Below, one piece after another: positions 1-64,000 of a stretch of 64,000 bases of DNA. Each line of letters opens with the position of its first letter. The first letter of the stretch is position 1. Location: contig NEWQ02000003.1 in the NCBI GenBank assembly GCA_002869855.2, forward strand, positions 1-64,000, written 5' to 3'. The position numbers and the translations under genes were made by a program. A model generated the notes under the pieces. The model worked only from the letters and a program-made list of their open reading frames with translations. It was not told the origin of the DNA and searched no databases. Source of the DNA: Nitrospira sp. CG24D (GTDB taxonomy: Bacteria; Nitrospirota; Nitrospiria; Nitrospirales; Nitrospiraceae).

Positions 1-1
1 C

Positions 2-1069
2 GTTTTAGCAATCTTGACAGCCGCACTCTGTGGAGTCGCCACGGCCATTGCAGCCGATGCTCCCGCGCCCCCGCTCGACGTGGTAACCCTCAAGGACGGC
101 AGCAACATCTATGGAGAAGTCGTCGAGATGGCAGGCGGCGTGCTCGTCATGAAAACTCCCTCCAGCCCGGACAATGTCATCAAGGTAAAGTGGAGCGACG
201 TCGCCAAACTCGCCGTCAACCATCCGATCCCGTTTCATCTCAAAGAGGGCAGCATCCTTGTTGGGACCGCGACGGCCGGAGCCGATGGCAATCTGAATAT
301 CCAATCTGAACCGCTCAAAGGCTCGCTCACCGTTCCGCTCGATGCCATCGGATCCGTGAACCCCTTGGTTCAGCCGCCCGTCATTTACACAGGTAGTCTT
401 ACGGGAGGGTACTCCCAGACCACCGGAAACAGCCATCTCAAGAACGCCAGCTTGCTGGGAGATTTCGTCGCCCGCAGCGAACAACTCCGGCTCTCAATCA
501 ATGGACGCTACGTCTACGGCGACAATGCCAACACGCTTATTGCCCGGAATGCCCGCGGCACCATCAAACTCGACTTCTTCATCACCAAACGCTTTTACTG
601 GTTTGCCTCGGCCTACTTCGAGAACGATCGCTTCCAGGACCTCAAGATGCGAACCGCCTTGGCGTCCGGTCCCGGCTTTCAGTTTATCGAGCGGGGAGAT
701 TTCAGCGGCATCTTCAAAGACATGACGTTCTATACGGAAGCCGGCGTCGCCTTCTTCAATGAAGATTTCCGTGTCGCAGACGACCAATCCAGCCTGCGCG
801 GCCGCGTCTCGATGAAATGGAATTGGCCGCTCTTTGACGATCGCATCACACTCTACCATTTCAACGAATTTTACCCGTCGCTCCAAAACGCCTCGAACTA
901 CTTCCTCACCATGGATAACGGGGTCCGTTTCAAAATCTGGGAAGGGTTCGTGAGCGGGATTCAGGTGACCACACGGTACAACAGTCGGCCGGCGCCGGGC
1001 ACCGGCGATACCGATAACTTGTATCTCTTCACCCTCGGATACAGCTTCGATACGACCAGGAAACGATAG
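2..1069 (+). CDS. DUF481 domain-containing outer-membrane-type protein, 5' end truncated by window start
   Basis: ORF runs in frame to the window edge (VLAILTAALCGVATAIAADA signal-peptide-like); C-terminal beta-rich region with SLTGGYSQTTGNS and LYLFTLGYSFD typical of DUF481/YdiY proteins. Confidence 0.75.
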   Translation, partial: VLAILTAALCGVATAIAADAPAPPLDVVTLKDGSNIYGEVVEMAGGVLVMKTPSSPDNVIKVKWSDVAKLAVNHPIPFHLKEGSILVGTATAGADGNLNIQSEPLKGSLTVPLDAIGSVNPLVQPPVIYTGSLTGGYSQTTGNSHLKNASLLGDFVARSEQLRLSINGRYVYGDNANTLIARNARGTIKLDFFITKRFYWFASAYFENDRFQDLKMRTALASGPGFQFIERGDFSGIFKDMTFYTEAGVAFFNEDFRVADDQSSLRGRVSMKWNWPLFDDRITLYHFNEFYPSLQNASNYFLTMDNGVRFKIWEGFVSGIQVTTRYNSRPAPGTGDTDNLYLFTLGYSFDTTRKR

Positions 1070-1121
1070 TGTACACTCGCAGCACGCAACTCACCCTCTC
1101 ATCCTCTAAGGAGGACAGACG

Positions 1122-1535
1122 ATGTTAAAAGAATTTAAAGAATTCGCCATGAAGGGCAACGTCGTCGATATGGCGATCGGTGTCATCATCGGCGGCGCAT
1201 TTGGAAAAATCGTGTCATCACTGGTCAGCGATGTGCTGATGCCCCCCCTGGGTTTACTTATGGGAAAGGTCGATTTCTCAAGCCTGTTCGTCAACTTGTC
1301 CGGGACTCCCCAGCCCTCGCTCACTGCGGCTAAAGCGGCCGGAGCCCCCACGATCAACTACGGGGTCTTTTTGCAGGCGACATTTGACTTCATTATCCTC
1401 GCATTCGTCATCTTCCTGTTGGTGAAGCAGATGAACCGTTTTAAGAAAGAAGCCCCACCGGCGCCACCGGTCGGCCCGACCAATGAAGAGAAGCTCCTCA
1501 TGGAGATTCGCGACGCCCTCAAAGGAAAACACTAG
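1122..1535 (+). CDS. mscL: large-conductance mechanosensitive channel MscL
   Basis: N-terminus [44 protein letters not shown] is diagnostic; AGGAGG upstream. Confidence 0.97.
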
Positions 1536-1590
1536 GATTCAGGCGCACACCCCAATTGCATTACAACGGACCATCACACAAGGAGTAAGC

Positions 1591-2760
1591 ATGAAATCGA
1601 TTCGCATATCCATTCTGGCCCTCGGCCTTCTCTCGATCGCAGGCAATGCCGCCGCGATCGATTTAAACGCCATCTGCTGTGACGGCGGCTATGAATACCG
1701 TCACCGCAATCAGTGGGACGCCGACAACGCCTCCAAAGACATGGCCGCTCGTCTCGCTGCGTTGGAAAAGGAACGGCAGCGGCTGGCCGATGAGCTCGCC
1801 GCAGCAAAGAAAGAAAACGGAGCGCTCAGCGACCGTGTGAAAGCGCTCGAAAGTCAGTTGGCTGATCGTGACCGGGAATTGGCCGCTCTCCGCTCAAGCG
1901 CTGGAGACTCTTCAAAACTCGCCAGCCAGCTCTCCTCCGCACAAAGCGACCTCAATCAATCGAAAGCCCGCACGGCCGAGCTGGAACGCCAGTTGGCCTC
2001 CGCCCAGGCGGCAGCAGGCGGCGACAAAGAGAAACTGGCCGCGGATCTCGCGGCAGCCCAGTCACAACTCGCCGCGCTTCAAGCCGGAGCCGGAGATAAA
2101 GACAAGCTGGCCACAGAACTCGCCACAGCCAAACAGCGCAACGCGGATCTCACCTCTCAGCTAGCCGCCATGGGCGGAGCCGCCGGTGACAAAGACAAGA
2201 TGGCCGCCGAACTCGCCGCCTGCAGACAGCGCGTCGCGGAACTCGAGAAGAAGTTGGCGGATCGGGACAAAGAGCTCGCGGGTCTCCGTGGTGACCTGTC
2301 CACCGAAATGGCGAAATTGAAAGAAGCGCAGCGCGGCTTGATCCGTGCGCTGAAGCCGCAGATCGACAAGCAGACGATCGCCGTCGATCTGAATAACGAG
2401 CGACTGCTCATCAACCTGGCATCAGGCTATCTCTTCGGCTCTGGAGAAGATCAGCTGAAACCAGCCGGCGCTGATGCGCTGAAACAGGTCGGTGCCATCC
2501 TCAAGGATTTCCCTGAGTACAAAGTGGCCGTGGACGGACATACGGATAACCGTCCGATCAAGAGCTCGCTGAAAAAGACTTTCCCAACGAACAAGGAACT
2601 CTCTGAAGCGCGGGCGGCCAACGCAGCCAAAGCTCTGACTGAAGGCGGATTGGGCGCGGCCACGACACACGGCTATGCCGACACGAAGCCCGTGGGTCCG
2701 AATACGACCGACGCAGGCCGGGCAAAGAACCGCCGGGTCGAAATCCGCGTCACCAAGTAA
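1591..2760 (+). CDS. OmpA family protein with long coiled-coil repeat region
   Basis: Signal peptide MKSIRISILALGLLSIAGNAAA; Ala/Lys/Leu coiled coil; C-terminal OmpA motif (GSGEDQLKPAG...VDGHTDNRPI...KNRRVEIRV). ORF track start 1483 is upstream; start set at ATG 1591. Confidence 0.9.
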   Translation: MKSIRISILALGLLSIAGNAAAIDLNAICCDGGYEYRHRNQWDADNASKDMAARLAALEKERQRLADELAAAKKENGALSDRVKALESQLADRDRELAALRSSAGDSSKLASQLSSAQSDLNQSKARTAELERQLASAQAAAGGDKEKLAADLAAAQSQLAALQAGAGDKDKLATELATAKQRNADLTSQLAAMGGAAGDKDKMAAELAACRQRVAELEKKLADRDKELAGLRGDLSTEMAKLKEAQRGLIRALKPQIDKQTIAVDLNNERLLINLASGYLFGSGEDQLKPAGADALKQVGAILKDFPEYKVAVDGHTDNRPIKSSLKKTFPTNKELSEARAANAAKALTEGGLGAATTHGYADTKPVGPNTTDAGRAKNRRVEIRVTK

Positions 2761-2780
2761 GTCGCCCATTTCTGCTGAGG

Positions 2781-2815
2781 GGGGCAGGGTGTCGCGATAA
2801 GCGGCACTCTGCCCC
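2781..2815 (+). terminator. hairpin downstream of OmpA-like gene, possible terminator
   Basis: GGGGCAGGGTGTCGC-gataa-GCGGCACTCTGCCCC stem-loop; no clear T tract. Confidence 0.5.
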
Positions 2816-2875
2816 ACATCACCGCTACACAATTATTGACGCGGACCCGGTCGCGTCTTACCAAGGAGCTAGCCC

Positions 2876-3595
2876 ATGAACGGGAAACGCTTCCTCACAG
2901 GATCCCTTTGTCTTGTCGGTATCATCGCCAGCAGCTGTTCAGGCAACCCCGTGTGCTGCGACGGCGGGTATGAATATCGCCACCGCAACGCGGTCCCAGT
3001 GGCGGAGGCGAAAGCCGACGACCGTGACGAGCGCCTTGCAGCCCTCGAGCAGAATCGGCAACGGCAACTGGCTGCCACTGCGGAACTTCAAGATCAAGTC
3101 GCCGAACTCCAGCGACAATTAGCCGTACGCCAGGAACCGCCGGTGCCCAAGACCTATGACGATCTCCAGACGCTCCTGCGCCCTGAAATCGACCGCGGAA
3201 CCATTACCGTCCAGCAATCCGGGGATCAGATCACCATCCATCTGGCTGACCGCTTGTTGTTTGATTCAGGAGAAGACCACTTGAAGCCAGCAGGGGCAGA
3301 GGTGCTCCGGAAAGTCGGCAGCATTCTCCACAGTGCCCCGGACCGCCATCTTCGCGTCACCGGACATACGGACAATGTCCCGATCGGCGGAAAACTGATT
3401 GAGCGTTTCCCCACGAACAGGGTGCTCTCACGCACCCGGGCCGCCCATGCTCGAGAGGCGCTGGAGCAGGGAGGAGCCGTTTCCGACCACATCACGGCAG
3501 AGGGCTACGGGGAAAGCCGACCCTTGGCCAGCAATGCCACGGAAGACGGACGGCGGAAGAATCGTCGTGTCGAGATTGTAGTCTTGCCCCAATAG
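2876..3595 (+). CDS. OmpA family lipoprotein-like protein, short paralogue of preceding gene
   Basis: Signal plus Cys (IIASSCSGNPVCCDGGYEYRHRN); OmpA C-terminal domain (LLFDSGEDHLKPAG...TGHTDNVPIGG...KNRRVEIVV). Confidence 0.9.
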   Translation: MNGKRFLTGSLCLVGIIASSCSGNPVCCDGGYEYRHRNAVPVAEAKADDRDERLAALEQNRQRQLAATAELQDQVAELQRQLAVRQEPPVPKTYDDLQTLLRPEIDRGTITVQQSGDQITIHLADRLLFDSGEDHLKPAGAEVLRKVGSILHSAPDRHLRVTGHTDNVPIGGKLIERFPTNRVLSRTRAAHAREALEQGGAVSDHITAEGYGESRPLASNATEDGRRKNRRVEIVVLPQ

Positions 3596-3596
3596 C

Positions 3597-3637
3597 AGAA
3601 ATCAGGAGGGCATCATAGGAGTGCCCTTCTGATTTCT
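3597..3637. terminator. bidirectional hairpin between convergent genes
   Basis: AGAAATCAGGAGGGCA / TGCCCTTCTGATTTCT, 16-bp arms with one G-T pair, lying between convergent stops. Confidence 0.65.
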
Positions 3638-3643
3638 GAGCTA

Positions 3644-4888
3644 TTACATTTGACAGTGCCGCTGGTCCGCCGCCCCAATATTAGCGAGGCCCGGCACCGT
3701 TGCGAGAATCTTGTAATGGCCCAGCCCCAATTCTTTTCCAAAGGCTTCCCCTACCAGAACATCCTGCACGTGCTGGTGATCCGACGCCCGAAAACTAGAC
3801 CGCCCTTCCTTCAGCCCATCGAACTCGTGCCCTTCCAATGCCTTGATCAGCGCGGCTGTCTCGGTTGAACCAGCACGCTGAATCGCTTCGAGGATCTGCG
3901 TCATCGCGGCATACCCCAAATAGCACCGGGAGGTTGGCGTATGGTTGTACTTGTCGATCACGCCTTGGATGAATCGTTTTGAACTCTCGGTGTTGATCTT
4001 AGGGTCCCAGATGAGGCCCCAAATTCCTGCATTGTTGGCATAACCCAGCGGGCGCCCAATCTGTTCGCCGCTGATCATCCCACCGACACCGATTTTCTCT
4101 TTGGCCAATTCCAGCTTGCCGTACCCCTTCAAGGCATGCACGAGATCCCATCCATAGAGATTGAGAATGATCGCCGTTGGCTCCTTGGCCTTCGCCGCGC
4201 TGAGTGCCGACACAAAATCCGTAGACCCGAAGGGCATCAAGGCCTCACCCACGAACTCAACCTTGTGCGCCTCTGCGGCCTCCATCATCGCCTGCGCGGC
4301 GGCTTTACCATCGAACGTACTCGTCGTGATCATGTACCACCGAGTCCCATAGGTTTTTACCAAATGCGGCACCACCGCTTGCGCCAACATTTTTGCGTGG
4401 GGCATGAAGAGAAATGTGTGGGAATTACAGGCGGCACCGCTCAACTCGGGAAGATGAGACCCGGTCACCATGAACAACTTGTTTTCTCTCTTCGCCAATT
4501 CCGAGACGACCAACGCACAGTCGGCGTTGAAGGTCCCCATGAGCACATCGACCCGGTCTTCTTTGATGAACTTCGTCGCCACCTTCACAGCAGTCTCCGG
4601 ATTCGACGCATCATCCGCTTCGAGAATCACCACCGGACGCCCCAGCACGCCACCTCGTTTATTAAAAAGATCCACCGCCACATTTGCCCCATGGACGTCA
4701 TGAATGGAGGACGTCTTATACGGGCTCGACAATGGATCAAGTATGCCGATCTTGATCGGCTCACCCGCGGCGGCGAGACTCGCCCTCTCCGTCAGCCCTA
4801 TCACTTGGCCAATGAGATCGCTGAACACCAAGGCGCCGCCGGTTGCGGCTGTCAGTTGAAGAAATCGTCTGCGTGAGAATGCTGTCAT
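3644..4888 (-). CDS. urea/amide-type (branched-chain amino acid-like) ABC transporter substrate-binding protein, Tat signal
   Basis: N-terminal SRRRFLQLTAATGGALVFSDL (twin-arginine) then PIKIGILDPLSSPYKTSSIHDVHGANVAVDLFNKRGGVLGRPVVI. Confidence 0.85.
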   Translation of the reverse strand: MTAFSRRRFLQLTAATGGALVFSDLIGQVIGLTERASLAAAGEPIKIGILDPLSSPYKTSSIHDVHGANVAVDLFNKRGGVLGRPVVILEADDASNPETAVKVATKFIKEDRVDVLMGTFNADCALVVSELAKRENKLFMVTGSHLPELSGAACNSHTFLFMPHAKMLAQAVVPHLVKTYGTRWYMITTSTFDGKAAAQAMMEAAEAHKVEFVGEALMPFGSTDFVSALSAAKAKEPTAIILNLYGWDLVHALKGYGKLELAKEKIGVGGMISGEQIGRPLGYANNAGIWGLIWDPKINTESSKRFIQGVIDKYNHTPTSRCYLGYAAMTQILEAIQRAGSTETAALIKALEGHEFDGLKEGRSSFRASDHQHVQDVLVGEAFGKELGLGHYKILATVPGLANIGAADQRHCQM

Positions 4889-5125
4889 ATGATCCTCCTT
4901 TAGTCGATCAAGACACCCGCGCTGTTTCGAATTGTTACGTTATTCAAAAGGTTACGATGCCATGGGGAGTACGACTCGACGCCATCTGGAATGTGACGCG
5001 CTCAAGAATCGCACGGGGATTCGTAGATCGATCAGGGGTAGGAGTATGTGACATGTTGAGGCTCCGTGCTGGCCCATCTCGCACGGAGCACGATAGGAGG
5101 CAAGCAATGCAATGTCAACGCCCGC

Positions 5126-6211
5126 TCAGCTAAACTGATCCCAGGTATCACACTGCTTGATCGCCCAGAAGACGGCTTCCTTCAATTTTTTCAGTGACTG
5201 ATTGTCCGGATCCCGCAGCCGCTGCAGCTTTTTATCTAAATCATAGAGTGGTTGGATCGAACGCTTGTCGGGAATCTTTCCCAACGCCCAAGCCACTTCG
5301 GTCAGCACCGTCCAATCTGTTTTCGGATCTTGCAGCTTGGCCAGCAAGGGAAGAACAACTGACGCGTCGCCATGCACGCCGCCCAATTGCCCCAAACCCT
5401 TTGCGGCAGAGGCCTGCATGTCCACCATGGTGGACATATTCATGACGTCCACGAGCAGCGGAATCCCTTCCTTCCCGAGGTTGCCCATCGCCACCAGAGC
5501 CTGCTTGGCCAGATCGCGATCCTGGAGCACTTGCTTAAGCTTCGGCAAGGCTTCATCCGCCTGCATTTCTCCCAGCAGCGAAATGATTTTTACCTTCCTG
5601 GGCAGACTCGTCTCTGAAGAATCCATCAGCTTCAGCAATCGATCGGCATGACCCCATTCGGCGGCGAGAATCAACGGGAATTCATATTTCTCAAGTTGAT
5701 CCGTCAGCCGCGCAATGGCAAAACTTCCAGGATCTCCGGCCTGAGCAGCCTGGGCAGCGCCAGCAGCATCTTCAAAATCAGTGCGGACTTCCTTCTGCCA
5801 TTTAATCTTCATCCCGCCTAACGCATACGTCAGCTGGCAGGCCGGCCCTTTCCACAGGCGAGAGGGGGCGTCAGGCAGATCATTGTCTCCCCCCGAGGAA
5901 GCCGTGCCCTCCCAGGTCTTACGCTGCTCGCATTTCACTCGGAATACCGCATCATGCGTCTTCGAGGCATCCTGCGCCACGGTGTAACCGACCTCGCCGA
6001 GACGGCGCGAGACGGCAGAGGCCAATGGACCGGCATCCACCGCTCCCTTGTCAGTCAGTGCCAGCGTCTCGACGAGCACCACTTGAATCTTATCGAGCTG
6101 CACTTTCTGTTCAGCCGTGAAATATTCGCGATACGCCCCAGCCGGAGCACTCCATAGAATCATGCCCCAACTGACGATGATGGAGATGAAGACAGAGAAA
6201 CGGTACATCAC
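5126..6211 (-). CDS. HEAT repeat domain-containing protein
   Basis: Signal peptide; C-terminal HEAT/PBS-type repeats (DEALPKLKQVLQDRDLAKQALVAMGNLGKEGIPLLVDVM...). Confidence 0.75.
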   Translation of the reverse strand: MMYRFSVFISIIVSWGMILWSAPAGAYREYFTAEQKVQLDKIQVVLVETLALTDKGAVDAGPLASAVSRRLGEVGYTVAQDASKTHDAVFRVKCEQRKTWEGTASSGGDNDLPDAPSRLWKGPACQLTYALGGMKIKWQKEVRTDFEDAAGAAQAAQAGDPGSFAIARLTDQLEKYEFPLILAAEWGHADRLLKLMDSSETSLPRKVKIISLLGEMQADEALPKLKQVLQDRDLAKQALVAMGNLGKEGIPLLVDVMNMSTMVDMQASAAKGLGQLGGVHGDASVVLPLLAKLQDPKTDWTVLTEVAWALGKIPDKRSIQPLYDLDKKLQRLRDPDNQSLKKLKEAVFWAIKQCDTWDQFS

Positions 6212-6476
6212 ACCACCTCCTTACCTAGGTGCGGGAAATCGGGGTAGACTGGATTCTGCAGCCGCAACCTCCAGCCATACCAACCTCCTCGCCGGATACC
6301 CTCTAACTAAGTAGTATACTCTCACCCTCCAGTATGAACCAGGACTCACCTGCTTCCACCCCAACCACCCCCATCAGGGAGGCAAATCCATACAGTCCCC
6401 TGCTCATGGTCATCGCTGCTCTCTATTGCTCGCTGTCTGGACGCTCGGGACAGCGTAAACCCCGCAGGAGTATGGG

Positions 6477-6506
6477 TTGACAGTGGGTCGCCTTCGACGG
6501 TACAAA
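6477..6506 (+). promoter_or_regulatory. candidate sigma70 promoter for tRNA-Leu(TAG)
   Basis: TTGACA (6477-6482), 18-nt spacer, TACAAA (6501-6506). Confidence 0.4.
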
Positions 6507-6575
6507 AGGCTTACACAATCGCGTGTTTTGCTGTCTCAGCATCCGCGTCGACAGCCCCGCGATGCTCCCCACTGT

Positions 6576-6658
6576 GCGAGCGTGGCGAAACTGGCAGACG
6601 CGCGAGACTTAGGATCTCGTGGGTAACCGTGGGGGTTCAAGTCCCTCCGCTCGCACCA
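6576..6658 (+). tRNA. tRNA-Leu (anticodon TAG)
   Basis: Acceptor GCGAGCG/CGCTCGC, anticodon arm CGAGA-CTTAGGA-TCTCG, GGTTCAAGTCC T-arm, encoded CCA. Confidence 0.95.
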
Positions 6659-6717
6659 AATTTGACGGCAACTCCGCTTGGGCTCGCCCCTCATGGAACG
6701 TGGAAGGACATGGACGC

Positions 6718-8040
6718 ATGACGATGAAGATGGAAATGACCGAACTGGGCCCCATGAAGCGGGCATTGAAAATCGAAGTCCCTGCTCAAGAGGTTACGCA
6801 GCGTTTCTCGCGAGCCTATACGGAGCTGAACCGCCAAGTACGCATTCCAGGATTCCGCCCCGGGAAAGCCCCGCTGGGGCTCCTTGAAAAACGCTACGCC
6901 AAAGAAGTTGAGGAAGATGTCATTCGTAGCATCGTGCCGGATTTCTACGACCGCGCCGTCCGCGAGGCCGGCATCAACCCGGTTCTGGTTGAGATCCCAC
7001 CGCTGGAACGGGTCAAAATCAAGAAGGACGAGCCCTTCATCTTCACGGCCACCGTTGAAATCAAGCCGACCATTGAACTGCGTGACTACAAAGCCCCCAA
7101 TCCAATTTCGCTGAAGCCGGACAAACGGACCGTCACCGACGAGCAGCTCGATCGGGCGCTGGATGTCCTGCGTGAACAGCAGGCGAGGCTTGAAGCCGCT
7201 CCGCCCGGCACCGCATTAGGCGATGGAGATTTTGCCGTCGTTGACCTCGAAGGCTTTCTCGATGGCACGTCACTCGAGGGAACCAAGAAAGAAGGCCAGC
7301 TTCACAAAGTCGGTTCCAAAGCCGCGCTCCTTGGTATTGAGATCGATAGTTATTTAATCGGCAAGAAAGACGGAGACATTGTCGATATTCCTCAGAATTA
7401 TCCCGGCAGTCACCCCGATACCCGGGTCGCCGGCAAGACCGTGAAGTTCAGCCTGGCCATCAAAGGCGTGAAACAGAAAACGCTGCCGGCACTCGACGAT
7501 GAGTTTGCCAAGGACTGCGGGCCCTTTTCGTCGCTTCAAGAAATTAAGGACAAGTTGCGCAGTGAGATGGAAAAAGCCCTTAAGCGCGATATTGATGAAT
7601 CTTACAAAGATACGATTCTCAAACGGCTGGCCGAAACACACCACTTCGACCTGCCGGAAACCCTTGTGACACGTGAATTGGATGCCATCGTCCGGCAGAG
7701 ACTCCAAGAGCGGCAACGAGGGAAGGCCACCGATCCATCACCAGCCGCGACGGCCGAAGAACTTAAAACCATCCGCGAGGAGAACCGCGACGAAGCCAAC
7801 CGGCGCGTCAAAGTCGGCCTGATCCTCGAAGCCATTGCCACGAAGGAATCTATCTCGGTCAGCCAGGAAGATATGAACAACGAAGTCACCAGGCTGGCAA
7901 CCGAACTCCGCGTCCCGATGGCTGAGCTCGTGAAAATGATTCAGGCCGGCGGCCAGGATTCCATCGAAGAATTGCGCTCGCGCATCCTGGCGGATAAAGC
8001 GTTGGACTTTGTATACCGAAACTCTGTGATCCAAGGTTAG
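6718..8040 (+). CDS. tig: trigger factor
   Basis: Ribosome-binding motif region QVRIPGFRPGKAP, FKBP-like centre, C-terminal domain; next to clpP-clpX. Confidence 0.95.
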   Translation: MTMKMEMTELGPMKRALKIEVPAQEVTQRFSRAYTELNRQVRIPGFRPGKAPLGLLEKRYAKEVEEDVIRSIVPDFYDRAVREAGINPVLVEIPPLERVKIKKDEPFIFTATVEIKPTIELRDYKAPNPISLKPDKRTVTDEQLDRALDVLREQQARLEAAPPGTALGDGDFAVVDLEGFLDGTSLEGTKKEGQLHKVGSKAALLGIEIDSYLIGKKDGDIVDIPQNYPGSHPDTRVAGKTVKFSLAIKGVKQKTLPALDDEFAKDCGPFSSLQEIKDKLRSEMEKALKRDIDESYKDTILKRLAETHHFDLPETLVTRELDAIVRQRLQERQRGKATDPSPAATAEELKTIREENRDEANRRVKVGLILEAIATKESISVSQEDMNNEVTRLATELRVPMAELVKMIQAGGQDSIEELRSRILADKALDFVYRNSVIQG

Positions 8041-8106
8041 ACACGGTGCCTGCAAACGCCTCGATCGAGGGGCGCGCTCCAAACATTGCCGAAAGGAATT
8101 GAATAT

Positions 8107-8745
8107 ATGTTGGTCCCGATCGTAGTCGAACAAACCAATCGAGGCGAACGCTCCTACGATATCTACTCCCGTCTCTTAAAAGACCGGATCATTTTCCTGG
8201 GCGCGCCGATCGATGACATGTTCGCGAATCTTATCATTGCCCAGCTCTTGTTCCTTGAGGCCGAAGACCCCGAAAAGGACATCAATCTCTACGTGAATTC
8301 CCCCGGCGGCAGCGTTACGGCAGGGCTCGGTATCTATGACACGATGCAATATGTGAAACCACCGATCAACACCATCTGCCTCGGCCAGGCTGCGAGCATG
8401 GGAGCATTGCTTCTTACCGCCGGCGCGAAAGGCAAGCGCTATGCCCTGCCAAATGCCCGCGTCATGATTCATCAACCGCTTGGTGGATTCCAGGGACAGG
8501 CCACCGAAATCGACATCCATGCCCGAGAGATCCTCAAAATCCGTGAACGGCTGAACGACATCATGGCCAAACACACCGGCCAACCCATTGAGAAGATCGC
8601 GCACGATACCGAGCGCGACTATTTCATGTCAGCGGAAGAAGCCAAGAAGTATGGCCTGATCGACGAAGTCATTTCCCGACAGACCAAAGGACTCAAGTCT
8701 GTGGAGTCTGGGGACGCAGCCAAAGACGGCGCCAAGGGCAAGTAA
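8107..8745 (+). CDS. clpP: ATP-dependent Clp protease proteolytic subunit
   Basis: [32 protein letters not shown]; catalytic Ser in [11 protein letters not shown] and His in [11 protein letters not shown]. Start set at ATG 8107. Confidence 0.98.
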
Positions 8746-8758
8746 CACAGGAGGACGC

Positions 8759-10015
8759 ATGGCCAAGCAGGAGAAGGTGGATCGACATTTGCGGTGTTCC
8801 TTTTGCGGGAAAAGCCGCGATGAAGTACGCAAGCTGATCGCGGGGCCGACCGTCTATATCTGTGACGAATGCGTCAATCTTTGTAATGACATCATTGCAG
8901 AGGACTGGGAAGAAGCCAAAGAAGAAATCTCCTCCAAGCTCAAAAAGCCCGCCGATATCAAGCACCATCTCGATCAATATGTCGTGGGGCAAGACCGCGC
9001 GAAGCGCATTCTCTCCGTCGCCGTCCACAATCACTACAAACGCATTTCCTCGAAGGAAAAAGACGTCGACGATGTCGAACTCCAAAAGGGAAACATCCTT
9101 GTGGTCGGCCCGACCGGAACGGGAAAGACGCTGCTGGCCCAGACCCTGGCCAAGTATCTTGATGTCCCCTTTACCATGGCCGATGCCACAACCCTGACGG
9201 AAGCCGGGTACGTGGGAGAAGATGTCGAAAACATCATCCTGAAGCTCCTCCAGGCGGCCGATTATGATGTCGAACGAGCAGAACGCGGCATTGTCTATAT
9301 CGACGAAATCGACAAAATCAGTCGAAAGAGCGACAGCCCGTCGATTACCCGCGATGTCTCCGGAGAGGGCGTGCAGCAAGCGCTGCTCAAGCTGATTGAA
9401 GGCACCGTGGCCAATGTCCCTCCGCAAGGCGGGCGGAAACATCCGCATCAGGAGTTCATTCAGGTCAATACCAGCAACATCCTGTTCATCTGCGGAGGCG
9501 CATTCGTCGGTCTGGAATCGCTCGTTGAGCAGCGCCTGAATCGTAAATCGATGGGGTTCGGCGCCGAGATTCGCGGACGCAGCGAAGCTCGACTGGGAGA
9601 AATGCTCGCCCATGTGCAACCGGAAGACTTCCTCAAGTACGGACTTATCCCCGAATTTGTCGGTCGCGTACCCGTCGTCGCGACGCTTGAAGAATTGGAT
9701 GAGCGGGCGCTGGTTCGCATCTTGACCGAACCACGCAACGCTCTGACGAAGCAATATGAAAAATTACTCTCCTTCGAAAAAGTGAAACTCAAGTTTACCG
9801 AGGGTGCCCTCGGCGCCGTCGCGCGCAAAGCCTATCTGCAAAAAACGGGGGCCCGAGGACTCCGTGCTATCCTCGAAGAAGTGATGCTGGATGTGATGTA
9901 CGATGCCCCGTCACAAAAGCAAATCAAGGAAGTTCTCATCACAGAAGATGCCATTTCCGGGAAGAATCCTCCTATCAGGATCTTTGAGCAGGACAAAGAC
10001 GCCAAGAGCGCATAA
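8759..10015 (+). CDS. clpX: ATP-dependent Clp protease ATP-binding subunit ClpX
   Basis: Zinc-binding [18 protein letters not shown], Walker [12 protein letters not shown], Walker [11 protein letters not shown]. Confidence 0.98.
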
Positions 10016-10027
10016 ACGTGACCTTGG

Positions 10028-10053
10028 GGCCGAGTCACTCCCGTGGCTCGGCC
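10028..10053 (+). terminator. hairpin downstream of clpX, possible terminator
   Basis: GGCCGAG / CTCGGCC inverted repeat just after clpX stop; no T tract. Confidence 0.4.
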
Positions 10054-10205
10054 TCCTCCCCCCGTACATCGTTCTCTATTCCGTATGGCTGTTCAGCCAA
10101 TTCTCAGATCGTGCTGCGACGGCTTGAGTGTTTGTCACCTATTACTCGACAACAGAAAATAACCCGCTATATTTGGGGAGTATCAGAATCGCCCTAGGAG
10201 GCCCT

Positions 10206-10724
10206 GTGAAACTCCCCGTATCCCTCAGCCTTCGCCACAAAGGGAAAGTTCTCGAGCTGGACGCCTCACGAGAAATCGTGAATCTACTCGGCAACAACGG
10301 TGAGGCGATTGGAAGCCTCTCCTGGGATTTCGTCATTGATCAAATCCTCGCCTATCGCAAGCCCGCGCTACCTAAGGAAACACGGTCTGAACCCCGCGTC
10401 AATCTGGCGTTTCGAGTCCGCTACAAAACACCGGAAGGAGACAGCTACGATAGCCGAGCAGGAGGCATCGGCGGAGGCGGTCTCTTTATTGAAAGCACGA
10501 CACCGCTCCCGGTCGGCACTAAACTCGCCATGGAGTTCTCCCTCCCGGAACAGCCCTCTGAGTGGATTCAGGCTAAAGGAGTCGTTGCCTGGGTCTGTCC
10601 CAAGGCGGATCAATACACCTTTAGTCCAGGCATGGGCGTTCGATTTACAGACATTCAGCCAGAAGCACGGGATCGCATCTTGGCCATCGTAAAAACCCTC
10701 GATGGCGCCGAACGGGCCGCTTGA
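10206..10724 (+). CDS. PilZ domain-containing protein (TIGR02266-like)
   Basis: PRVNLAFRVRYKTPEG...GGIGGGGLFIESTTPLPVGTKLAMEFSLP...FSPGMGVRFTDI; GTG start preceded by AGGAGG and aligned with the paralogue's start. Confidence 0.8.
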   Translation: MKLPVSLSLRHKGKVLELDASREIVNLLGNNGEAIGSLSWDFVIDQILAYRKPALPKETRSEPRVNLAFRVRYKTPEGDSYDSRAGGIGGGGLFIESTTPLPVGTKLAMEFSLPEQPSEWIQAKGVVAWVCPKADQYTFSPGMGVRFTDIQPEARDRILAIVKTLDGAERAA

Positions 10725-10776
10725 AGTATCGATTGACTGCCCTCCTTTGCGCCAGACCGACTGAGGTTCCTCACAA

Positions 10777-11304
10777 ATGAAATATCCCATCGTCACCACA
10801 GCAGGTCATCAAGGAAAGTACCTCGTAGTCGACGCCGACCAAGAAATGATTCTTATCCACGATATCTCAGGCACCCTCCTAGGCGGGATCCCCTGGGGAC
10901 ATATCATCGATCAACTCCTGGCGAGTGATGATGACACGCGCTTTGCCCATTGCCGCACACACCCCCGAGCACCGCTAGCACTGAAAGTCCGCTATTCCAC
11001 TCCCGAAGGGAAACAGTTTGATAGCCTCACCGGTGGCATCGGCGGGGGCGGACTCTTCATCGAAAGCGGCACACCGTTAGCTACCGGAACTGAAGTGTCT
11101 GTGGAATTTGCATTGCCAGATCGGCCCTGGGAAAAGGTCAAAGCAAAAGGAAAGGTAGCCTGGACGAGAAATCGACCCGAGCGCCACCTCTTGTTTCCAG
11201 GGATGGGTGTCCAGTTTACGGATATCGATGAAAAGGCTCAGGCACAGCTGGTGGAATTGGTTGAGGCTTTGAACCGGAATCGCGTGCTCCCCGCAGTCCC
11301 CTAA
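10777..11304 (+). CDS. PilZ domain-containing protein, tandem paralogue
   Basis: PRAPLALKVRYSTPEG...GGIGGGGLFIESGTPLATGTEVSVEF...FPGMGVQFTDI. Confidence 0.8.
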   Translation: MKYPIVTTAGHQGKYLVVDADQEMILIHDISGTLLGGIPWGHIIDQLLASDDDTRFAHCRTHPRAPLALKVRYSTPEGKQFDSLTGGIGGGGLFIESGTPLATGTEVSVEFALPDRPWEKVKAKGKVAWTRNRPERHLLFPGMGVQFTDIDEKAQAQLVELVEALNRNRVLPAVP

Positions 11305-12061
11305 GCGTTTGGTCGGCCCAGCGCCGTACTTGAGCACTCTCGTCGTGGCTCGCGACGAATCCTAGCCCTTCTTCAAACTCTCCCTCTGAAAAGAATTGCA
11401 GTCGATAGGCAATTTCACCCCGGACACTTGACGAGGACTCTGTCATCAATTGCTCACGGAGCAATTCAACAACCTTGGAGTCCCCTGACTCGCCTAGCAC
11501 CGCGACTGCCGCTCGGCGGACATCTGGATCAGGATCATGCAGACTGTCCAAGAGGGCCCTCACTACCTCGGGAGAGTCAATGCTCTCAAAGGCCTGAATC
11601 ACGGCACGACGTACTTCGGGATCTGCATGAGCCAACTGCGACATTGCCCGCGGCCAGATCTCCTTCGTGGAATCGAGAGACCTCAGAGTCTGTGCTGCAG
11701 CCGAGCGCACCGATTGGACAGGGTCAACGAGTAACCCTGCGATATGCACCCTGGTAGCCATATCAAGAGGACCTACGCCGCCTAGACTCCGTACCGATGC
11801 CTCACGAACAATGGGTGACTCATCGCCTAACGCCACAACAAGCCCGGGAGCTGCCTGCGGATTGCCAATCTTGCCCAAGGCTTCGGCAGCAGTTCGCCGA
11901 GCCACGGCATCACGGTCATGCAAGAGCCTGAACAGTGCTTCTACGGTACGTTGTGGAGAGGTACTCGCTGGCGGTTGGTAGCACCCGAGTAGCGAAGCCA
12001 AACAGAGGCTGAACAGGACGAACACTCTAGACGAGGGCATCGTAGCAATACTGGGTTTCAA
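11216..12061 (-). CDS. HEAT repeat lipoprotein-like protein
   Basis: Signal with Cys (LFSLCLASLLGCYQPP) then repeated DAVARRTAAEALGKIGNPQAAPGLVVALGDESPIVREASVRSLG units. Confidence 0.8.
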   Translation of the reverse strand: MKPSIATMPSSRVFVLFSLCLASLLGCYQPPASTSPQRTVEALFRLLHDRDAVARRTAAEALGKIGNPQAAPGLVVALGDESPIVREASVRSLGGVGPLDMATRVHIAGLLVDPVQSVRSAAAQTLRSLDSTKEIWPRAMSQLAHADPEVRRAVIQAFESIDSPEVVRALLDSLHDPDPDVRRAAVAVLGESGDSKVVELLREQLMTESSSSVRGEIAYRLQFFSEGEFEEGLGFVASHDESAQVRRWADQTLRGLRGARDSGSKPQPIPPAVPEPFHRYP

Positions 12062-12077
12062 ATAGCGATGTGGAGCT

Positions 12078-12881
12078 TCAGGCCTGTTTGGGGGGCTCTT
12101 CCTCCACTGCAGGCAGCTCCCTGGCCGCTTCTAAAGACTGCTGAAACTCTTTCTGCGCAGAATCCATCTCAAATTGCATGGTCCGCACTTGGGGGTCCAC
12201 GGTATTCCGAACATCCGCGACCGTCTGCCGGAATGTTCGCAACACGTCCCCCAACCCTTCGCCAAGGCCCTGCATATCATTCGGAGACAACCCCGCTGGC
12301 GCTTGAGCCGCTTTCGCCTTCAACGCTGCCTGCTGTGCCTGTACACGCGCTACCGCATCCTTGTTCACAATCGCTGAAGGACGTTTCGCAACAGGCTTCG
12401 CTTGAGCTCCCGGTGGAAGAGGCGGATATTGCGCACGGGACATGGGAGCCGGAGCGGCGGCCCGTTCCTCCATCGATAGGGCCTGTTGCCCGCCACCCGC
12501 CTGAGTCGGCGGGGCGCCGCCTGGACGAGGAGCTTGTGGAGATTGTGGGCCCATGTTGTACATCATCGAGGCCGTCGTCCCTGGCGTCAGTTCAGGACCA
12601 GGTACATAAGGGACATTCGTCGCCTTCGGCGCGCCTTGAACCGGTGCAGCTGGTTGAAGAGCCGTCGCTCTGTCAACGTGGGCTGCCTCAACCGTTGCCG
12701 TCACTTCAGGTTGAGCCTGGGCAACCTCTTGCGGAGGCGGGATCTCATTCACTTCCTTTTTGAAACCTTTCAGGGCCTTGCCAACACCCTCACCAATTTG
12801 CGGCAATCGTCCCGCTCCGAAAATAATCAACACGATCACCAGGATGATGATCAGCTCTGAAATCCCCATTGTCCCGAACAT
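12078..12881 (-). CDS. twin-arginine translocase TatA/TatB family protein with long Pro/Ala-rich extension
   Basis: [40 protein letters not shown]. Confidence 0.88.
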
Positions 12882-12987
12882 GGTCGCACCCTTCCTGCTC
12901 GCAGGTGGTTAAAACCTTTATCGCTCAACCCTCATACAGTGAAAGAATCTAGCCGCCACAACAAGACAGTGTCAAGAAACTGGCAGG

Positions 12988-14244
12988 CTAGTTGATCGCT
13001 ATGATTTCCGTCTGTAGCGGCTGTCCATATGCGACCGCGGCTTGCTCAGAGACATACACATCAAGTTCGCTGCGAATCCCGAACTCATCCGGAAGATAGA
13101 TACCCGGCTCGATCGAGAAACAGGTTCTGGGCATCAGCCGCCGACTCTCCTGCGTTTCAAGATTGTCGATATTGGCTCCGTTCCCATGAACTTCTTCACC
13201 GATGGAATGCCCGGTCCGATGCACAAACCGGTCTCCATATCCGGCCTTGCTGATCACCTGACGACAAACTTCGTCGACCTCCCAGCCATAGGGAAATTGT
13301 CCGGCAGCCACCTGCTGTTGCACAAACGACAATGCCGCATCACGCCCCCGTCGTACGCAGTCAAAGATCTCTCGATGGCGCGAGGGAACCTCACGGGCCG
13401 TAAACCCGGTCCAGGTAATGTCACCGTATACCGCCCCTGGTTCCGTGCGCTTCGCCCAGAGATCGATCAGCACCAAGCTATCACGCAACACAGGCGACGA
13501 CGCAGCCGCCGTCGGGCCGTAATGCGGATCGGCGCTATGCGCATTGACTGCCGCGATCGGCGGGCTGGAGGTGATCATTCCCGCATCATGAATCCGCCCA
13601 AGAATAAATTGCTGGAGATCATATTCGTGGAGCGATCGGCCAGCCTGTAGCGATGAGCCGACGTGGGCAAACGCCTCATCGACGATCCGGCGTAACGCCG
13701 TCACCGCGTATTGATGCGATTCGAGCTGCGCATCAGTCCAGACCGCCTCAAAGCGTTGTACCAGATCCGCGGCGCTGATGACATCCACACCAAAACTCCG
13801 GATCAACTCGATGGTGCCGGCATCCACACGAGAGATATAGGGCACCGCATTAAGCGGGGAATATTGCATCGCGATCCGCCGCGCGCCTTTGAGAATCGAG
13901 GCCAGCAGCGCCTGCTGCTGCTCCCATGACACATACAGCTGATCCTGCCCGGGCAACTCCTCCAGCACATGCGGTTCAATGCGATGGAGCAATTTAACGG
14001 GAATGCCCTCTGCGGGAATCCAATAATACCACCGGCGCGTGACATGGCGTGATGGGTCGAGCAACAGCACCCGATAGGCCAGCGGATCACTCCCGCGAAA
14101 ATCATAAAACAGCCAGCCGTCGGCCGATCCGCTTTCCCGGATTGCTTCCTGAATCGCGGCAATTCGTTCATGGCACCGTGCAAGCATCATCGTGAAGGCA
14201 TCATATTCGCCGAGGTGGGAGGCCGTCAAATCAAGACCCAGCAT
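12988..14244 (-). CDS. M24 family metallopeptidase (Xaa-Pro aminopeptidase-like)
   Basis: VLIDLWAKRTEPGAVYGDITWTGF, HRTGHSIGEEVHGNGANIDN, CFSIEPGIYLPDEFGIRSELD metal-ligand motifs. Confidence 0.9.
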   Translation of the reverse strand: MLGLDLTASHLGEYDAFTMMLARCHERIAAIQEAIRESGSADGWLFYDFRGSDPLAYRVLLLDPSRHVTRRWYYWIPAEGIPVKLLHRIEPHVLEELPGQDQLYVSWEQQQALLASILKGARRIAMQYSPLNAVPYISRVDAGTIELIRSFGVDVISAADLVQRFEAVWTDAQLESHQYAVTALRRIVDEAFAHVGSSLQAGRSLHEYDLQQFILGRIHDAGMITSSPPIAAVNAHSADPHYGPTAAASSPVLRDSLVLIDLWAKRTEPGAVYGDITWTGFTAREVPSRHREIFDCVRRGRDAALSFVQQQVAAGQFPYGWEVDEVCRQVISKAGYGDRFVHRTGHSIGEEVHGNGANIDNLETQESRRLMPRTCFSIEPGIYLPDEFGIRSELDVYVSEQAAVAYGQPLQTEIIAIN

Positions 14245-14275
14245 AGTGTGCGCTGCGTGTTACAATACGTTCTCA

Positions 14276-14721
14276 TGACTCTTGACACTCCACCAGACGC
14301 AACACCCTATCGGGTCACGCTCTTCTTTGGCCCGGAACCGGTCGACGGCGATTTCATCACACAGACCTGCGTCTTCAACGTGAAGAAACGCAGTTGGAAG
14401 GCCGGCATCCAAGTATCCGTCGACATCGGGACAGACCAGCTTGGGGCACTTCAAGAAACCATGCGACAGACGGCTCCAATCACCAGAGCCCTTGAACGGT
14501 TATCTGAAGAGGATCGTACCGACGCGGCAGCTCGCATTCCAGACCTGGCAGCGCAAGCGATTGCCTGGTGCAAACTCGACTTGCGCCTGGCCATTGGACT
14601 GCCGCAGGAGAATCAGCGAATTCCAGGTGATGAGTTCGTCGCTGAATTGAATCAAGTCATTCCAACTCGGCAGGAGTATGTCGTCACCTACATTCTCACC
14701 GAGCTCGACCTGATGCCATGA
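14276..14721 (+). CDS. conserved hypothetical protein
   Basis: Intact ORF, codon use consistent with neighbours; no family recognised. Confidence 0.6.
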
Positions 14722-14872
14722 GAGGATTTCACGCCATTCACTCAGTTTCAACGAGGCAGGGGGTTTGCAAGCATCAGTTTATTTGTTATAACGCCATGAC
14801 AGTCTCATCGTTTTTTCATCAGACCGCAGACATGATACTAGAATCTTGTCTTTGAGAGGAAGGAGGGTCTCC

Positions 14873-15286
14873 GTGACACACGCTGGATCTATTCGTACGC
14901 TCCCACTGATCGCACTTGTGGTTCTCATGACATTCACCTCGCTGGTCGCCACGCCGGCCTGGAGCCAAACGTCATCCGCAGACACCCAGCAGGGCACACC
15001 GTCTGGCGCGGGTATGCAAGCAGGCGCCGCCGTTTCAACTATATTGTATTTCCCCTTCAAAGCCGCCTTTGCGATCGGCGGGGGCATCGTCGGGGGGCTG
15101 GCTTATTTGTTCTCCGGCTTGAACGAGCAAACCGCGAAGAGCATTTGGGTCCCCAGCCTGTATGGAACCTATGTGATCACGCCGGAACACCTGACCGGTG
15201 ACCGATCCGTGCGGTTCCTCGGAGTCGCGACGGACGATACCGCCACAGGCAGCTCCAGCACACCCGCCATGGAACCAGCCCGGTGA
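14873..15286 (+). CDS. hypothetical membrane/exported protein
   Basis: GTG start after AGGAGG; signal peptide; Gly-rich hydrophobic segment FAIGGGIVGGLAYLFSG. Confidence 0.6.
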   Translation: MTHAGSIRTLPLIALVVLMTFTSLVATPAWSQTSSADTQQGTPSGAGMQAGAAVSTILYFPFKAAFAIGGGIVGGLAYLFSGLNEQTAKSIWVPSLYGTYVITPEHLTGDRSVRFLGVATDDTATGSSSTPAMEPAR

Positions 15287-15287
15287 C

Positions 15288-16028
15288 ATGAAGCCCGTCA
15301 TCGGCGTGACCCCAGACTTCAATGCCGGTGACCGCAAGGAATGGGGTGGGCGCGAGCCCACCTATTTCCTCCGCGCCCGCTACATCCGCGCCATCGAAGA
15401 ACTCGGAGGCATCCCCCTCATTCTTCCCTTAGTCGCCGATGCGGCCGGGCGGCGGCGCCTGCTCGAACGCGTCGACGGGCTCCTGCTGACCGGGAGCGGT
15501 CCCGACCTTCCGCCGCGCCTCTACGGAGAACGTCAACGCTACAAATTCCCCCTCGTCAGCGAACGCCGTGCGAATTTCGAGCTGGACCTGGTTCACCTCG
15601 CTCAAACACGCGACCTCCCTGTCCTCGGTATCTGCGGCGGGATGCAGACCATCAATGTCGCCTGCGGGGGCAGTCTCTTTCAGGATCTCACATCGCAAAT
15701 GCCACATGTGCTGCAACACCGACAACCGACCAAAGCCATCCATCTGGCACACTCAGTCGATATCACAGCCGGAAGCCTCCTCAGAAAGATCGTCACCAAA
15801 GCTACCTTGCGAGTGAATAGCTCGCACCACCAATCCGTGAAATCCGTCGCCCCTTCGCTGATCGCGAGCGCGATCGCCCCGGATGGCGTCATCGAGGCAG
15901 TCGAATCCCCCCGCCACCGATTCTTCCTCGGTATCCAGTGGCACCCTGAATTCCTCTTCGAACGTCACATCGCCCACCGCCGATTGTTTCAGGCCCTGCT
16001 CCGCGCCGCCAGCCGCACGCACGCCTGA
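15288..16028 (+). CDS. gamma-glutamyl-gamma-aminobutyrate hydrolase family (class I glutamine amidotransferase-like) protein
   Basis: MKPVIGVTPDF, nucleophile motif PVLGICGGMQTINVACGGSLFQDL, HHQSVK, GIQWHPEF. Confidence 0.92.
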   Translation: MKPVIGVTPDFNAGDRKEWGGREPTYFLRARYIRAIEELGGIPLILPLVADAAGRRRLLERVDGLLLTGSGPDLPPRLYGERQRYKFPLVSERRANFELDLVHLAQTRDLPVLGICGGMQTINVACGGSLFQDLTSQMPHVLQHRQPTKAIHLAHSVDITAGSLLRKIVTKATLRVNSSHHQSVKSVAPSLIASAIAPDGVIEAVESPRHRFFLGIQWHPEFLFERHIAHRRLFQALLRAASRTHA

Positions 16029-16097
16029 CGCTGGCTGAACGACGCCTTTTATAATTCACACAGCATTTTTCACTCTGCCTGCTATACTACGCGCCAT

Positions 16098-17597
16098 ATG
16101 GATCGCGCTCCTGCTGAACCAACGACTCACCCAGCTCCCGCAGACTCCGTGACAGGCCGCCTGTTTCGCACTAAATCCATCGAGCGTATTCTGGCCGATG
16201 CCGACCATCCCCAATATCGTCTCAAGCGGACTTTGAGCGCCTGGGACCTCACCGCCTTGGGCATTGGAGCCATCATCGGAACCGGTATTTTTGTGTTGAT
16301 CGGAACAGCGATTGTCGGAGACGCCGGCAGGCCCGGGGCTGGCCCCGGGATCGTCCTCTCCTTCCTCCTCTCCGGACTGACCTGCGTCCTCGCGGCCCTG
16401 TGCTACGCAGAGTTTGCCGCCATGATTCCCGTCGCCGGGTCGGCCTATACATATTCTTATGCCACTTTGGGAGAATTCCTTGCCTGGATCACCGGCTGGA
16501 ATTTGATCTTGGAATACGGCGTGGCCTGCGTGGCCGTCGCCATCGGCTGGTCCGGCTATTTCAACAATCTCCTGAAACTGGCGGGCTTGGATCTGCCCGA
16601 CTGGGCCACCCACGCACCGGGGGGACCAGAAGGCGGCATCGCAAATTTTCCAGCCGCTATCATCGTCCTGCTCGTCACAATCATTCTCGTCATCGGCATC
16701 AAGGAAAGTGCGCGAGCCACCGGTTTCATCGTCTGCCTGAAACTCGCGGTCATCCTGTTTTTTATCGCCGTAGGAGCCCCGGCCGTCAACCCGGACCATT
16801 GGACCCCGTTCCTGCCAAACGGCTTCACCGGAGTCACCGCTGCCGCCGCAACCGTCTTCTTCGCCTATATCGGATTTGATGCCGTCACCACGACGGCAGA
16901 AGAGGCACGCAATCCGCAGCGCGATCTGCCGATTGGCATCATGACCTCTCTCGGAGTCTGTACGATTCTCTATGTCGCCGTCGCCGCCGTGCTCACAGGG
17001 TTAGTGCCCTATAGCCAGATCGACATTCACGCTCCCGTGGCGGAAGCGTTGCGACTCGTCGGCTACAAGTGGGGAGCGGCTGTAGTGGCCATGGGAGCCG
17101 TCGCCGGCATTACCAGCGTGCTGGTGGTCATGATGCTGGGACAGATCCGGGTGTTCTTTGCCATCTCGCGTGACGGCCTTCTGGGACCATGGCTGTCCGT
17201 GGTGCATCCACGCTTCGGCACCCCGCACCATGCGACGATCCTGACCGGCATTGGCGTCGCGGTCATGGCGGCCTTCGTGCCCATTGGCACCGCCGCCGAT
17301 ATGACGAACATCGGAACCTTCTTCGCGTTCACGCTCGTGTGCATTGGACTAATCGTCCTGCGCTACACCCGTCCTCACCTGCCACGTCCGTTTAAAACTC
17401 CGCTGATGCCATGGATCCCGCTATTGGGAGCACTTTCCTGCCTCGGCCTGATGTGGCAACTTCCCGCTCTTACCTGGCATCGGTTCGTCTGGTGGACGCT
17501 CGCCGGGGTGATTATTTATGGGTTATACGGCATGCGCCACAGCAAGCTGGCTACGCAGCCCGCACCACCCAACGCGCCTTCATCGATGAATCGCTAA
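16098..17597 (+). CDS. APC family amino acid permease (cationic amino acid transporter-like)
   Basis: LTALGIGAIIGTGIFVLIGTA and multiple TM helices; FFAYIGFDAVTTTAEEARNPQRDLPIGI. Confidence 0.93.
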   Translation: MDRAPAEPTTHPAPADSVTGRLFRTKSIERILADADHPQYRLKRTLSAWDLTALGIGAIIGTGIFVLIGTAIVGDAGRPGAGPGIVLSFLLSGLTCVLAALCYAEFAAMIPVAGSAYTYSYATLGEFLAWITGWNLILEYGVACVAVAIGWSGYFNNLLKLAGLDLPDWATHAPGGPEGGIANFPAAIIVLLVTIILVIGIKESARATGFIVCLKLAVILFFIAVGAPAVNPDHWTPFLPNGFTGVTAAAATVFFAYIGFDAVTTTAEEARNPQRDLPIGIMTSLGVCTILYVAVAAVLTGLVPYSQIDIHAPVAEALRLVGYKWGAAVVAMGAVAGITSVLVVMMLGQIRVFFAISRDGLLGPWLSVVHPRFGTPHHATILTGIGVAVMAAFVPIGTAADMTNIGTFFAFTLVCIGLIVLRYTRPHLPRPFKTPLMPWIPLLGALSCLGLMWQLPALTWHRFVWWTLAGVIIYGLYGMRHSKLATQPAPPNAPSSMNR

Positions 17598-17622
17598 TCG
17601 TCTTCGCGGGGTATGAATAAAA

Positions 17623-18084
17623 CTACTTCGGCTCGGCAGATGGCTGAGCATCAGCTGCTTGAGCTGAGGGAGTTGGTGGCGGATTCAACGTAGCAGGGGA
17701 AGCCGCGGCGGCTGGTTGAGAAGCAGGAGCGGCACCCGCTGCAGCCGGTGCGGCTGCCGGCTTGGGGGGCACAGCTGGCTTGGGCGGTGCGGGCTTTTCC
17801 GGTTTGATCCCGCCTTCCCAGGAAGGACCGGAATACATCTCTGCAGCAAGCCCTTTGGTCTTCCACTTATCTTCGAAATCGGCAGCGGCTTTGTTGGGAG
17901 TCTCGCCCACGCCCATCACATCGTTCCACGGATAGGCTTTCGGGCTGATCTGGCAGGAAGATTCCGTCCTCTTCAAATACAAGGCAATCGGATTGCCTCG
18001 ATAGGGACCGAGGTAGATATGCACACAGCCGACGTATTCAAGCAGATTCGCCATGCCGGTCTCCAAGAGGGCGCATGATGCCAT
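17623..18084 (-). CDS. hypothetical protein with Ala/Pro-rich C-terminus
   Basis: Intact ORF; start uncertain (alternative Met MANLLEYVG). Confidence 0.6.
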   Translation of the reverse strand: MASCALLETGMANLLEYVGCVHIYLGPYRGNPIALYLKRTESSCQISPKAYPWNDVMGVGETPNKAAADFEDKWKTKGLAAEMYSGPSWEGGIKPEKPAPPKPAVPPKPAAAPAAAGAAPASQPAAAASPATLNPPPTPSAQAADAQPSAEPK

Positions 18085-18116
18085 AACTCGCTGGAAACAG
18101 GCAAGTCGAGAACGCC

Positions 18117-18644
18117 TTACTGTCCCATACGCGCTGAGGCTGCAGCCGGGAGCGGTATCTGTTCGGGCCGCTTCCGAATCATGAACACAGCACCAATCAG
18201 AGCAATGATCACCGTCACGTTCAGCCCCACGTCCATGAGGTACTGATAAAACTGCGTCTCCGTCATATTTTGCTGATGGGACAGTTCTGCGCTGGCCGTC
18301 AGAATCTTTCTGGTACAGGCAATCACTCCAACAGACAGATAGGGCTCCAATTCCAACACTTCTGTCTGTAAAAATCGCACCACGGTCCGGAACAGCTCCA
18401 GGAGAATAATGACCAGAAGGATATCATTCAACAATCTGAGACCAGCCGGAAGAATCAACACATGCCCCTTCGGATCGAACTGACCGGCAAGAAACACATA
18501 CCAGGCATGGATGAACACCAACATGCCAAGGATCAACAAACTGAACCCGGCGGTTGCGTAGCCCAGGCGATCCAACCACTCCATGTAATGGCACCACCGC
18601 CTCATCAAGTCATTCCGATGAGCTCTTGGTTCATCAGTCCCCAT
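18117..18644 (-). CDS. PsiE-like (phosphate-starvation-inducible) membrane protein
   Basis: Four predicted TM segments; LNDILLVIILLELFRTVVRFLQTEVLELEPYLSVGVIACTRKIL matches the PsiE family pattern. Confidence 0.7.
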   Translation of the reverse strand: MGTDEPRAHRNDLMRRWCHYMEWLDRLGYATAGFSLLILGMLVFIHAWYVFLAGQFDPKGHVLILPAGLRLLNDILLVIILLELFRTVVRFLQTEVLELEPYLSVGVIACTRKILTASAELSHQQNMTETQFYQYLMDVGLNVTVIIALIGAVFMIRKRPEQIPLPAAASARMGQ

Positions 18645-18662
18645 ACATCACCTCCGTCCAAG

Positions 18663-19049
18663 CTAGGCTGTACCAGTCTGCCCGGTCTGCTCCGGCTCAG
18701 GGGCGCGCATTTGACCGAACTTCAATTCACGCATTGAACTGATCGTCAAAGAGTGACCACAGCAACGAATTTCTTTGAAACCCGCCCCGCCGTCCATAAT
18801 CATCACCCGCAATCCGCAGGAGTCTGGATACAACTTCTTCTCATCCAAAACCACCGCAGACGGCAAGGTGCCTCTTTTCCGGCCGGCGGGTGAGCCCATC
18901 TCAGCCACGACGTCTCCCTCCGTCAAATCATGATCGCAGCAGACAATCTTCTCAAACCCCTCACCTCCGCCCATGACTTTCACGACCAACCCGCAGGCAT
19001 GCGGATGGCGTGTATGCTCATCAATGAAATCGCCCTTTTTCAGCGCCAT
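18663..19049 (-). CDS. hypothetical protein with internally duplicated Cys/His motif
   Basis: HPHACGLVVKVMGGGEGFEKIVCCDHDLT and YPDSCGLRVMIMDGGAGFKEIRCCGHSLT repeats in one ORF. Confidence 0.7.
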   Translation of the reverse strand: MALKKGDFIDEHTRHPHACGLVVKVMGGGEGFEKIVCCDHDLTEGDVVAEMGSPAGRKRGTLPSAVVLDEKKLYPDSCGLRVMIMDGGAGFKEIRCCGHSLTISSMRELKFGQMRAPEPEQTGQTGTA

Positions 19050-19058
19050 CTCATGACC

Positions 19059-20342
19059 TCACTCCTGCGCAGCAGCTATACCGCGCCGTTCATCCACCCC
19101 AAGAAACACAGCCAGCCCGACGAGAAAGAACACCGCCATGGAGAGCACGGCCCAGCGCTGACTCCCGGTCCACGCCGTCACTTCTCCATAGACGATCGGT
19201 CCAAGAATTGCGGCAAATTTCCCGGCCACGGAAAAGAAGCCGAAGAATTCACCCTGGTGCCCCAGCGGCGTAAACCGACCAAGCAGCGCGCGACTTACTG
19301 ATTGATTAGCGCCGAGTGCCGCGCCAGCCACCAAGCCGAGCAGATAAAACTGCAACTGCGTCTGCACGGCCGCGGCACCGATCACGACGGCGATCCACAG
19401 GAACAACGTCATCGCGATCGACCGGACGGCCCCAATCCGATCCGCCACAAATCCGAAACCAACCGAGCCGAGACCCGCTGTAATCTGGGTCACGAGGAAA
19501 TAGATAATCAGATCGCCCGGCGTGAAGTCCAGGACTTTGTTTGCAAAGATTCCCGATGCCACGATGACTGTATTGATCGCATCTGAGTACAATAAATAGG
19601 CGACGAAGTAGCGCCGGAGATCCTGATACGTCGACAGACGGCGGGCCGTCACGCGCAGCTGCATGATCACCGCACGCCACACCGGCACACCGGCTGGCAC
19701 AGGGCGCGGCTGAGCCCGTTCTTGCAGATATAAAAAAGTGGGCACTGCCGCAAGAAGAAAGAACGCCGCCGTCACAACAAAACTCATCCGATAAGACGCG
19801 AGGTTGGCTTCGGCGAAACCGCCGGAAATGAATGGATAAGCCAGCGCCAGAGAGAGCAATCCCCCGACGTAGCCGAATCCCCAGCCGTACCCGGACAGGC
19901 GCCCCATCTGCTGTGGCGGCACCAACTCGACCAGAAACGCGCTACAGAACACAAACCCCAAATCGAACCCGATATTGGCGATTCCAAAGATGAGCAGCCC
20001 CAGCGTCATATCGCCGCGATGTACCAGCCATAAGAGCGCGGTGCTAACCACACAGAGAAGTGTTGAGACGATGAGCACCCGCCGTTTGATGGCGCGAATA
20101 TCGGCCAGCGCACCCAGGACAGGGGACACCAACGCCACCACCAGCATCGACAGCGCGTAGCCCCAAAACCAGAGTCGTTCGGCCATGCCCGATGGCGACA
20201 CATCGGCTGCCACCACCTGGATAAAATAGACGCTGTAGGCCACCGTAACGATGAGGGTGGAAAATGAGGAGTTGGCAAAATCGTAGAAGCACCAGGCCCA
20301 GAGTTCTCGGCGACCGGCTGGAAAGGAGGGCGGACGGTTCAC
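19059..20342 (-). CDS. MFS transporter, UMF1/Atg22-like family
   Basis: ELWAWCFYDFANSSFSTLIVTVAYSVYF; 12-TM pattern; GTG start overlapping the nagZ stop (GTGTGA). Confidence 0.88.
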   Translation of the reverse strand: MNRPPSFPAGRRELWAWCFYDFANSSFSTLIVTVAYSVYFIQVVAADVSPSGMAERLWFWGYALSMLVVALVSPVLGALADIRAIKRRVLIVSTLLCVVSTALLWLVHRGDMTLGLLIFGIANIGFDLGFVFCSAFLVELVPPQQMGRLSGYGWGFGYVGGLLSLALAYPFISGGFAEANLASYRMSFVVTAAFFLLAAVPTFLYLQERAQPRPVPAGVPVWRAVIMQLRVTARRLSTYQDLRRYFVAYLLYSDAINTVIVASGIFANKVLDFTPGDLIIYFLVTQITAGLGSVGFGFVADRIGAVRSIAMTLFLWIAVVIGAAAVQTQLQFYLLGLVAGAALGANQSVSRALLGRFTPLGHQGEFFGFFSVAGKFAAILGPIVYGEVTAWTGSQRWAVLSMAVFFLVGLAVFLGVDERRGIAAAQE

Positions 20343-21442
20343 ACCGTGGCTTTCGCCAATCGTTCGCGGGCCTGATGGATGGAACGAAGCAACACGTGAT
20401 GACTCCGGCACCCGACGATCAGTTTGGCATCAGAAATCACGACCGGCTTGTTCGGAACGAGGAACCGCTGCTTCAGTCTGGCAATCCTGGCCAGCGACTG
20501 CTCCAACCGCTCGGCGCTGATCGAACCATCAGCCACCGCGCTGTCCAGTGCGGTGATCGCCGCGATCTCCCGGTTGCGGTCCTTGCAGATCAGCGGCATA
20601 TCACAGCCTGCCTGGATGGCACGCACCGTCGCTTCCTCAATCCCATAGTGGTCGATGATCGCGTGCATCTCAAGATCATCGGTCAGCACTACGCCGTCAT
20701 ACTGTAATTCCCCGCGCAGGAAGTTCGTGATGATAGTCGGAGAAAGGGTCGCCGGCTTTTGATCGTCGAGAGCACGATACAGCACATGGGCCGTCATCAG
20801 CGCCGCGACCCCGTGGGCAGTGGCATGCCGGAACGGTGGAAATTCGACCTGCTCCAGCCGCTCTTTCGACGCCGTCACCACCGGCAATTCTTTGTGCGAG
20901 TCCGCGTTGGTATCGCCATGACCGGGGAAATGCTTTCCGCAGGCCACCACACGATTGTCCTGTAATCCTCCAATGGTGGCCAAACCCAACTCACAGACCG
21001 GGCCGGGCGTCGATCCGAAGGCCCGATCACCGATCACCGGATTGGCAGGATTGCTGTTCACATCCAACACCGGCGACATGTTCATGTTGATCCCGACGGC
21101 CCGGAGTTCCTTCGCAATCGTCGCCGCCGCCGCATAGGCAAGCTCCGACGAATTGCACCGACCCAAGACCTCGCAGGGAGGAAATATCGTGAACGTCTTC
21201 GGCAGCCGCGAGACCCGGCCGCCTTCCTGATCGATCGAAATTAACAGCGGCGAATGGGGGCTGCAGGCCTGCAAGGCATTGGTCAATTCGACAATCTGCT
21301 CGATCGATTCAAGATTCCGCGAGAAGAGAATCACGCCGCCCGGCTTGTACTCCTTGATGAACGCCGCCAGGTCGGGCGTGACCGAGGTCCCCTCGAACCC
21401 CACCATGAACAACTGGCCGATCTTCTCGCGCGACATGAGCAT
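20339..21442 (-). CDS. nagZ: beta-N-acetylhexosaminidase
   Basis: KHFPGHGDTNADSHKELPVV and GVVLTDDLEMHAI motifs of GH3 NagZ. Confidence 0.93.
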   Translation of the reverse strand: MLMSREKIGQLFMVGFEGTSVTPDLAAFIKEYKPGGVILFSRNLESIEQIVELTNALQACSPHSPLLISIDQEGGRVSRLPKTFTIFPPCEVLGRCNSSELAYAAAATIAKELRAVGINMNMSPVLDVNSNPANPVIGDRAFGSTPGPVCELGLATIGGLQDNRVVACGKHFPGHGDTNADSHKELPVVTASKERLEQVEFPPFRHATAHGVAALMTAHVLYRALDDQKPATLSPTIITNFLRGELQYDGVVLTDDLEMHAIIDHYGIEEATVRAIQAGCDMPLICKDRNREIAAITALDSAVADGSISAERLEQSLARIARLKQRFLVPNKPVVISDAKLIVGCRSHHVLLRSIHQARERLAKATV

Positions 21443-21463
21443 GGGCGATACCCCTTACCCTGA

Positions 21464-21550
21464 TTAGAGTGTCCGATCGATCAAATACTGAATGAGCAGG
21501 CGGGTGCCGATTACGGAAGGACCTTTATGAGCATGACTCCCGCTTCCCAA
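21464..21550 (-). pseudogene. remnant of a second leucyl aminopeptidase 3' end
   Basis: Minus-strand frame ends KGPSVIGTRLLIQYLIDRTL*, near-identical to the PepA C-terminus KGPSGIGTRLLIQYLIDRTL* encoded about 90 bp away. Confidence 0.75.
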
Positions 21551-21555
21551 CCAAA

Positions 21556-23064
21556 TCACAGCGTTCGATCGATCAAATATTGGATCAGTAGTCTCGTCCC
21601 AATTCCTGAGGGCCCTTTGGGAACATAGGCCCGCTCCCGCTCGCTCCAATCCGTGCTGGCGATATCCAGATGGACCCAGGGACAGTCGCCCACAAACTTG
21701 CTCAGGAACAACGCGGCCGTGATCATCCCGCCCCCACGGCCCCCGATGTTCCGCATATCGGCCACGTCGCTGCGCAGCTGTTCGAAATATTCATCCCAGA
21801 GCGGCATTTCCCACACCCGCTCGCCTGCGCGCAAGCCGGCCTTACGCACCGACTCCTTCACTCCGGCATCGGTCCCGAACATCCCGATGGCAAATTGTCC
21901 GAGCGCCACCACACAGGCGCCCGTGAGCGTTGCGATATCGATCAATGCCGCCGGCTTGTAGCGGGTCGCGTAGGCCAGCGCATCAGCCAGAATCAGGCGG
22001 CCTTCTGCATCGGTATTCTGCACTTCAACCGTCTTTCCGGACAGGGTCGTCACCACGTCGCCGGGCTTCATCGCCCGGCCGCCGGGCATGTTCTCAGCCA
22101 CCGGCAGAATGCTGATCAGATGCAGCGGCAGCTTCAAGCGCGCGGCCGCGCGGATCGAGGCCAGCACCTCGGCGCCGCCGGTCATGTCCGCCTTCATATG
22201 CTCCATGTTCTCCGCCGGCTTGAGGGAAATTCCGCCGGTATCGAACGTGATCGTCTTCCCGACCAGCACAACCGGACGTTCATCCTTCTTTTTCGATCCC
22301 TTGTATTCGAGGATGATGAACTTCGGCGGCTCATGGCTGCCTTGCGCCACGCCCAGCAACGCCCCCATCCCGAGCTTTTCAATATCTTTCCGCTCCAGGA
22401 TCTTCAGCGTGAGCGACTCTTCCTTCGCGATCGCCTTCGCCTCACTGGCAATTCTGGAAGGAGTCATAACATTCGAAGGATGATTACAGAGGTCCCGCAC
22501 CAGGACCGCGGCTTCAGCCGTCGCCACGCCGCGCCGGATCCCTTCGGCAATCGACTTGACCTCGCTCGTTTGAGCCGCCAGGAACAACAGCTCTTTCACA
22601 TCTTTTCCCGATGCGCCTTCGCTCCGATAGGCCGTGAACTGATAGCTGCCCAGAATGGCGCCCTCCGCCATCGCCTGCGCCACCTCAACGGCGGACGAGC
22701 CCTGCGGGGTCACGGACGGAACGGCGACCGTGAAGAAGCCGGCCTTGACCTGGCGCACGCGCTTCACCGCATGCCCCATGGCCTGCCGCAGCTGATCCAC
22801 CGTCACATCCTTCTCTTTTCCCAACCCCACCAGCAGAATCCGCTTGGCAGGCACCTTGCCTTGGGTGTGCACCAGCACGAGTTCATTGGCCTTGCCTTCA
22901 AATTCTTTCGACTGCAGCAACTCCTGTAACGCCCCGTTCATCGATTTATCGATCATCGTCGCCTGTTTTGAAAATACGTCGCCCTCGCAATGGGTCAGGA
23001 CCAAGACCTCCGTCGATTCGGTCTCCACTCGCCCAGCCCGTGCATCTACTCGCATGATCTTCAT
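21556..23064 (-). CDS. pepA: leucyl aminopeptidase
   Basis: VGKTITFDTGGISLKPAENMEHMKADMTGG, NTDAEGRLILADALAYA. Confidence 0.97.
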   Translation of the reverse strand: MKIMRVDARAGRVETESTEVLVLTHCEGDVFSKQATMIDKSMNGALQELLQSKEFEGKANELVLVHTQGKVPAKRILLVGLGKEKDVTVDQLRQAMGHAVKRVRQVKAGFFTVAVPSVTPQGSSAVEVAQAMAEGAILGSYQFTAYRSEGASGKDVKELLFLAAQTSEVKSIAEGIRRGVATAEAAVLVRDLCNHPSNVMTPSRIASEAKAIAKEESLTLKILERKDIEKLGMGALLGVAQGSHEPPKFIILEYKGSKKKDERPVVLVGKTITFDTGGISLKPAENMEHMKADMTGGAEVLASIRAAARLKLPLHLISILPVAENMPGGRAMKPGDVVTTLSGKTVEVQNTDAEGRLILADALAYATRYKPAALIDIATLTGACVVALGQFAIGMFGTDAGVKESVRKAGLRAGERVWEMPLWDEYFEQLRSDVADMRNIGGRGGGMITAALFLSKFVGDCPWVHLDIASTDWSERERAYVPKGPSGIGTRLLIQYLIDRTL

Positions 23065-23115
23065 TCACATCTCCTTCTATGATCGTCGTGCGCGGCACGA
23101 TGAACAAAACACTCG

Positions 23116-23784
23116 TCACACGCCCCGCATATCCGGGGCCCAGATATATTTGTGCATCTGCAATTGAAACCTGACTGATAGCCGGTCGGCCAAGATCCAC
23201 TCGGCAAGATGGCGGAGATCCAGCGATCCGAATACCGGGCTGAACAGCACGGTACAGCGATCCGCAAGACGATATTGCGCCACAATACCGCACGCCCACT
23301 CATAGTCTGCACGCGAGGCCAGGACGAACTTCGCTTCGTCCTTCGCTGTCAGGTAAGCGAGATTCGGCCAATGCATCCGATCCGTCATGCCACTCCCCGG
23401 GCATTTGACGTCCAGGATGAGTTTCGCCCGTTGATCGACCGGCTGCACGTCGATCGCACCACTGGTTTCGATCAAGACCGTATAGCCGGCATCGCACAGA
23501 CGAGCAATCAGTGGAAGCGCCTCCGGCTGCGCGAGTGGCTCGCCGCCGGTTACTTCAACCAGCTGACAGCCATACTCCCGAACTTTGCTCAGGATCTCGT
23601 CGAGGGAGAGAGTCGCCCCGCCGTAAAAGCTATACTCGGTATCGCACCAGGTACAACGGAGCGGACAACCCGTGAGCCGAACGAAGACGCAGGGCTGCCC
23701 CGCATACGTCGACTCTCCTTGGATACTATGAAACATTTCAGTAATCCGGAGCGTCTGTTCCTGGGATTGGAGGGGGGCATTCAT
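23116..23784 (-). CDS. queE: 7-carboxy-7-deazaguanine synthase
   Basis: FHSIQGESTYAGQPCVFVRLTGCPLRCTWCDTEYSFYGG radical SAM motif; start set at 23784. Confidence 0.93.
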   Translation of the reverse strand: MNAPLQSQEQTLRITEMFHSIQGESTYAGQPCVFVRLTGCPLRCTWCDTEYSFYGGATLSLDEILSKVREYGCQLVEVTGGEPLAQPEALPLIARLCDAGYTVLIETSGAIDVQPVDQRAKLILDVKCPGSGMTDRMHWPNLAYLTAKDEAKFVLASRADYEWACGIVAQYRLADRCTVLFSPVFGSLDLRHLAEWILADRLSVRFQLQMHKYIWAPDMRGV

Positions 23785-24470
23785 CGCCAGGACACCACCG
23801 GCCAGCCGTTGCGACGGGCCACACGGCCCATGCCGCGTATCGGATTCACGACTGTCGGATGCCCCACCGCGCCCAACAAAGCCTGATCTCCCGGGCTGTC
23901 GCCGTAGGCAAAGCAGGCATCGAGATCCAGTTCCAATTCCTGCGCCAGCCGGTGCACGAAGGTGAGCTTCCCCTCCCCGTACGGCAGCGGAGGAATCACC
24001 TGTCCTGTGTAGACTCCCTCCCTCTGCTCCAACTGACTGGCGACACACCGATCAACTTGCAGGGAGTCGGCGATGGGCTCCATCAGAAAATCGAGCGACC
24101 CCGTCAGCAGAATCACCAGATGCCCCTCACTCCGGTGCCGTTCAATCGCCGTCATGGCAGCGGGAGACACACGCGGGCAGAGGGCTTCACGACAAAATTC
24201 TTCACCAAGCGACTCAATGACTTGCGCCGGCTTTCCCGCCAGATACAATTTGCGTTCACGCAGCGGCTGCAGCGACAGCGACGGAAGATGCCGCAGCCAC
24301 CAGGCCACGCTTGCACGGGCTTCCGGCCAGCCGACCACTCCACGCTGCCGTAACCAGCGAAAAAATCCCACCTCACTGGCTTCGCCGGGCAAGAGCGTAT
24401 TGTCGACGTCGAAAAACGCGGCGATCGACGTGGCCACACGACGTTGGGATGCGGAGGAAGCAACCGACAT
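23781..24470 (-). CDS. HAD-IB family phosphatase (SerB-like)
   Basis: AAFFDVDNTLLPGEASEVGFF motif I, ILLTGSLDFLMEPIADSL, YGDSPGDQALL; ATGA overlap with queE. Confidence 0.88.
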   Translation of the reverse strand: MSVASSASQRRVATSIAAFFDVDNTLLPGEASEVGFFRWLRQRGVVGWPEARASVAWWLRHLPSLSLQPLRERKLYLAGKPAQVIESLGEEFCREALCPRVSPAAMTAIERHRSEGHLVILLTGSLDFLMEPIADSLQVDRCVASQLEQREGVYTGQVIPPLPYGEGKLTFVHRLAQELELDLDACFAYGDSPGDQALLGAVGHPTVVNPIRGMGRVARRNGWPVVSWR

Positions 24471-24551
24471 GGTGCAGACGATCTCCTCGACAGAAGGAAA
24501 CAGGGGAACATCAGCGTGAAAGTGGGGCGATTCTACCGGACGTCTCCTTTA

Positions 24552-24581
24552 TTGACAAGAATTTTGCCCTACTTCTATAAT
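24552..24581 (+). promoter_or_regulatory. consensus sigma70-type promoter
   Basis: TTGACA (24552-24557), 18-nt spacer, TATAAT (24576-24581). Confidence 0.7.
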
Positions 24582-24668
24582 GCGCCTCCCTCGGACCGTC
24601 GCACATCGTTCGTGAAGCGTCCCACGCAGATACGAAACTAGAGTGACGGTCTATTTCGTGACCGAGGT

Positions 24669-24791
24669 GCAGGAGCTTCAAAAATTCCTGCAACAAGGCC
24701 GCAGCGAGCGAAAGCCCGAGGCGTACTGCTGAGTACGTTGAGGGTTTGAGCGATGCGAGAATGCAGGTGCGGGAGTTTTTCAAGCTCCTGC
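24669..24791 (+). repeat. long imperfect inverted-repeat / structured element upstream of tRNA-Leu
   Basis: Outer arms GCAGGAGCTTCAAAAATTCCTGCA (24669-24692) and TGCGGGAGTTTTTCAAGCTCCTGC (24768-24791); inner hairpin centred on GTAC-TGCTGA-GTAC. Confidence 0.75.
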
Positions 24792-24796
24792 CGGTA

Positions 24797-24880
24797 GCCG
24801 AAGTGGTGAAATGGCAGACACGCACGTTTGAGGGGCGTGTGGCGCAAGCCGTGCGGGTTCAAGTCCCGCCTTCGGCACCA
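24797..24880 (+). tRNA. tRNA-Leu (anticodon GAG)
   Basis: Acceptor GCCGAAG/CTTCGGC, anticodon loop TTGAGGG, GGTTCAAGTCC, encoded CCA. Confidence 0.95.
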
Positions 24881-25353
24881 ACTTTTTCTCACTCGCCGAA
24901 CAGTCGCCTCACAGCAGGGCGCTCTGGCGAGTGGGATCTCGTACTCAAACACCTCGCCATTCTGGGCTGACTCGACACCGCTCACACCAGAAATCCTGGC
25001 ACAGCTCCATGAGCCCTCGGATTGTGCAAGCGACCAGGTTGCCACCCGGCCCATTTGGATCTGGACTTCTGGACTGTTCCATAGGACACTACCCCCCTCC
25101 TGACGCTGGGCTCAGGACCACCGGTGAGGGCGTGCGGCATGCGGTTCCGGCAACCCGATCTGCACCCACAGTCCTGGAATTTCTCGACGTGGCCGCTCGG
25201 TTTGCGCACAACTGACACCCTCCCAGCATTCGTTCTCGCTGATTTCCGACACCCCCACAGCACGCCTGGTACGCTCCCGCCACCGCGAATATCACGGCGC
25301 CGTCTTTTTGCAAAACCAATCCCTCTTCTCGCCATTCCCCAAGGAGTTTTCGT

Positions 25354-32322
<6,969 letters not shown>

Positions 32323-33221
32323 CCACGAAGTCGTTCGGGTGGGACTCAAGACCGTCCTCGCCCACCAGGATCGCATTACCGTCGTCGGAGAATCCTCGAC
32401 CGTCGCCGATGCCGTTCGGGATACGGCACGGCTGAAGCCGGACGTCATTCTCATGGACGTGCGGCTCCCGGACGGATCCGGTGTGGATGCCTGCCGGGAA
32501 ATCCTCACGACCCACCCCCACATTCGTGTCATTTTCCTCACCTCATATGCCGATGATGATTCGGTCCTCGCGGCCGTGTTAGCGGGCGCCCACGGGTATG
32601 TGCTGAAAGAGATCGATTCGGCCGCGCTGCTCCGCGCGGTGCATGCCGTGGCTGAAGGGCATTCCATTCTCGATCCTAGTGTCACAGAACGGGCGCTCAA
32701 ATGGCTGCGAGGCATCGGCCAGGGCTCAGCTCCTCCTGGGACCGAGCCGTTGTCTCCCCAAGAAGAGCGGGTGCTGGCCCTCGTCGCAGAAGGTCACACC
32801 AACAAGGAAATCGCCACCGCACTGAGCCTCAGCGATAAAACGGTCAAGAATTACTTAGCGAATGTCTTCCAGAAACTCCGCGTCACGCGGCGGGCCCAAG
32901 CCGCTGCTTTTTTCGCAAAGAGGAAACAATAGCTGGAGTCGGACGGCTCTACTTCAGTAGGTCCTATTTTTATTTAGGGACCACGCGTCTACCTCTAGGC
33001 TATTCGCATGAGTTTCTTTATACTTATCCGTAACCTATGGCGTGTTGTGCACCTATACCTCGTTGCTGCCCCCCTGTGATGCTGTTTGGTCCTTGCCTGT
33101 ATCAATTGGCTCTCCTCTGCGGTGTGGAAGCGCCCGGCCTGAGCACCGGGCCTCGGCTGGACCGGGAACGCGTTATCGAGAAGCCCCGCATGCCGAACCT
33201 GGCAACGCGTTGGAGCCCGGC

Positions 33222-36200
33222 ATGGATGTAACCGGCAATCTCTTGTTTGGCAGCGCCCTTCTCTCTGGAGCCGCTCTCTGGGCCTTCGTTCGTGAACGAC
33301 GGCACACGTTTCTTCAATCGAGGGTGATTGCCGCCACAAGCTCCAGCGTGCTTGTCACCGATGCCTCCGTCCCCCGCCATCCGATCATCCAGGCGAATCC
33401 GGCATTCCGGCTCTTGACCGGCTACGCAGAGAGCGAAGTCTTGGGACAATCGACTCACTTTCTGAACGGAGCCCACACCGACCGAACCGCAGTTGAGAAA
33501 ATCGGGCTGGCTCTTCAGGACAGCCGGGCTTGCCGCGTCACCGTCCGCCATTATCGGAAGAACGGCACTCCATTCTGGAACGAAGTCACGCTCTCCCCCG
33601 TCAAGAATCGGGCGGGAACTGTGATCCAGTTTATCTGGGTGATGAATGATGTCACCCAACGACAGCAGGCAGAAGAAGCTCTCAAACACACCCACGATCC
33701 CTCACATCTGTTGGCTGAACTCATGGCCGAGGCCATTCTGGTGATCGGCGAAGATAACCGCATTGTGTACGTCAATGCCGCCGGAATTCGACTCCTCGGA
33801 GCCACTTCTTCGGAACAACTCATTGGGAATCCCCTAGCGGCGATACTGCCCCCTGACCGGCAAGAGGCCGCGCGGCAACGCCTGCAGCACCTGCGCGGCT
33901 CAGGGGATCCTCGCACCTGTTACGAAGAGCGATTCGTCTGTTTGGATTCACACACGCTTCACAAAGTCGTCACGGTCATGGTCTCCGCCTCACCCGTGCT
34001 CTGGAAGGGAAGAGCGGCCACATTGTTCTCCTGCTCGGATCTGACCGCAGAACAACAGGCCCGTTCGACCACCCAGCGACTTCAACAACAATTAACGTCA
34101 ACCGAGACCGCGGCTCACCTTGGGAGCTGGGAATGGCATCCGGGAGACAACACCGCGCATTGGTCGAAGGAGCTGTACCGTATTTTGGGCCAGGAACAGG
34201 ACACAAGCCATGCCAGCCATGACCGGTTCCTGTCCTCGTTCCATCCGGACGATCGAGATCGTCTCCATATGGCCCTAGCACAGTATCTTGAGAACGGCAC
34301 ACCGCTGGATCTGAGCTGCCGTATTGTGCAACCGAATGGCACCGTTCGCCACGTGCACTGCCTCGGGGAAGCGATTGTCAGAGATGACCCGAATCAGCCA
34401 ATCCGGGTGAGCGGCACGCTTCAAGATCTCACTCCGCACGTGATGATGGAGCAGATCGCCCACGATCGGGATGAACAATTCAGGATGGTGGTGGAATCCG
34501 CCCCCAACGGCATCCTCCTGACGTCAGAGGACGGAACGATCACGCTGGCGAATGCGACACTCGAAAAGATATTCGGCTACGGTCACGGCGAACTCATCGG
34601 CCACTCGGTCGACATCCTGGTGCCGGATGAATTCAAGTCCAGCCACACGGATCAGCGCCGAAGCTTCTTCTCCTCACCCGTCTCTCGCCCGATGGGCGCC
34701 GGCCGTGAGTTTCTCGCGCGAAGGAAAGATGGGACGGAGATCTCCGTTGAAATCGGACTCGCCCCGCTTCGCACGTCGACCGGAGTTCATGTCCTCGCCA
34801 CCATCGTAGATATCTCCGCTCGCAAAGCCCTGGACGAACTGCTGCGTGAGAAGGACGACTTGAATCAAGCCGTGCTCGATTCACTGACGGCTGAAGTAGC
34901 CGTGCTCGACCAGGCCGGCCAAATTACGGCCGTGAACAAAGCCTGGAGACAATTCGCACCGATCGCCGCAGGCGAAGCGGCCCCGATCTCGCCCGGGCAG
35001 AACTATCTGAGCATTTGCAGAACCGCCGTCCAGCAAGGAGATGCCAGCGCACAGGAAGCCATCGAGGGAATCGAAGCCGTTCGAACCGGAAAACACGACC
35101 GGTTTTCCATGGAGTATGCGTGTCCGACCACTGACCAGTCTCGATGGTTTGCCATGACGGTGATGCCGCTCCGTGGACCCCAGGAAGGCCTGGTCATTAC
35201 CCATGAAGATATTTCCTCCCGCAAGCGTGCGGAACAGGAACGGGAACAGCTTCTGGTCCAGACGCAGCATTTGCAAAAAATGGAAGCGATCGGCACCTTG
35301 GCCGGCGGAATCGCGCACGAGTTCAACAATAGCCTGACCGCCGTCCTTGGGTTCAGTGAACTGGCCCTCAAAGCCCTCTCTAAAGATCACAAGGTCCGGA
35401 GACACCTCGATCAAATTATTGCCGCTGGACGAAAGTCTCGCGATCTGGTCCATCAACTCCTCACATTCAGCCAGCAAGGGCGCCATCTCAAACGCCCGCT
35501 CTCCTTGCATATTCTCATCAAGGAATCACTGAAACTGCTCCGGCCGCTCGTCCCCTCCTGGGTCCACGTCAACGAACGCATCCATGTGCCAACACCGCCG
35601 GTGTCCGCCGATTCGTCCCAGATGCATCAGATGCTGCTCAATCTTGTGGAGAACGCGTTGCGCGCGATGCAGAAAACGGGCGGGACCCTCACCGTCGCGC
35701 TGGAGGAAGTCCAGGTTGCGCAACTGCGAGTCGGCCCCCAGGCTCGATTGGAGCCAGGCGCTTATGCGCGGCTGATGGTCCAGGACACGGGGGAAGGGAT
35801 GCCGTCCGACATTCAGGAACGCATCTTCGATCCCTTCTTTACCACCAAGGATCTTGGCACCGGGCGCGGCATGGGCCTCGCGGTCGTGCATGGCATCATC
35901 ACAGCCCATGGCGGAACCATATTTGTGGACAGCGCCCCGGGAACCGGCACGACCGTCGAGGTCTACCTGCCGATTATCCCCACCCAGAACGCCACTGCCG
36001 TTTCTCCCAACGCCGAAGAGCCGCTGCCGCAAGGGCATGAGTGCGTCCTCTTTGTCGACGATGAGGAATCCCTTGCCCGTTTTGGAGGGGAGATGCTAGA
36101 GTCGCTGGGATACTATGCCGTGGTGCGTATGAGTGCATCGGAAGCCTTACAGGCGTTTCGCATGGCCCCCCAGCGGTTCGACCTTCTGATCACCGACGTC

Positions 36201-36491
36201 ACGATGCCGAACATGAGCGGCATTACCCTAGCGAAGGACTGTCGCCTCTTGCGTCCCGATCTTCCCATTATTCTCTGTTCAGGATCGGAACACACGTTGT
36301 CCGCAGAAGCCAAGCAAGTCCAAGGCTTGACCAAATATGTCTTAAAACCACTGATGCTGCAGGATGTGGCTCGCACAATCAGGCAGGTATTGGACCAAGC
36401 GGCCTCAGAGGCTCCGTCCGCCCATCAGCGATACCGTGAACTCGCCCGCGAACTTGTTGAGGAACACGATGCCATCAGTCCTAGTCGTTGA
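33222..36491 (+). CDS. PAS-containing hybrid sensor histidine kinase with C-terminal receiver
   Basis: TM near N-terminus, several PAS units, HisKA GTLAGGIAHEFNNSLTAVLGFSELAL, HATPase, receiver ECVLFVDDEESL. Confidence 0.92.
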   Translation: MDVTGNLLFGSALLSGAALWAFVRERRHTFLQSRVIAATSSSVLVTDASVPRHPIIQANPAFRLLTGYAESEVLGQSTHFLNGAHTDRTAVEKIGLALQDSRACRVTVRHYRKNGTPFWNEVTLSPVKNRAGTVIQFIWVMNDVTQRQQAEEALKHTHDPSHLLAELMAEAILVIGEDNRIVYVNAAGIRLLGATSSEQLIGNPLAAILPPDRQEAARQRLQHLRGSGDPRTCYEERFVCLDSHTLHKVVTVMVSASPVLWKGRAATLFSCSDLTAEQQARSTTQRLQQQLTSTETAAHLGSWEWHPGDNTAHWSKELYRILGQEQDTSHASHDRFLSSFHPDDRDRLHMALAQYLENGTPLDLSCRIVQPNGTVRHVHCLGEAIVRDDPNQPIRVSGTLQDLTPHVMMEQIAHDRDEQFRMVVESAPNGILLTSEDGTITLANATLEKIFGYGHGELIGHSVDILVPDEFKSSHTDQRRSFFSSPVSRPMGAGREFLARRKDGTEISVEIGLAPLRTSTGVHVLATIVDISARKALDELLREKDDLNQAVLDSLTAEVAVLDQAGQITAVNKAWRQFAPIAAGEAAPISPGQNYLSICRTAVQQGDASAQEAIEGIEAVRTGKHDRFSMEYACPTTDQSRWFAMTVMPLRGPQEGLVITHEDISSRKRAEQEREQLLVQTQHLQKMEAIGTLAGGIAHEFNNSLTAVLGFSELALKALSKDHKVRRHLDQIIAAGRKSRDLVHQLLTFSQQGRHLKRPLSLHILIKESLKLLRPLVPSWVHVNERIHVPTPPVSADSSQMHQMLLNLVENALRAMQKTGGTLTVALEEVQVAQLRVGPQARLEPGAYARLMVQDTGEGMPSDIQERIFDPFFTTKDLGTGRGMGLAVVHGIITAHGGTIFVDSAPGTGTTVEVYLPIIPTQNATAVSPNAEEPLPQGHECVLFVDDEESLARFGGEMLESLGYYAVVRMSASEALQAFRMAPQRFDLLITDVTMPNMSGITLAKDCRLLRPDLPIILCSGSEHTLSAEAKQVQGLTKYVLKPLMLQDVARTIRQVLDQAASEAPSAHQRYRELARELVEEHDAISPSR

Positions 36492-36840
36492 CGACGAAGA
36501 TCAAATCCGCCAACTGATCCGAGAGACTCTGGAGCAGGCGGGGTACGACGTACAGGAAGCCAGCAACGGGAAGCAGGGCCTGGAGCGGTATCGGACCAAG
36601 CCCGCGGATCTCGTCATCATGGACATTCTGATGCCCGATCAAGACGGGCTCGAAAGTATCATGACACTGCGCCGTGAGTTCCCGGCCTCGCGCGTGATTG
36701 CCATTACCGGTGGCAGCGACATGATTGGCATCCTGAATTTCCTCGATGTGGCCAAAATGCTTGGAGCCCGACGCACCCTTCAGAAACCGTTCGATATGCA
36801 GACGCTTCTGGATGCGGCCCAATCAGAACTCAGTCACTAG
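36469..36840 (+). CDS. single-domain response regulator (CheY-like)
   Basis: MPSVLVVDDEDQIRQLIRETLEQAGYDV...DLVIMDILMPDQDG...LQKPF; overlaps previous CDS. Confidence 0.92.
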   Translation: MPSVLVVDDEDQIRQLIRETLEQAGYDVQEASNGKQGLERYRTKPADLVIMDILMPDQDGLESIMTLRREFPASRVIAITGGSDMIGILNFLDVAKMLGARRTLQKPFDMQTLLDAAQSELSH

Positions 36841-36905
36841 CTCACGCCCACATCCCTCACTCCACGTTGACATCACGGCGTCCTGCCCGGCACACTGCCG
36901 CCTCC

Positions 36906-37343
36906 ATGTTTCCAGCCACTCAAAGAATCCTGCTGCTGAATATCAGCCTCGGCACACTCGTCGTGGCCATAGGATTCTGGCTGCTCTGGGGCACGCTGGC
37001 GCCCGAGGTGATTGTCCTGTGGGTCGCGCTGGTCGGATCGTTTTTATATTGGAAGTGCTGTACCATCACGGAGATTTGGGCCTGGTCGACACTGTTGCTC
37101 GGGCTCGAGAGCTTCGCGTGGCCGCTGCAACTGATGATACAGCTCAAATCAGCTGCATTAGTACCCTCTGATGAAGAAATGGGTACGATTCTCTCCGCGG
37201 TGGTCCTTGGTCTGTTCTCATCGGTCTTTTGGATGTCCTTTTCCTACGGCCTGTTCAAACGAAAGCCTGGAACACCTGCTCCCCCGACCACCCCCTCCAC
37301 ACCTGAACACACCAAACGGCCCTCACGCCAGAAAAAGCGATAG
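36906..37343 (+). CDS. hypothetical membrane protein
   Basis: Four hydrophobic helices, basic Pro-rich tail; start estimated at ATG 36906. Confidence 0.6.
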   Translation: MFPATQRILLLNISLGTLVVAIGFWLLWGTLAPEVIVLWVALVGSFLYWKCCTITEIWAWSTLLLGLESFAWPLQLMIQLKSAALVPSDEEMGTILSAVVLGLFSSVFWMSFSYGLFKRKPGTPAPPTTPSTPEHTKRPSRQKKR

Positions 37344-37347
37344 TCCC

Positions 37348-39594
37348 TTACCCCATATCGACCGGATCGACATCCACACTAAACTTGAAGGTTCGACCCG
37401 GATACGCTCGTTCCATCGTCTCGAGCGATCGGCGGACTCCGTCACGCATCGCCGTGCGATCTCCACCCTTGACCATGATGTGCCACCCCAATGTTCCTCT
37501 GGAGCCTACCCCTGTCGCCGCCACCGGTCCGAGAACGACGATCCCCTGACTCTGTGGATCCGCCGATAGACTCTGCTGCGCCGATGCCGATCGAGATGGC
37601 GCCGCAACGAGCATTTTGTGTAATTCGTTCACCCATCGCTGCGCCGCAACCTCGGTCAGCCGCCGATCTTTCCCTGACACCGTCAAATAGATGAGATGCT
37701 GGACCGGCGGATAACCCAACATGCGACGCGCCTGAATCTCCTCATCATAAAATATGGCCGGATCGTGCGCGGCCACCGCTTGCATAACATGATGCATCGG
37801 CAAAGCAGTCTGCAAGATGACACGCCCCCCTGAGGGCGCCGGCCGCGCCAGATCCACCGCATCAACCAACAACTGATGGGTCCGTTCAGCCGCCCGAAAA
37901 TCCGGGACGTGCAGACCGGAATCGGCATGGACAATTCCAACGAGACCGACCGGCAGAATGGGCTCCCGTTGAAACAATGCCTGTGTCCCGATCAGGATGT
38001 CCCAGGTCCGGGAATGGACTTGCTGCCACAGTCGACGCGTGGACACCACCCCACGAGTCGTGTCGCGATCAATTCGGAGAATCCGTGCCCCGGGAAAGAG
38101 CCGGCGGACTTCCTGCTCGATTCGTTCTGTTCCTTCCCCAATCGGGCTTAAGCGTGACGCTCCACAGGCGCCACAGATTTCGGGCAGCGACTCTCTACAC
38201 CCACAATAGCGACAGACTAGGCGTGCGGACTCCCGGTAGTACACGAAGGCGACGGCACACGAAGCACAGCGCGGCACCCATCCACAATCGCGACAGACGA
38301 GAGCCCCGGCATATCCCCGGCGGTTGAGAAACAGAATCGCGCGATCTTGTTGCGCCACTGTGGCTCGCAGAGCGGCCGTGAGGGTCGCGCTGAATGGCGC
38401 TCCGCCGTACTCCCGGCTCATATCTACCAGTTCAATTTGGGGGAAACTGTCTGGCTCCCTGCATTGAGCCACCCGTTCGATCTCGCCCACGCTCCGCACT
38501 TCCAGAGACGGATGGGCAGATCCATACACCAACAGCGCAAACTCGCGCTGCGCCCGCATCCATGCCACTTCTCGTGCATGATAGTGCGGCTCCTGAGGCT
38601 CTTTGAGGGCGGAATCTTCTTCCCCATCAACCCATATCAACCCGATCGATCGAAGGGGATAAAAGATGGCCGAGCGGGTTCCTATTACAATCTGCGGAGC
38701 TACCTTCCCATTCAGTTCAGCATCGACTCCCGACACACCACGGGACTGAAGTGTGACGGGGTATGTTGTGGCCTCTTGAAGGACCTGAGCCATCCACTGG
38801 GCTCGCACCACTTCACCAATAATAATGAGAACGGACCGCCCTTGTTCCAGAACCAATTGGGCAAGCCTTGCCATGATACCGACTCGATAGTCCAAGACCC
38901 CGTCGATCAGCACCCTTGTCGGGCAAGCCTGCATGAGCATCTGGAGCCGCTGCATCACCTCAACCGCTGGAGCGATCGGCACACATACGGGAGTCGAGAG
39001 TTCAGTCCCGGCCTTACTTCCGAGAATACGAGACGGACGATTGGAGACGGCTCCCTCGCTCCGGAGAATCCATTGTTGAGCTTCGAGAAACAGAAGGGCC
39101 TGACGGTCACTGCTCCGTCGAGACGACTGAATGGTCCCAGCAGAGAGGCCCTTCTTCCTGCGCGCGATTCGTTGGAGTAGCGGAAGATGCACCTCCGGAC
39201 AACTCCCCTGCTCCAAGGCCAGACGTCCCTGTGAAGTGGCCACATAAGACCATTTCGGTTGGGCAACCGCGCGAGCCGGCGGTGCCACGAGCCGTAAACA
39301 CTGCCCCCAGGGAGCGATATATTCTTCGGCTACCTGCCGCGAGAGCTCGAACATCCCGGGAGAAAACCCGGACAAACCGTCGCCATCTGACACCGAAGCA
39401 ATGGCCTTGAGTTGGGATACATTCAGCCCGCCGGGCAGATCGCGAGTCAGTCCTATAACGGCCCCCTCCAACGTCGTTCGCCCAAATGGCACGACCACAC
39501 GCTGGCCTACTCCAACCCGGCTCACAAGAGACGGCGGAACCAGATAGGTGAAGGTCTTCGCCAGATGCCGCGGAACAATCACGTCGGCAAACAT
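37348..39594 (-). CDS. priA: primosomal protein N' (PriA-like) with degenerate helicase motifs
   Basis: N-terminal MFADVIVPRHLAKTFTYLVP; zinc-binding CRDCGWVPRCASC / CRYCGCRESLPEICGACG; IVIGTRSAIFYP and ILIGTQALF. ORF track start 39639; MFADV Met at 39594. Confidence 0.88.
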   Translation of the reverse strand: MFADVIVPRHLAKTFTYLVPPSLVSRVGVGQRVVVPFGRTTLEGAVIGLTRDLPGGLNVSQLKAIASVSDGDGLSGFSPGMFELSRQVAEEYIAPWGQCLRLVAPPARAVAQPKWSYVATSQGRLALEQGSCPEVHLPLLQRIARRKKGLSAGTIQSSRRSSDRQALLFLEAQQWILRSEGAVSNRPSRILGSKAGTELSTPVCVPIAPAVEVMQRLQMLMQACPTRVLIDGVLDYRVGIMARLAQLVLEQGRSVLIIIGEVVRAQWMAQVLQEATTYPVTLQSRGVSGVDAELNGKVAPQIVIGTRSAIFYPLRSIGLIWVDGEEDSALKEPQEPHYHAREVAWMRAQREFALLVYGSAHPSLEVRSVGEIERVAQCREPDSFPQIELVDMSREYGGAPFSATLTAALRATVAQQDRAILFLNRRGYAGALVCRDCGWVPRCASCAVAFVYYRESARLVCRYCGCRESLPEICGACGASRLSPIGEGTERIEQEVRRLFPGARILRIDRDTTRGVVSTRRLWQQVHSRTWDILIGTQALFQREPILPVGLVGIVHADSGLHVPDFRAAERTHQLLVDAVDLARPAPSGGRVILQTALPMHHVMQAVAAHDPAIFYDEEIQARRMLGYPPVQHLIYLTVSGKDRRLTEVAAQRWVNELHKMLVAAPSRSASAQQSLSADPQSQGIVVLGPVAATGVGSRGTLGWHIMVKGGDRTAMRDGVRRSLETMERAYPGRTFKFSVDVDPVDMG

Positions 39595-39767
39595 GGGTGC
39601 ATTCGGATAATCGGTACGTGGACGAGAATCGATGGGCATCCGGCATTCTAGCAGCGAGGCGAAAGCCAGAACAATGAAGAGAAAGAAGTGAGGGGAGAAT
39701 GACCGCAGAAGAACTGTTCAAGGGACGGGCACATGAGAGATGCGCCCGCCCATTTGAAATAAGAAAC

Positions 39768-41339
39768 CTACTCTAGGGGCCGACCAGGGGGTACAGCCGG
39801 ATCCTGCGCGGCCGGATCTGGAAGCCCCGCCGATCCTGAAGAGTCAGGAAGACTGAGCGTTCCGGGTCCGTCGTTGCCCGGCAGGGCGTCCTGCCCGATT
39901 GCTGAAGAGTCAGAGGAACCACCAACGGCATCCTGTGCAGCAGGAGCGGACAAAGAGTCGTGAGCACCCTTAGCGCTGAGGCTGGCAGGATTACTATCCA
40001 GCTTGTCTGCTGTCTTTGGCATCGTCGGCTGTGAAGGATTGGCCTCAGTTGAGGCGGGAGCGTAGAGCAGGACTTCCACACGCCGATTACTGGTCCGGCC
40101 CTCCTCCGTCGCATTCGTCGCAGCTGGGCGGCCATCTCCATACCCGACGGAAGCCAGGCGAGCCGAATCCAATCCGCCTTTTTCGACCAGATAGCGAAGG
40201 ACACCGCTCGCGCGGGCCTTGGACAACTCCCAATTGCTCGGATACCGCGACTTCAGAGTCGGGCCGATCTCGACATTGTCCGCATGCCCCTCGACCCGGA
40301 TCATTCGCGCGTCCCCGCTGGTGCGCAGATACTCGATCAATTGATCCAGGACTTTGTATCCTTCCGGCCGAATTGAAGCTTCTCCTGAATCGTACCGGAG
40401 AAAATTCGTAATTTCGCCAAGATTCAACCGGCTCTCTCCCGCAGCATCTTGGACCCTCAGCTTCCTGGCAACGAGATCCGGCGGAACCGCTGCCACCGTC
40501 TTCTCCGTTTGGAGAAACTTGGGCTGAGACAGCGGCTGAACGGGGGTCTCAACGGGTAAACCCATCGGCGCAGAATGCCCTGCCAGTTTGAATCGATCGC
40601 CTTTCATCACTCTGGTCGTAGCCCCCTGGATCATGGCTGTCGCTGTCCGATCCTCCGTCGCGATCACTTTCAATTGTCCGATTTTCCGCGGCGGGAGCCC
40701 CTGGCTGTGGCGATGCAATTCCAGAAGGTCTCCGTTCCTGAGGCCATCTCCTTTTCCACGGTCGAGATAGACAACATCGAACTGCGACACAAGCGTCATG
40801 GGCTTATCGGCCTGGAGCTCGACGATCATTCCCCGAAGTTCCGCCACATCACTCACTTGGCTGGGCTCTTCTGAAGAAACCGGCAGCACAAAACGCATCA
40901 CAGGATCGCCAGGGGCAATCACCCCAAAGCTCCGCACGACTTCAACCGTCGTCAGTGCATGATCCACTTGCGTCACCTGCACCACCGCCAGCCGGATAAC
41001 GACAAACCCAAAATACTCGCCTGTGGCCGGGTGAAAGACCTTCCGCACTCGGCGATAAACGGTGTAGAGATCACCCGGCGCGACGTCATGGGGATTATCG
41101 AGTTTGAGATACAACGCATCATTTTGCCCTAAAATCATTCGATCACCGGTCGACTGATTGTCACCGGTAATGAGATTCACGATGCCATCACGAGGCGTCG
41201 TTTTTTGAATCGCCCCCTGAGCAAATGCCAAGGCGCCTTCCCCAAATCGTACGGTGCTCGTATCAACCGGCTGAGCTCCAGCCGGCGCCGTGACCACACA
41301 CAATGCCAGGGCCAAGAGGAGAGAAGTCGTCGTTTTCAT
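39768..41339 (-). CDS. OmpA family protein with Pro/Ser/Asp-rich C-terminal tail
   Basis: Signal peptide MKTTTSLLLALALCVVTAPAGAQP; OmpA motif RVEGHADNVEIGPTLKSRYPSNWELSKARA...TSNRRVEVLL. Confidence 0.85.
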   Translation of the reverse strand: MKTTTSLLLALALCVVTAPAGAQPVDTSTVRFGEGALAFAQGAIQKTTPRDGIVNLITGDNQSTGDRMILGQNDALYLKLDNPHDVAPGDLYTVYRRVRKVFHPATGEYFGFVVIRLAVVQVTQVDHALTTVEVVRSFGVIAPGDPVMRFVLPVSSEEPSQVSDVAELRGMIVELQADKPMTLVSQFDVVYLDRGKGDGLRNGDLLELHRHSQGLPPRKIGQLKVIATEDRTATAMIQGATTRVMKGDRFKLAGHSAPMGLPVETPVQPLSQPKFLQTEKTVAAVPPDLVARKLRVQDAAGESRLNLGEITNFLRYDSGEASIRPEGYKVLDQLIEYLRTSGDARMIRVEGHADNVEIGPTLKSRYPSNWELSKARASGVLRYLVEKGGLDSARLASVGYGDGRPAATNATEEGRTSNRRVEVLLYAPASTEANPSQPTMPKTADKLDSNPASLSAKGAHDSLSAPAAQDAVGGSSDSSAIGQDALPGNDGPGTLSLPDSSGSAGLPDPAAQDPAVPPGRPLE

Positions 41340-41510
41340 AAATGTTGTCCTTGGTTGAGGCGAGTGAATCCTCGCAAACCATAGCAAATAATAGGGTATT
41401 GTCAAGAATTTCTCCTGATTGGACAGAAGTTTGACGGAGGTTTTTGCAAGGTGCTATCGTACAAGAGTCGTATCAATGCTCTCCCTGCAAGAGAATTAGC
41501 ATCAAAGGAC

Positions 41511-41705
41511 ATGACGCCCCCAAAATCACCGTATAATCCCGATCCGATGAAACAACCGCGGATCGAAACCCAAATCCACCGGCGCCGGAAGGCGAAGGCC
41601 TTCTCCCAACTGGAAGCAGAATGGGATGTTTCTCAAGGAACTCCTCCGACCCAACTTCGGACAGTCCGCACTCCTCGACTCACACCCGACTCAAAGAAGC
41701 CGTAA
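41511..41705 (+). CDS. small hypothetical protein
   Basis: Short ORF MTPPKSPYNPDPMKQPRIETQIHRRRKAKAFSQLEAEWDVSQ...; not supported by any family. Confidence 0.3.
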   Translation: MTPPKSPYNPDPMKQPRIETQIHRRRKAKAFSQLEAEWDVSQGTPPTQLRTVRTPRLTPDSKKP

Positions 41706-41936
41706 GAAGCTCATCCCCACAGGCTATTGAGGCCGCAATTGTCCCAATACCTAGGGCTTGGATCTCACACTGAGGAACTGCAAATACGGGAAGTTTCTGT
41801 TTTTCACATTAGAACAGCTCCAGCAGGACTGCCTAGGGCTTTCGGGTCCATTTCTGTAGGTCCTTTGTCCGCTTGCTATCCCCCAGACCGCAGAACTAAG
41901 ATCTCGACTCTTCTTTCTAGTTCAACATCTTGCGAG

Positions 41937-42329
41937 ATGGGAACGATGACCGGCTTTGATCTTCTGCTCGAGTATCTCACCAGGTATTTCCCGATACTGC
42001 TATTCATATTTATCGCTCTGGCCTTTGGGGTCGTCACGCTGGTGCTCAGTTATTTTGTACAGCCGAGATACCCTGAACCGGAAAAGCTATCGACCTATGA
42101 ATGCGGATCTGAACCATTTTCAGACGCCCGCATGCCGTTTCCCGTCCGGTATTACGTCTTTGCAATGCTGTTCGTGATCTTCGATATTGAAGTGATCTTT
42201 CTCTATCCCTGGGCCATCGTATTCAAAAAGCTCGGGATCATTGGGTTGGTTGAAATGATGGTGTTTATTGCGCTGTTCCTGGTCGCGTATGTGTATGCCT
42301 GGCGAAAGGGAGCACTTGAATGGGACTGA
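41937..42329 (+). CDS. nuoA: NADH-quinone oxidoreductase subunit A
   Basis: [40 protein letters not shown]. Confidence 0.95.
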
Positions 42330-42847
42330 TCCAACTGGGGCGTCCAGATAAGGACGGCTCTCCCGACGTCATTACGACCACCGTCGAAAAGGCTGTAAAC
42401 TGGGCTCGCAAAGGCTCGCTCTGGCCCATGACCTTCGGCCTGGCCTGCTGCGCGATCGAAATGATCGCCGCGGTGTCATCCCGTTATGACATGGATCGCT
42501 ACGGAGCGGGAGTCTTTCGTGCCTCTCCCAGACAGTCCGACTTGATGATTGTGGCTGGAACGGTCTGTCGACGCATGGCCCCGGTGATTCGGAAGATTTA
42601 CGACCAGATGCCCGAACCCAAGTACGTCATCGCTATGGGATCTTGCGCCACCTCAGGCAATATCTACGACAGCTATAGCGTCGTCCAGGGTGTCGACCGG
42701 TTCGTCCCCGTCGATATTTATGTTCCGGGTTGCCCGCCCACGCCGGAGGCGCTGTTCGACGGCATTCTGAAATTGCAAGAACGCATTATGCAAAAACGGG
42801 TGTTTGTGAAACAGCCAGACCAGGTCAAAGCCAGCCTGAAGGTCTAG
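42320..42847 (+). CDS. nuoB: NADH-quinone oxidoreductase subunit B
   Basis: [37 protein letters not shown]2-cluster ligands. Confidence 0.97.
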
Positions 42848-42858
42848 GAAACGGCACG

Positions 42859-43356
42859 ATGCATCAATTAGCGCAACGAGTGCAGAACACCTTTCCGGTG
42901 GGTTTCGTTTCATCAAATGAGTGGCGCGGAGACATCTCCGTGACCGTCACGCGAGAAAAGGTGCACGAAGTCGCTCAGTTTCTGCACGACGATCCGGGGA
43001 TGGACTTTGACTACATCGTTCACGTCAGTTCCGTGGACTGGCCCGATGACGAAGAACGCTTTGAAGTGGTCTGGGAGTTCTATGCGATCCGAAAGCGCCA
43101 GCGCATCAGACTCAAGACCCGGGTCCCGGAATCTGACTGCATCGTCGACTCCCTCACCGACATCTGGAAAGGTGCCGATTTCATGGAGCGGGAAGTGTAC
43201 GACATGATGGGGATCCGCTTCCGCAATCACCCGGATCTGCGCCGCATCCTGATGCCCGACGATTACACGGAAGGCTATCCGCTACGGAAGGATTTCCCGC
43301 TTCGCGGAAAGGGCTGGCGGGACACGTTCGATTTTCTCGACGAAGTGCCGCGATAG
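42859..43356 (+). CDS. nuoC: NADH-quinone oxidoreductase subunit C
   Basis: ADFMEREVYDMMGIRFRNHPDLRRILMPDDYTEGYPLRKDFPLRG. Confidence 0.96.
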   Translation: MHQLAQRVQNTFPVGFVSSNEWRGDISVTVTREKVHEVAQFLHDDPGMDFDYIVHVSSVDWPDDEERFEVVWEFYAIRKRQRIRLKTRVPESDCIVDSLTDIWKGADFMEREVYDMMGIRFRNHPDLRRILMPDDYTEGYPLRKDFPLRGKGWRDTFDFLDEVPR

Positions 43357-43371
43357 GAACGAGATTGGCTC

Positions 43372-44616
43372 ATGGCGTTTGAAGACCAGAGAACGACAGT
43401 GTATAAAGTCGATCCGGAACATCCGGAGAGCGAATCGCTCCCGACGCTCCGGACCGAGGAACTGCTTCTCAACATGGGGCCGCAGCACCCAAGCACCCAT
43501 GGTGTCCTCAAAGTGATCTTGGAACTGGAAGGTGAACGGCTCGTCAAATCGACGCCGGTTTTGGGTTTTCTCCACCGCGGGGTAGAAAAGCTCGCCGAGG
43601 ACGGCACCTATCACCAGTTTATTCCCCATACAGACCGGCTCGATTATGTCTGCGCGATGTACAACAACTTCGCCTATTGCCGCGCCGTCGAAAAGCTCAT
43701 GAATCTCCAGGTGCCTGATCGGGCCGAATATCTCCGTACGATCGTCGCGGAAGTTCAGCGCATCATCGGCCATCAGTTCTGGCTGGGAACTCAAGCGCTC
43801 GACATCGGTGCCATGACCGTCTTCTTCTATTGTTTCCGCGACCGTGAAATTCTGTTGGACTGGTTCGATGAACTCTGCGGCGCCCGATTGACCACCAGCT
43901 GGTACCGTATCGGCGGGGTCGAACGCGACTTCACACCGTCTTTGCTCGACAAGCTCAAGAAGTTTCTCGACTATTTTCCGCCCAAGATCGATGAGTACAT
44001 CGTCTTCCTGGAAACGAACCGTATCTGGGTTGCGCGCACCAAGGGTGTTGCCGTCATCTCAGCCGAAGATGCGGTCAGCTTCGGTCTCAGCGGCCCGACA
44101 TTGCGAGGATCAGGAGTCGATTACGACTTGCGCAAGTACGAGCCCTATTCGGCCTATCCGAAATGCGAATTCAGTGTTCCCGTGGGAAAGAATGGTGACA
44201 CGTACGATCGCTATTGGATCCGGGTCATGGAACTCTACGAGAGCGTGAAAATCATCCGTCAGTGCCTGGAGCAGATGCAGGAAGGTCCGATCATGGCGGA
44301 TGTCCCCAGCGTGACCCTGCCGCCTAAAGAACGGGTCTTCACGAATCTTGAGGCGATGATTCAGCAGTTCAAACTCTTCTCGCAGGGTTTCAACGCCCCT
44401 CCAGGGGAAATCTACTGTGGAACGGAAGCGCACAAGGGTGAGCTGGGATTCCACATTGTCAGTACAGGTGGAGGGAAACCTTATCGTCTGAAAATCCGCG
44501 CCCCCTCCTTCATCCATATGGGCGCGTTTGATTATATGTCACGCGGGTATATGATCGCGGACGCCATTACGCTGTTCGGCACCTACGATATCGTCATGGG
44601 CGAATGCGACCGGTAG
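43372..44616 (+). CDS. nuoD: NADH-quinone oxidoreductase subunit D
   Basis: NMGPQHPSTHGVLKVILELEGE...FLHRGVEKLAE. Confidence 0.97.
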   Translation: MAFEDQRTTVYKVDPEHPESESLPTLRTEELLLNMGPQHPSTHGVLKVILELEGERLVKSTPVLGFLHRGVEKLAEDGTYHQFIPHTDRLDYVCAMYNNFAYCRAVEKLMNLQVPDRAEYLRTIVAEVQRIIGHQFWLGTQALDIGAMTVFFYCFRDREILLDWFDELCGARLTTSWYRIGGVERDFTPSLLDKLKKFLDYFPPKIDEYIVFLETNRIWVARTKGVAVISAEDAVSFGLSGPTLRGSGVDYDLRKYEPYSAYPKCEFSVPVGKNGDTYDRYWIRVMELYESVKIIRQCLEQMQEGPIMADVPSVTLPPKERVFTNLEAMIQQFKLFSQGFNAPPGEIYCGTEAHKGELGFHIVSTGGGKPYRLKIRAPSFIHMGAFDYMSRGYMIADAITLFGTYDIVMGECDR

Positions 44617-44641
44617 CCAGAGAGAGACAAGGATCCGAACT

Positions 44642-47335
44642 ATGGGCTTGAAGCCAGCCACCAATCCGGACGTCGAAGCGACGTCGATCGAGCTCAGCAT
44701 CGACGGGAAGACGGTCTCCGCCAAAGACGGCGTCTCGCTGTACGACGTCATTTCCAGCACAGGCAAGATCATTCCGGCCATGTGCTACCACTATACCTTC
44801 GACCCCTTCGGCTCCTGTGGTATGTGTCTCGTCATGCAGGAAGGGAAGAAGGCTCCGGTTCGCTCATGCACGGCAAAAGCCACCGCCGGGATGGTGATCC
44901 GAACGGAGGGGGAGGACCTCTTCCTGGCGCGAAAGAAGGCCGTCGAAAAACATCTCTCGGTTCACCCGCTGGATTGTCCGGTCTGTGACGCGGACGGTCA
45001 CTGCGAACTCCAAGACATGGCGTTTCAACACGGCGTGACCAATCTGGCCAGCGCTAAGCAGAAATTCATTCCGGAAGACACCCGCAGTCTGGTGCTCGAC
45101 TTCAACATGAATCGCTGCATCGCCTGCGCCGAATGCATCAACGTCTGCAAAGATGTGCTGATGATCGATGCCCTGCAATTCATGAAAAAGGGTGGATTCA
45201 ACCAAGTCGTGGCGAAGGGCGATCTCCCGCTGTCCTGCGAATTCTGCGGCGACTGTCTCGCCGTGTGCCCCGTCGGCGCGATCACGAACAAGTATTCGAA
45301 GTACTTGTACAAGCCCTGGCAGATGAAAAAGACCGCCAGCACATGTAATTATTGCGGTGACGGCTGCCAGCTCTATCTCGAGACGAAAGACTCCGAAGTC
45401 ATCCGGGTGACCTCTCCCTTGTCCTGGAAAAACAAATGGGGCGATCGCGAGGAAACCGCCAAAGGACATGGCGGACTCTGCGTACGGGGACGGTTCGGGT
45501 TCGAGTATCTCGACAGCAAGACTCGGCTCACTCAGCCGCTGGTGCGCGAGGGCAATCAACTCGTGCCCAAGCCCTGGCTCGAAGCGATGCACCAGGTCGT
45601 CGACCGTTTCACTGACGTGAAGCAGAAACACGGCGCGGATGCGATTGCCGGATTGATTACCGCCCGTTGCACGAACGAAGAACTCTATCTGTTCCAAAAA
45701 CTCATGCGGACCGTGTTCGGCAGCAATCATCTCGACAGCAGTGCCCGCTACGGCCATATGAATTTCGTCCATGCCTCTCGCCATGCCCTAGGCTTCGGTC
45801 GGACTCCCAACGACTGGGAAGATCTCACCAAAGCCAAGGCCATTCTGGTGATCGGATCCAACATCACGGAGACCAACCCCCTGACCGCTGTCCGGATCAA
45901 GGAAGCCATTCGGGTGTACAAGGCGCAGGTGGTCGTTCTCGATTCGACCGTCACGAATATAGGAAAGCTGGCTTCCCATCCGTTCCTCATCAAGCCAGGC
46001 ACGGAGGGATGGGTCATCGATGGCCTCGTCAAAGCCACCATCGATCAGGACCTCGTCGACGAAAACGCCATCAACAAGCACCCGAAAGCCTACGAAGCTT
46101 TGAAAGCCGCGTTGGCCGGCCTCTCTCTCGAACAGATTGCCGCATACACCGGGATCTCCGTCGACGCTTACCGGGAAATCGCCGCCATCATGGCCGAAGC
46201 CCCGCGTTCAATTTTCCTCTGCGCCGAAGGTATCGTGCGGCGGCCTGAGGGCTATCAGAACGTCCTGAAGCTGATCGATCTGGCCTGGATTACCGGAAAA
46301 CTCGGCCAGTCCGGTTGCGGCGTCAACACCCTGACCGAGGAACCGAATGAGCAGGGCGCCGTCGACATGGGCGTCGCACCTGAATTCTTACCAGGTCAGG
46401 GCCGTTACGACGATATGGCGGCGCGTGATCGATTCAGCAAGGCGTGGGAGACCACGTTACCTGCCACTGCAAACGGCGCGAACCTGATGGACATCTTGAA
46501 GCGCTGCAAAAGCGGCCAGATCAAGGCCCTGTATATCATCGGCGAAAACCCCTTGGCCACACTCCCGGCTTCGGTTGAAGTTCGAAGCGCGCTCGAACGG
46601 CTCGAACTACTGGTGGTGCAAGATCCCTTCTTAACCGACACCGGTCGTCAGGCCCATTTTGTCCTTCCCGCCTGCACCTACGCGGAGAAAGAAGGGACGT
46701 TTACAAATCTGGAGGGGCGCGTCCTGCGCGTGCGCCAGGCCATGGATCCCGTCGGAGAAAGCCTGCCGGATTGGCACATTATGACGGCGCTGGCCAATGC
46801 ACTGGGGGCCCAGTGGGGATACGAATCGGCCAACGACATTCAAACCGAGATCATGAAACTCTTGCCCGGGTACTACAACCTCGGCCAGCCGCGTAAAGTG
46901 ATACCGGCTCCCGATCAATACCTGACAAACGGATACCCCGCAGAAGTGAAGACTCGCTATCGCGCCGCGGCACCGGTCACCGATTCCAAACGGCCCTTCG
47001 CGCTGGTGATGGGACAATTGCTCGCCCATTCAGGCAAGATGTCGACAGAGGCGCCGGGGCTCATCAACATTGCGCCGAATACCGGACAACTTCGGATGAA
47101 CGCAGGCGACATGCAACGACTGGGGCTCCAAGAAGGCACAAAGGTTCGTGTGACCTCTGAACGGGGCTCGCTCCAACTGGGCGTGCAGTCGGATATTGCA
47201 CAGGCACCAAACACGTGCTTCTTCCCAGAGCATTTCAATGAACCCCCGGTCAAAGACTTGATGGCCGTACAGGTGGATGCCGTAACCGGCGTGCCATCCT
47301 TCAAGCACACGTGGGTCAGTATCGAAAAGGCTTAA
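44642..47335 (+). CDS. nuoG: NADH-quinone oxidoreductase subunit G
   Basis: [2Fe-2S] CYHYTFDPFGSCGMC, HPLDCPVCDADGHCELQ, 2x[4Fe-4S] CIACAECINVC / CEFCGDCLAVCP, molybdopterin-oxidoreductase-like C-terminus. Confidence 0.95.
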   Translation: MGLKPATNPDVEATSIELSIDGKTVSAKDGVSLYDVISSTGKIIPAMCYHYTFDPFGSCGMCLVMQEGKKAPVRSCTAKATAGMVIRTEGEDLFLARKKAVEKHLSVHPLDCPVCDADGHCELQDMAFQHGVTNLASAKQKFIPEDTRSLVLDFNMNRCIACAECINVCKDVLMIDALQFMKKGGFNQVVAKGDLPLSCEFCGDCLAVCPVGAITNKYSKYLYKPWQMKKTASTCNYCGDGCQLYLETKDSEVIRVTSPLSWKNKWGDREETAKGHGGLCVRGRFGFEYLDSKTRLTQPLVREGNQLVPKPWLEAMHQVVDRFTDVKQKHGADAIAGLITARCTNEELYLFQKLMRTVFGSNHLDSSARYGHMNFVHASRHALGFGRTPNDWEDLTKAKAILVIGSNITETNPLTAVRIKEAIRVYKAQVVVLDSTVTNIGKLASHPFLIKPGTEGWVIDGLVKATIDQDLVDENAINKHPKAYEALKAALAGLSLEQIAAYTGISVDAYREIAAIMAEAPRSIFLCAEGIVRRPEGYQNVLKLIDLAWITGKLGQSGCGVNTLTEEPNEQGAVDMGVAPEFLPGQGRYDDMAARDRFSKAWETTLPATANGANLMDILKRCKSGQIKALYIIGENPLATLPASVEVRSALERLELLVVQDPFLTDTGRQAHFVLPACTYAEKEGTFTNLEGRVLRVRQAMDPVGESLPDWHIMTALANALGAQWGYESANDIQTEIMKLLPGYYNLGQPRKVIPAPDQYLTNGYPAEVKTRYRAAAPVTDSKRPFALVMGQLLAHSGKMSTEAPGLINIAPNTGQLRMNAGDMQRLGLQEGTKVRVTSERGSLQLGVQSDIAQAPNTCFFPEHFNEPPVKDLMAVQVDAVTGVPSFKHTWVSIEKA

Positions 47336-47375
47336 CAGTAATACCGATGTTCGTATCGATGGGCGGGAGCCGACG

Positions 47376-47963
47376 ATGAGCGTTGCCACACTGACAAAAA
47401 AGATTCTGCATGCAGCCCTGTTCTATGAGATCTGGGATGCGATGAAGGTGACCTTTCGCCATATGTTCCATCGCCCGATCACGTTTCAGTATCCGCGTGA
47501 ACAGCGAACCCTTCCCGATACCCATCGGGGTGCATTATCGCTGCTGCGCTACGACGACGGCCGCGAACGCTGCGTGGGCTGCGATCTCTGCGAAGCCGCC
47601 TGTCCATCCCGTTGCATTAAGGTGATCAGCGCGGAGGACCCGACCCGACCTCTCCAGCGGTACGCGACAGAGTTTTACATCGACATCACGAAGTGCGTGT
47701 TCTGCGGCTACTGTGTGGAAGCCTGCCCCGTCAATGCGCTGGCCATGACCAAGATGTACGAATTCTCCACGCACGACAAGCGTACCCTTCTTTTCGACAA
47801 AAAGCGGCTCTACGACATTGGTGAGCGTCATCTCAGTGACGCGAAAAAATATCTCTACGCCCATAACCAGGAGAAAAATGTCGAGGAGAGTCGTGAGTAC
47901 CGATACTATTTCCCCCAGTCGGTCCTCAAATCCACACAATCGACTCCCAAGCATTTGAGCTGA
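47376..47963 (+). CDS. nuoI: NADH-quinone oxidoreductase subunit I
   Basis: CVGCDLCEAACPSRCIKV and CVFCGYCVEACPVNALAM ferredoxin motifs. Confidence 0.96.
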   Translation: MSVATLTKKILHAALFYEIWDAMKVTFRHMFHRPITFQYPREQRTLPDTHRGALSLLRYDDGRERCVGCDLCEAACPSRCIKVISAEDPTRPLQRYATEFYIDITKCVFCGYCVEACPVNALAMTKMYEFSTHDKRTLLFDKKRLYDIGERHLSDAKKYLYAHNQEKNVEESREYRYYFPQSVLKSTQSTPKHLS

Positions 47964-47972
47964 GACACCCAG

Positions 47973-48494
47973 ATGATTGCTGTTTTCTTTTCGTATTTCG
48001 CGCTCATGAGTATTGCCGCCGCCGTCATGACGGTCGCGCTGAAGAACCCGGTCCACTGTGGACTGGCCTTGCTCGCCCTGCTGCTGCACGTCTCCGGCTT
48101 TTTCGTGCTGCTCAATGCGGAGTTTCTCTGGGCCGTCCAGGTCATTGTCTACGCCGGAGCGATCCTGGTGCTCTATCTCTTTGTCCTGATGCTCCTGAAT
48201 CTCAAAACGGACGAGCGCTATTTTCACTCCACCTATCTGTATTTTTTGACCCCGGCCGTCCTAGGATCTCTCTACGTGATATACCTCCTGCTCCACTCGC
48301 CCTTTGCCGGGGCCAAAGGCGACGCACCAGTGGTAGCCGTCCTGCAGGACGGGGACACGGCAGCAATCGGGATCAAGATGTTCAGCGACTATCTTCTGCA
48401 ATTTGAAATCGTGGGAGTCTTCTTGTTAGGTGCCATTATCGGCGCGATCGTGTTGGCGAAAACGCCCAAGCCGCTCAACCTGAGGAAAGACTGA
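47973..48494 (+). CDS. nuoJ: NADH-quinone oxidoreductase subunit J
   Basis: NPVHCGLALLALLLHVSGFFVLLNAEFLWAVQVIVYAGAILVLYLFVLMLLNL. Confidence 0.95.
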   Translation: MIAVFFSYFALMSIAAAVMTVALKNPVHCGLALLALLLHVSGFFVLLNAEFLWAVQVIVYAGAILVLYLFVLMLLNLKTDERYFHSTYLYFLTPAVLGSLYVIYLLLHSPFAGAKGDAPVVAVLQDGDTAAIGIKMFSDYLLQFEIVGVFLLGAIIGAIVLAKTPKPLNLRKD

Positions 48495-48497
48495 CGC

Positions 48498-48800
48498 ATG
48501 CTTCCGTTATCCGCCTATGTGGCAGTCAGCGCCATCCTCTTTGTCATCGGGCTGCTCGGCGTCCTGATCAGACGCAATTTTATCATCGTGTTGATGTCCG
48601 TGGAGATTATGCTCAACGCCGCCAATATCAATCTCGTGGCATTTTCTCATTATCTTGAATCCATGGCCGGCCAATTAGTGGCCCTGTTCATTATTGCGAT
48701 CGCCGCGGGCGAAGCGGCTATCGGCTTAGCCATCATCATTGTCGTGTTCCGCGGGAAACTCTCAACCAACGTCGACGAAATGAACCTCTTGAAGTGGTAA
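48498..48800 (+). CDS. nuoK: NADH-quinone oxidoreductase subunit K
   Basis: GLLGVLIRRNFIIVLMSVEIMLNAANINLVAFSHY...AAGEAAIGLAIIIVVFR. Confidence 0.96.
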   Translation: MLPLSAYVAVSAILFVIGLLGVLIRRNFIIVLMSVEIMLNAANINLVAFSHYLESMAGQLVALFIIAIAAGEAAIGLAIIIVVFRGKLSTNVDEMNLLKW

Positions 48801-48801
48801 C

Positions 48802-50778
48802 GTGTTCGATTTAACTGATCTGCTCATTAAACTGATTCCGGTATTCCCTTTACTGGCCGTCATTGCCAATGGTCTCCTTGGCAGCCGGTACTCTCATGAG
48901 GTCGCCCATCGTCTCGCCTGGGGATCGGTGGGACTGTCGTTCCTCTGTGTCATCGGGGTATTCGCGGATGTCCTCCGCACCGGCGCCACTCACGAAGTGG
49001 TGGCCTATCAATGGATCTTTGGCGGCGACCTCACCATTAACCTGGCCTATCTCGTAGACCCACTCACCTGCGTCTGGCTGCTGGTCGTCACAGGGATTGG
49101 ATTCTTAATTCACGTCTATTCCGTCGGTTACATGCATGGCGAAGCCGGTTTCACTCGGTTCTTCACCTACATGAACCTGTTCATGGTCTCCATGTTGCTG
49201 CTCGTCATGGGGAACAACTATGCCGTCCTGTTCATCGGGTGGGAAGGGGTCGGGCTGTGCTCCTATCTGCTCATCGGCTATTACCACGATAAAGTCTCCG
49301 CCGCCAAAGCCGCCTCCAAGGCCTTCGTCGTCAATCGTATTGGCGATGCCGGCTTCCTGTTGGCCATCTTCCTGATCTTTATTAATTTCAAGACACTCGA
49401 CTACACCAAGGTCTTTGCCCAACTGGGACAACTCTCGCCCGACATGGCCACCGCGATCGCCCTCTGCCTTTTAGTCGGTGCGGTCGGGAAATCCGCCCAG
49501 CTGCCTCTGTACACCTGGTTACCGGATGCGATGGAAGGCCCCACACCGGTCAGTGCGCTGATTCATGCCGCCACCATGGTCACGGCCGGCGTGTATATGA
49601 TCGTCCGGAACCACGCCATTTTTGATCTCTCCCCCATTGCCATGGAAACCGTCGCGATTGTCGGAGGCTCCACGGCTTTGTTCGCGGCGACCATCGGCCT
49701 GGTGCAAACCGACATAAAACGCGTGCTCGCCTACTCGACGGTAAGTCAGCTCGGCTACATGTTCCTCGCGTGCGGCATCGGCGCCTATACAGCCGCCGTC
49801 TTCCATGTCATGACCCATGCTTTCTTCAAAGCCCTCTTGTTCTTATCCGCCGGTTCCGTCATCCATGCGCTGTCAGGTGAACAGGACATTCGGAAAATGG
49901 GCGGCCTTAGCAAGAAGATTCCCTGGACGTATCGCCTCTTCCTTATCGGCACCGTCGCGATCGCAGGTATCCCGCCGTTAGCCGGGTTCTGGAGTAAGGA
50001 TGAGATTATGGGTCACGCGTTCGTCAATCATCAATTCCTCTTCTATGGAGTGGCGGCGATCGGTGCGTTCCTCACGTCTTTTTATATGTTCCGGCTGACG
50101 TACCTGACCTTCTACGGCCCTTCCCGCATGGAACATCACACGGAAGAGCATGTCCATGAGTCGCCCATGGTCATGGTCGGACCATTGATGGCGCTCGGCG
50201 TGCTATCAGTATTCGGGGGACTCATCTTGGGGTTTCCGCCAGAGCACGGGTGGCTCCATGGATTCCTGGCCCCGGTTGCAGGCGTTGCCGGCGGGCATGA
50301 AACCAGCGTGGCAACCACACTCCTTCTTATGGGGACGGCAACCGGCATTGCGCTACTTGGGTGGGGTCTGGCTCATTTTCTCTATAAGTTAAGTCCTTCG
50401 ACTGCGGATAACTGGTCAGCCAAATTCCAAGGTGCCTACACGACTCTCTTGAACAAGTACTACATAGACGAGCTGTTCGACTTTCTGTTTGTCGAGCCAA
50501 CCAAACGCCTGGGGGAATTCCTGGATTGGTTTGATCGGACAGTGATCGATGGACTCGTGAACGGCGTCGCACAGATGGCCGAATGGGGATCAGCCGGATC
50601 GACCTGGGTTGAAAAATACGTGGTCTACGCCGGCCTCAACGTGATTGGCTTCGGCAACCATCTGGCTGCTCGCCAGGGACGCAAGCTCCAAAGCGGCATG
50701 GTCCATCACTATGCGGCAATTATTGTCGCCGGCCTCTTTTTGTTGGCTTTGGTCGTACAACTGATCGTGCAAAAATAA
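48802..50778 (+). CDS. nuoL: NADH-quinone oxidoreductase subunit L
   Basis: FIGWEGVGLCSYLLIGYY, VGKSAQLPLYTWLPDAMEGPTPVSALIHAATMVTAGVY. Confidence 0.96.
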   Translation: MFDLTDLLIKLIPVFPLLAVIANGLLGSRYSHEVAHRLAWGSVGLSFLCVIGVFADVLRTGATHEVVAYQWIFGGDLTINLAYLVDPLTCVWLLVVTGIGFLIHVYSVGYMHGEAGFTRFFTYMNLFMVSMLLLVMGNNYAVLFIGWEGVGLCSYLLIGYYHDKVSAAKAASKAFVVNRIGDAGFLLAIFLIFINFKTLDYTKVFAQLGQLSPDMATAIALCLLVGAVGKSAQLPLYTWLPDAMEGPTPVSALIHAATMVTAGVYMIVRNHAIFDLSPIAMETVAIVGGSTALFAATIGLVQTDIKRVLAYSTVSQLGYMFLACGIGAYTAAVFHVMTHAFFKALLFLSAGSVIHALSGEQDIRKMGGLSKKIPWTYRLFLIGTVAIAGIPPLAGFWSKDEIMGHAFVNHQFLFYGVAAIGAFLTSFYMFRLTYLTFYGPSRMEHHTEEHVHESPMVMVGPLMALGVLSVFGGLILGFPPEHGWLHGFLAPVAGVAGGHETSVATTLLLMGTATGIALLGWGLAHFLYKLSPSTADNWSAKFQGAYTTLLNKYYIDELFDFLFVEPTKRLGEFLDWFDRTVIDGLVNGVAQMAEWGSAGSTWVEKYVVYAGLNVIGFGNHLAARQGRKLQSGMVHHYAAIIVAGLFLLALVVQLIVQK

Positions 50779-50815
50779 GTCACGTCGAAAGATCGTCGGG
50801 AGTCGTGCAACGATT

Positions 50816-52375
50816 ATGTTAGAAGAACTCGCAGCTGGGTTTCCCATCCTGTCCTGTCTCCTCTTCCTCCCCTTTGTCGGAGCTGCCGTGCTCTGGCTGG
50901 TTGATGACGAGGATATGGTCAGGACTTCGGCCCTGACGATCAGCCTGGTTGAACTGGCGCTGGCCGTCTTTGTGCTGCTTCGCTTCGTTCCCGATTCAGC
51001 TGCGATGCAGTTTGCTGAACATGTGCGCTGGATTCCCGCCTTGGGCATCAGCTATCACCTGGCAGTCGATGGCATCAGCGTCCTCTTTGTCGGACTGACC
51101 GCGTTCCTGACGGTGCTCGTCATTGTGTATTCCTGGGATACCATTCGTCACCAGGTTAAACTCTACATGATGTGCCTCCTGGCCCTCGAAACGACAACCA
51201 TGGGCGTCTTCGTCTCGTTGGATCTTATTCTGTTCTTCGTCTTCTGGGAATTGATGCTCATCCCAAGCTACTTCCTGATCAAGCTCTGGGGCGGTGGAGC
51301 CGAACGTCATCACGCCGCATTGAAGTACGTCCTCTACACTCTCTTGGGCAGCGTTTTCATGCTCGTGGGCATTGCGCTGCTGGATCTGAACTTTCATCAT
51401 TGGGCAGTCCTTCGTCATACCGATCAGCTCTACTCCTTTGACCTCCTTGACCTATTGGCTGTCCCCATTCCGGTCGATCAGCAAATCCTCATTTTCTGGC
51501 TGATGTTCATGGGGTTTGCCTTCAAAGCCCCGGTGTTCCCCTTCCATACATGGTTGCCTGACGTCCTGCTCGAAGGGCCGATCGGCATGGCTGTCGTCCT
51601 CGCCGGACTCAAGCTCGGAACCTTCGGCTTCATCCGCTTCAGTATCCCCTTGCTACCAGAAGCCTCAAAAAGTCACACCGTGGTGACCGTGATCATGTGC
51701 CTGGGAATCGCTGCGATTCTCTATGGCGCAGTCATGGCTCTCATCCAACCCGACTTCCGACGACTCATGGCCTTCAGCAGCATCAGCCACCTGGGCTTTG
51801 TCATGGTGGGGCTCTTTGCATTGAACTTTCAGGGGCTTCAGGGCAGCCTCCTGACGATGATTAACCTCGGATTCAGTACGGCAGGGCTCTTTTTTATTGC
51901 AGGCTTTCTCTACTCCAGACAGCAAACCACGCACCTGTCGGCATTCGGCGGGATGGCCCAACAGGTGCCTCTGCTTGCCTCGTTCTTTTTGCTGATCGGG
52001 CTTGCCTCAATCGGCTTGCCCGGCACAAACGGCTTTGTGGGGGAGTTTTTGATACTCCTCGGAACATTTAAAGCCAATTGGGTGTTCGGCGCCTTCGCCG
52101 TGACCGGGGTTGTCTTCGGTGCCGCCTATTTTCTGTGGTACTACGAACGGGCCATCCTGGGCCCTCTCGGAAAAGCCGTGAAAACCACGATGGCTGATTT
52201 GCAGTTACGGGAAATGGTCATTGCCGTCTCGCTCTCCGTCATGATTCTCTGGATCGGGCTCTATCCATCGCCGTTCCTCCACATCATGAACGGATCGATC
52301 CAAGCGCTGGTAGACCGTCTCGATCATGGAACTGTCGCCGTGCTGACTGAACCCGTTCAACGATTGGATCATTAA
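50816..52375 (+). CDS. nuoM: NADH-quinone oxidoreductase subunit M (first copy)
   Basis: FFVFWELMLIPSYFLIKLWGG, GFAFKAPVFPFHTWLPDVLLEGP. Confidence 0.94.
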   Translation: MLEELAAGFPILSCLLFLPFVGAAVLWLVDDEDMVRTSALTISLVELALAVFVLLRFVPDSAAMQFAEHVRWIPALGISYHLAVDGISVLFVGLTAFLTVLVIVYSWDTIRHQVKLYMMCLLALETTTMGVFVSLDLILFFVFWELMLIPSYFLIKLWGGGAERHHAALKYVLYTLLGSVFMLVGIALLDLNFHHWAVLRHTDQLYSFDLLDLLAVPIPVDQQILIFWLMFMGFAFKAPVFPFHTWLPDVLLEGPIGMAVVLAGLKLGTFGFIRFSIPLLPEASKSHTVVTVIMCLGIAAILYGAVMALIQPDFRRLMAFSSISHLGFVMVGLFALNFQGLQGSLLTMINLGFSTAGLFFIAGFLYSRQQTTHLSAFGGMAQQVPLLASFFLLIGLASIGLPGTNGFVGEFLILLGTFKANWVFGAFAVTGVVFGAAYFLWYYERAILGPLGKAVKTTMADLQLREMVIAVSLSVMILWIGLYPSPFLHIMNGSIQALVDRLDHGTVAVLTEPVQRLDH

Positions 52376-52380
52376 GACCC

Positions 52381-54057
52381 ATGGGTGAATACGCCTTACT
52401 GTATATTCTCTTCGCTCCGTTCTTCGGCGCCCTTGCGCTGATCTTCGTCTCCAACCGCCAGGCGCTCCTCGTGCGCGGAATTGCTGCCGGATCGGCGTTT
52501 ATTTCGCTCATGGCGTCCCTGTACCTATTCTATACGTACGACCCTGTGAGAGGCGGATTCCAGTTCATCCAACGGTTTGAATGGTCGCGACAACTCGGAA
52601 TTTCACTGTATCTTGGCGTCGACGGCATCGGCACCCCGCTGGTCCTCGCCTCGTCGATCTTGTTATTCGCCGGGATCTTCGTCTCCTGGCACATCAAAGA
52701 TCGCGCAAAAGAGTTTTATATCTGGATTCTCATTCTGGCCGCCGCGACCATCGGCGTGTTCATGTCGCTGGATCTCTTCTTCCTCTACTTCTTCTACGAA
52801 ATGTCGGTCATTCCGATGTATCTCCTGTTGGGGATGTGGGGAAGTCATACCAAGAAGTATCTGGAAATGACCGATCCGGAAGGCGTCAAACAACGCGATT
52901 CCGTCGGCTTCATCTTCAACTTTGGCTCGAACAGCAAAGAATACGCGGCCATGAAGCTCGTGTTGTTTCTCTCCGCCTTTGCCGTCGCCGCCTTCATGGG
53001 CATTCTCCTGATCTATAAGTATTCAGGCCTGAACACCTTTGATATCCTCGTGCTCCGCGAACATGCCAATCTCATGAACATTCCCGTGCTGGGTACAACG
53101 CTGGACAAAATCATCTGGGTCCTGATTTTCTTCGGATTCGCCTCCATCGCGCCGCTCTGGCCCCTGCATTCCTGGTCGCCGGTAGGACACGCCGCCGCTC
53201 CGGCTGCCACCAGCATGTTGCACGCCGGCGTCCTCATGAAACTCGGTCATTTCTCGATTATCCGAGTGGCCTTCGAGATTCTCCCAGAAACGACGCAGGA
53301 GCTCATGCCAATGGCAGCGGTGCTTTGCATGTTCAGCATCGTCTATGGCGGGTTTGTCGCCTACTACGCAAAAGACACGAAGTATGTCATCGGGTATTCC
53401 AGTTCCAGTCACATGGGCTATGTGTTTCTTGGTATGGCAGCCCTGGATTACATCAGCCTCAGCGGGGCGGTGATCTACATGTTCGCCCATGCGATGGCTA
53501 CGGGGATGCTCTTCTCGATGGCCGGCTGGGTCTACGATCAAACCCACACCCGCGATATCCCCTCACTCGGCGGACTGTCGAATAAGATGCCCTTTATCTC
53601 CGCCTGCTTCGTGGTGGGATGCATGGCGTCTATCGGCATGCCGGGTACGATCAATTTCATCGCGGAAGTTATGATCATCGTGGGCAGCTGGAATAAATAT
53701 CCGCTCCAAGTGATCGTGGCCGTGCTCGGGATCGTGCTGACCATGGCCTATCTGTTTAAAATGATGCGGAGCCTGTTCTATGGCCCAATGGACCAGAAAT
53801 ACAGTCACTCCCATGATGCGGTCGCGTTCGTCGACCGTCTCCCGCTCTTAATCATGATTTCCGTCAGCGTTGGATTTGGACTCTTCCCCATGCATCTGTA
53901 TAACGTCGTTCGCTCAGGGGTCGATCCGCTCATCTCGAAGATTACGCGCGTCGTACCCGTGGCCGAGCTTCAGGCACCTGAGGCACCGGCGACATCACTG
54001 CACGAACAGTTAGCGGCCCGTGGCGCGCAGCTTCCTGAAGTGCCTGTCTCTCAATAG
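52381..54057 (+). CDS. nuoM: NADH-quinone oxidoreductase subunit M (second, divergent copy)
   Basis: FFYEMSVIPMYLLLGMWG, FGFASIAPLWPLHSWSPVGHAAAPAATSMLHAGVLMKLG. Confidence 0.92.
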   Translation: MGEYALLYILFAPFFGALALIFVSNRQALLVRGIAAGSAFISLMASLYLFYTYDPVRGGFQFIQRFEWSRQLGISLYLGVDGIGTPLVLASSILLFAGIFVSWHIKDRAKEFYIWILILAAATIGVFMSLDLFFLYFFYEMSVIPMYLLLGMWGSHTKKYLEMTDPEGVKQRDSVGFIFNFGSNSKEYAAMKLVLFLSAFAVAAFMGILLIYKYSGLNTFDILVLREHANLMNIPVLGTTLDKIIWVLIFFGFASIAPLWPLHSWSPVGHAAAPAATSMLHAGVLMKLGHFSIIRVAFEILPETTQELMPMAAVLCMFSIVYGGFVAYYAKDTKYVIGYSSSSHMGYVFLGMAALDYISLSGAVIYMFAHAMATGMLFSMAGWVYDQTHTRDIPSLGGLSNKMPFISACFVVGCMASIGMPGTINFIAEVMIIVGSWNKYPLQVIVAVLGIVLTMAYLFKMMRSLFYGPMDQKYSHSHDAVAFVDRLPLLIMISVSVGFGLFPMHLYNVVRSGVDPLISKITRVVPVAELQAPEAPATSLHEQLAARGAQLPEVPVSQ

Positions 54058-54073
54058 GGTATCAGTCGACACT

Positions 54074-55570
54074 ATGAACTTTGAACTCAATATGACGATT
54101 GCCGATCTCCTGTTCCTCCTACCGGAGATCTTTCTCACCCTGTGGCTCTGCCTGGTCTTAATCGTCGACTTCGCCTTTCCTCGACTACCCAAGGAACAGC
54201 TGGGTTACTTGAGCGTTGTGGGCCTCGTCGTCACCCTGGGCTGCCTCGCCTGGTTCGACTTAACGCATATCTCCGGAGCCCTATTCGGAAACATGTTTGT
54301 GCTCGATCGCATGTCCATCTTCTTTAAGATGTTCATCGTCGGGGCCAGCATTCTCGTGATCCTCGCCTCCATCGAATATGTCAACCGCTTTGCCTTTTTC
54401 CGTGGGGAATACTACTTCCTCATCGTCATGTCCGCCCTCGGCATGATGTTTATGGCCTCGGCCAACGACTTGCTGTCCCTGTTCGTCACGCTGGAGTTTT
54501 CCACATTCGGATTCTATGTGCTCGTGGCCTATCTGCGCGAAGACCTAGCCTCGAACGAAGCCGGGCTCAAGTTTTTTATCCTTGGGGTCTTTGCCGCCGG
54601 TCTCCTGGCCTACGGGATCAGCTTGGTCTACGGGGAAACCGGCAAACTGGTCTTTTCAGACATGGCGTCCGCGCCGGCCACGCCGGGCCTGATCATAGGC
54701 TTTCTCTTGATCTTTGCAGCCCTCGGTTTCAAAATCGGCGCAGTCCCGTTTCATTCCTGGATTCCCGACACCTATCACGGCGCACCCACGCCCGTGACGG
54801 CATTTCTCTCCATCGCGCCGAAAGGCGCAGCCATCGCCATCCTCCTCCGGCTGTTCTTCGTGGCGCTGTTCACCTTCAAGCCCATGTGGGTGCTCTTGCT
54901 CGCGGCTGTCTCTGTCCTGTCGATGACCTATGCGAATATCGTAGCTATCGCCCAAACGAATATTAAACGCCTCCTGGCCTATTCCGGCATTGCCCAAATC
55001 GGAAACGTCCTCATCGGCATGGCCGCGGGCACCAAGATGGGCAACGATGCGATCCTGTTTTATCTGCTCACCTATCTATTCGCGAATATCGGCGCCTTCG
55101 CCGTTGTGATCGCCATGAGTCAAGCCATCGGCAGTGAAGAGATCAACGATTACAGTGGTCTCAATCGCCGATCGCCGTTTTTGGCTTTCTCCATGCTGCT
55201 TTTTCTCCTGTCGCTGGCCGGTGTGCCGCCTTTAGCCGGGTTTATTGGGAAGATCTATATCTTTGTGGCGGCTATCAAGGAAGGGCTCTATACCCTCATT
55301 ACCGTCGGGCTCGTGAATATCGTGATTTCCATGTACTACTACCTGATCGTAGTAAAGAAAATGTACATTGCCGAGCCGATTGATCCGTCACCCATTCGGA
55401 TTTCCGGTCCCATGAAGGCGGTCGTATATGTCGGCCTGGCCGGAACGCTATTGATCGGTATCTACCCGCAGCCCTTCATCGACTGGGTCGTGTCGGCGAC
55501 GATGATGTTCTCTCATCTCCCGGCCCCCGCCACGACCGCTCTCCCCCCAATCCCTCCTCTCGGGGGCTAG
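54074..55570 (+). CDS. nuoN: NADH-quinone oxidoreductase subunit N
   Basis: FKIGAVPFHSWIPDTYHGAPTPVTAFLSIAPKGAAIAI; start set at ATG (MNFELNMTIADLLFLLPE). Confidence 0.94.
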   Translation: MNFELNMTIADLLFLLPEIFLTLWLCLVLIVDFAFPRLPKEQLGYLSVVGLVVTLGCLAWFDLTHISGALFGNMFVLDRMSIFFKMFIVGASILVILASIEYVNRFAFFRGEYYFLIVMSALGMMFMASANDLLSLFVTLEFSTFGFYVLVAYLREDLASNEAGLKFFILGVFAAGLLAYGISLVYGETGKLVFSDMASAPATPGLIIGFLLIFAALGFKIGAVPFHSWIPDTYHGAPTPVTAFLSIAPKGAAIAILLRLFFVALFTFKPMWVLLLAAVSVLSMTYANIVAIAQTNIKRLLAYSGIAQIGNVLIGMAAGTKMGNDAILFYLLTYLFANIGAFAVVIAMSQAIGSEEINDYSGLNRRSPFLAFSMLLFLLSLAGVPPLAGFIGKIYIFVAAIKEGLYTLITVGLVNIVISMYYYLIVVKKMYIAEPIDPSPIRISGPMKAVVYVGLAGTLLIGIYPQPFIDWVVSATMMFSHLPAPATTALPPIPPLGG

Positions 55571-55679
55571 CCCTCCGGCATCCGTCACAGATCTGCTAAA
55601 ATAGATCTTGCGGCCTGGGAACGGCCGAGAGTAGAGTGCCCGGGGTTTTCCCTACACCTTTTCAACGCGGTTTCTTTTC

Positions 55680-57176
55680 ATGGACACAGTGACGAGCGAT
55701 CGACCGCCGTTGCCTCCGATCGCCGGAGATTCCACTCCTGAAACAGGCCTCACACCGGCTCTCAGTCCGCCACAACCGGCCAAGCGGACCGTGGCCAGGC
55801 GGTTTCGTGAACTGACCATTGAACGCCGGATTCTGGCAGGATTCAGCCTGGTCTTTATCGGCATTCTCATTATCGGGGCCGTGTCCTACCGCAATACGAC
55901 TATCCTGATCGAGAACAGCCGGTTGGACACGAAAAGCCACGACCTCCTCCAACTGTTGAATACCGTGGATGTGGCAATGGATGAGGCAGAAAATAACCAT
56001 CGCCGTTATCTCGTCACCGGAGAAGTCGTCTACCTGAAGAGCTTCCGGTCGCTCACGGAGCAAAAACCAACCTATCTGAAGTATCTGAAAGACCTCACCG
56101 CAGGGCTCCCACAGCAAGAGAGTCGAGTCGACACACTCCAAAAGCTGATCGAGCAGCAAATCAACGCGGAAACGGGAGCGATCGCCAAACGGGACGGAGG
56201 GGGATTCGAAGCCGTCCGTCGCATCGCCCTTGAAGGAGCGGCCAAACGAGAACTCGCGGCCATTCACCGGATCATCGCTGAAATGGAGACCGACGAGCAC
56301 CAGAGTTTGCGCCGGCGCCTCAGCGAATCGACGCTCAGCACAACCAATACCATCGTACTCCTAGCCTTAGGAGCGATCCTCCAACTAGTGCTCCTCGCCT
56401 CTGTCTATTACCTCATCCGGCACGATATTACCGCTCGTCGTAAGGTCGCCGCGGAACTCCAGCTTCGCGGGGAACTCCTCGAAGCGGCCAACAAGGAGCT
56501 TGAAGCATTCAGCTATTCGGTCTCACACGACCTCCGTGCGCCGCTTCGCCACATCGATGGCTACGCCTCGCTCCTGAGCAAAGCTGTCGGTGACAGCCTG
56601 AATGACAAGGCCAAACGCTACCTTCAAACGATTTCCGACTCAGCTAAACAAATGGGACAGTTGATCGATGATCTCCTCGTCTTTTCTCGCATGGGCCGTC
56701 AAGAAATGCTTCATACCACGGTCAATCTCGATCAGCTGATTAAGACCATCCTTTACGATTTACGTCTTGACTTGCAAGGACGGGAAATATCCTGGACAAT
56801 CGACACACTGCCGGAAGTACCGGGCGATCCCGCGATGCTCCGACAGGTATTTGTGAATCTGCTTTCGAACGCGCTCAAGTTCACCAGCACGCGGCCCATC
56901 GCCAAGATCGCCGTCGGAGTCGAAACAAAGAGTGCAGGAGAGATCATCGTGTTTGTCCGTGACAATGGAGTGGGCTTCGACATGCAATACCTCGGCAAGC
57001 TGTTCGGAGTCTTCCAGCGGCTACACCGGGCAGATGAATTTGAAGGGACGGGTATCGGCCTCGCCAATGTGCGGCGCATCGTACACCGCCACGGAGGGCG
57101 GGTGTGGGCTGAAGGAATCCCCGACCAAGGCGCGACGTTCTTTGTCGCGCTCCCAACCAGGAGGCCTCGCACATGA
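55680..57176 (+). CDS. CHASE3-type membrane sensor histidine kinase
   Basis: TM, CHASE3-like periplasmic region, second TM, HisKA FSYSVSHDLRAPLRHIDGYASLLSK, HATPase VRDNGVGFDMQYLGKLFGVFQRLH. Confidence 0.93.
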   Translation: MDTVTSDRPPLPPIAGDSTPETGLTPALSPPQPAKRTVARRFRELTIERRILAGFSLVFIGILIIGAVSYRNTTILIENSRLDTKSHDLLQLLNTVDVAMDEAENNHRRYLVTGEVVYLKSFRSLTEQKPTYLKYLKDLTAGLPQQESRVDTLQKLIEQQINAETGAIAKRDGGGFEAVRRIALEGAAKRELAAIHRIIAEMETDEHQSLRRRLSESTLSTTNTIVLLALGAILQLVLLASVYYLIRHDITARRKVAAELQLRGELLEAANKELEAFSYSVSHDLRAPLRHIDGYASLLSKAVGDSLNDKAKRYLQTISDSAKQMGQLIDDLLVFSRMGRQEMLHTTVNLDQLIKTILYDLRLDLQGREISWTIDTLPEVPGDPAMLRQVFVNLLSNALKFTSTRPIAKIAVGVETKSAGEIIVFVRDNGVGFDMQYLGKLFGVFQRLHRADEFEGTGIGLANVRRIVHRHGGRVWAEGIPDQGATFFVALPTRRPRT

Positions 57177-57628
57177 CGGCAGCAAAACCCATCTTACTGG
57201 CCGAAGATAATCCCCGGGATGCGGAACTGGCTCTCGCAGCCATGGAAGAAGAACATATCTCAGATAAGGTCGTCCTGTGTCACGACGGCGCCGAAGTCTT
57301 GGACTATCTCTATTGCCGCGGGCAATTCAAGTCGCGCCTCAAAGGCAATCCCGCTGTTGTCTTTCTGGACCTCAAAATGCCCAAGGTCAACGGGCTCGAA
57401 GTACTCCGCACGATCAAGTCTGACATCAGCCTACGTCCGATCCCGGTCGTCATGTTGACCTCATCAAGGGAAGAGAAAGACCTGGCAGAAAGCTATGCCC
57501 TGGGCGCGAATGCCTATGTCGTGAAGCCCGTCGAGTTTCACCAGTTTCTCACAGCCGTGAGAGAATTGGGCACGTTCTGGGGCGTGATCAACGAGCCACC
57601 CCCCGAAGGGTCGCCATCCACTAACTAA
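57173..57628 (+). CDS. response regulator (Rcp1-like single receiver)
   Basis: KPILLAEDNPRDAELALAAMEEE...VVFLDLKMPKVNGLEVLRTIKSD; ATGA overlap with the kinase. Confidence 0.93.
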   Translation: MTAAKPILLAEDNPRDAELALAAMEEEHISDKVVLCHDGAEVLDYLYCRGQFKSRLKGNPAVVFLDLKMPKVNGLEVLRTIKSDISLRPIPVVMLTSSREEKDLAESYALGANAYVVKPVEFHQFLTAVRELGTFWGVINEPPPEGSPSTN

Positions 57629-57649
57629 TATGACGCACCCCGAGGTTCC

Positions 57650-59266
57650 GTGACGACCCCGCTGAGACTCCTCCAGCTTGAGGACAACCCCGCCGACGCG
57701 GAGTTGATCCTGGCAACCCTCAACGACGGTGGCATTCCATGTGAAACCAGCCGGGTCGATCGGCGAGACACCTTTGTCGACGCATTGAAAGCAGGAAAAC
57801 TCGACCTGATCCTGGCGGATTATTCTCTTCCCGGATTCGATGGGATCACCGCCCTCTTGCTCGCGCAACAACTCAGGCCCGATATCCCGTTCATCTTCGT
57901 CTCCGGAACCCTCGGCGAGGAATTGGCCATCGACGCCATGCATCGAGGCGCCACCGACTACATTTTAAAGCAGCGCCTCGGACGGCTCGTGCCTTCACTT
58001 CAACGTGCCATCAGGGAACTGCAGGAACGGCAGGAACGCGCCCGTGTTGAAGAAGCCCTGCGACAAAGCGAGAAGCAGCTTCGGCAGGCCCAAAAGATGG
58101 AAGCCGTCGGCCGTCTGGCCGGAGGGCTCGCTCACGATTTCAACAATCTCCTCACCGTCATCATGGGCCATGCCCAGGTCCTGCTCAACGACATGGCGAC
58201 GGAACATCCCTACCGAACCAAGGTCGAAGAAATGCAAAAGGCGGGCGATCGGGCCGCGACGCTGATCCGCCAGCTCCTCACATTCAGCCGCAAGCAACCG
58301 TCGACCCCCAAAGTGCTGAGCGTGAATCCGCTGATCACCAATTTTGAAACGATGATGCGCCGGCTGATCGGCGAAGATCTGGAGCTCACCCTCTCCCTGG
58401 CACCTCAGGATCTCCGCATCAGCGCCGATCCCGCCCAAATTGAACAAGTCCTCATGAACCTCGTCGTGAATGCGCGGGATGCGATGCCCAAAGGAGGGAG
58501 GCTGAGAATCGAGACCGCGCAGGTCGAGCTGACAAGGACGCCGATGTATCATGTCCAGCTTCCCGCGCTCGGAACATTCGTCAAACTCAGCGTGTCAGAT
58601 ACCGGAAGCGGGATGTCGACAGATACTCTCACCCATATCTTCGAACCGTTCTTCACCACCAAAGAAGAAGGGAAAGGCACCGGCCTGGGTCTGTCGACGG
58701 TGTTTGGGATTGTCACCCAGAGTGGTGGAGGCCTCGATGTGGCCAGCCGGATTGGCCAAGGCAGTCGCTTCGACGTCTATTTCCCCAGTGTCCGATCACA
58801 TCCCGATCCGACCACGCCCGACCAAGCCCCTCGTTCATCGAAACGGGGACGTGAGACCATCCTCCTCGTCGAAGACGACGCCTCCGTGCGTGACCTCGTC
58901 CGGGACGAACTCAAGAAACTCGGCTATCGCGTATTGGAATCAAAAAACGGACTGGAAGCCTGCCTTGTTGCCACACAACAAATAGGGAGTTATCAGCTTT
59001 TGCTCACCGATGTGGTCATGCCCGGCATGAGCGGGACCGAACTGGCACAACATCTGCGCATCCTGAAGCCCGATCTCAGGATTCTCTTCATATCGGGGTA
59101 TGCCGACGATGTCGGCATCGGGGCGACTGATCAGCTGAGTGACTACCTCCAGAAGCCGTTTACGCCGGAAGCTCTGAGCCAACGGGTTCGCCAACTCCTC
59201 GATCTGATGCCACTCCCACAGAACGGTTCGCCGCGGAAGGAAGCCTCCACTTCTCACGCATCGTAA
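57650..59266 (+). CDS. hybrid histidine kinase: receiver-HisKA-HATPase-receiver
   Basis: N-terminal LLQLEDNPADAELILATL, GRLAGGLAHDFNNLLTVIMGHAQ, second receiver TILLVEDDASVRDLV; GTG start. Confidence 0.92.
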   Translation: MTTPLRLLQLEDNPADAELILATLNDGGIPCETSRVDRRDTFVDALKAGKLDLILADYSLPGFDGITALLLAQQLRPDIPFIFVSGTLGEELAIDAMHRGATDYILKQRLGRLVPSLQRAIRELQERQERARVEEALRQSEKQLRQAQKMEAVGRLAGGLAHDFNNLLTVIMGHAQVLLNDMATEHPYRTKVEEMQKAGDRAATLIRQLLTFSRKQPSTPKVLSVNPLITNFETMMRRLIGEDLELTLSLAPQDLRISADPAQIEQVLMNLVVNARDAMPKGGRLRIETAQVELTRTPMYHVQLPALGTFVKLSVSDTGSGMSTDTLTHIFEPFFTTKEEGKGTGLGLSTVFGIVTQSGGGLDVASRIGQGSRFDVYFPSVRSHPDPTTPDQAPRSSKRGRETILLVEDDASVRDLVRDELKKLGYRVLESKNGLEACLVATQQIGSYQLLLTDVVMPGMSGTELAQHLRILKPDLRILFISGYADDVGIGATDQLSDYLQKPFTPEALSQRVRQLLDLMPLPQNGSPRKEASTSHAS

Positions 59267-59341
59267 TCGCGCAGGACGCCGCCACCATGGATGGGCCTCA
59301 TGGACCTTCTGACGACGCAGACGACGCGCGGTTCCTGCCGG

Positions 59342-60199
59342 ATGCCACGCGTGTTTTTCATCGCACTCCTGCTCTGGTCAGCAGTGCCGGCACTTGCACA
59401 AGAACCCCGTTGGGAACCACTCGGCCCAGGTCTCGCCGCCTCGATCTGGCAGCCGGACGAGCGATGTCCCGACATTGACCGATTGTTGGCCATCAAGGTC
59501 AATCCGGCTCTCCATCGTTTTTCGGTGCACTACTTTGCTCAGGAAGGTCTGCTGCATCCCCCGACTATTGACGAATGGCAGAAACGAACCGGCCACGAGA
59601 TCGTGTTCAACGCCGGACTGTTCAGAGAGAACTTCGCGTACCTCGGCCTGCTCTTTAAAGACGGTAAGTCACTCGGCAGTCGACGCCACAGCACATGGCA
59701 AGGACTGTTCGTCGCAGAACCACAGACTCCCCTCTCGGTACCCAAAGCAGGGGTGCTGGACCTGGCCAGCGATGTTTTTCATGAAGAGACACCCGCCTAT
59801 CAGGAGGCCGCCCAGTCGTTGATGCTGCTTGATCGTAAGGGAAGCATACGCGTGCGGCAGACAGGAAAGCGGGCTTACCAAACCGTGGTGGCCGAAGACA
59901 AAGACGAACACATTCTCATTCTGAAGAGCCTCGGTCTTGTCACCCTACATGGACTCGGACAATGCTTGCGGGATACATTCCCGTCGATCACACTCGCTAT
60001 GGCCATGGACGGCGGATCCTCGTCTGATCTCTTCGTCTCAGAATCCCTCTGGAAAAACGGAGAACTCTCAGAAACGCGGGCGAATTGGAAAGACCTGTTC
60101 GCCGGCCGGTCAACGGCTCATATTCCGCTGCCCACGATCATCGGCCTCAGTCCGCGAGAGGGTGTGACGGGCGCAGCCAAACCCTCGTCAAAACCCTAG
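59342..60199 (+). CDS. phosphodiester glycosidase (NAGPA-like) family protein
   Basis: Signal peptide MPRVFFIALLLWSAVPALAQEP; LFVAEPQTPLSVPK...LAMAMDGGSSSDLFV. Confidence 0.75.
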   Translation: MPRVFFIALLLWSAVPALAQEPRWEPLGPGLAASIWQPDERCPDIDRLLAIKVNPALHRFSVHYFAQEGLLHPPTIDEWQKRTGHEIVFNAGLFRENFAYLGLLFKDGKSLGSRRHSTWQGLFVAEPQTPLSVPKAGVLDLASDVFHEETPAYQEAAQSLMLLDRKGSIRVRQTGKRAYQTVVAEDKDEHILILKSLGLVTLHGLGQCLRDTFPSITLAMAMDGGSSSDLFVSESLWKNGELSETRANWKDLFAGRSTAHIPLPTIIGLSPREGVTGAAKPSSKP

Positions 60200-60621
60200 C
60201 GGCCTGAACGCGCGACCGGATACCCCGCTTCCATCCACGCATTCATGCTCCCCGACACATTGTAGACGTGGCGATAGCCCAGATCGGCCAGCGTTTCTGC
60301 AGCAATGTTACTGCGGTGGCCAGACTGGCAATACACAACAATGTGCTCGTCTAACTGAGCCCCGAGCTCACGATGTCGGGCTTTCATTTCTCGGAAATCG
60401 ACATTCAAGTCCGTACCGGGAATCATGCCGGTCCGGTGCTCTTCAGGGCTTCTCACATCAACCAACACAAAACCCTTCTTATCCGGGGTCGATGCTTTGG
60501 TCAATCCCGCCTGCAGTTGCTGGACGGTCAGCAGGTAGGAATGGTATGACCACACCTGGCTGGTGACAGCGAGACTGCTCAGCAGAAGAACGCCCATGAG
60601 TCCCCATTTCCACCGTTGCAT
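60196..60621 (-). CDS. rhodanese-like domain protein, exported
   Basis: GFVLVDVRSPEEHRTGMIPGTDLNVDF...HIVVYCQSGHRSNIAAETLADLGY. Confidence 0.92.
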   Translation of the reverse strand: MQRWKWGLMGVLLLSSLAVTSQVWSYHSYLLTVQQLQAGLTKASTPDKKGFVLVDVRSPEEHRTGMIPGTDLNVDFREMKARHRELGAQLDEHIVVYCQSGHRSNIAAETLADLGYRHVYNVSGSMNAWMEAGYPVARSGR

Positions 60622-60662
60622 AAAACCTCCTCATGGTTCGCAATACGTTTCTTGAGTCGAAC

Positions 60663-61001
60663 ATGATGCTGCCTGATCATAAAAAGAAGTTAAAAGAGGG
60701 GTCAAGAGCCCTGCTTCTTCTCCTACCCCTCTTACTGACCGGCTGCGGACAGGGCGCGACACTGCTACAAGAGTCCGACCGCGGCGGAGTCGTCGTCTAT
60801 CCGTTCAAAGGCGAGCAGGGTGCCATGCTGGCCACGTTCAGAAAAGATGCGCTGGCCGTCATGAAAGAAAAATGCGGCGGGGCCTACTCGATCATCCGGG
60901 AAGGAGAAACCAAGGGGCGGGTCCGCGTATCCGGCCCGGTCGAGGGCGCGCAAGAAGTCGTCCAGGAACGCCGGTGGGGGATTGAGTTTCGTTGCAAGTA
61001 G
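60663..61001 (+). CDS. hypothetical lipoprotein
   Basis: LLLLLPLLLTGCGQG lipobox; no family recognised. Confidence 0.65.
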   Translation: MMLPDHKKKLKEGSRALLLLLPLLLTGCGQGATLLQESDRGGVVVYPFKGEQGAMLATFRKDALAVMKEKCGGAYSIIREGETKGRVRVSGPVEGAQEVVQERRWGIEFRCK

Positions 61002-61008
61002 GCGGACT

Positions 61009-61599
61009 TCAGCCTCTGCGCTGAACCCCGTGAGCCCTGGTCAGATCGTCTATCGTGAGAAGACTGACCACGGTGAGTCCTTCCGCTTCGACCTTTTTAC
61101 GTCCGTCCTGTTCCTGCCGGTCGACGATGACCAATGCATGGGTGACGGTCAATCCGGCACCGCGTGCCGCCGCGACAGCCTTTAAGAGTGACCCGCCGCT
61201 GGTCAGTACATCATCCACGATGAGCGCCCGCTCGCCGGGCTTGTAGGCCCCTTCGATCAGTTTTCCCAACCCATGGTCCTTGGCCTGTTTGCGCACCACG
61301 AAGGTCCGCCAATCGCGAGCCGGATGAGCCGCGAAGGCATAATCGGAAATGGTCGTGGCAATGGAGATCGCCCCGATCTCCAACCCCCCCAGACAATCCA
61401 GCTGAATGTCTCTGAGTGCGTCGTAGGCCAGTTGCCCGACCAGACGGCGTGCGCCCGGGTGCGCCATGAGTGCGCGACAATCGACATAGAATGGACTCGT
61501 GAGCCCCGACGCCAGCTTAAACCCGCCCTGGGGATCCCACTTAAAGGAGTGCGTCTCGTGAAACGCTTTTGCTAATTGCTCCCGCACAGATCCCTCCAT
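61009..61599 (-). CDS. pyrE: orotate phosphoribosyltransferase
   Basis: LTSPFYVDCRALMAHPGARR..., PRPP motif ALIVDDVLTSGGSLLKAV; start set at 61599. Confidence 0.93.
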   Translation of the reverse strand: MEGSVREQLAKAFHETHSFKWDPQGGFKLASGLTSPFYVDCRALMAHPGARRLVGQLAYDALRDIQLDCLGGLEIGAISIATTISDYAFAAHPARDWRTFVVRKQAKDHGLGKLIEGAYKPGERALIVDDVLTSGGSLLKAVAAARGAGLTVTHALVIVDRQEQDGRKKVEAEGLTVVSLLTIDDLTRAHGVQRRG

Positions 61600-61631
61600 T
61601 GGCCGAGGTGAATGAAAAGTGCAGGGGTATT

Positions 61632-62177
61632 CTACACGGTTGACCGACGGAAGGCAGCACCCGCTGAAGCAAAGTAACGGTCCACACGAAATGCGAGCGG
61701 CAGAAGTAGACTCCAAACAATGGCGATGATGAACAGAGACCGCAGGTGAGGAGCCCCTAGTTGAAGCGCTCCAAGATTGAACCCGGCGTAGTAACTGACA
61801 GGTCCGAAGGCCGCGCCTAGGACTGCTGCCAGCCGAAGGCGCGACGAGAGCCAGCTCAATGAAGATCCCAACGTGGTGGCAAACACCAACCACAATCCAA
61901 GCAGCCACAAGGGTGCGAGAAACCGACCGCCGAAATCGTTACCTTGGAACTCCAATACTCGGGCCAGCCCTAGGACACTATCCGCAAGATAACCCAGCCC
62001 TCCCACCAGACCGATGGTCTTGATCATCGCCAAACGATCCACCGCAAGACACACGTGGAGCGGCAGGATACAGGCTGCGACCGCCGGTCCGATCCAGCCC
62101 TTCGAAGAAGCCGCCCCCAGCACAGAGGCCCACCAGGTGAGTTGAAAGGCGGCAACGTTGACGACCTTGTTCAGCAT
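61632..62177 (-). CDS. DUF2878-like membrane protein
   Basis: MLNKVVNVAAFQLTWWASVLGA...; follows the cfa-type gene as in known DUF1365/cfa/DUF2878 clusters. Confidence 0.7.
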   Translation of the reverse strand: MLNKVVNVAAFQLTWWASVLGAASSKGWIGPAVAACILPLHVCLAVDRLAMIKTIGLVGGLGYLADSVLGLARVLEFQGNDFGGRFLAPLWLLGLWLVFATTLGSSLSWLSSRLRLAAVLGAAFGPVSYYAGFNLGALQLGAPHLRSLFIIAIVWSLLLPLAFRVDRYFASAGAAFRRSTV

Positions 62178-63475
62178 GCGACGGGGGCGCCACGCCAACC
62201 GGATTTGGCCAGGAGCAGATGAACATTACTGATCGAACGCTCTGTAAAACCTCCTTCGCAATAGCTAAGATAAAACTCCCACAGCCGCAGAAAGTCAGAC
62301 GGATACCCGAGTGCCGTGATTGGCAAAAGCGCCTGAGCCGCATTCTTCCGCCACGCTTGAAGCGTCGGGACGTAGTGCGCCCCGATGTCTTCCAACTGCA
62401 CGAGATTGAACCCTCCGCTCTTCGCCGACGCGGCAATCAGCGCACTGACCGAAGGAATACAACTACCGGGAAACATGAAATGCTTGATAAAGTCGACGGA
62501 CCGTTTGGCCCGCTCGTAGAGCTGCTCATCGATCGTGATGCCCTGCAGAAGCATCAGTCCGTCGGATTTCAGCATCCGATTGCAGACCTCAAAGTAGGCC
62601 TCGAAATAGTGATGGCCGACCGCCTCGATCATCTCGATGGAGACCAGCTTGTCAAAGCGATGTTTCAACTGAGGGAGATCGCGATAGTCTGTCTGAATGA
62701 CCGTCACCCGATCCCGCAGTCCCGCTGCATCCACACGCTGCACCGCCAAATCAAACTGCTGTCGGGAGATCGTCGTCGTCGTCACACGACACCTGTACTG
62801 TGAGGCCGCATGAATGGCGAACCCACCCCAGCCGGTGCCGATCTCCAGCAGATGATCGCTGGCGGACAGCTGCAATTTCCGGCAAATCCGGTCGTTCTTG
62901 GCACGCGACGCGTCCGCCAGGGTGGCATCCGGACGTTCGAAGTACGCGCAGGAATACATCATCGTCTCATCAAGCACGAGGCGAAAGAATTCGTTACCCA
63001 GGTCGTAATGGGCGGCAATGTTCTTCCGGCTGCCCGTCTTCGTATTGCGATTGAGCCAATGCATGGCCTTGAGCAAGGGCCGTGTCAGTATCGCAAGACC
63101 TCCTTCCACACCGTCCAGCAACTCGCGATTGAGGACAAAGATACGAACCAGTGTCGTGAGATCGTCACAGCTCCAGAATCCACGCCTGTAAGCATCGGCG
63201 ACCCCGATCGTCCCGCCCAAGGCGATATCGGCATAGGTGTGCGGATTGCGGATCGTGATCGTCGCCTGTAGCGGACAGGCCGGGGTCAGCTGACCAAATG
63301 TATGCCTCTCGCAGCCGTCGACCACGATCACTGAGCCCTGGCGGAGAGATTGCATCCGGACAAAGACCGCTCGTCGGGTAAGCCGGTACAATTGCGCCAG
63401 CACACGTGAAGGCGGGGAGACTGGGCCCGATGTCCGCTCACCCATCACATCTGAGGGAATCGTGGTGTCACTCAT
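62171..63475 (-). CDS. cyclopropane-fatty-acyl-phospholipid synthase family SAM methyltransferase
   Basis: NIAAHYDLGNEFFRLVLDETMMYSCAYF, HLLEIGTGWGGFAIHAA; start set at 63475. Confidence 0.92.
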   Translation of the reverse strand: MSDTTIPSDVMGERTSGPVSPPSRVLAQLYRLTRRAVFVRMQSLRQGSVIVVDGCERHTFGQLTPACPLQATITIRNPHTYADIALGGTIGVADAYRRGFWSCDDLTTLVRIFVLNRELLDGVEGGLAILTRPLLKAMHWLNRNTKTGSRKNIAAHYDLGNEFFRLVLDETMMYSCAYFERPDATLADASRAKNDRICRKLQLSASDHLLEIGTGWGGFAIHAASQYRCRVTTTTISRQQFDLAVQRVDAAGLRDRVTVIQTDYRDLPQLKHRFDKLVSIEMIEAVGHHYFEAYFEVCNRMLKSDGLMLLQGITIDEQLYERAKRSVDFIKHFMFPGSCIPSVSALIAASAKSGGFNLVQLEDIGAHYVPTLQAWRKNAAQALLPITALGYPSDFLRLWEFYLSYCEGGFTERSISNVHLLLAKSGWRGAPVAC

Positions 63476-64000
63476 AGGTGTAGATGATTCGTCGCCACAG
63501 GCGACGCCTCCTTCCGTTTCTTCGGATGTGAAAGAAATGGCACCCCTTTCATCCAGAGCCGCAAGGCCTGCCAATGAATCGCACCAATAACCTTGGCCGT
63601 CATCAGGGGATATTGCACCAGCACCCGCGCCAGAGCAGTGCCAGACAGCTCCTTTCGCTGCAACACCATCGTCGCGTCAAAGAAGGGATGCCCGTCGCGC
63701 AGGTTCACCATGTGAATCGCCAGCTGTTTCCTCGGTTCGGTGAACCGCCAGTCATAGGCCACATCCATGTCGATGAAGGGAGAGATATGGAACTCTTTCG
63801 TGAGATGAAACCGCTTGCGTGAACCGTCAGCCAGGTTGTCTCTGTCGCCAAGCACATAACAGTGCCGTTCGCCCCACGGAGTATTCGTGATTTCCGCGAC
63901 GATTGCCTCGACATGTTTTCCAGACCCGTCGTAACAAAAGAAGAAACTCACCGGATTGAAGACGTAGCCGAAATAGCGGCAATGGGTGAGCAGCCTGATG
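63472..64000 (-). CDS. DUF1365 domain protein, truncated by window end
   Basis: Frame open to window edge (IRLLTHCRYFGYVFNPVSFFFCYDGSGKHVEAIVAEITNTPWGERHCYVL); ATGA overlap with cfa-type gene. Confidence 0.85.
   Translation of the reverse strand, partial: IRLLTHCRYFGYVFNPVSFFFCYDGSGKHVEAIVAEITNTPWGERHCYVLGDRDNLADGSRKRFHLTKEFHISPFIDMDVAYDWRFTEPRKQLAIHMVNLRDGHPFFDATMVLQRKELSGTALARVLVQYPLMTAKVIGAIHWQALRLWMKGVPFLSHPKKRKEASPVATNHLHL

Follow-up and report, generated by a model that had tools for sequence, protein, structure and literature searches.

The window, by which we mean the whole 64,000-nucleotide stretch of Nitrospira sp. CG24D DNA analyzed here, encodes a full-length PriA, the protein by which stalled replication is restarted, that has lost its helicase motor and kept its zinc-binding cysteines and the architecture of the family. 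We consider it probable that this protein, the only PriA of its genome, lost the motor in the ancestor of the order Nitrospirales and has since been maintained as a platform for fork recognition and primosome assembly. The gene lies at the following position:

37348..39639, reverse strand, priA-like pseudo-helicase gene encoding 763 aa, with a possible alternative start at 39594 (Met16)

The frame of this ORF is open over its full length. The initial annotation placed the gene at 37348 to 39594; its end stands, and its start corresponds to Met16, an internal methionine of the ORF opening at 39639. The 763-aa product matches the Pfam families PriA_3primeBD (72.6 bits) and PriA_C (34.3 bits) above the cut-off and Zn_ribbon_PriA slightly under it (23.5 versus 26 bits), and scores 351 bits against TIGR00595, the NCBIfam PriA equivalog, whose curated cut-off is 230.35. 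Residues 18–761 align end to end with E. coli PriA (PDB: 8fak) in phmmer (253 bits), all eight zinc-binding cysteines are kept, and the domain order, namely 3'BD, WH, HD1, HD2 with a CRR insert, and CTD, is recovered by Pfam, the 8fak alignment, AlphaFold, and Foldseek alike. An AlphaFold model, whose input included 36 related PriAs, has a pLDDT of 85.8 and a pTM of 0.85 with both RecA lobes formed, and when it was compared with the PDB using Foldseek, matches 1–9 were all PriA structures (lowest E-value 1.7e-50). By every sequence test applied the protein is a full-length PriA, and its predicted fold is confidently that of PriA. This agrees with the earlier description of an unshifted, full-length PriA, for which an alignment to PriA HMMs had been suggested as a check: the open frame, the score above the equivalog cut-off, and the end-to-end alignment all bear it out. 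The domains and motifs, as located by Pfam or by alignment, are as follows:

39277..39594, reverse strand, 3'-DNA-binding domain (3'BD; Pfam PF17764 and alignment)
38875..38901, reverse strand, former Walker A (motif I), with GVLDYRVGI replacing GVTGSGKTE (alignment)
38662..38691, reverse strand, retained motif Ib, IVIGTRSAIF, including GTRSA (alignment)
38608..38631, reverse strand, former motif II, with VDGEEDSA replacing VDEEHD(S)S (alignment)
38164..38295, reverse strand, cysteine-rich region with zinc-ligand Cys 449, 452, 458, 461, 476, 479, 489, and 492 (alignment)
37951..37989, reverse strand, former motif V, with GTQALFQREPILP replacing GTQMLAKGHHFP, the GT being retained and the K and G of AKGH substituted (alignment)
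37882..37902, reverse strand, retained DFRAAER stretch of lobe 2 (alignment)
37837..37863, reverse strand, former motif VI, with DAVDLARPA replacing QVAGRAGR (alignment)
37351..37716, reverse strand, C-terminal domain, from GYPP to the end (Pfam PriA_C)

None of the signatures of an active SF2 motor, namely Walker A, DEEH, motif V, and motif VI, is intact in the window PriA: the protein lacks the Q-motif Gln, the Thr of motif III, and the Lys of motif V, along with Walker A, DEEH, and QVAGRAGR. The initial annotation had already reported Walker A, DEEH, motif V, and motif VI as replaced and the fold landmarks as present. We recover the same replacements at exact sites falling inside its approximate coordinates, and among the landmarks the eight zinc cysteines and the GTRSA of motif Ib. 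It had also named an intact GKT and DE(A/E)H placed elsewhere in the protein as the observation that would overturn its reading; a scan of the whole protein found no GK[ST] or DE-x-[HDC] elsewhere, which answers that point in the negative. That ATP is nevertheless still bound or hydrolyzed at a rearranged site, leaving the helicase active, might be argued from the Arg occupying the Walker A Lys position in many members of families f1–f3 of the order, from the few acidic residues left in motif II, and from the two RecA lobes that still fold in the model. We judge this highly improbable given that Walker A, shortened by one residue, no longer has its GxGKT core, that the arginines of motif VI have disappeared, as have the Lys of motif V and the Gln of the Q-motif, and that in E. 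coli PriA the single change K230R is enough to abolish the ATPase (PMC4504706). The window PriA would accordingly be expected to have no ATPase activity.

The preferred reading, a motorless platform, is further consistent with which residues were lost and which were kept. We took as reference the 87 columns conserved at ≥95% in 86 intact PriAs; in the order, 38 of the 87 are still ≥90% conserved and 15 are lost, nearly all 15 being ATP-site columns. The lost columns include Q225, T248–K252, T280, E339, T376, K557, Q593, R597, G599, and R600. Those kept comprise the eight cysteines and their neighbors, G320/R322 (motif Ib), N439/R440/G442 (motif IV), G551/T552, D573/D580/R582/E585, and CTD residues such as G704/P705. 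The D, R, and E of the DFRAAER stretch are near-invariant in intact PriAs and in both of the motorless groups described below, and the second of these groups has lost much the same set of columns. Judged from these alignments the motor loss is targeted, not random, and its pattern points to selection for DNA binding and architecture accompanied by release from ATP hydrolysis. Mean identity in lobe 1 is 34% among motorless versus 55% among intact PriAs, so that parts of this lobe may be drifting, and in the zinc region it is 46% versus 48%. In the 3'BD, the equivalents of E. coli F16, Y18, G37, and K61 are retained by alignment and the D17 position is a Thr; the latter was considered as a specific change in the 3'-OH pocket and rejected, since in the mixed alignment Thr occurs at this position more often than any other residue. 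The SSB-tail contact positions given in K. pneumoniae numbering did not match up in the E. coli frame.

In a search of the window's genome, a draft that is 90% complete and split into 87 contigs, just one PriA was recovered. None of the genomes surveyed gave a second match on the scale of a PriA, and in the single-contig relatives among them, such as G022, G024, G039, and G196, the sole PriA is the motorless one; the next-best matches are Mfd/RecG-like scraps of at most 69 bits. The second, intact priA for which the initial annotation had advised looking was thus not found in this survey. The dN/dS ratio (Nei-Gojobori, ten close pairs) is 0.14–0.33 over the whole gene and 0.06–0.21 over lobe 2 and the zinc region, and this estimate, another check that had been proposed, indicates purifying selection. 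The gene is not a decaying copy. The incompleteness of the window's genome, together with a few same-genus drafts that show no PriA, could be taken to mean that it is a degenerate second paralog or decaying pseudogene with the true PriA elsewhere; we consider this extremely unlikely in view of the single-contig relatives, the dN/dS values, the frames that remain open in nearly all relatives, and the retention of the eight cysteines. As to the drafts, no PriA was found in the genome search of G159, G007, and G017, but in all three the neighbors of priA are also absent or broken, and in G159, a 2.0 Mb genome of the same genus that is 99% complete, the OmpA match is fragmentary and lies at a contig end. 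On these grounds we read them as assembly gaps: the pattern suggests gaps rather than real loss in these drafts, and a gap is the likelier explanation for G159.

The neighbors in question are two synteny markers:

36867..37343, forward strand, convergent neighbor, a 158-aa ORF with no Pfam match, outside the proposed mechanism
39771..41330, reverse strand, OmpA-family gene upstream of priA

The 158-aa ORF, which appears hydrophobic by eye, is convergent to priA in nearly every member of the order checked, reaching family f3, and the OmpA-family gene adjoins priA across the family. Farther along, a 1149-aa ORF (33042–36491, forward strand), by eye a multi-PAS hybrid histidine kinase, overlaps a response-regulator ORF (36364–36840, forward strand; Pfam Response_reg), the two forming a phosphorelay pair beside the priA locus. 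The conserved association with the OmpA-family gene and the small uncharacterized ORF across the order would be compatible with a role outside restart, either as a structural binder of forks or recombination junctions or as a partner of these neighbors, with restart itself being PriA-free. However, the retained residues are the ones with which PriAs contact DNA and zinc, the search for an alternative of the PriC type found none in 39 relatives, and Deinococcus provides a precedent for a retained restart role (PMC4504706); we therefore regard a role outside restart as quite unlikely. The gene is orthologous to priA, single-copy, stripped of its motor motifs, and conserved in its lineage, as a PriA pseudohelicase of the Deinococcus kind should be; the earlier proposal of a maintained pseudo-helicase is upheld by the single copy, the purifying selection, the synteny, the fixation across the order, and the confident fold.

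The initial annotation had asked whether all relatives share the loss. The motor is absent from all 66 of the sequences examined at the level of the order, which span four families (f1–f4), and from eight further Nitrospirota loci retrieved by their names, most of them labeled Nitrospira sp. and one labeled Nitrospirales bacterium NPIRA06. Elsewhere in Nitrospirota, 38 PriAs have it intact; these come from 13 families, of which three belong to the same class. Outside the phylum it is intact in E. coli and in 72 of 72 loci drawn from over a dozen phyla. Members of family f4 (L048, L049, and L050) retain an intact VDEEHD motif II after losing Walker A and motif VI; the loss may hence have been stepwise, with f4 as a possible intermediate stage. 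A second motorless group is found in 10 Nitrospirota families (f11, f17, f19, and f21–f27; 36 sequences, e.g., L110 and L124). It resembles the order in having kept the eight cysteines while missing the residues of Walker A, the Q-motif, and motif VI, and departs from it in its shorter proteins (592–705 aa), in the unrelated, APS-type sequences that replace Walker A, and in a motif VI that is partly deleted.

In trees computed with the motif columns excluded and without an actinomycete pseudo-PriA, this second group forms a clade separate from the motorless PriAs of the order, so that two changes are required, and in an 80-row tree well-supported branches force both. An AU test on 55 rows did not reject a single motorless clade (p=0.20), for which reason we take two losses within Nitrospirota as likely rather than proven. 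The same AU result would accommodate one ancestral loss in Nitrospirota or a transfer between the two motorless groups. Set against this are the two changes in the free trees, the intact motors of sister families within the class, and the differences between the groups in the residues substituted and in the lengths of Walker A and of the whole protein, which together make a single event unlikely.

Whether this lineage lost its motor independently of the Actinobacteria had been left as the open question. The PRK14873 models represent the actinobacterial-type PriA, annotated as being without helicase motifs. The window PriA is not of this type, fitting best the PRK05580 models (414 bits) rather than PRK14873 (155 bits), and on the latter it is no closer than intact PriAs, which score 134–180 bits. 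The actinobacterial protein is likewise the PriA of DciA-bearing bacteria and is annotated as lacking motor motifs. Because the sister families of the same class and the deep Actinomycetota PriAs have intact motors, and the fit to PRK14873 is no better, the loss appears to have arisen inside Nitrospirota; the comparison, made without an actinomycete pseudo-PriA in the tree, would mostly answer the question in favor of independence.

The kind of PriA pseudohelicase seen here is already known, the new parts being the lineage (Nitrospirales) and the likely repetition of the loss. The closest precedent, missing from the initial annotation, is the PriA of Deinococcus radiodurans, which shows no ATPase or helicase activity and binds ssDNA, fork DNA, and DnaB (Lopper et al., 2015; PMC4504706). 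It too is a PriA ortholog that has lost Walker A and B, in a loss that is phylum-wide (PMC4504706). Yet its Walker A remains recognizable (K to R in GKT), whereas the window PriA has a shorter, rewritten Walker A and has also lost motifs V and VI; the two also belong to different phyla, and the window PriA is known from its sequence. E. coli PriA (PDB: 8fak, 6dgd, and 4nl4) shares the domain order, the fold, and the eight zinc cysteines, but in its wild-type form it is an active helicase of 3'-5' polarity whose partners are PriB, DnaT, and DnaC. Its K230R and K230A mutants mimic the natural state of the window PriA and still assemble primosomes (PMC4504706, PMC10175261): ATPase-dead E. coli PriA leaves cells viable (reviewed in PMC4504706), and K230A PriA has been used in DnaB-reloading assays (PMC10175261). 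A literature search on PriA and helicase with Nitrospira returned nothing relevant, and no report on Nitrospirota was found among open-access papers.

The window PriA keeps the regions on which these functions depend, and we propose that the 3'BD, the winged helix, the inert RecA lobes, and the CTD would bind the arms of an abandoned fork, with the lagging-strand ssDNA framed by lobe 2, the zinc region, and the CTD, in keeping with the ssDNA path described for PriA, a pore of the CRR, HD2, and CTD (PMC10175261). The PriA complex would recruit DnaB with DciA, and the nascent lagging strand would not be unwound by PriA; the ssDNA might be supplied by another 3'-5' helicase (UvrD/PcrA-type) if duplex must be removed, or by a naturally gapped fork. 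DciA is put forward as the DnaB partner since PriC was found in 0 of 39 relatives. It is present in 110 of 110 genomes that are ≥90% complete and ≤5% contaminated, and is equally common alongside intact PriA; its universality therefore fits the model but does not discriminate. From the presence of these genes we infer that the window PriA may bind DnaB or DciA. A compensating helicase was sought and rejected: RecQ (PF16124) has a patchy distribution both in lineages with the motor and in those without it, and a UvrD-type helicase is universal (148 of 148 genomes tested), so neither tracks the motor loss. As a more speculative extension, toward which we lean less than not, the motor would have been lost at least twice in one phylum with the DNA-binding and zinc framework kept, an ATP-free PriA would in these lineages form the standing primosome for restart with DnaB and DciA, and what was the ATP pocket may serve as a docking surface.

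Under laboratory conditions E. coli can do without unwinding by PriA, yet the activity is said to be conserved in nature, Deinococcus-Thermus being the stated exception. To this is added an order-wide, long-maintained loss in Nitrospirales, which comprises environmental nitrifiers and their relatives, and apparently a second loss in the same phylum. With motorless and motor-bearing families side by side in one class, the purpose of the PriA motor becomes testable by comparison. The label "Replication restart helicase PriA" is misleading here because TIGR00595 scores motorless PriAs above its cut-off, and through this model automatic annotation calls them helicases.
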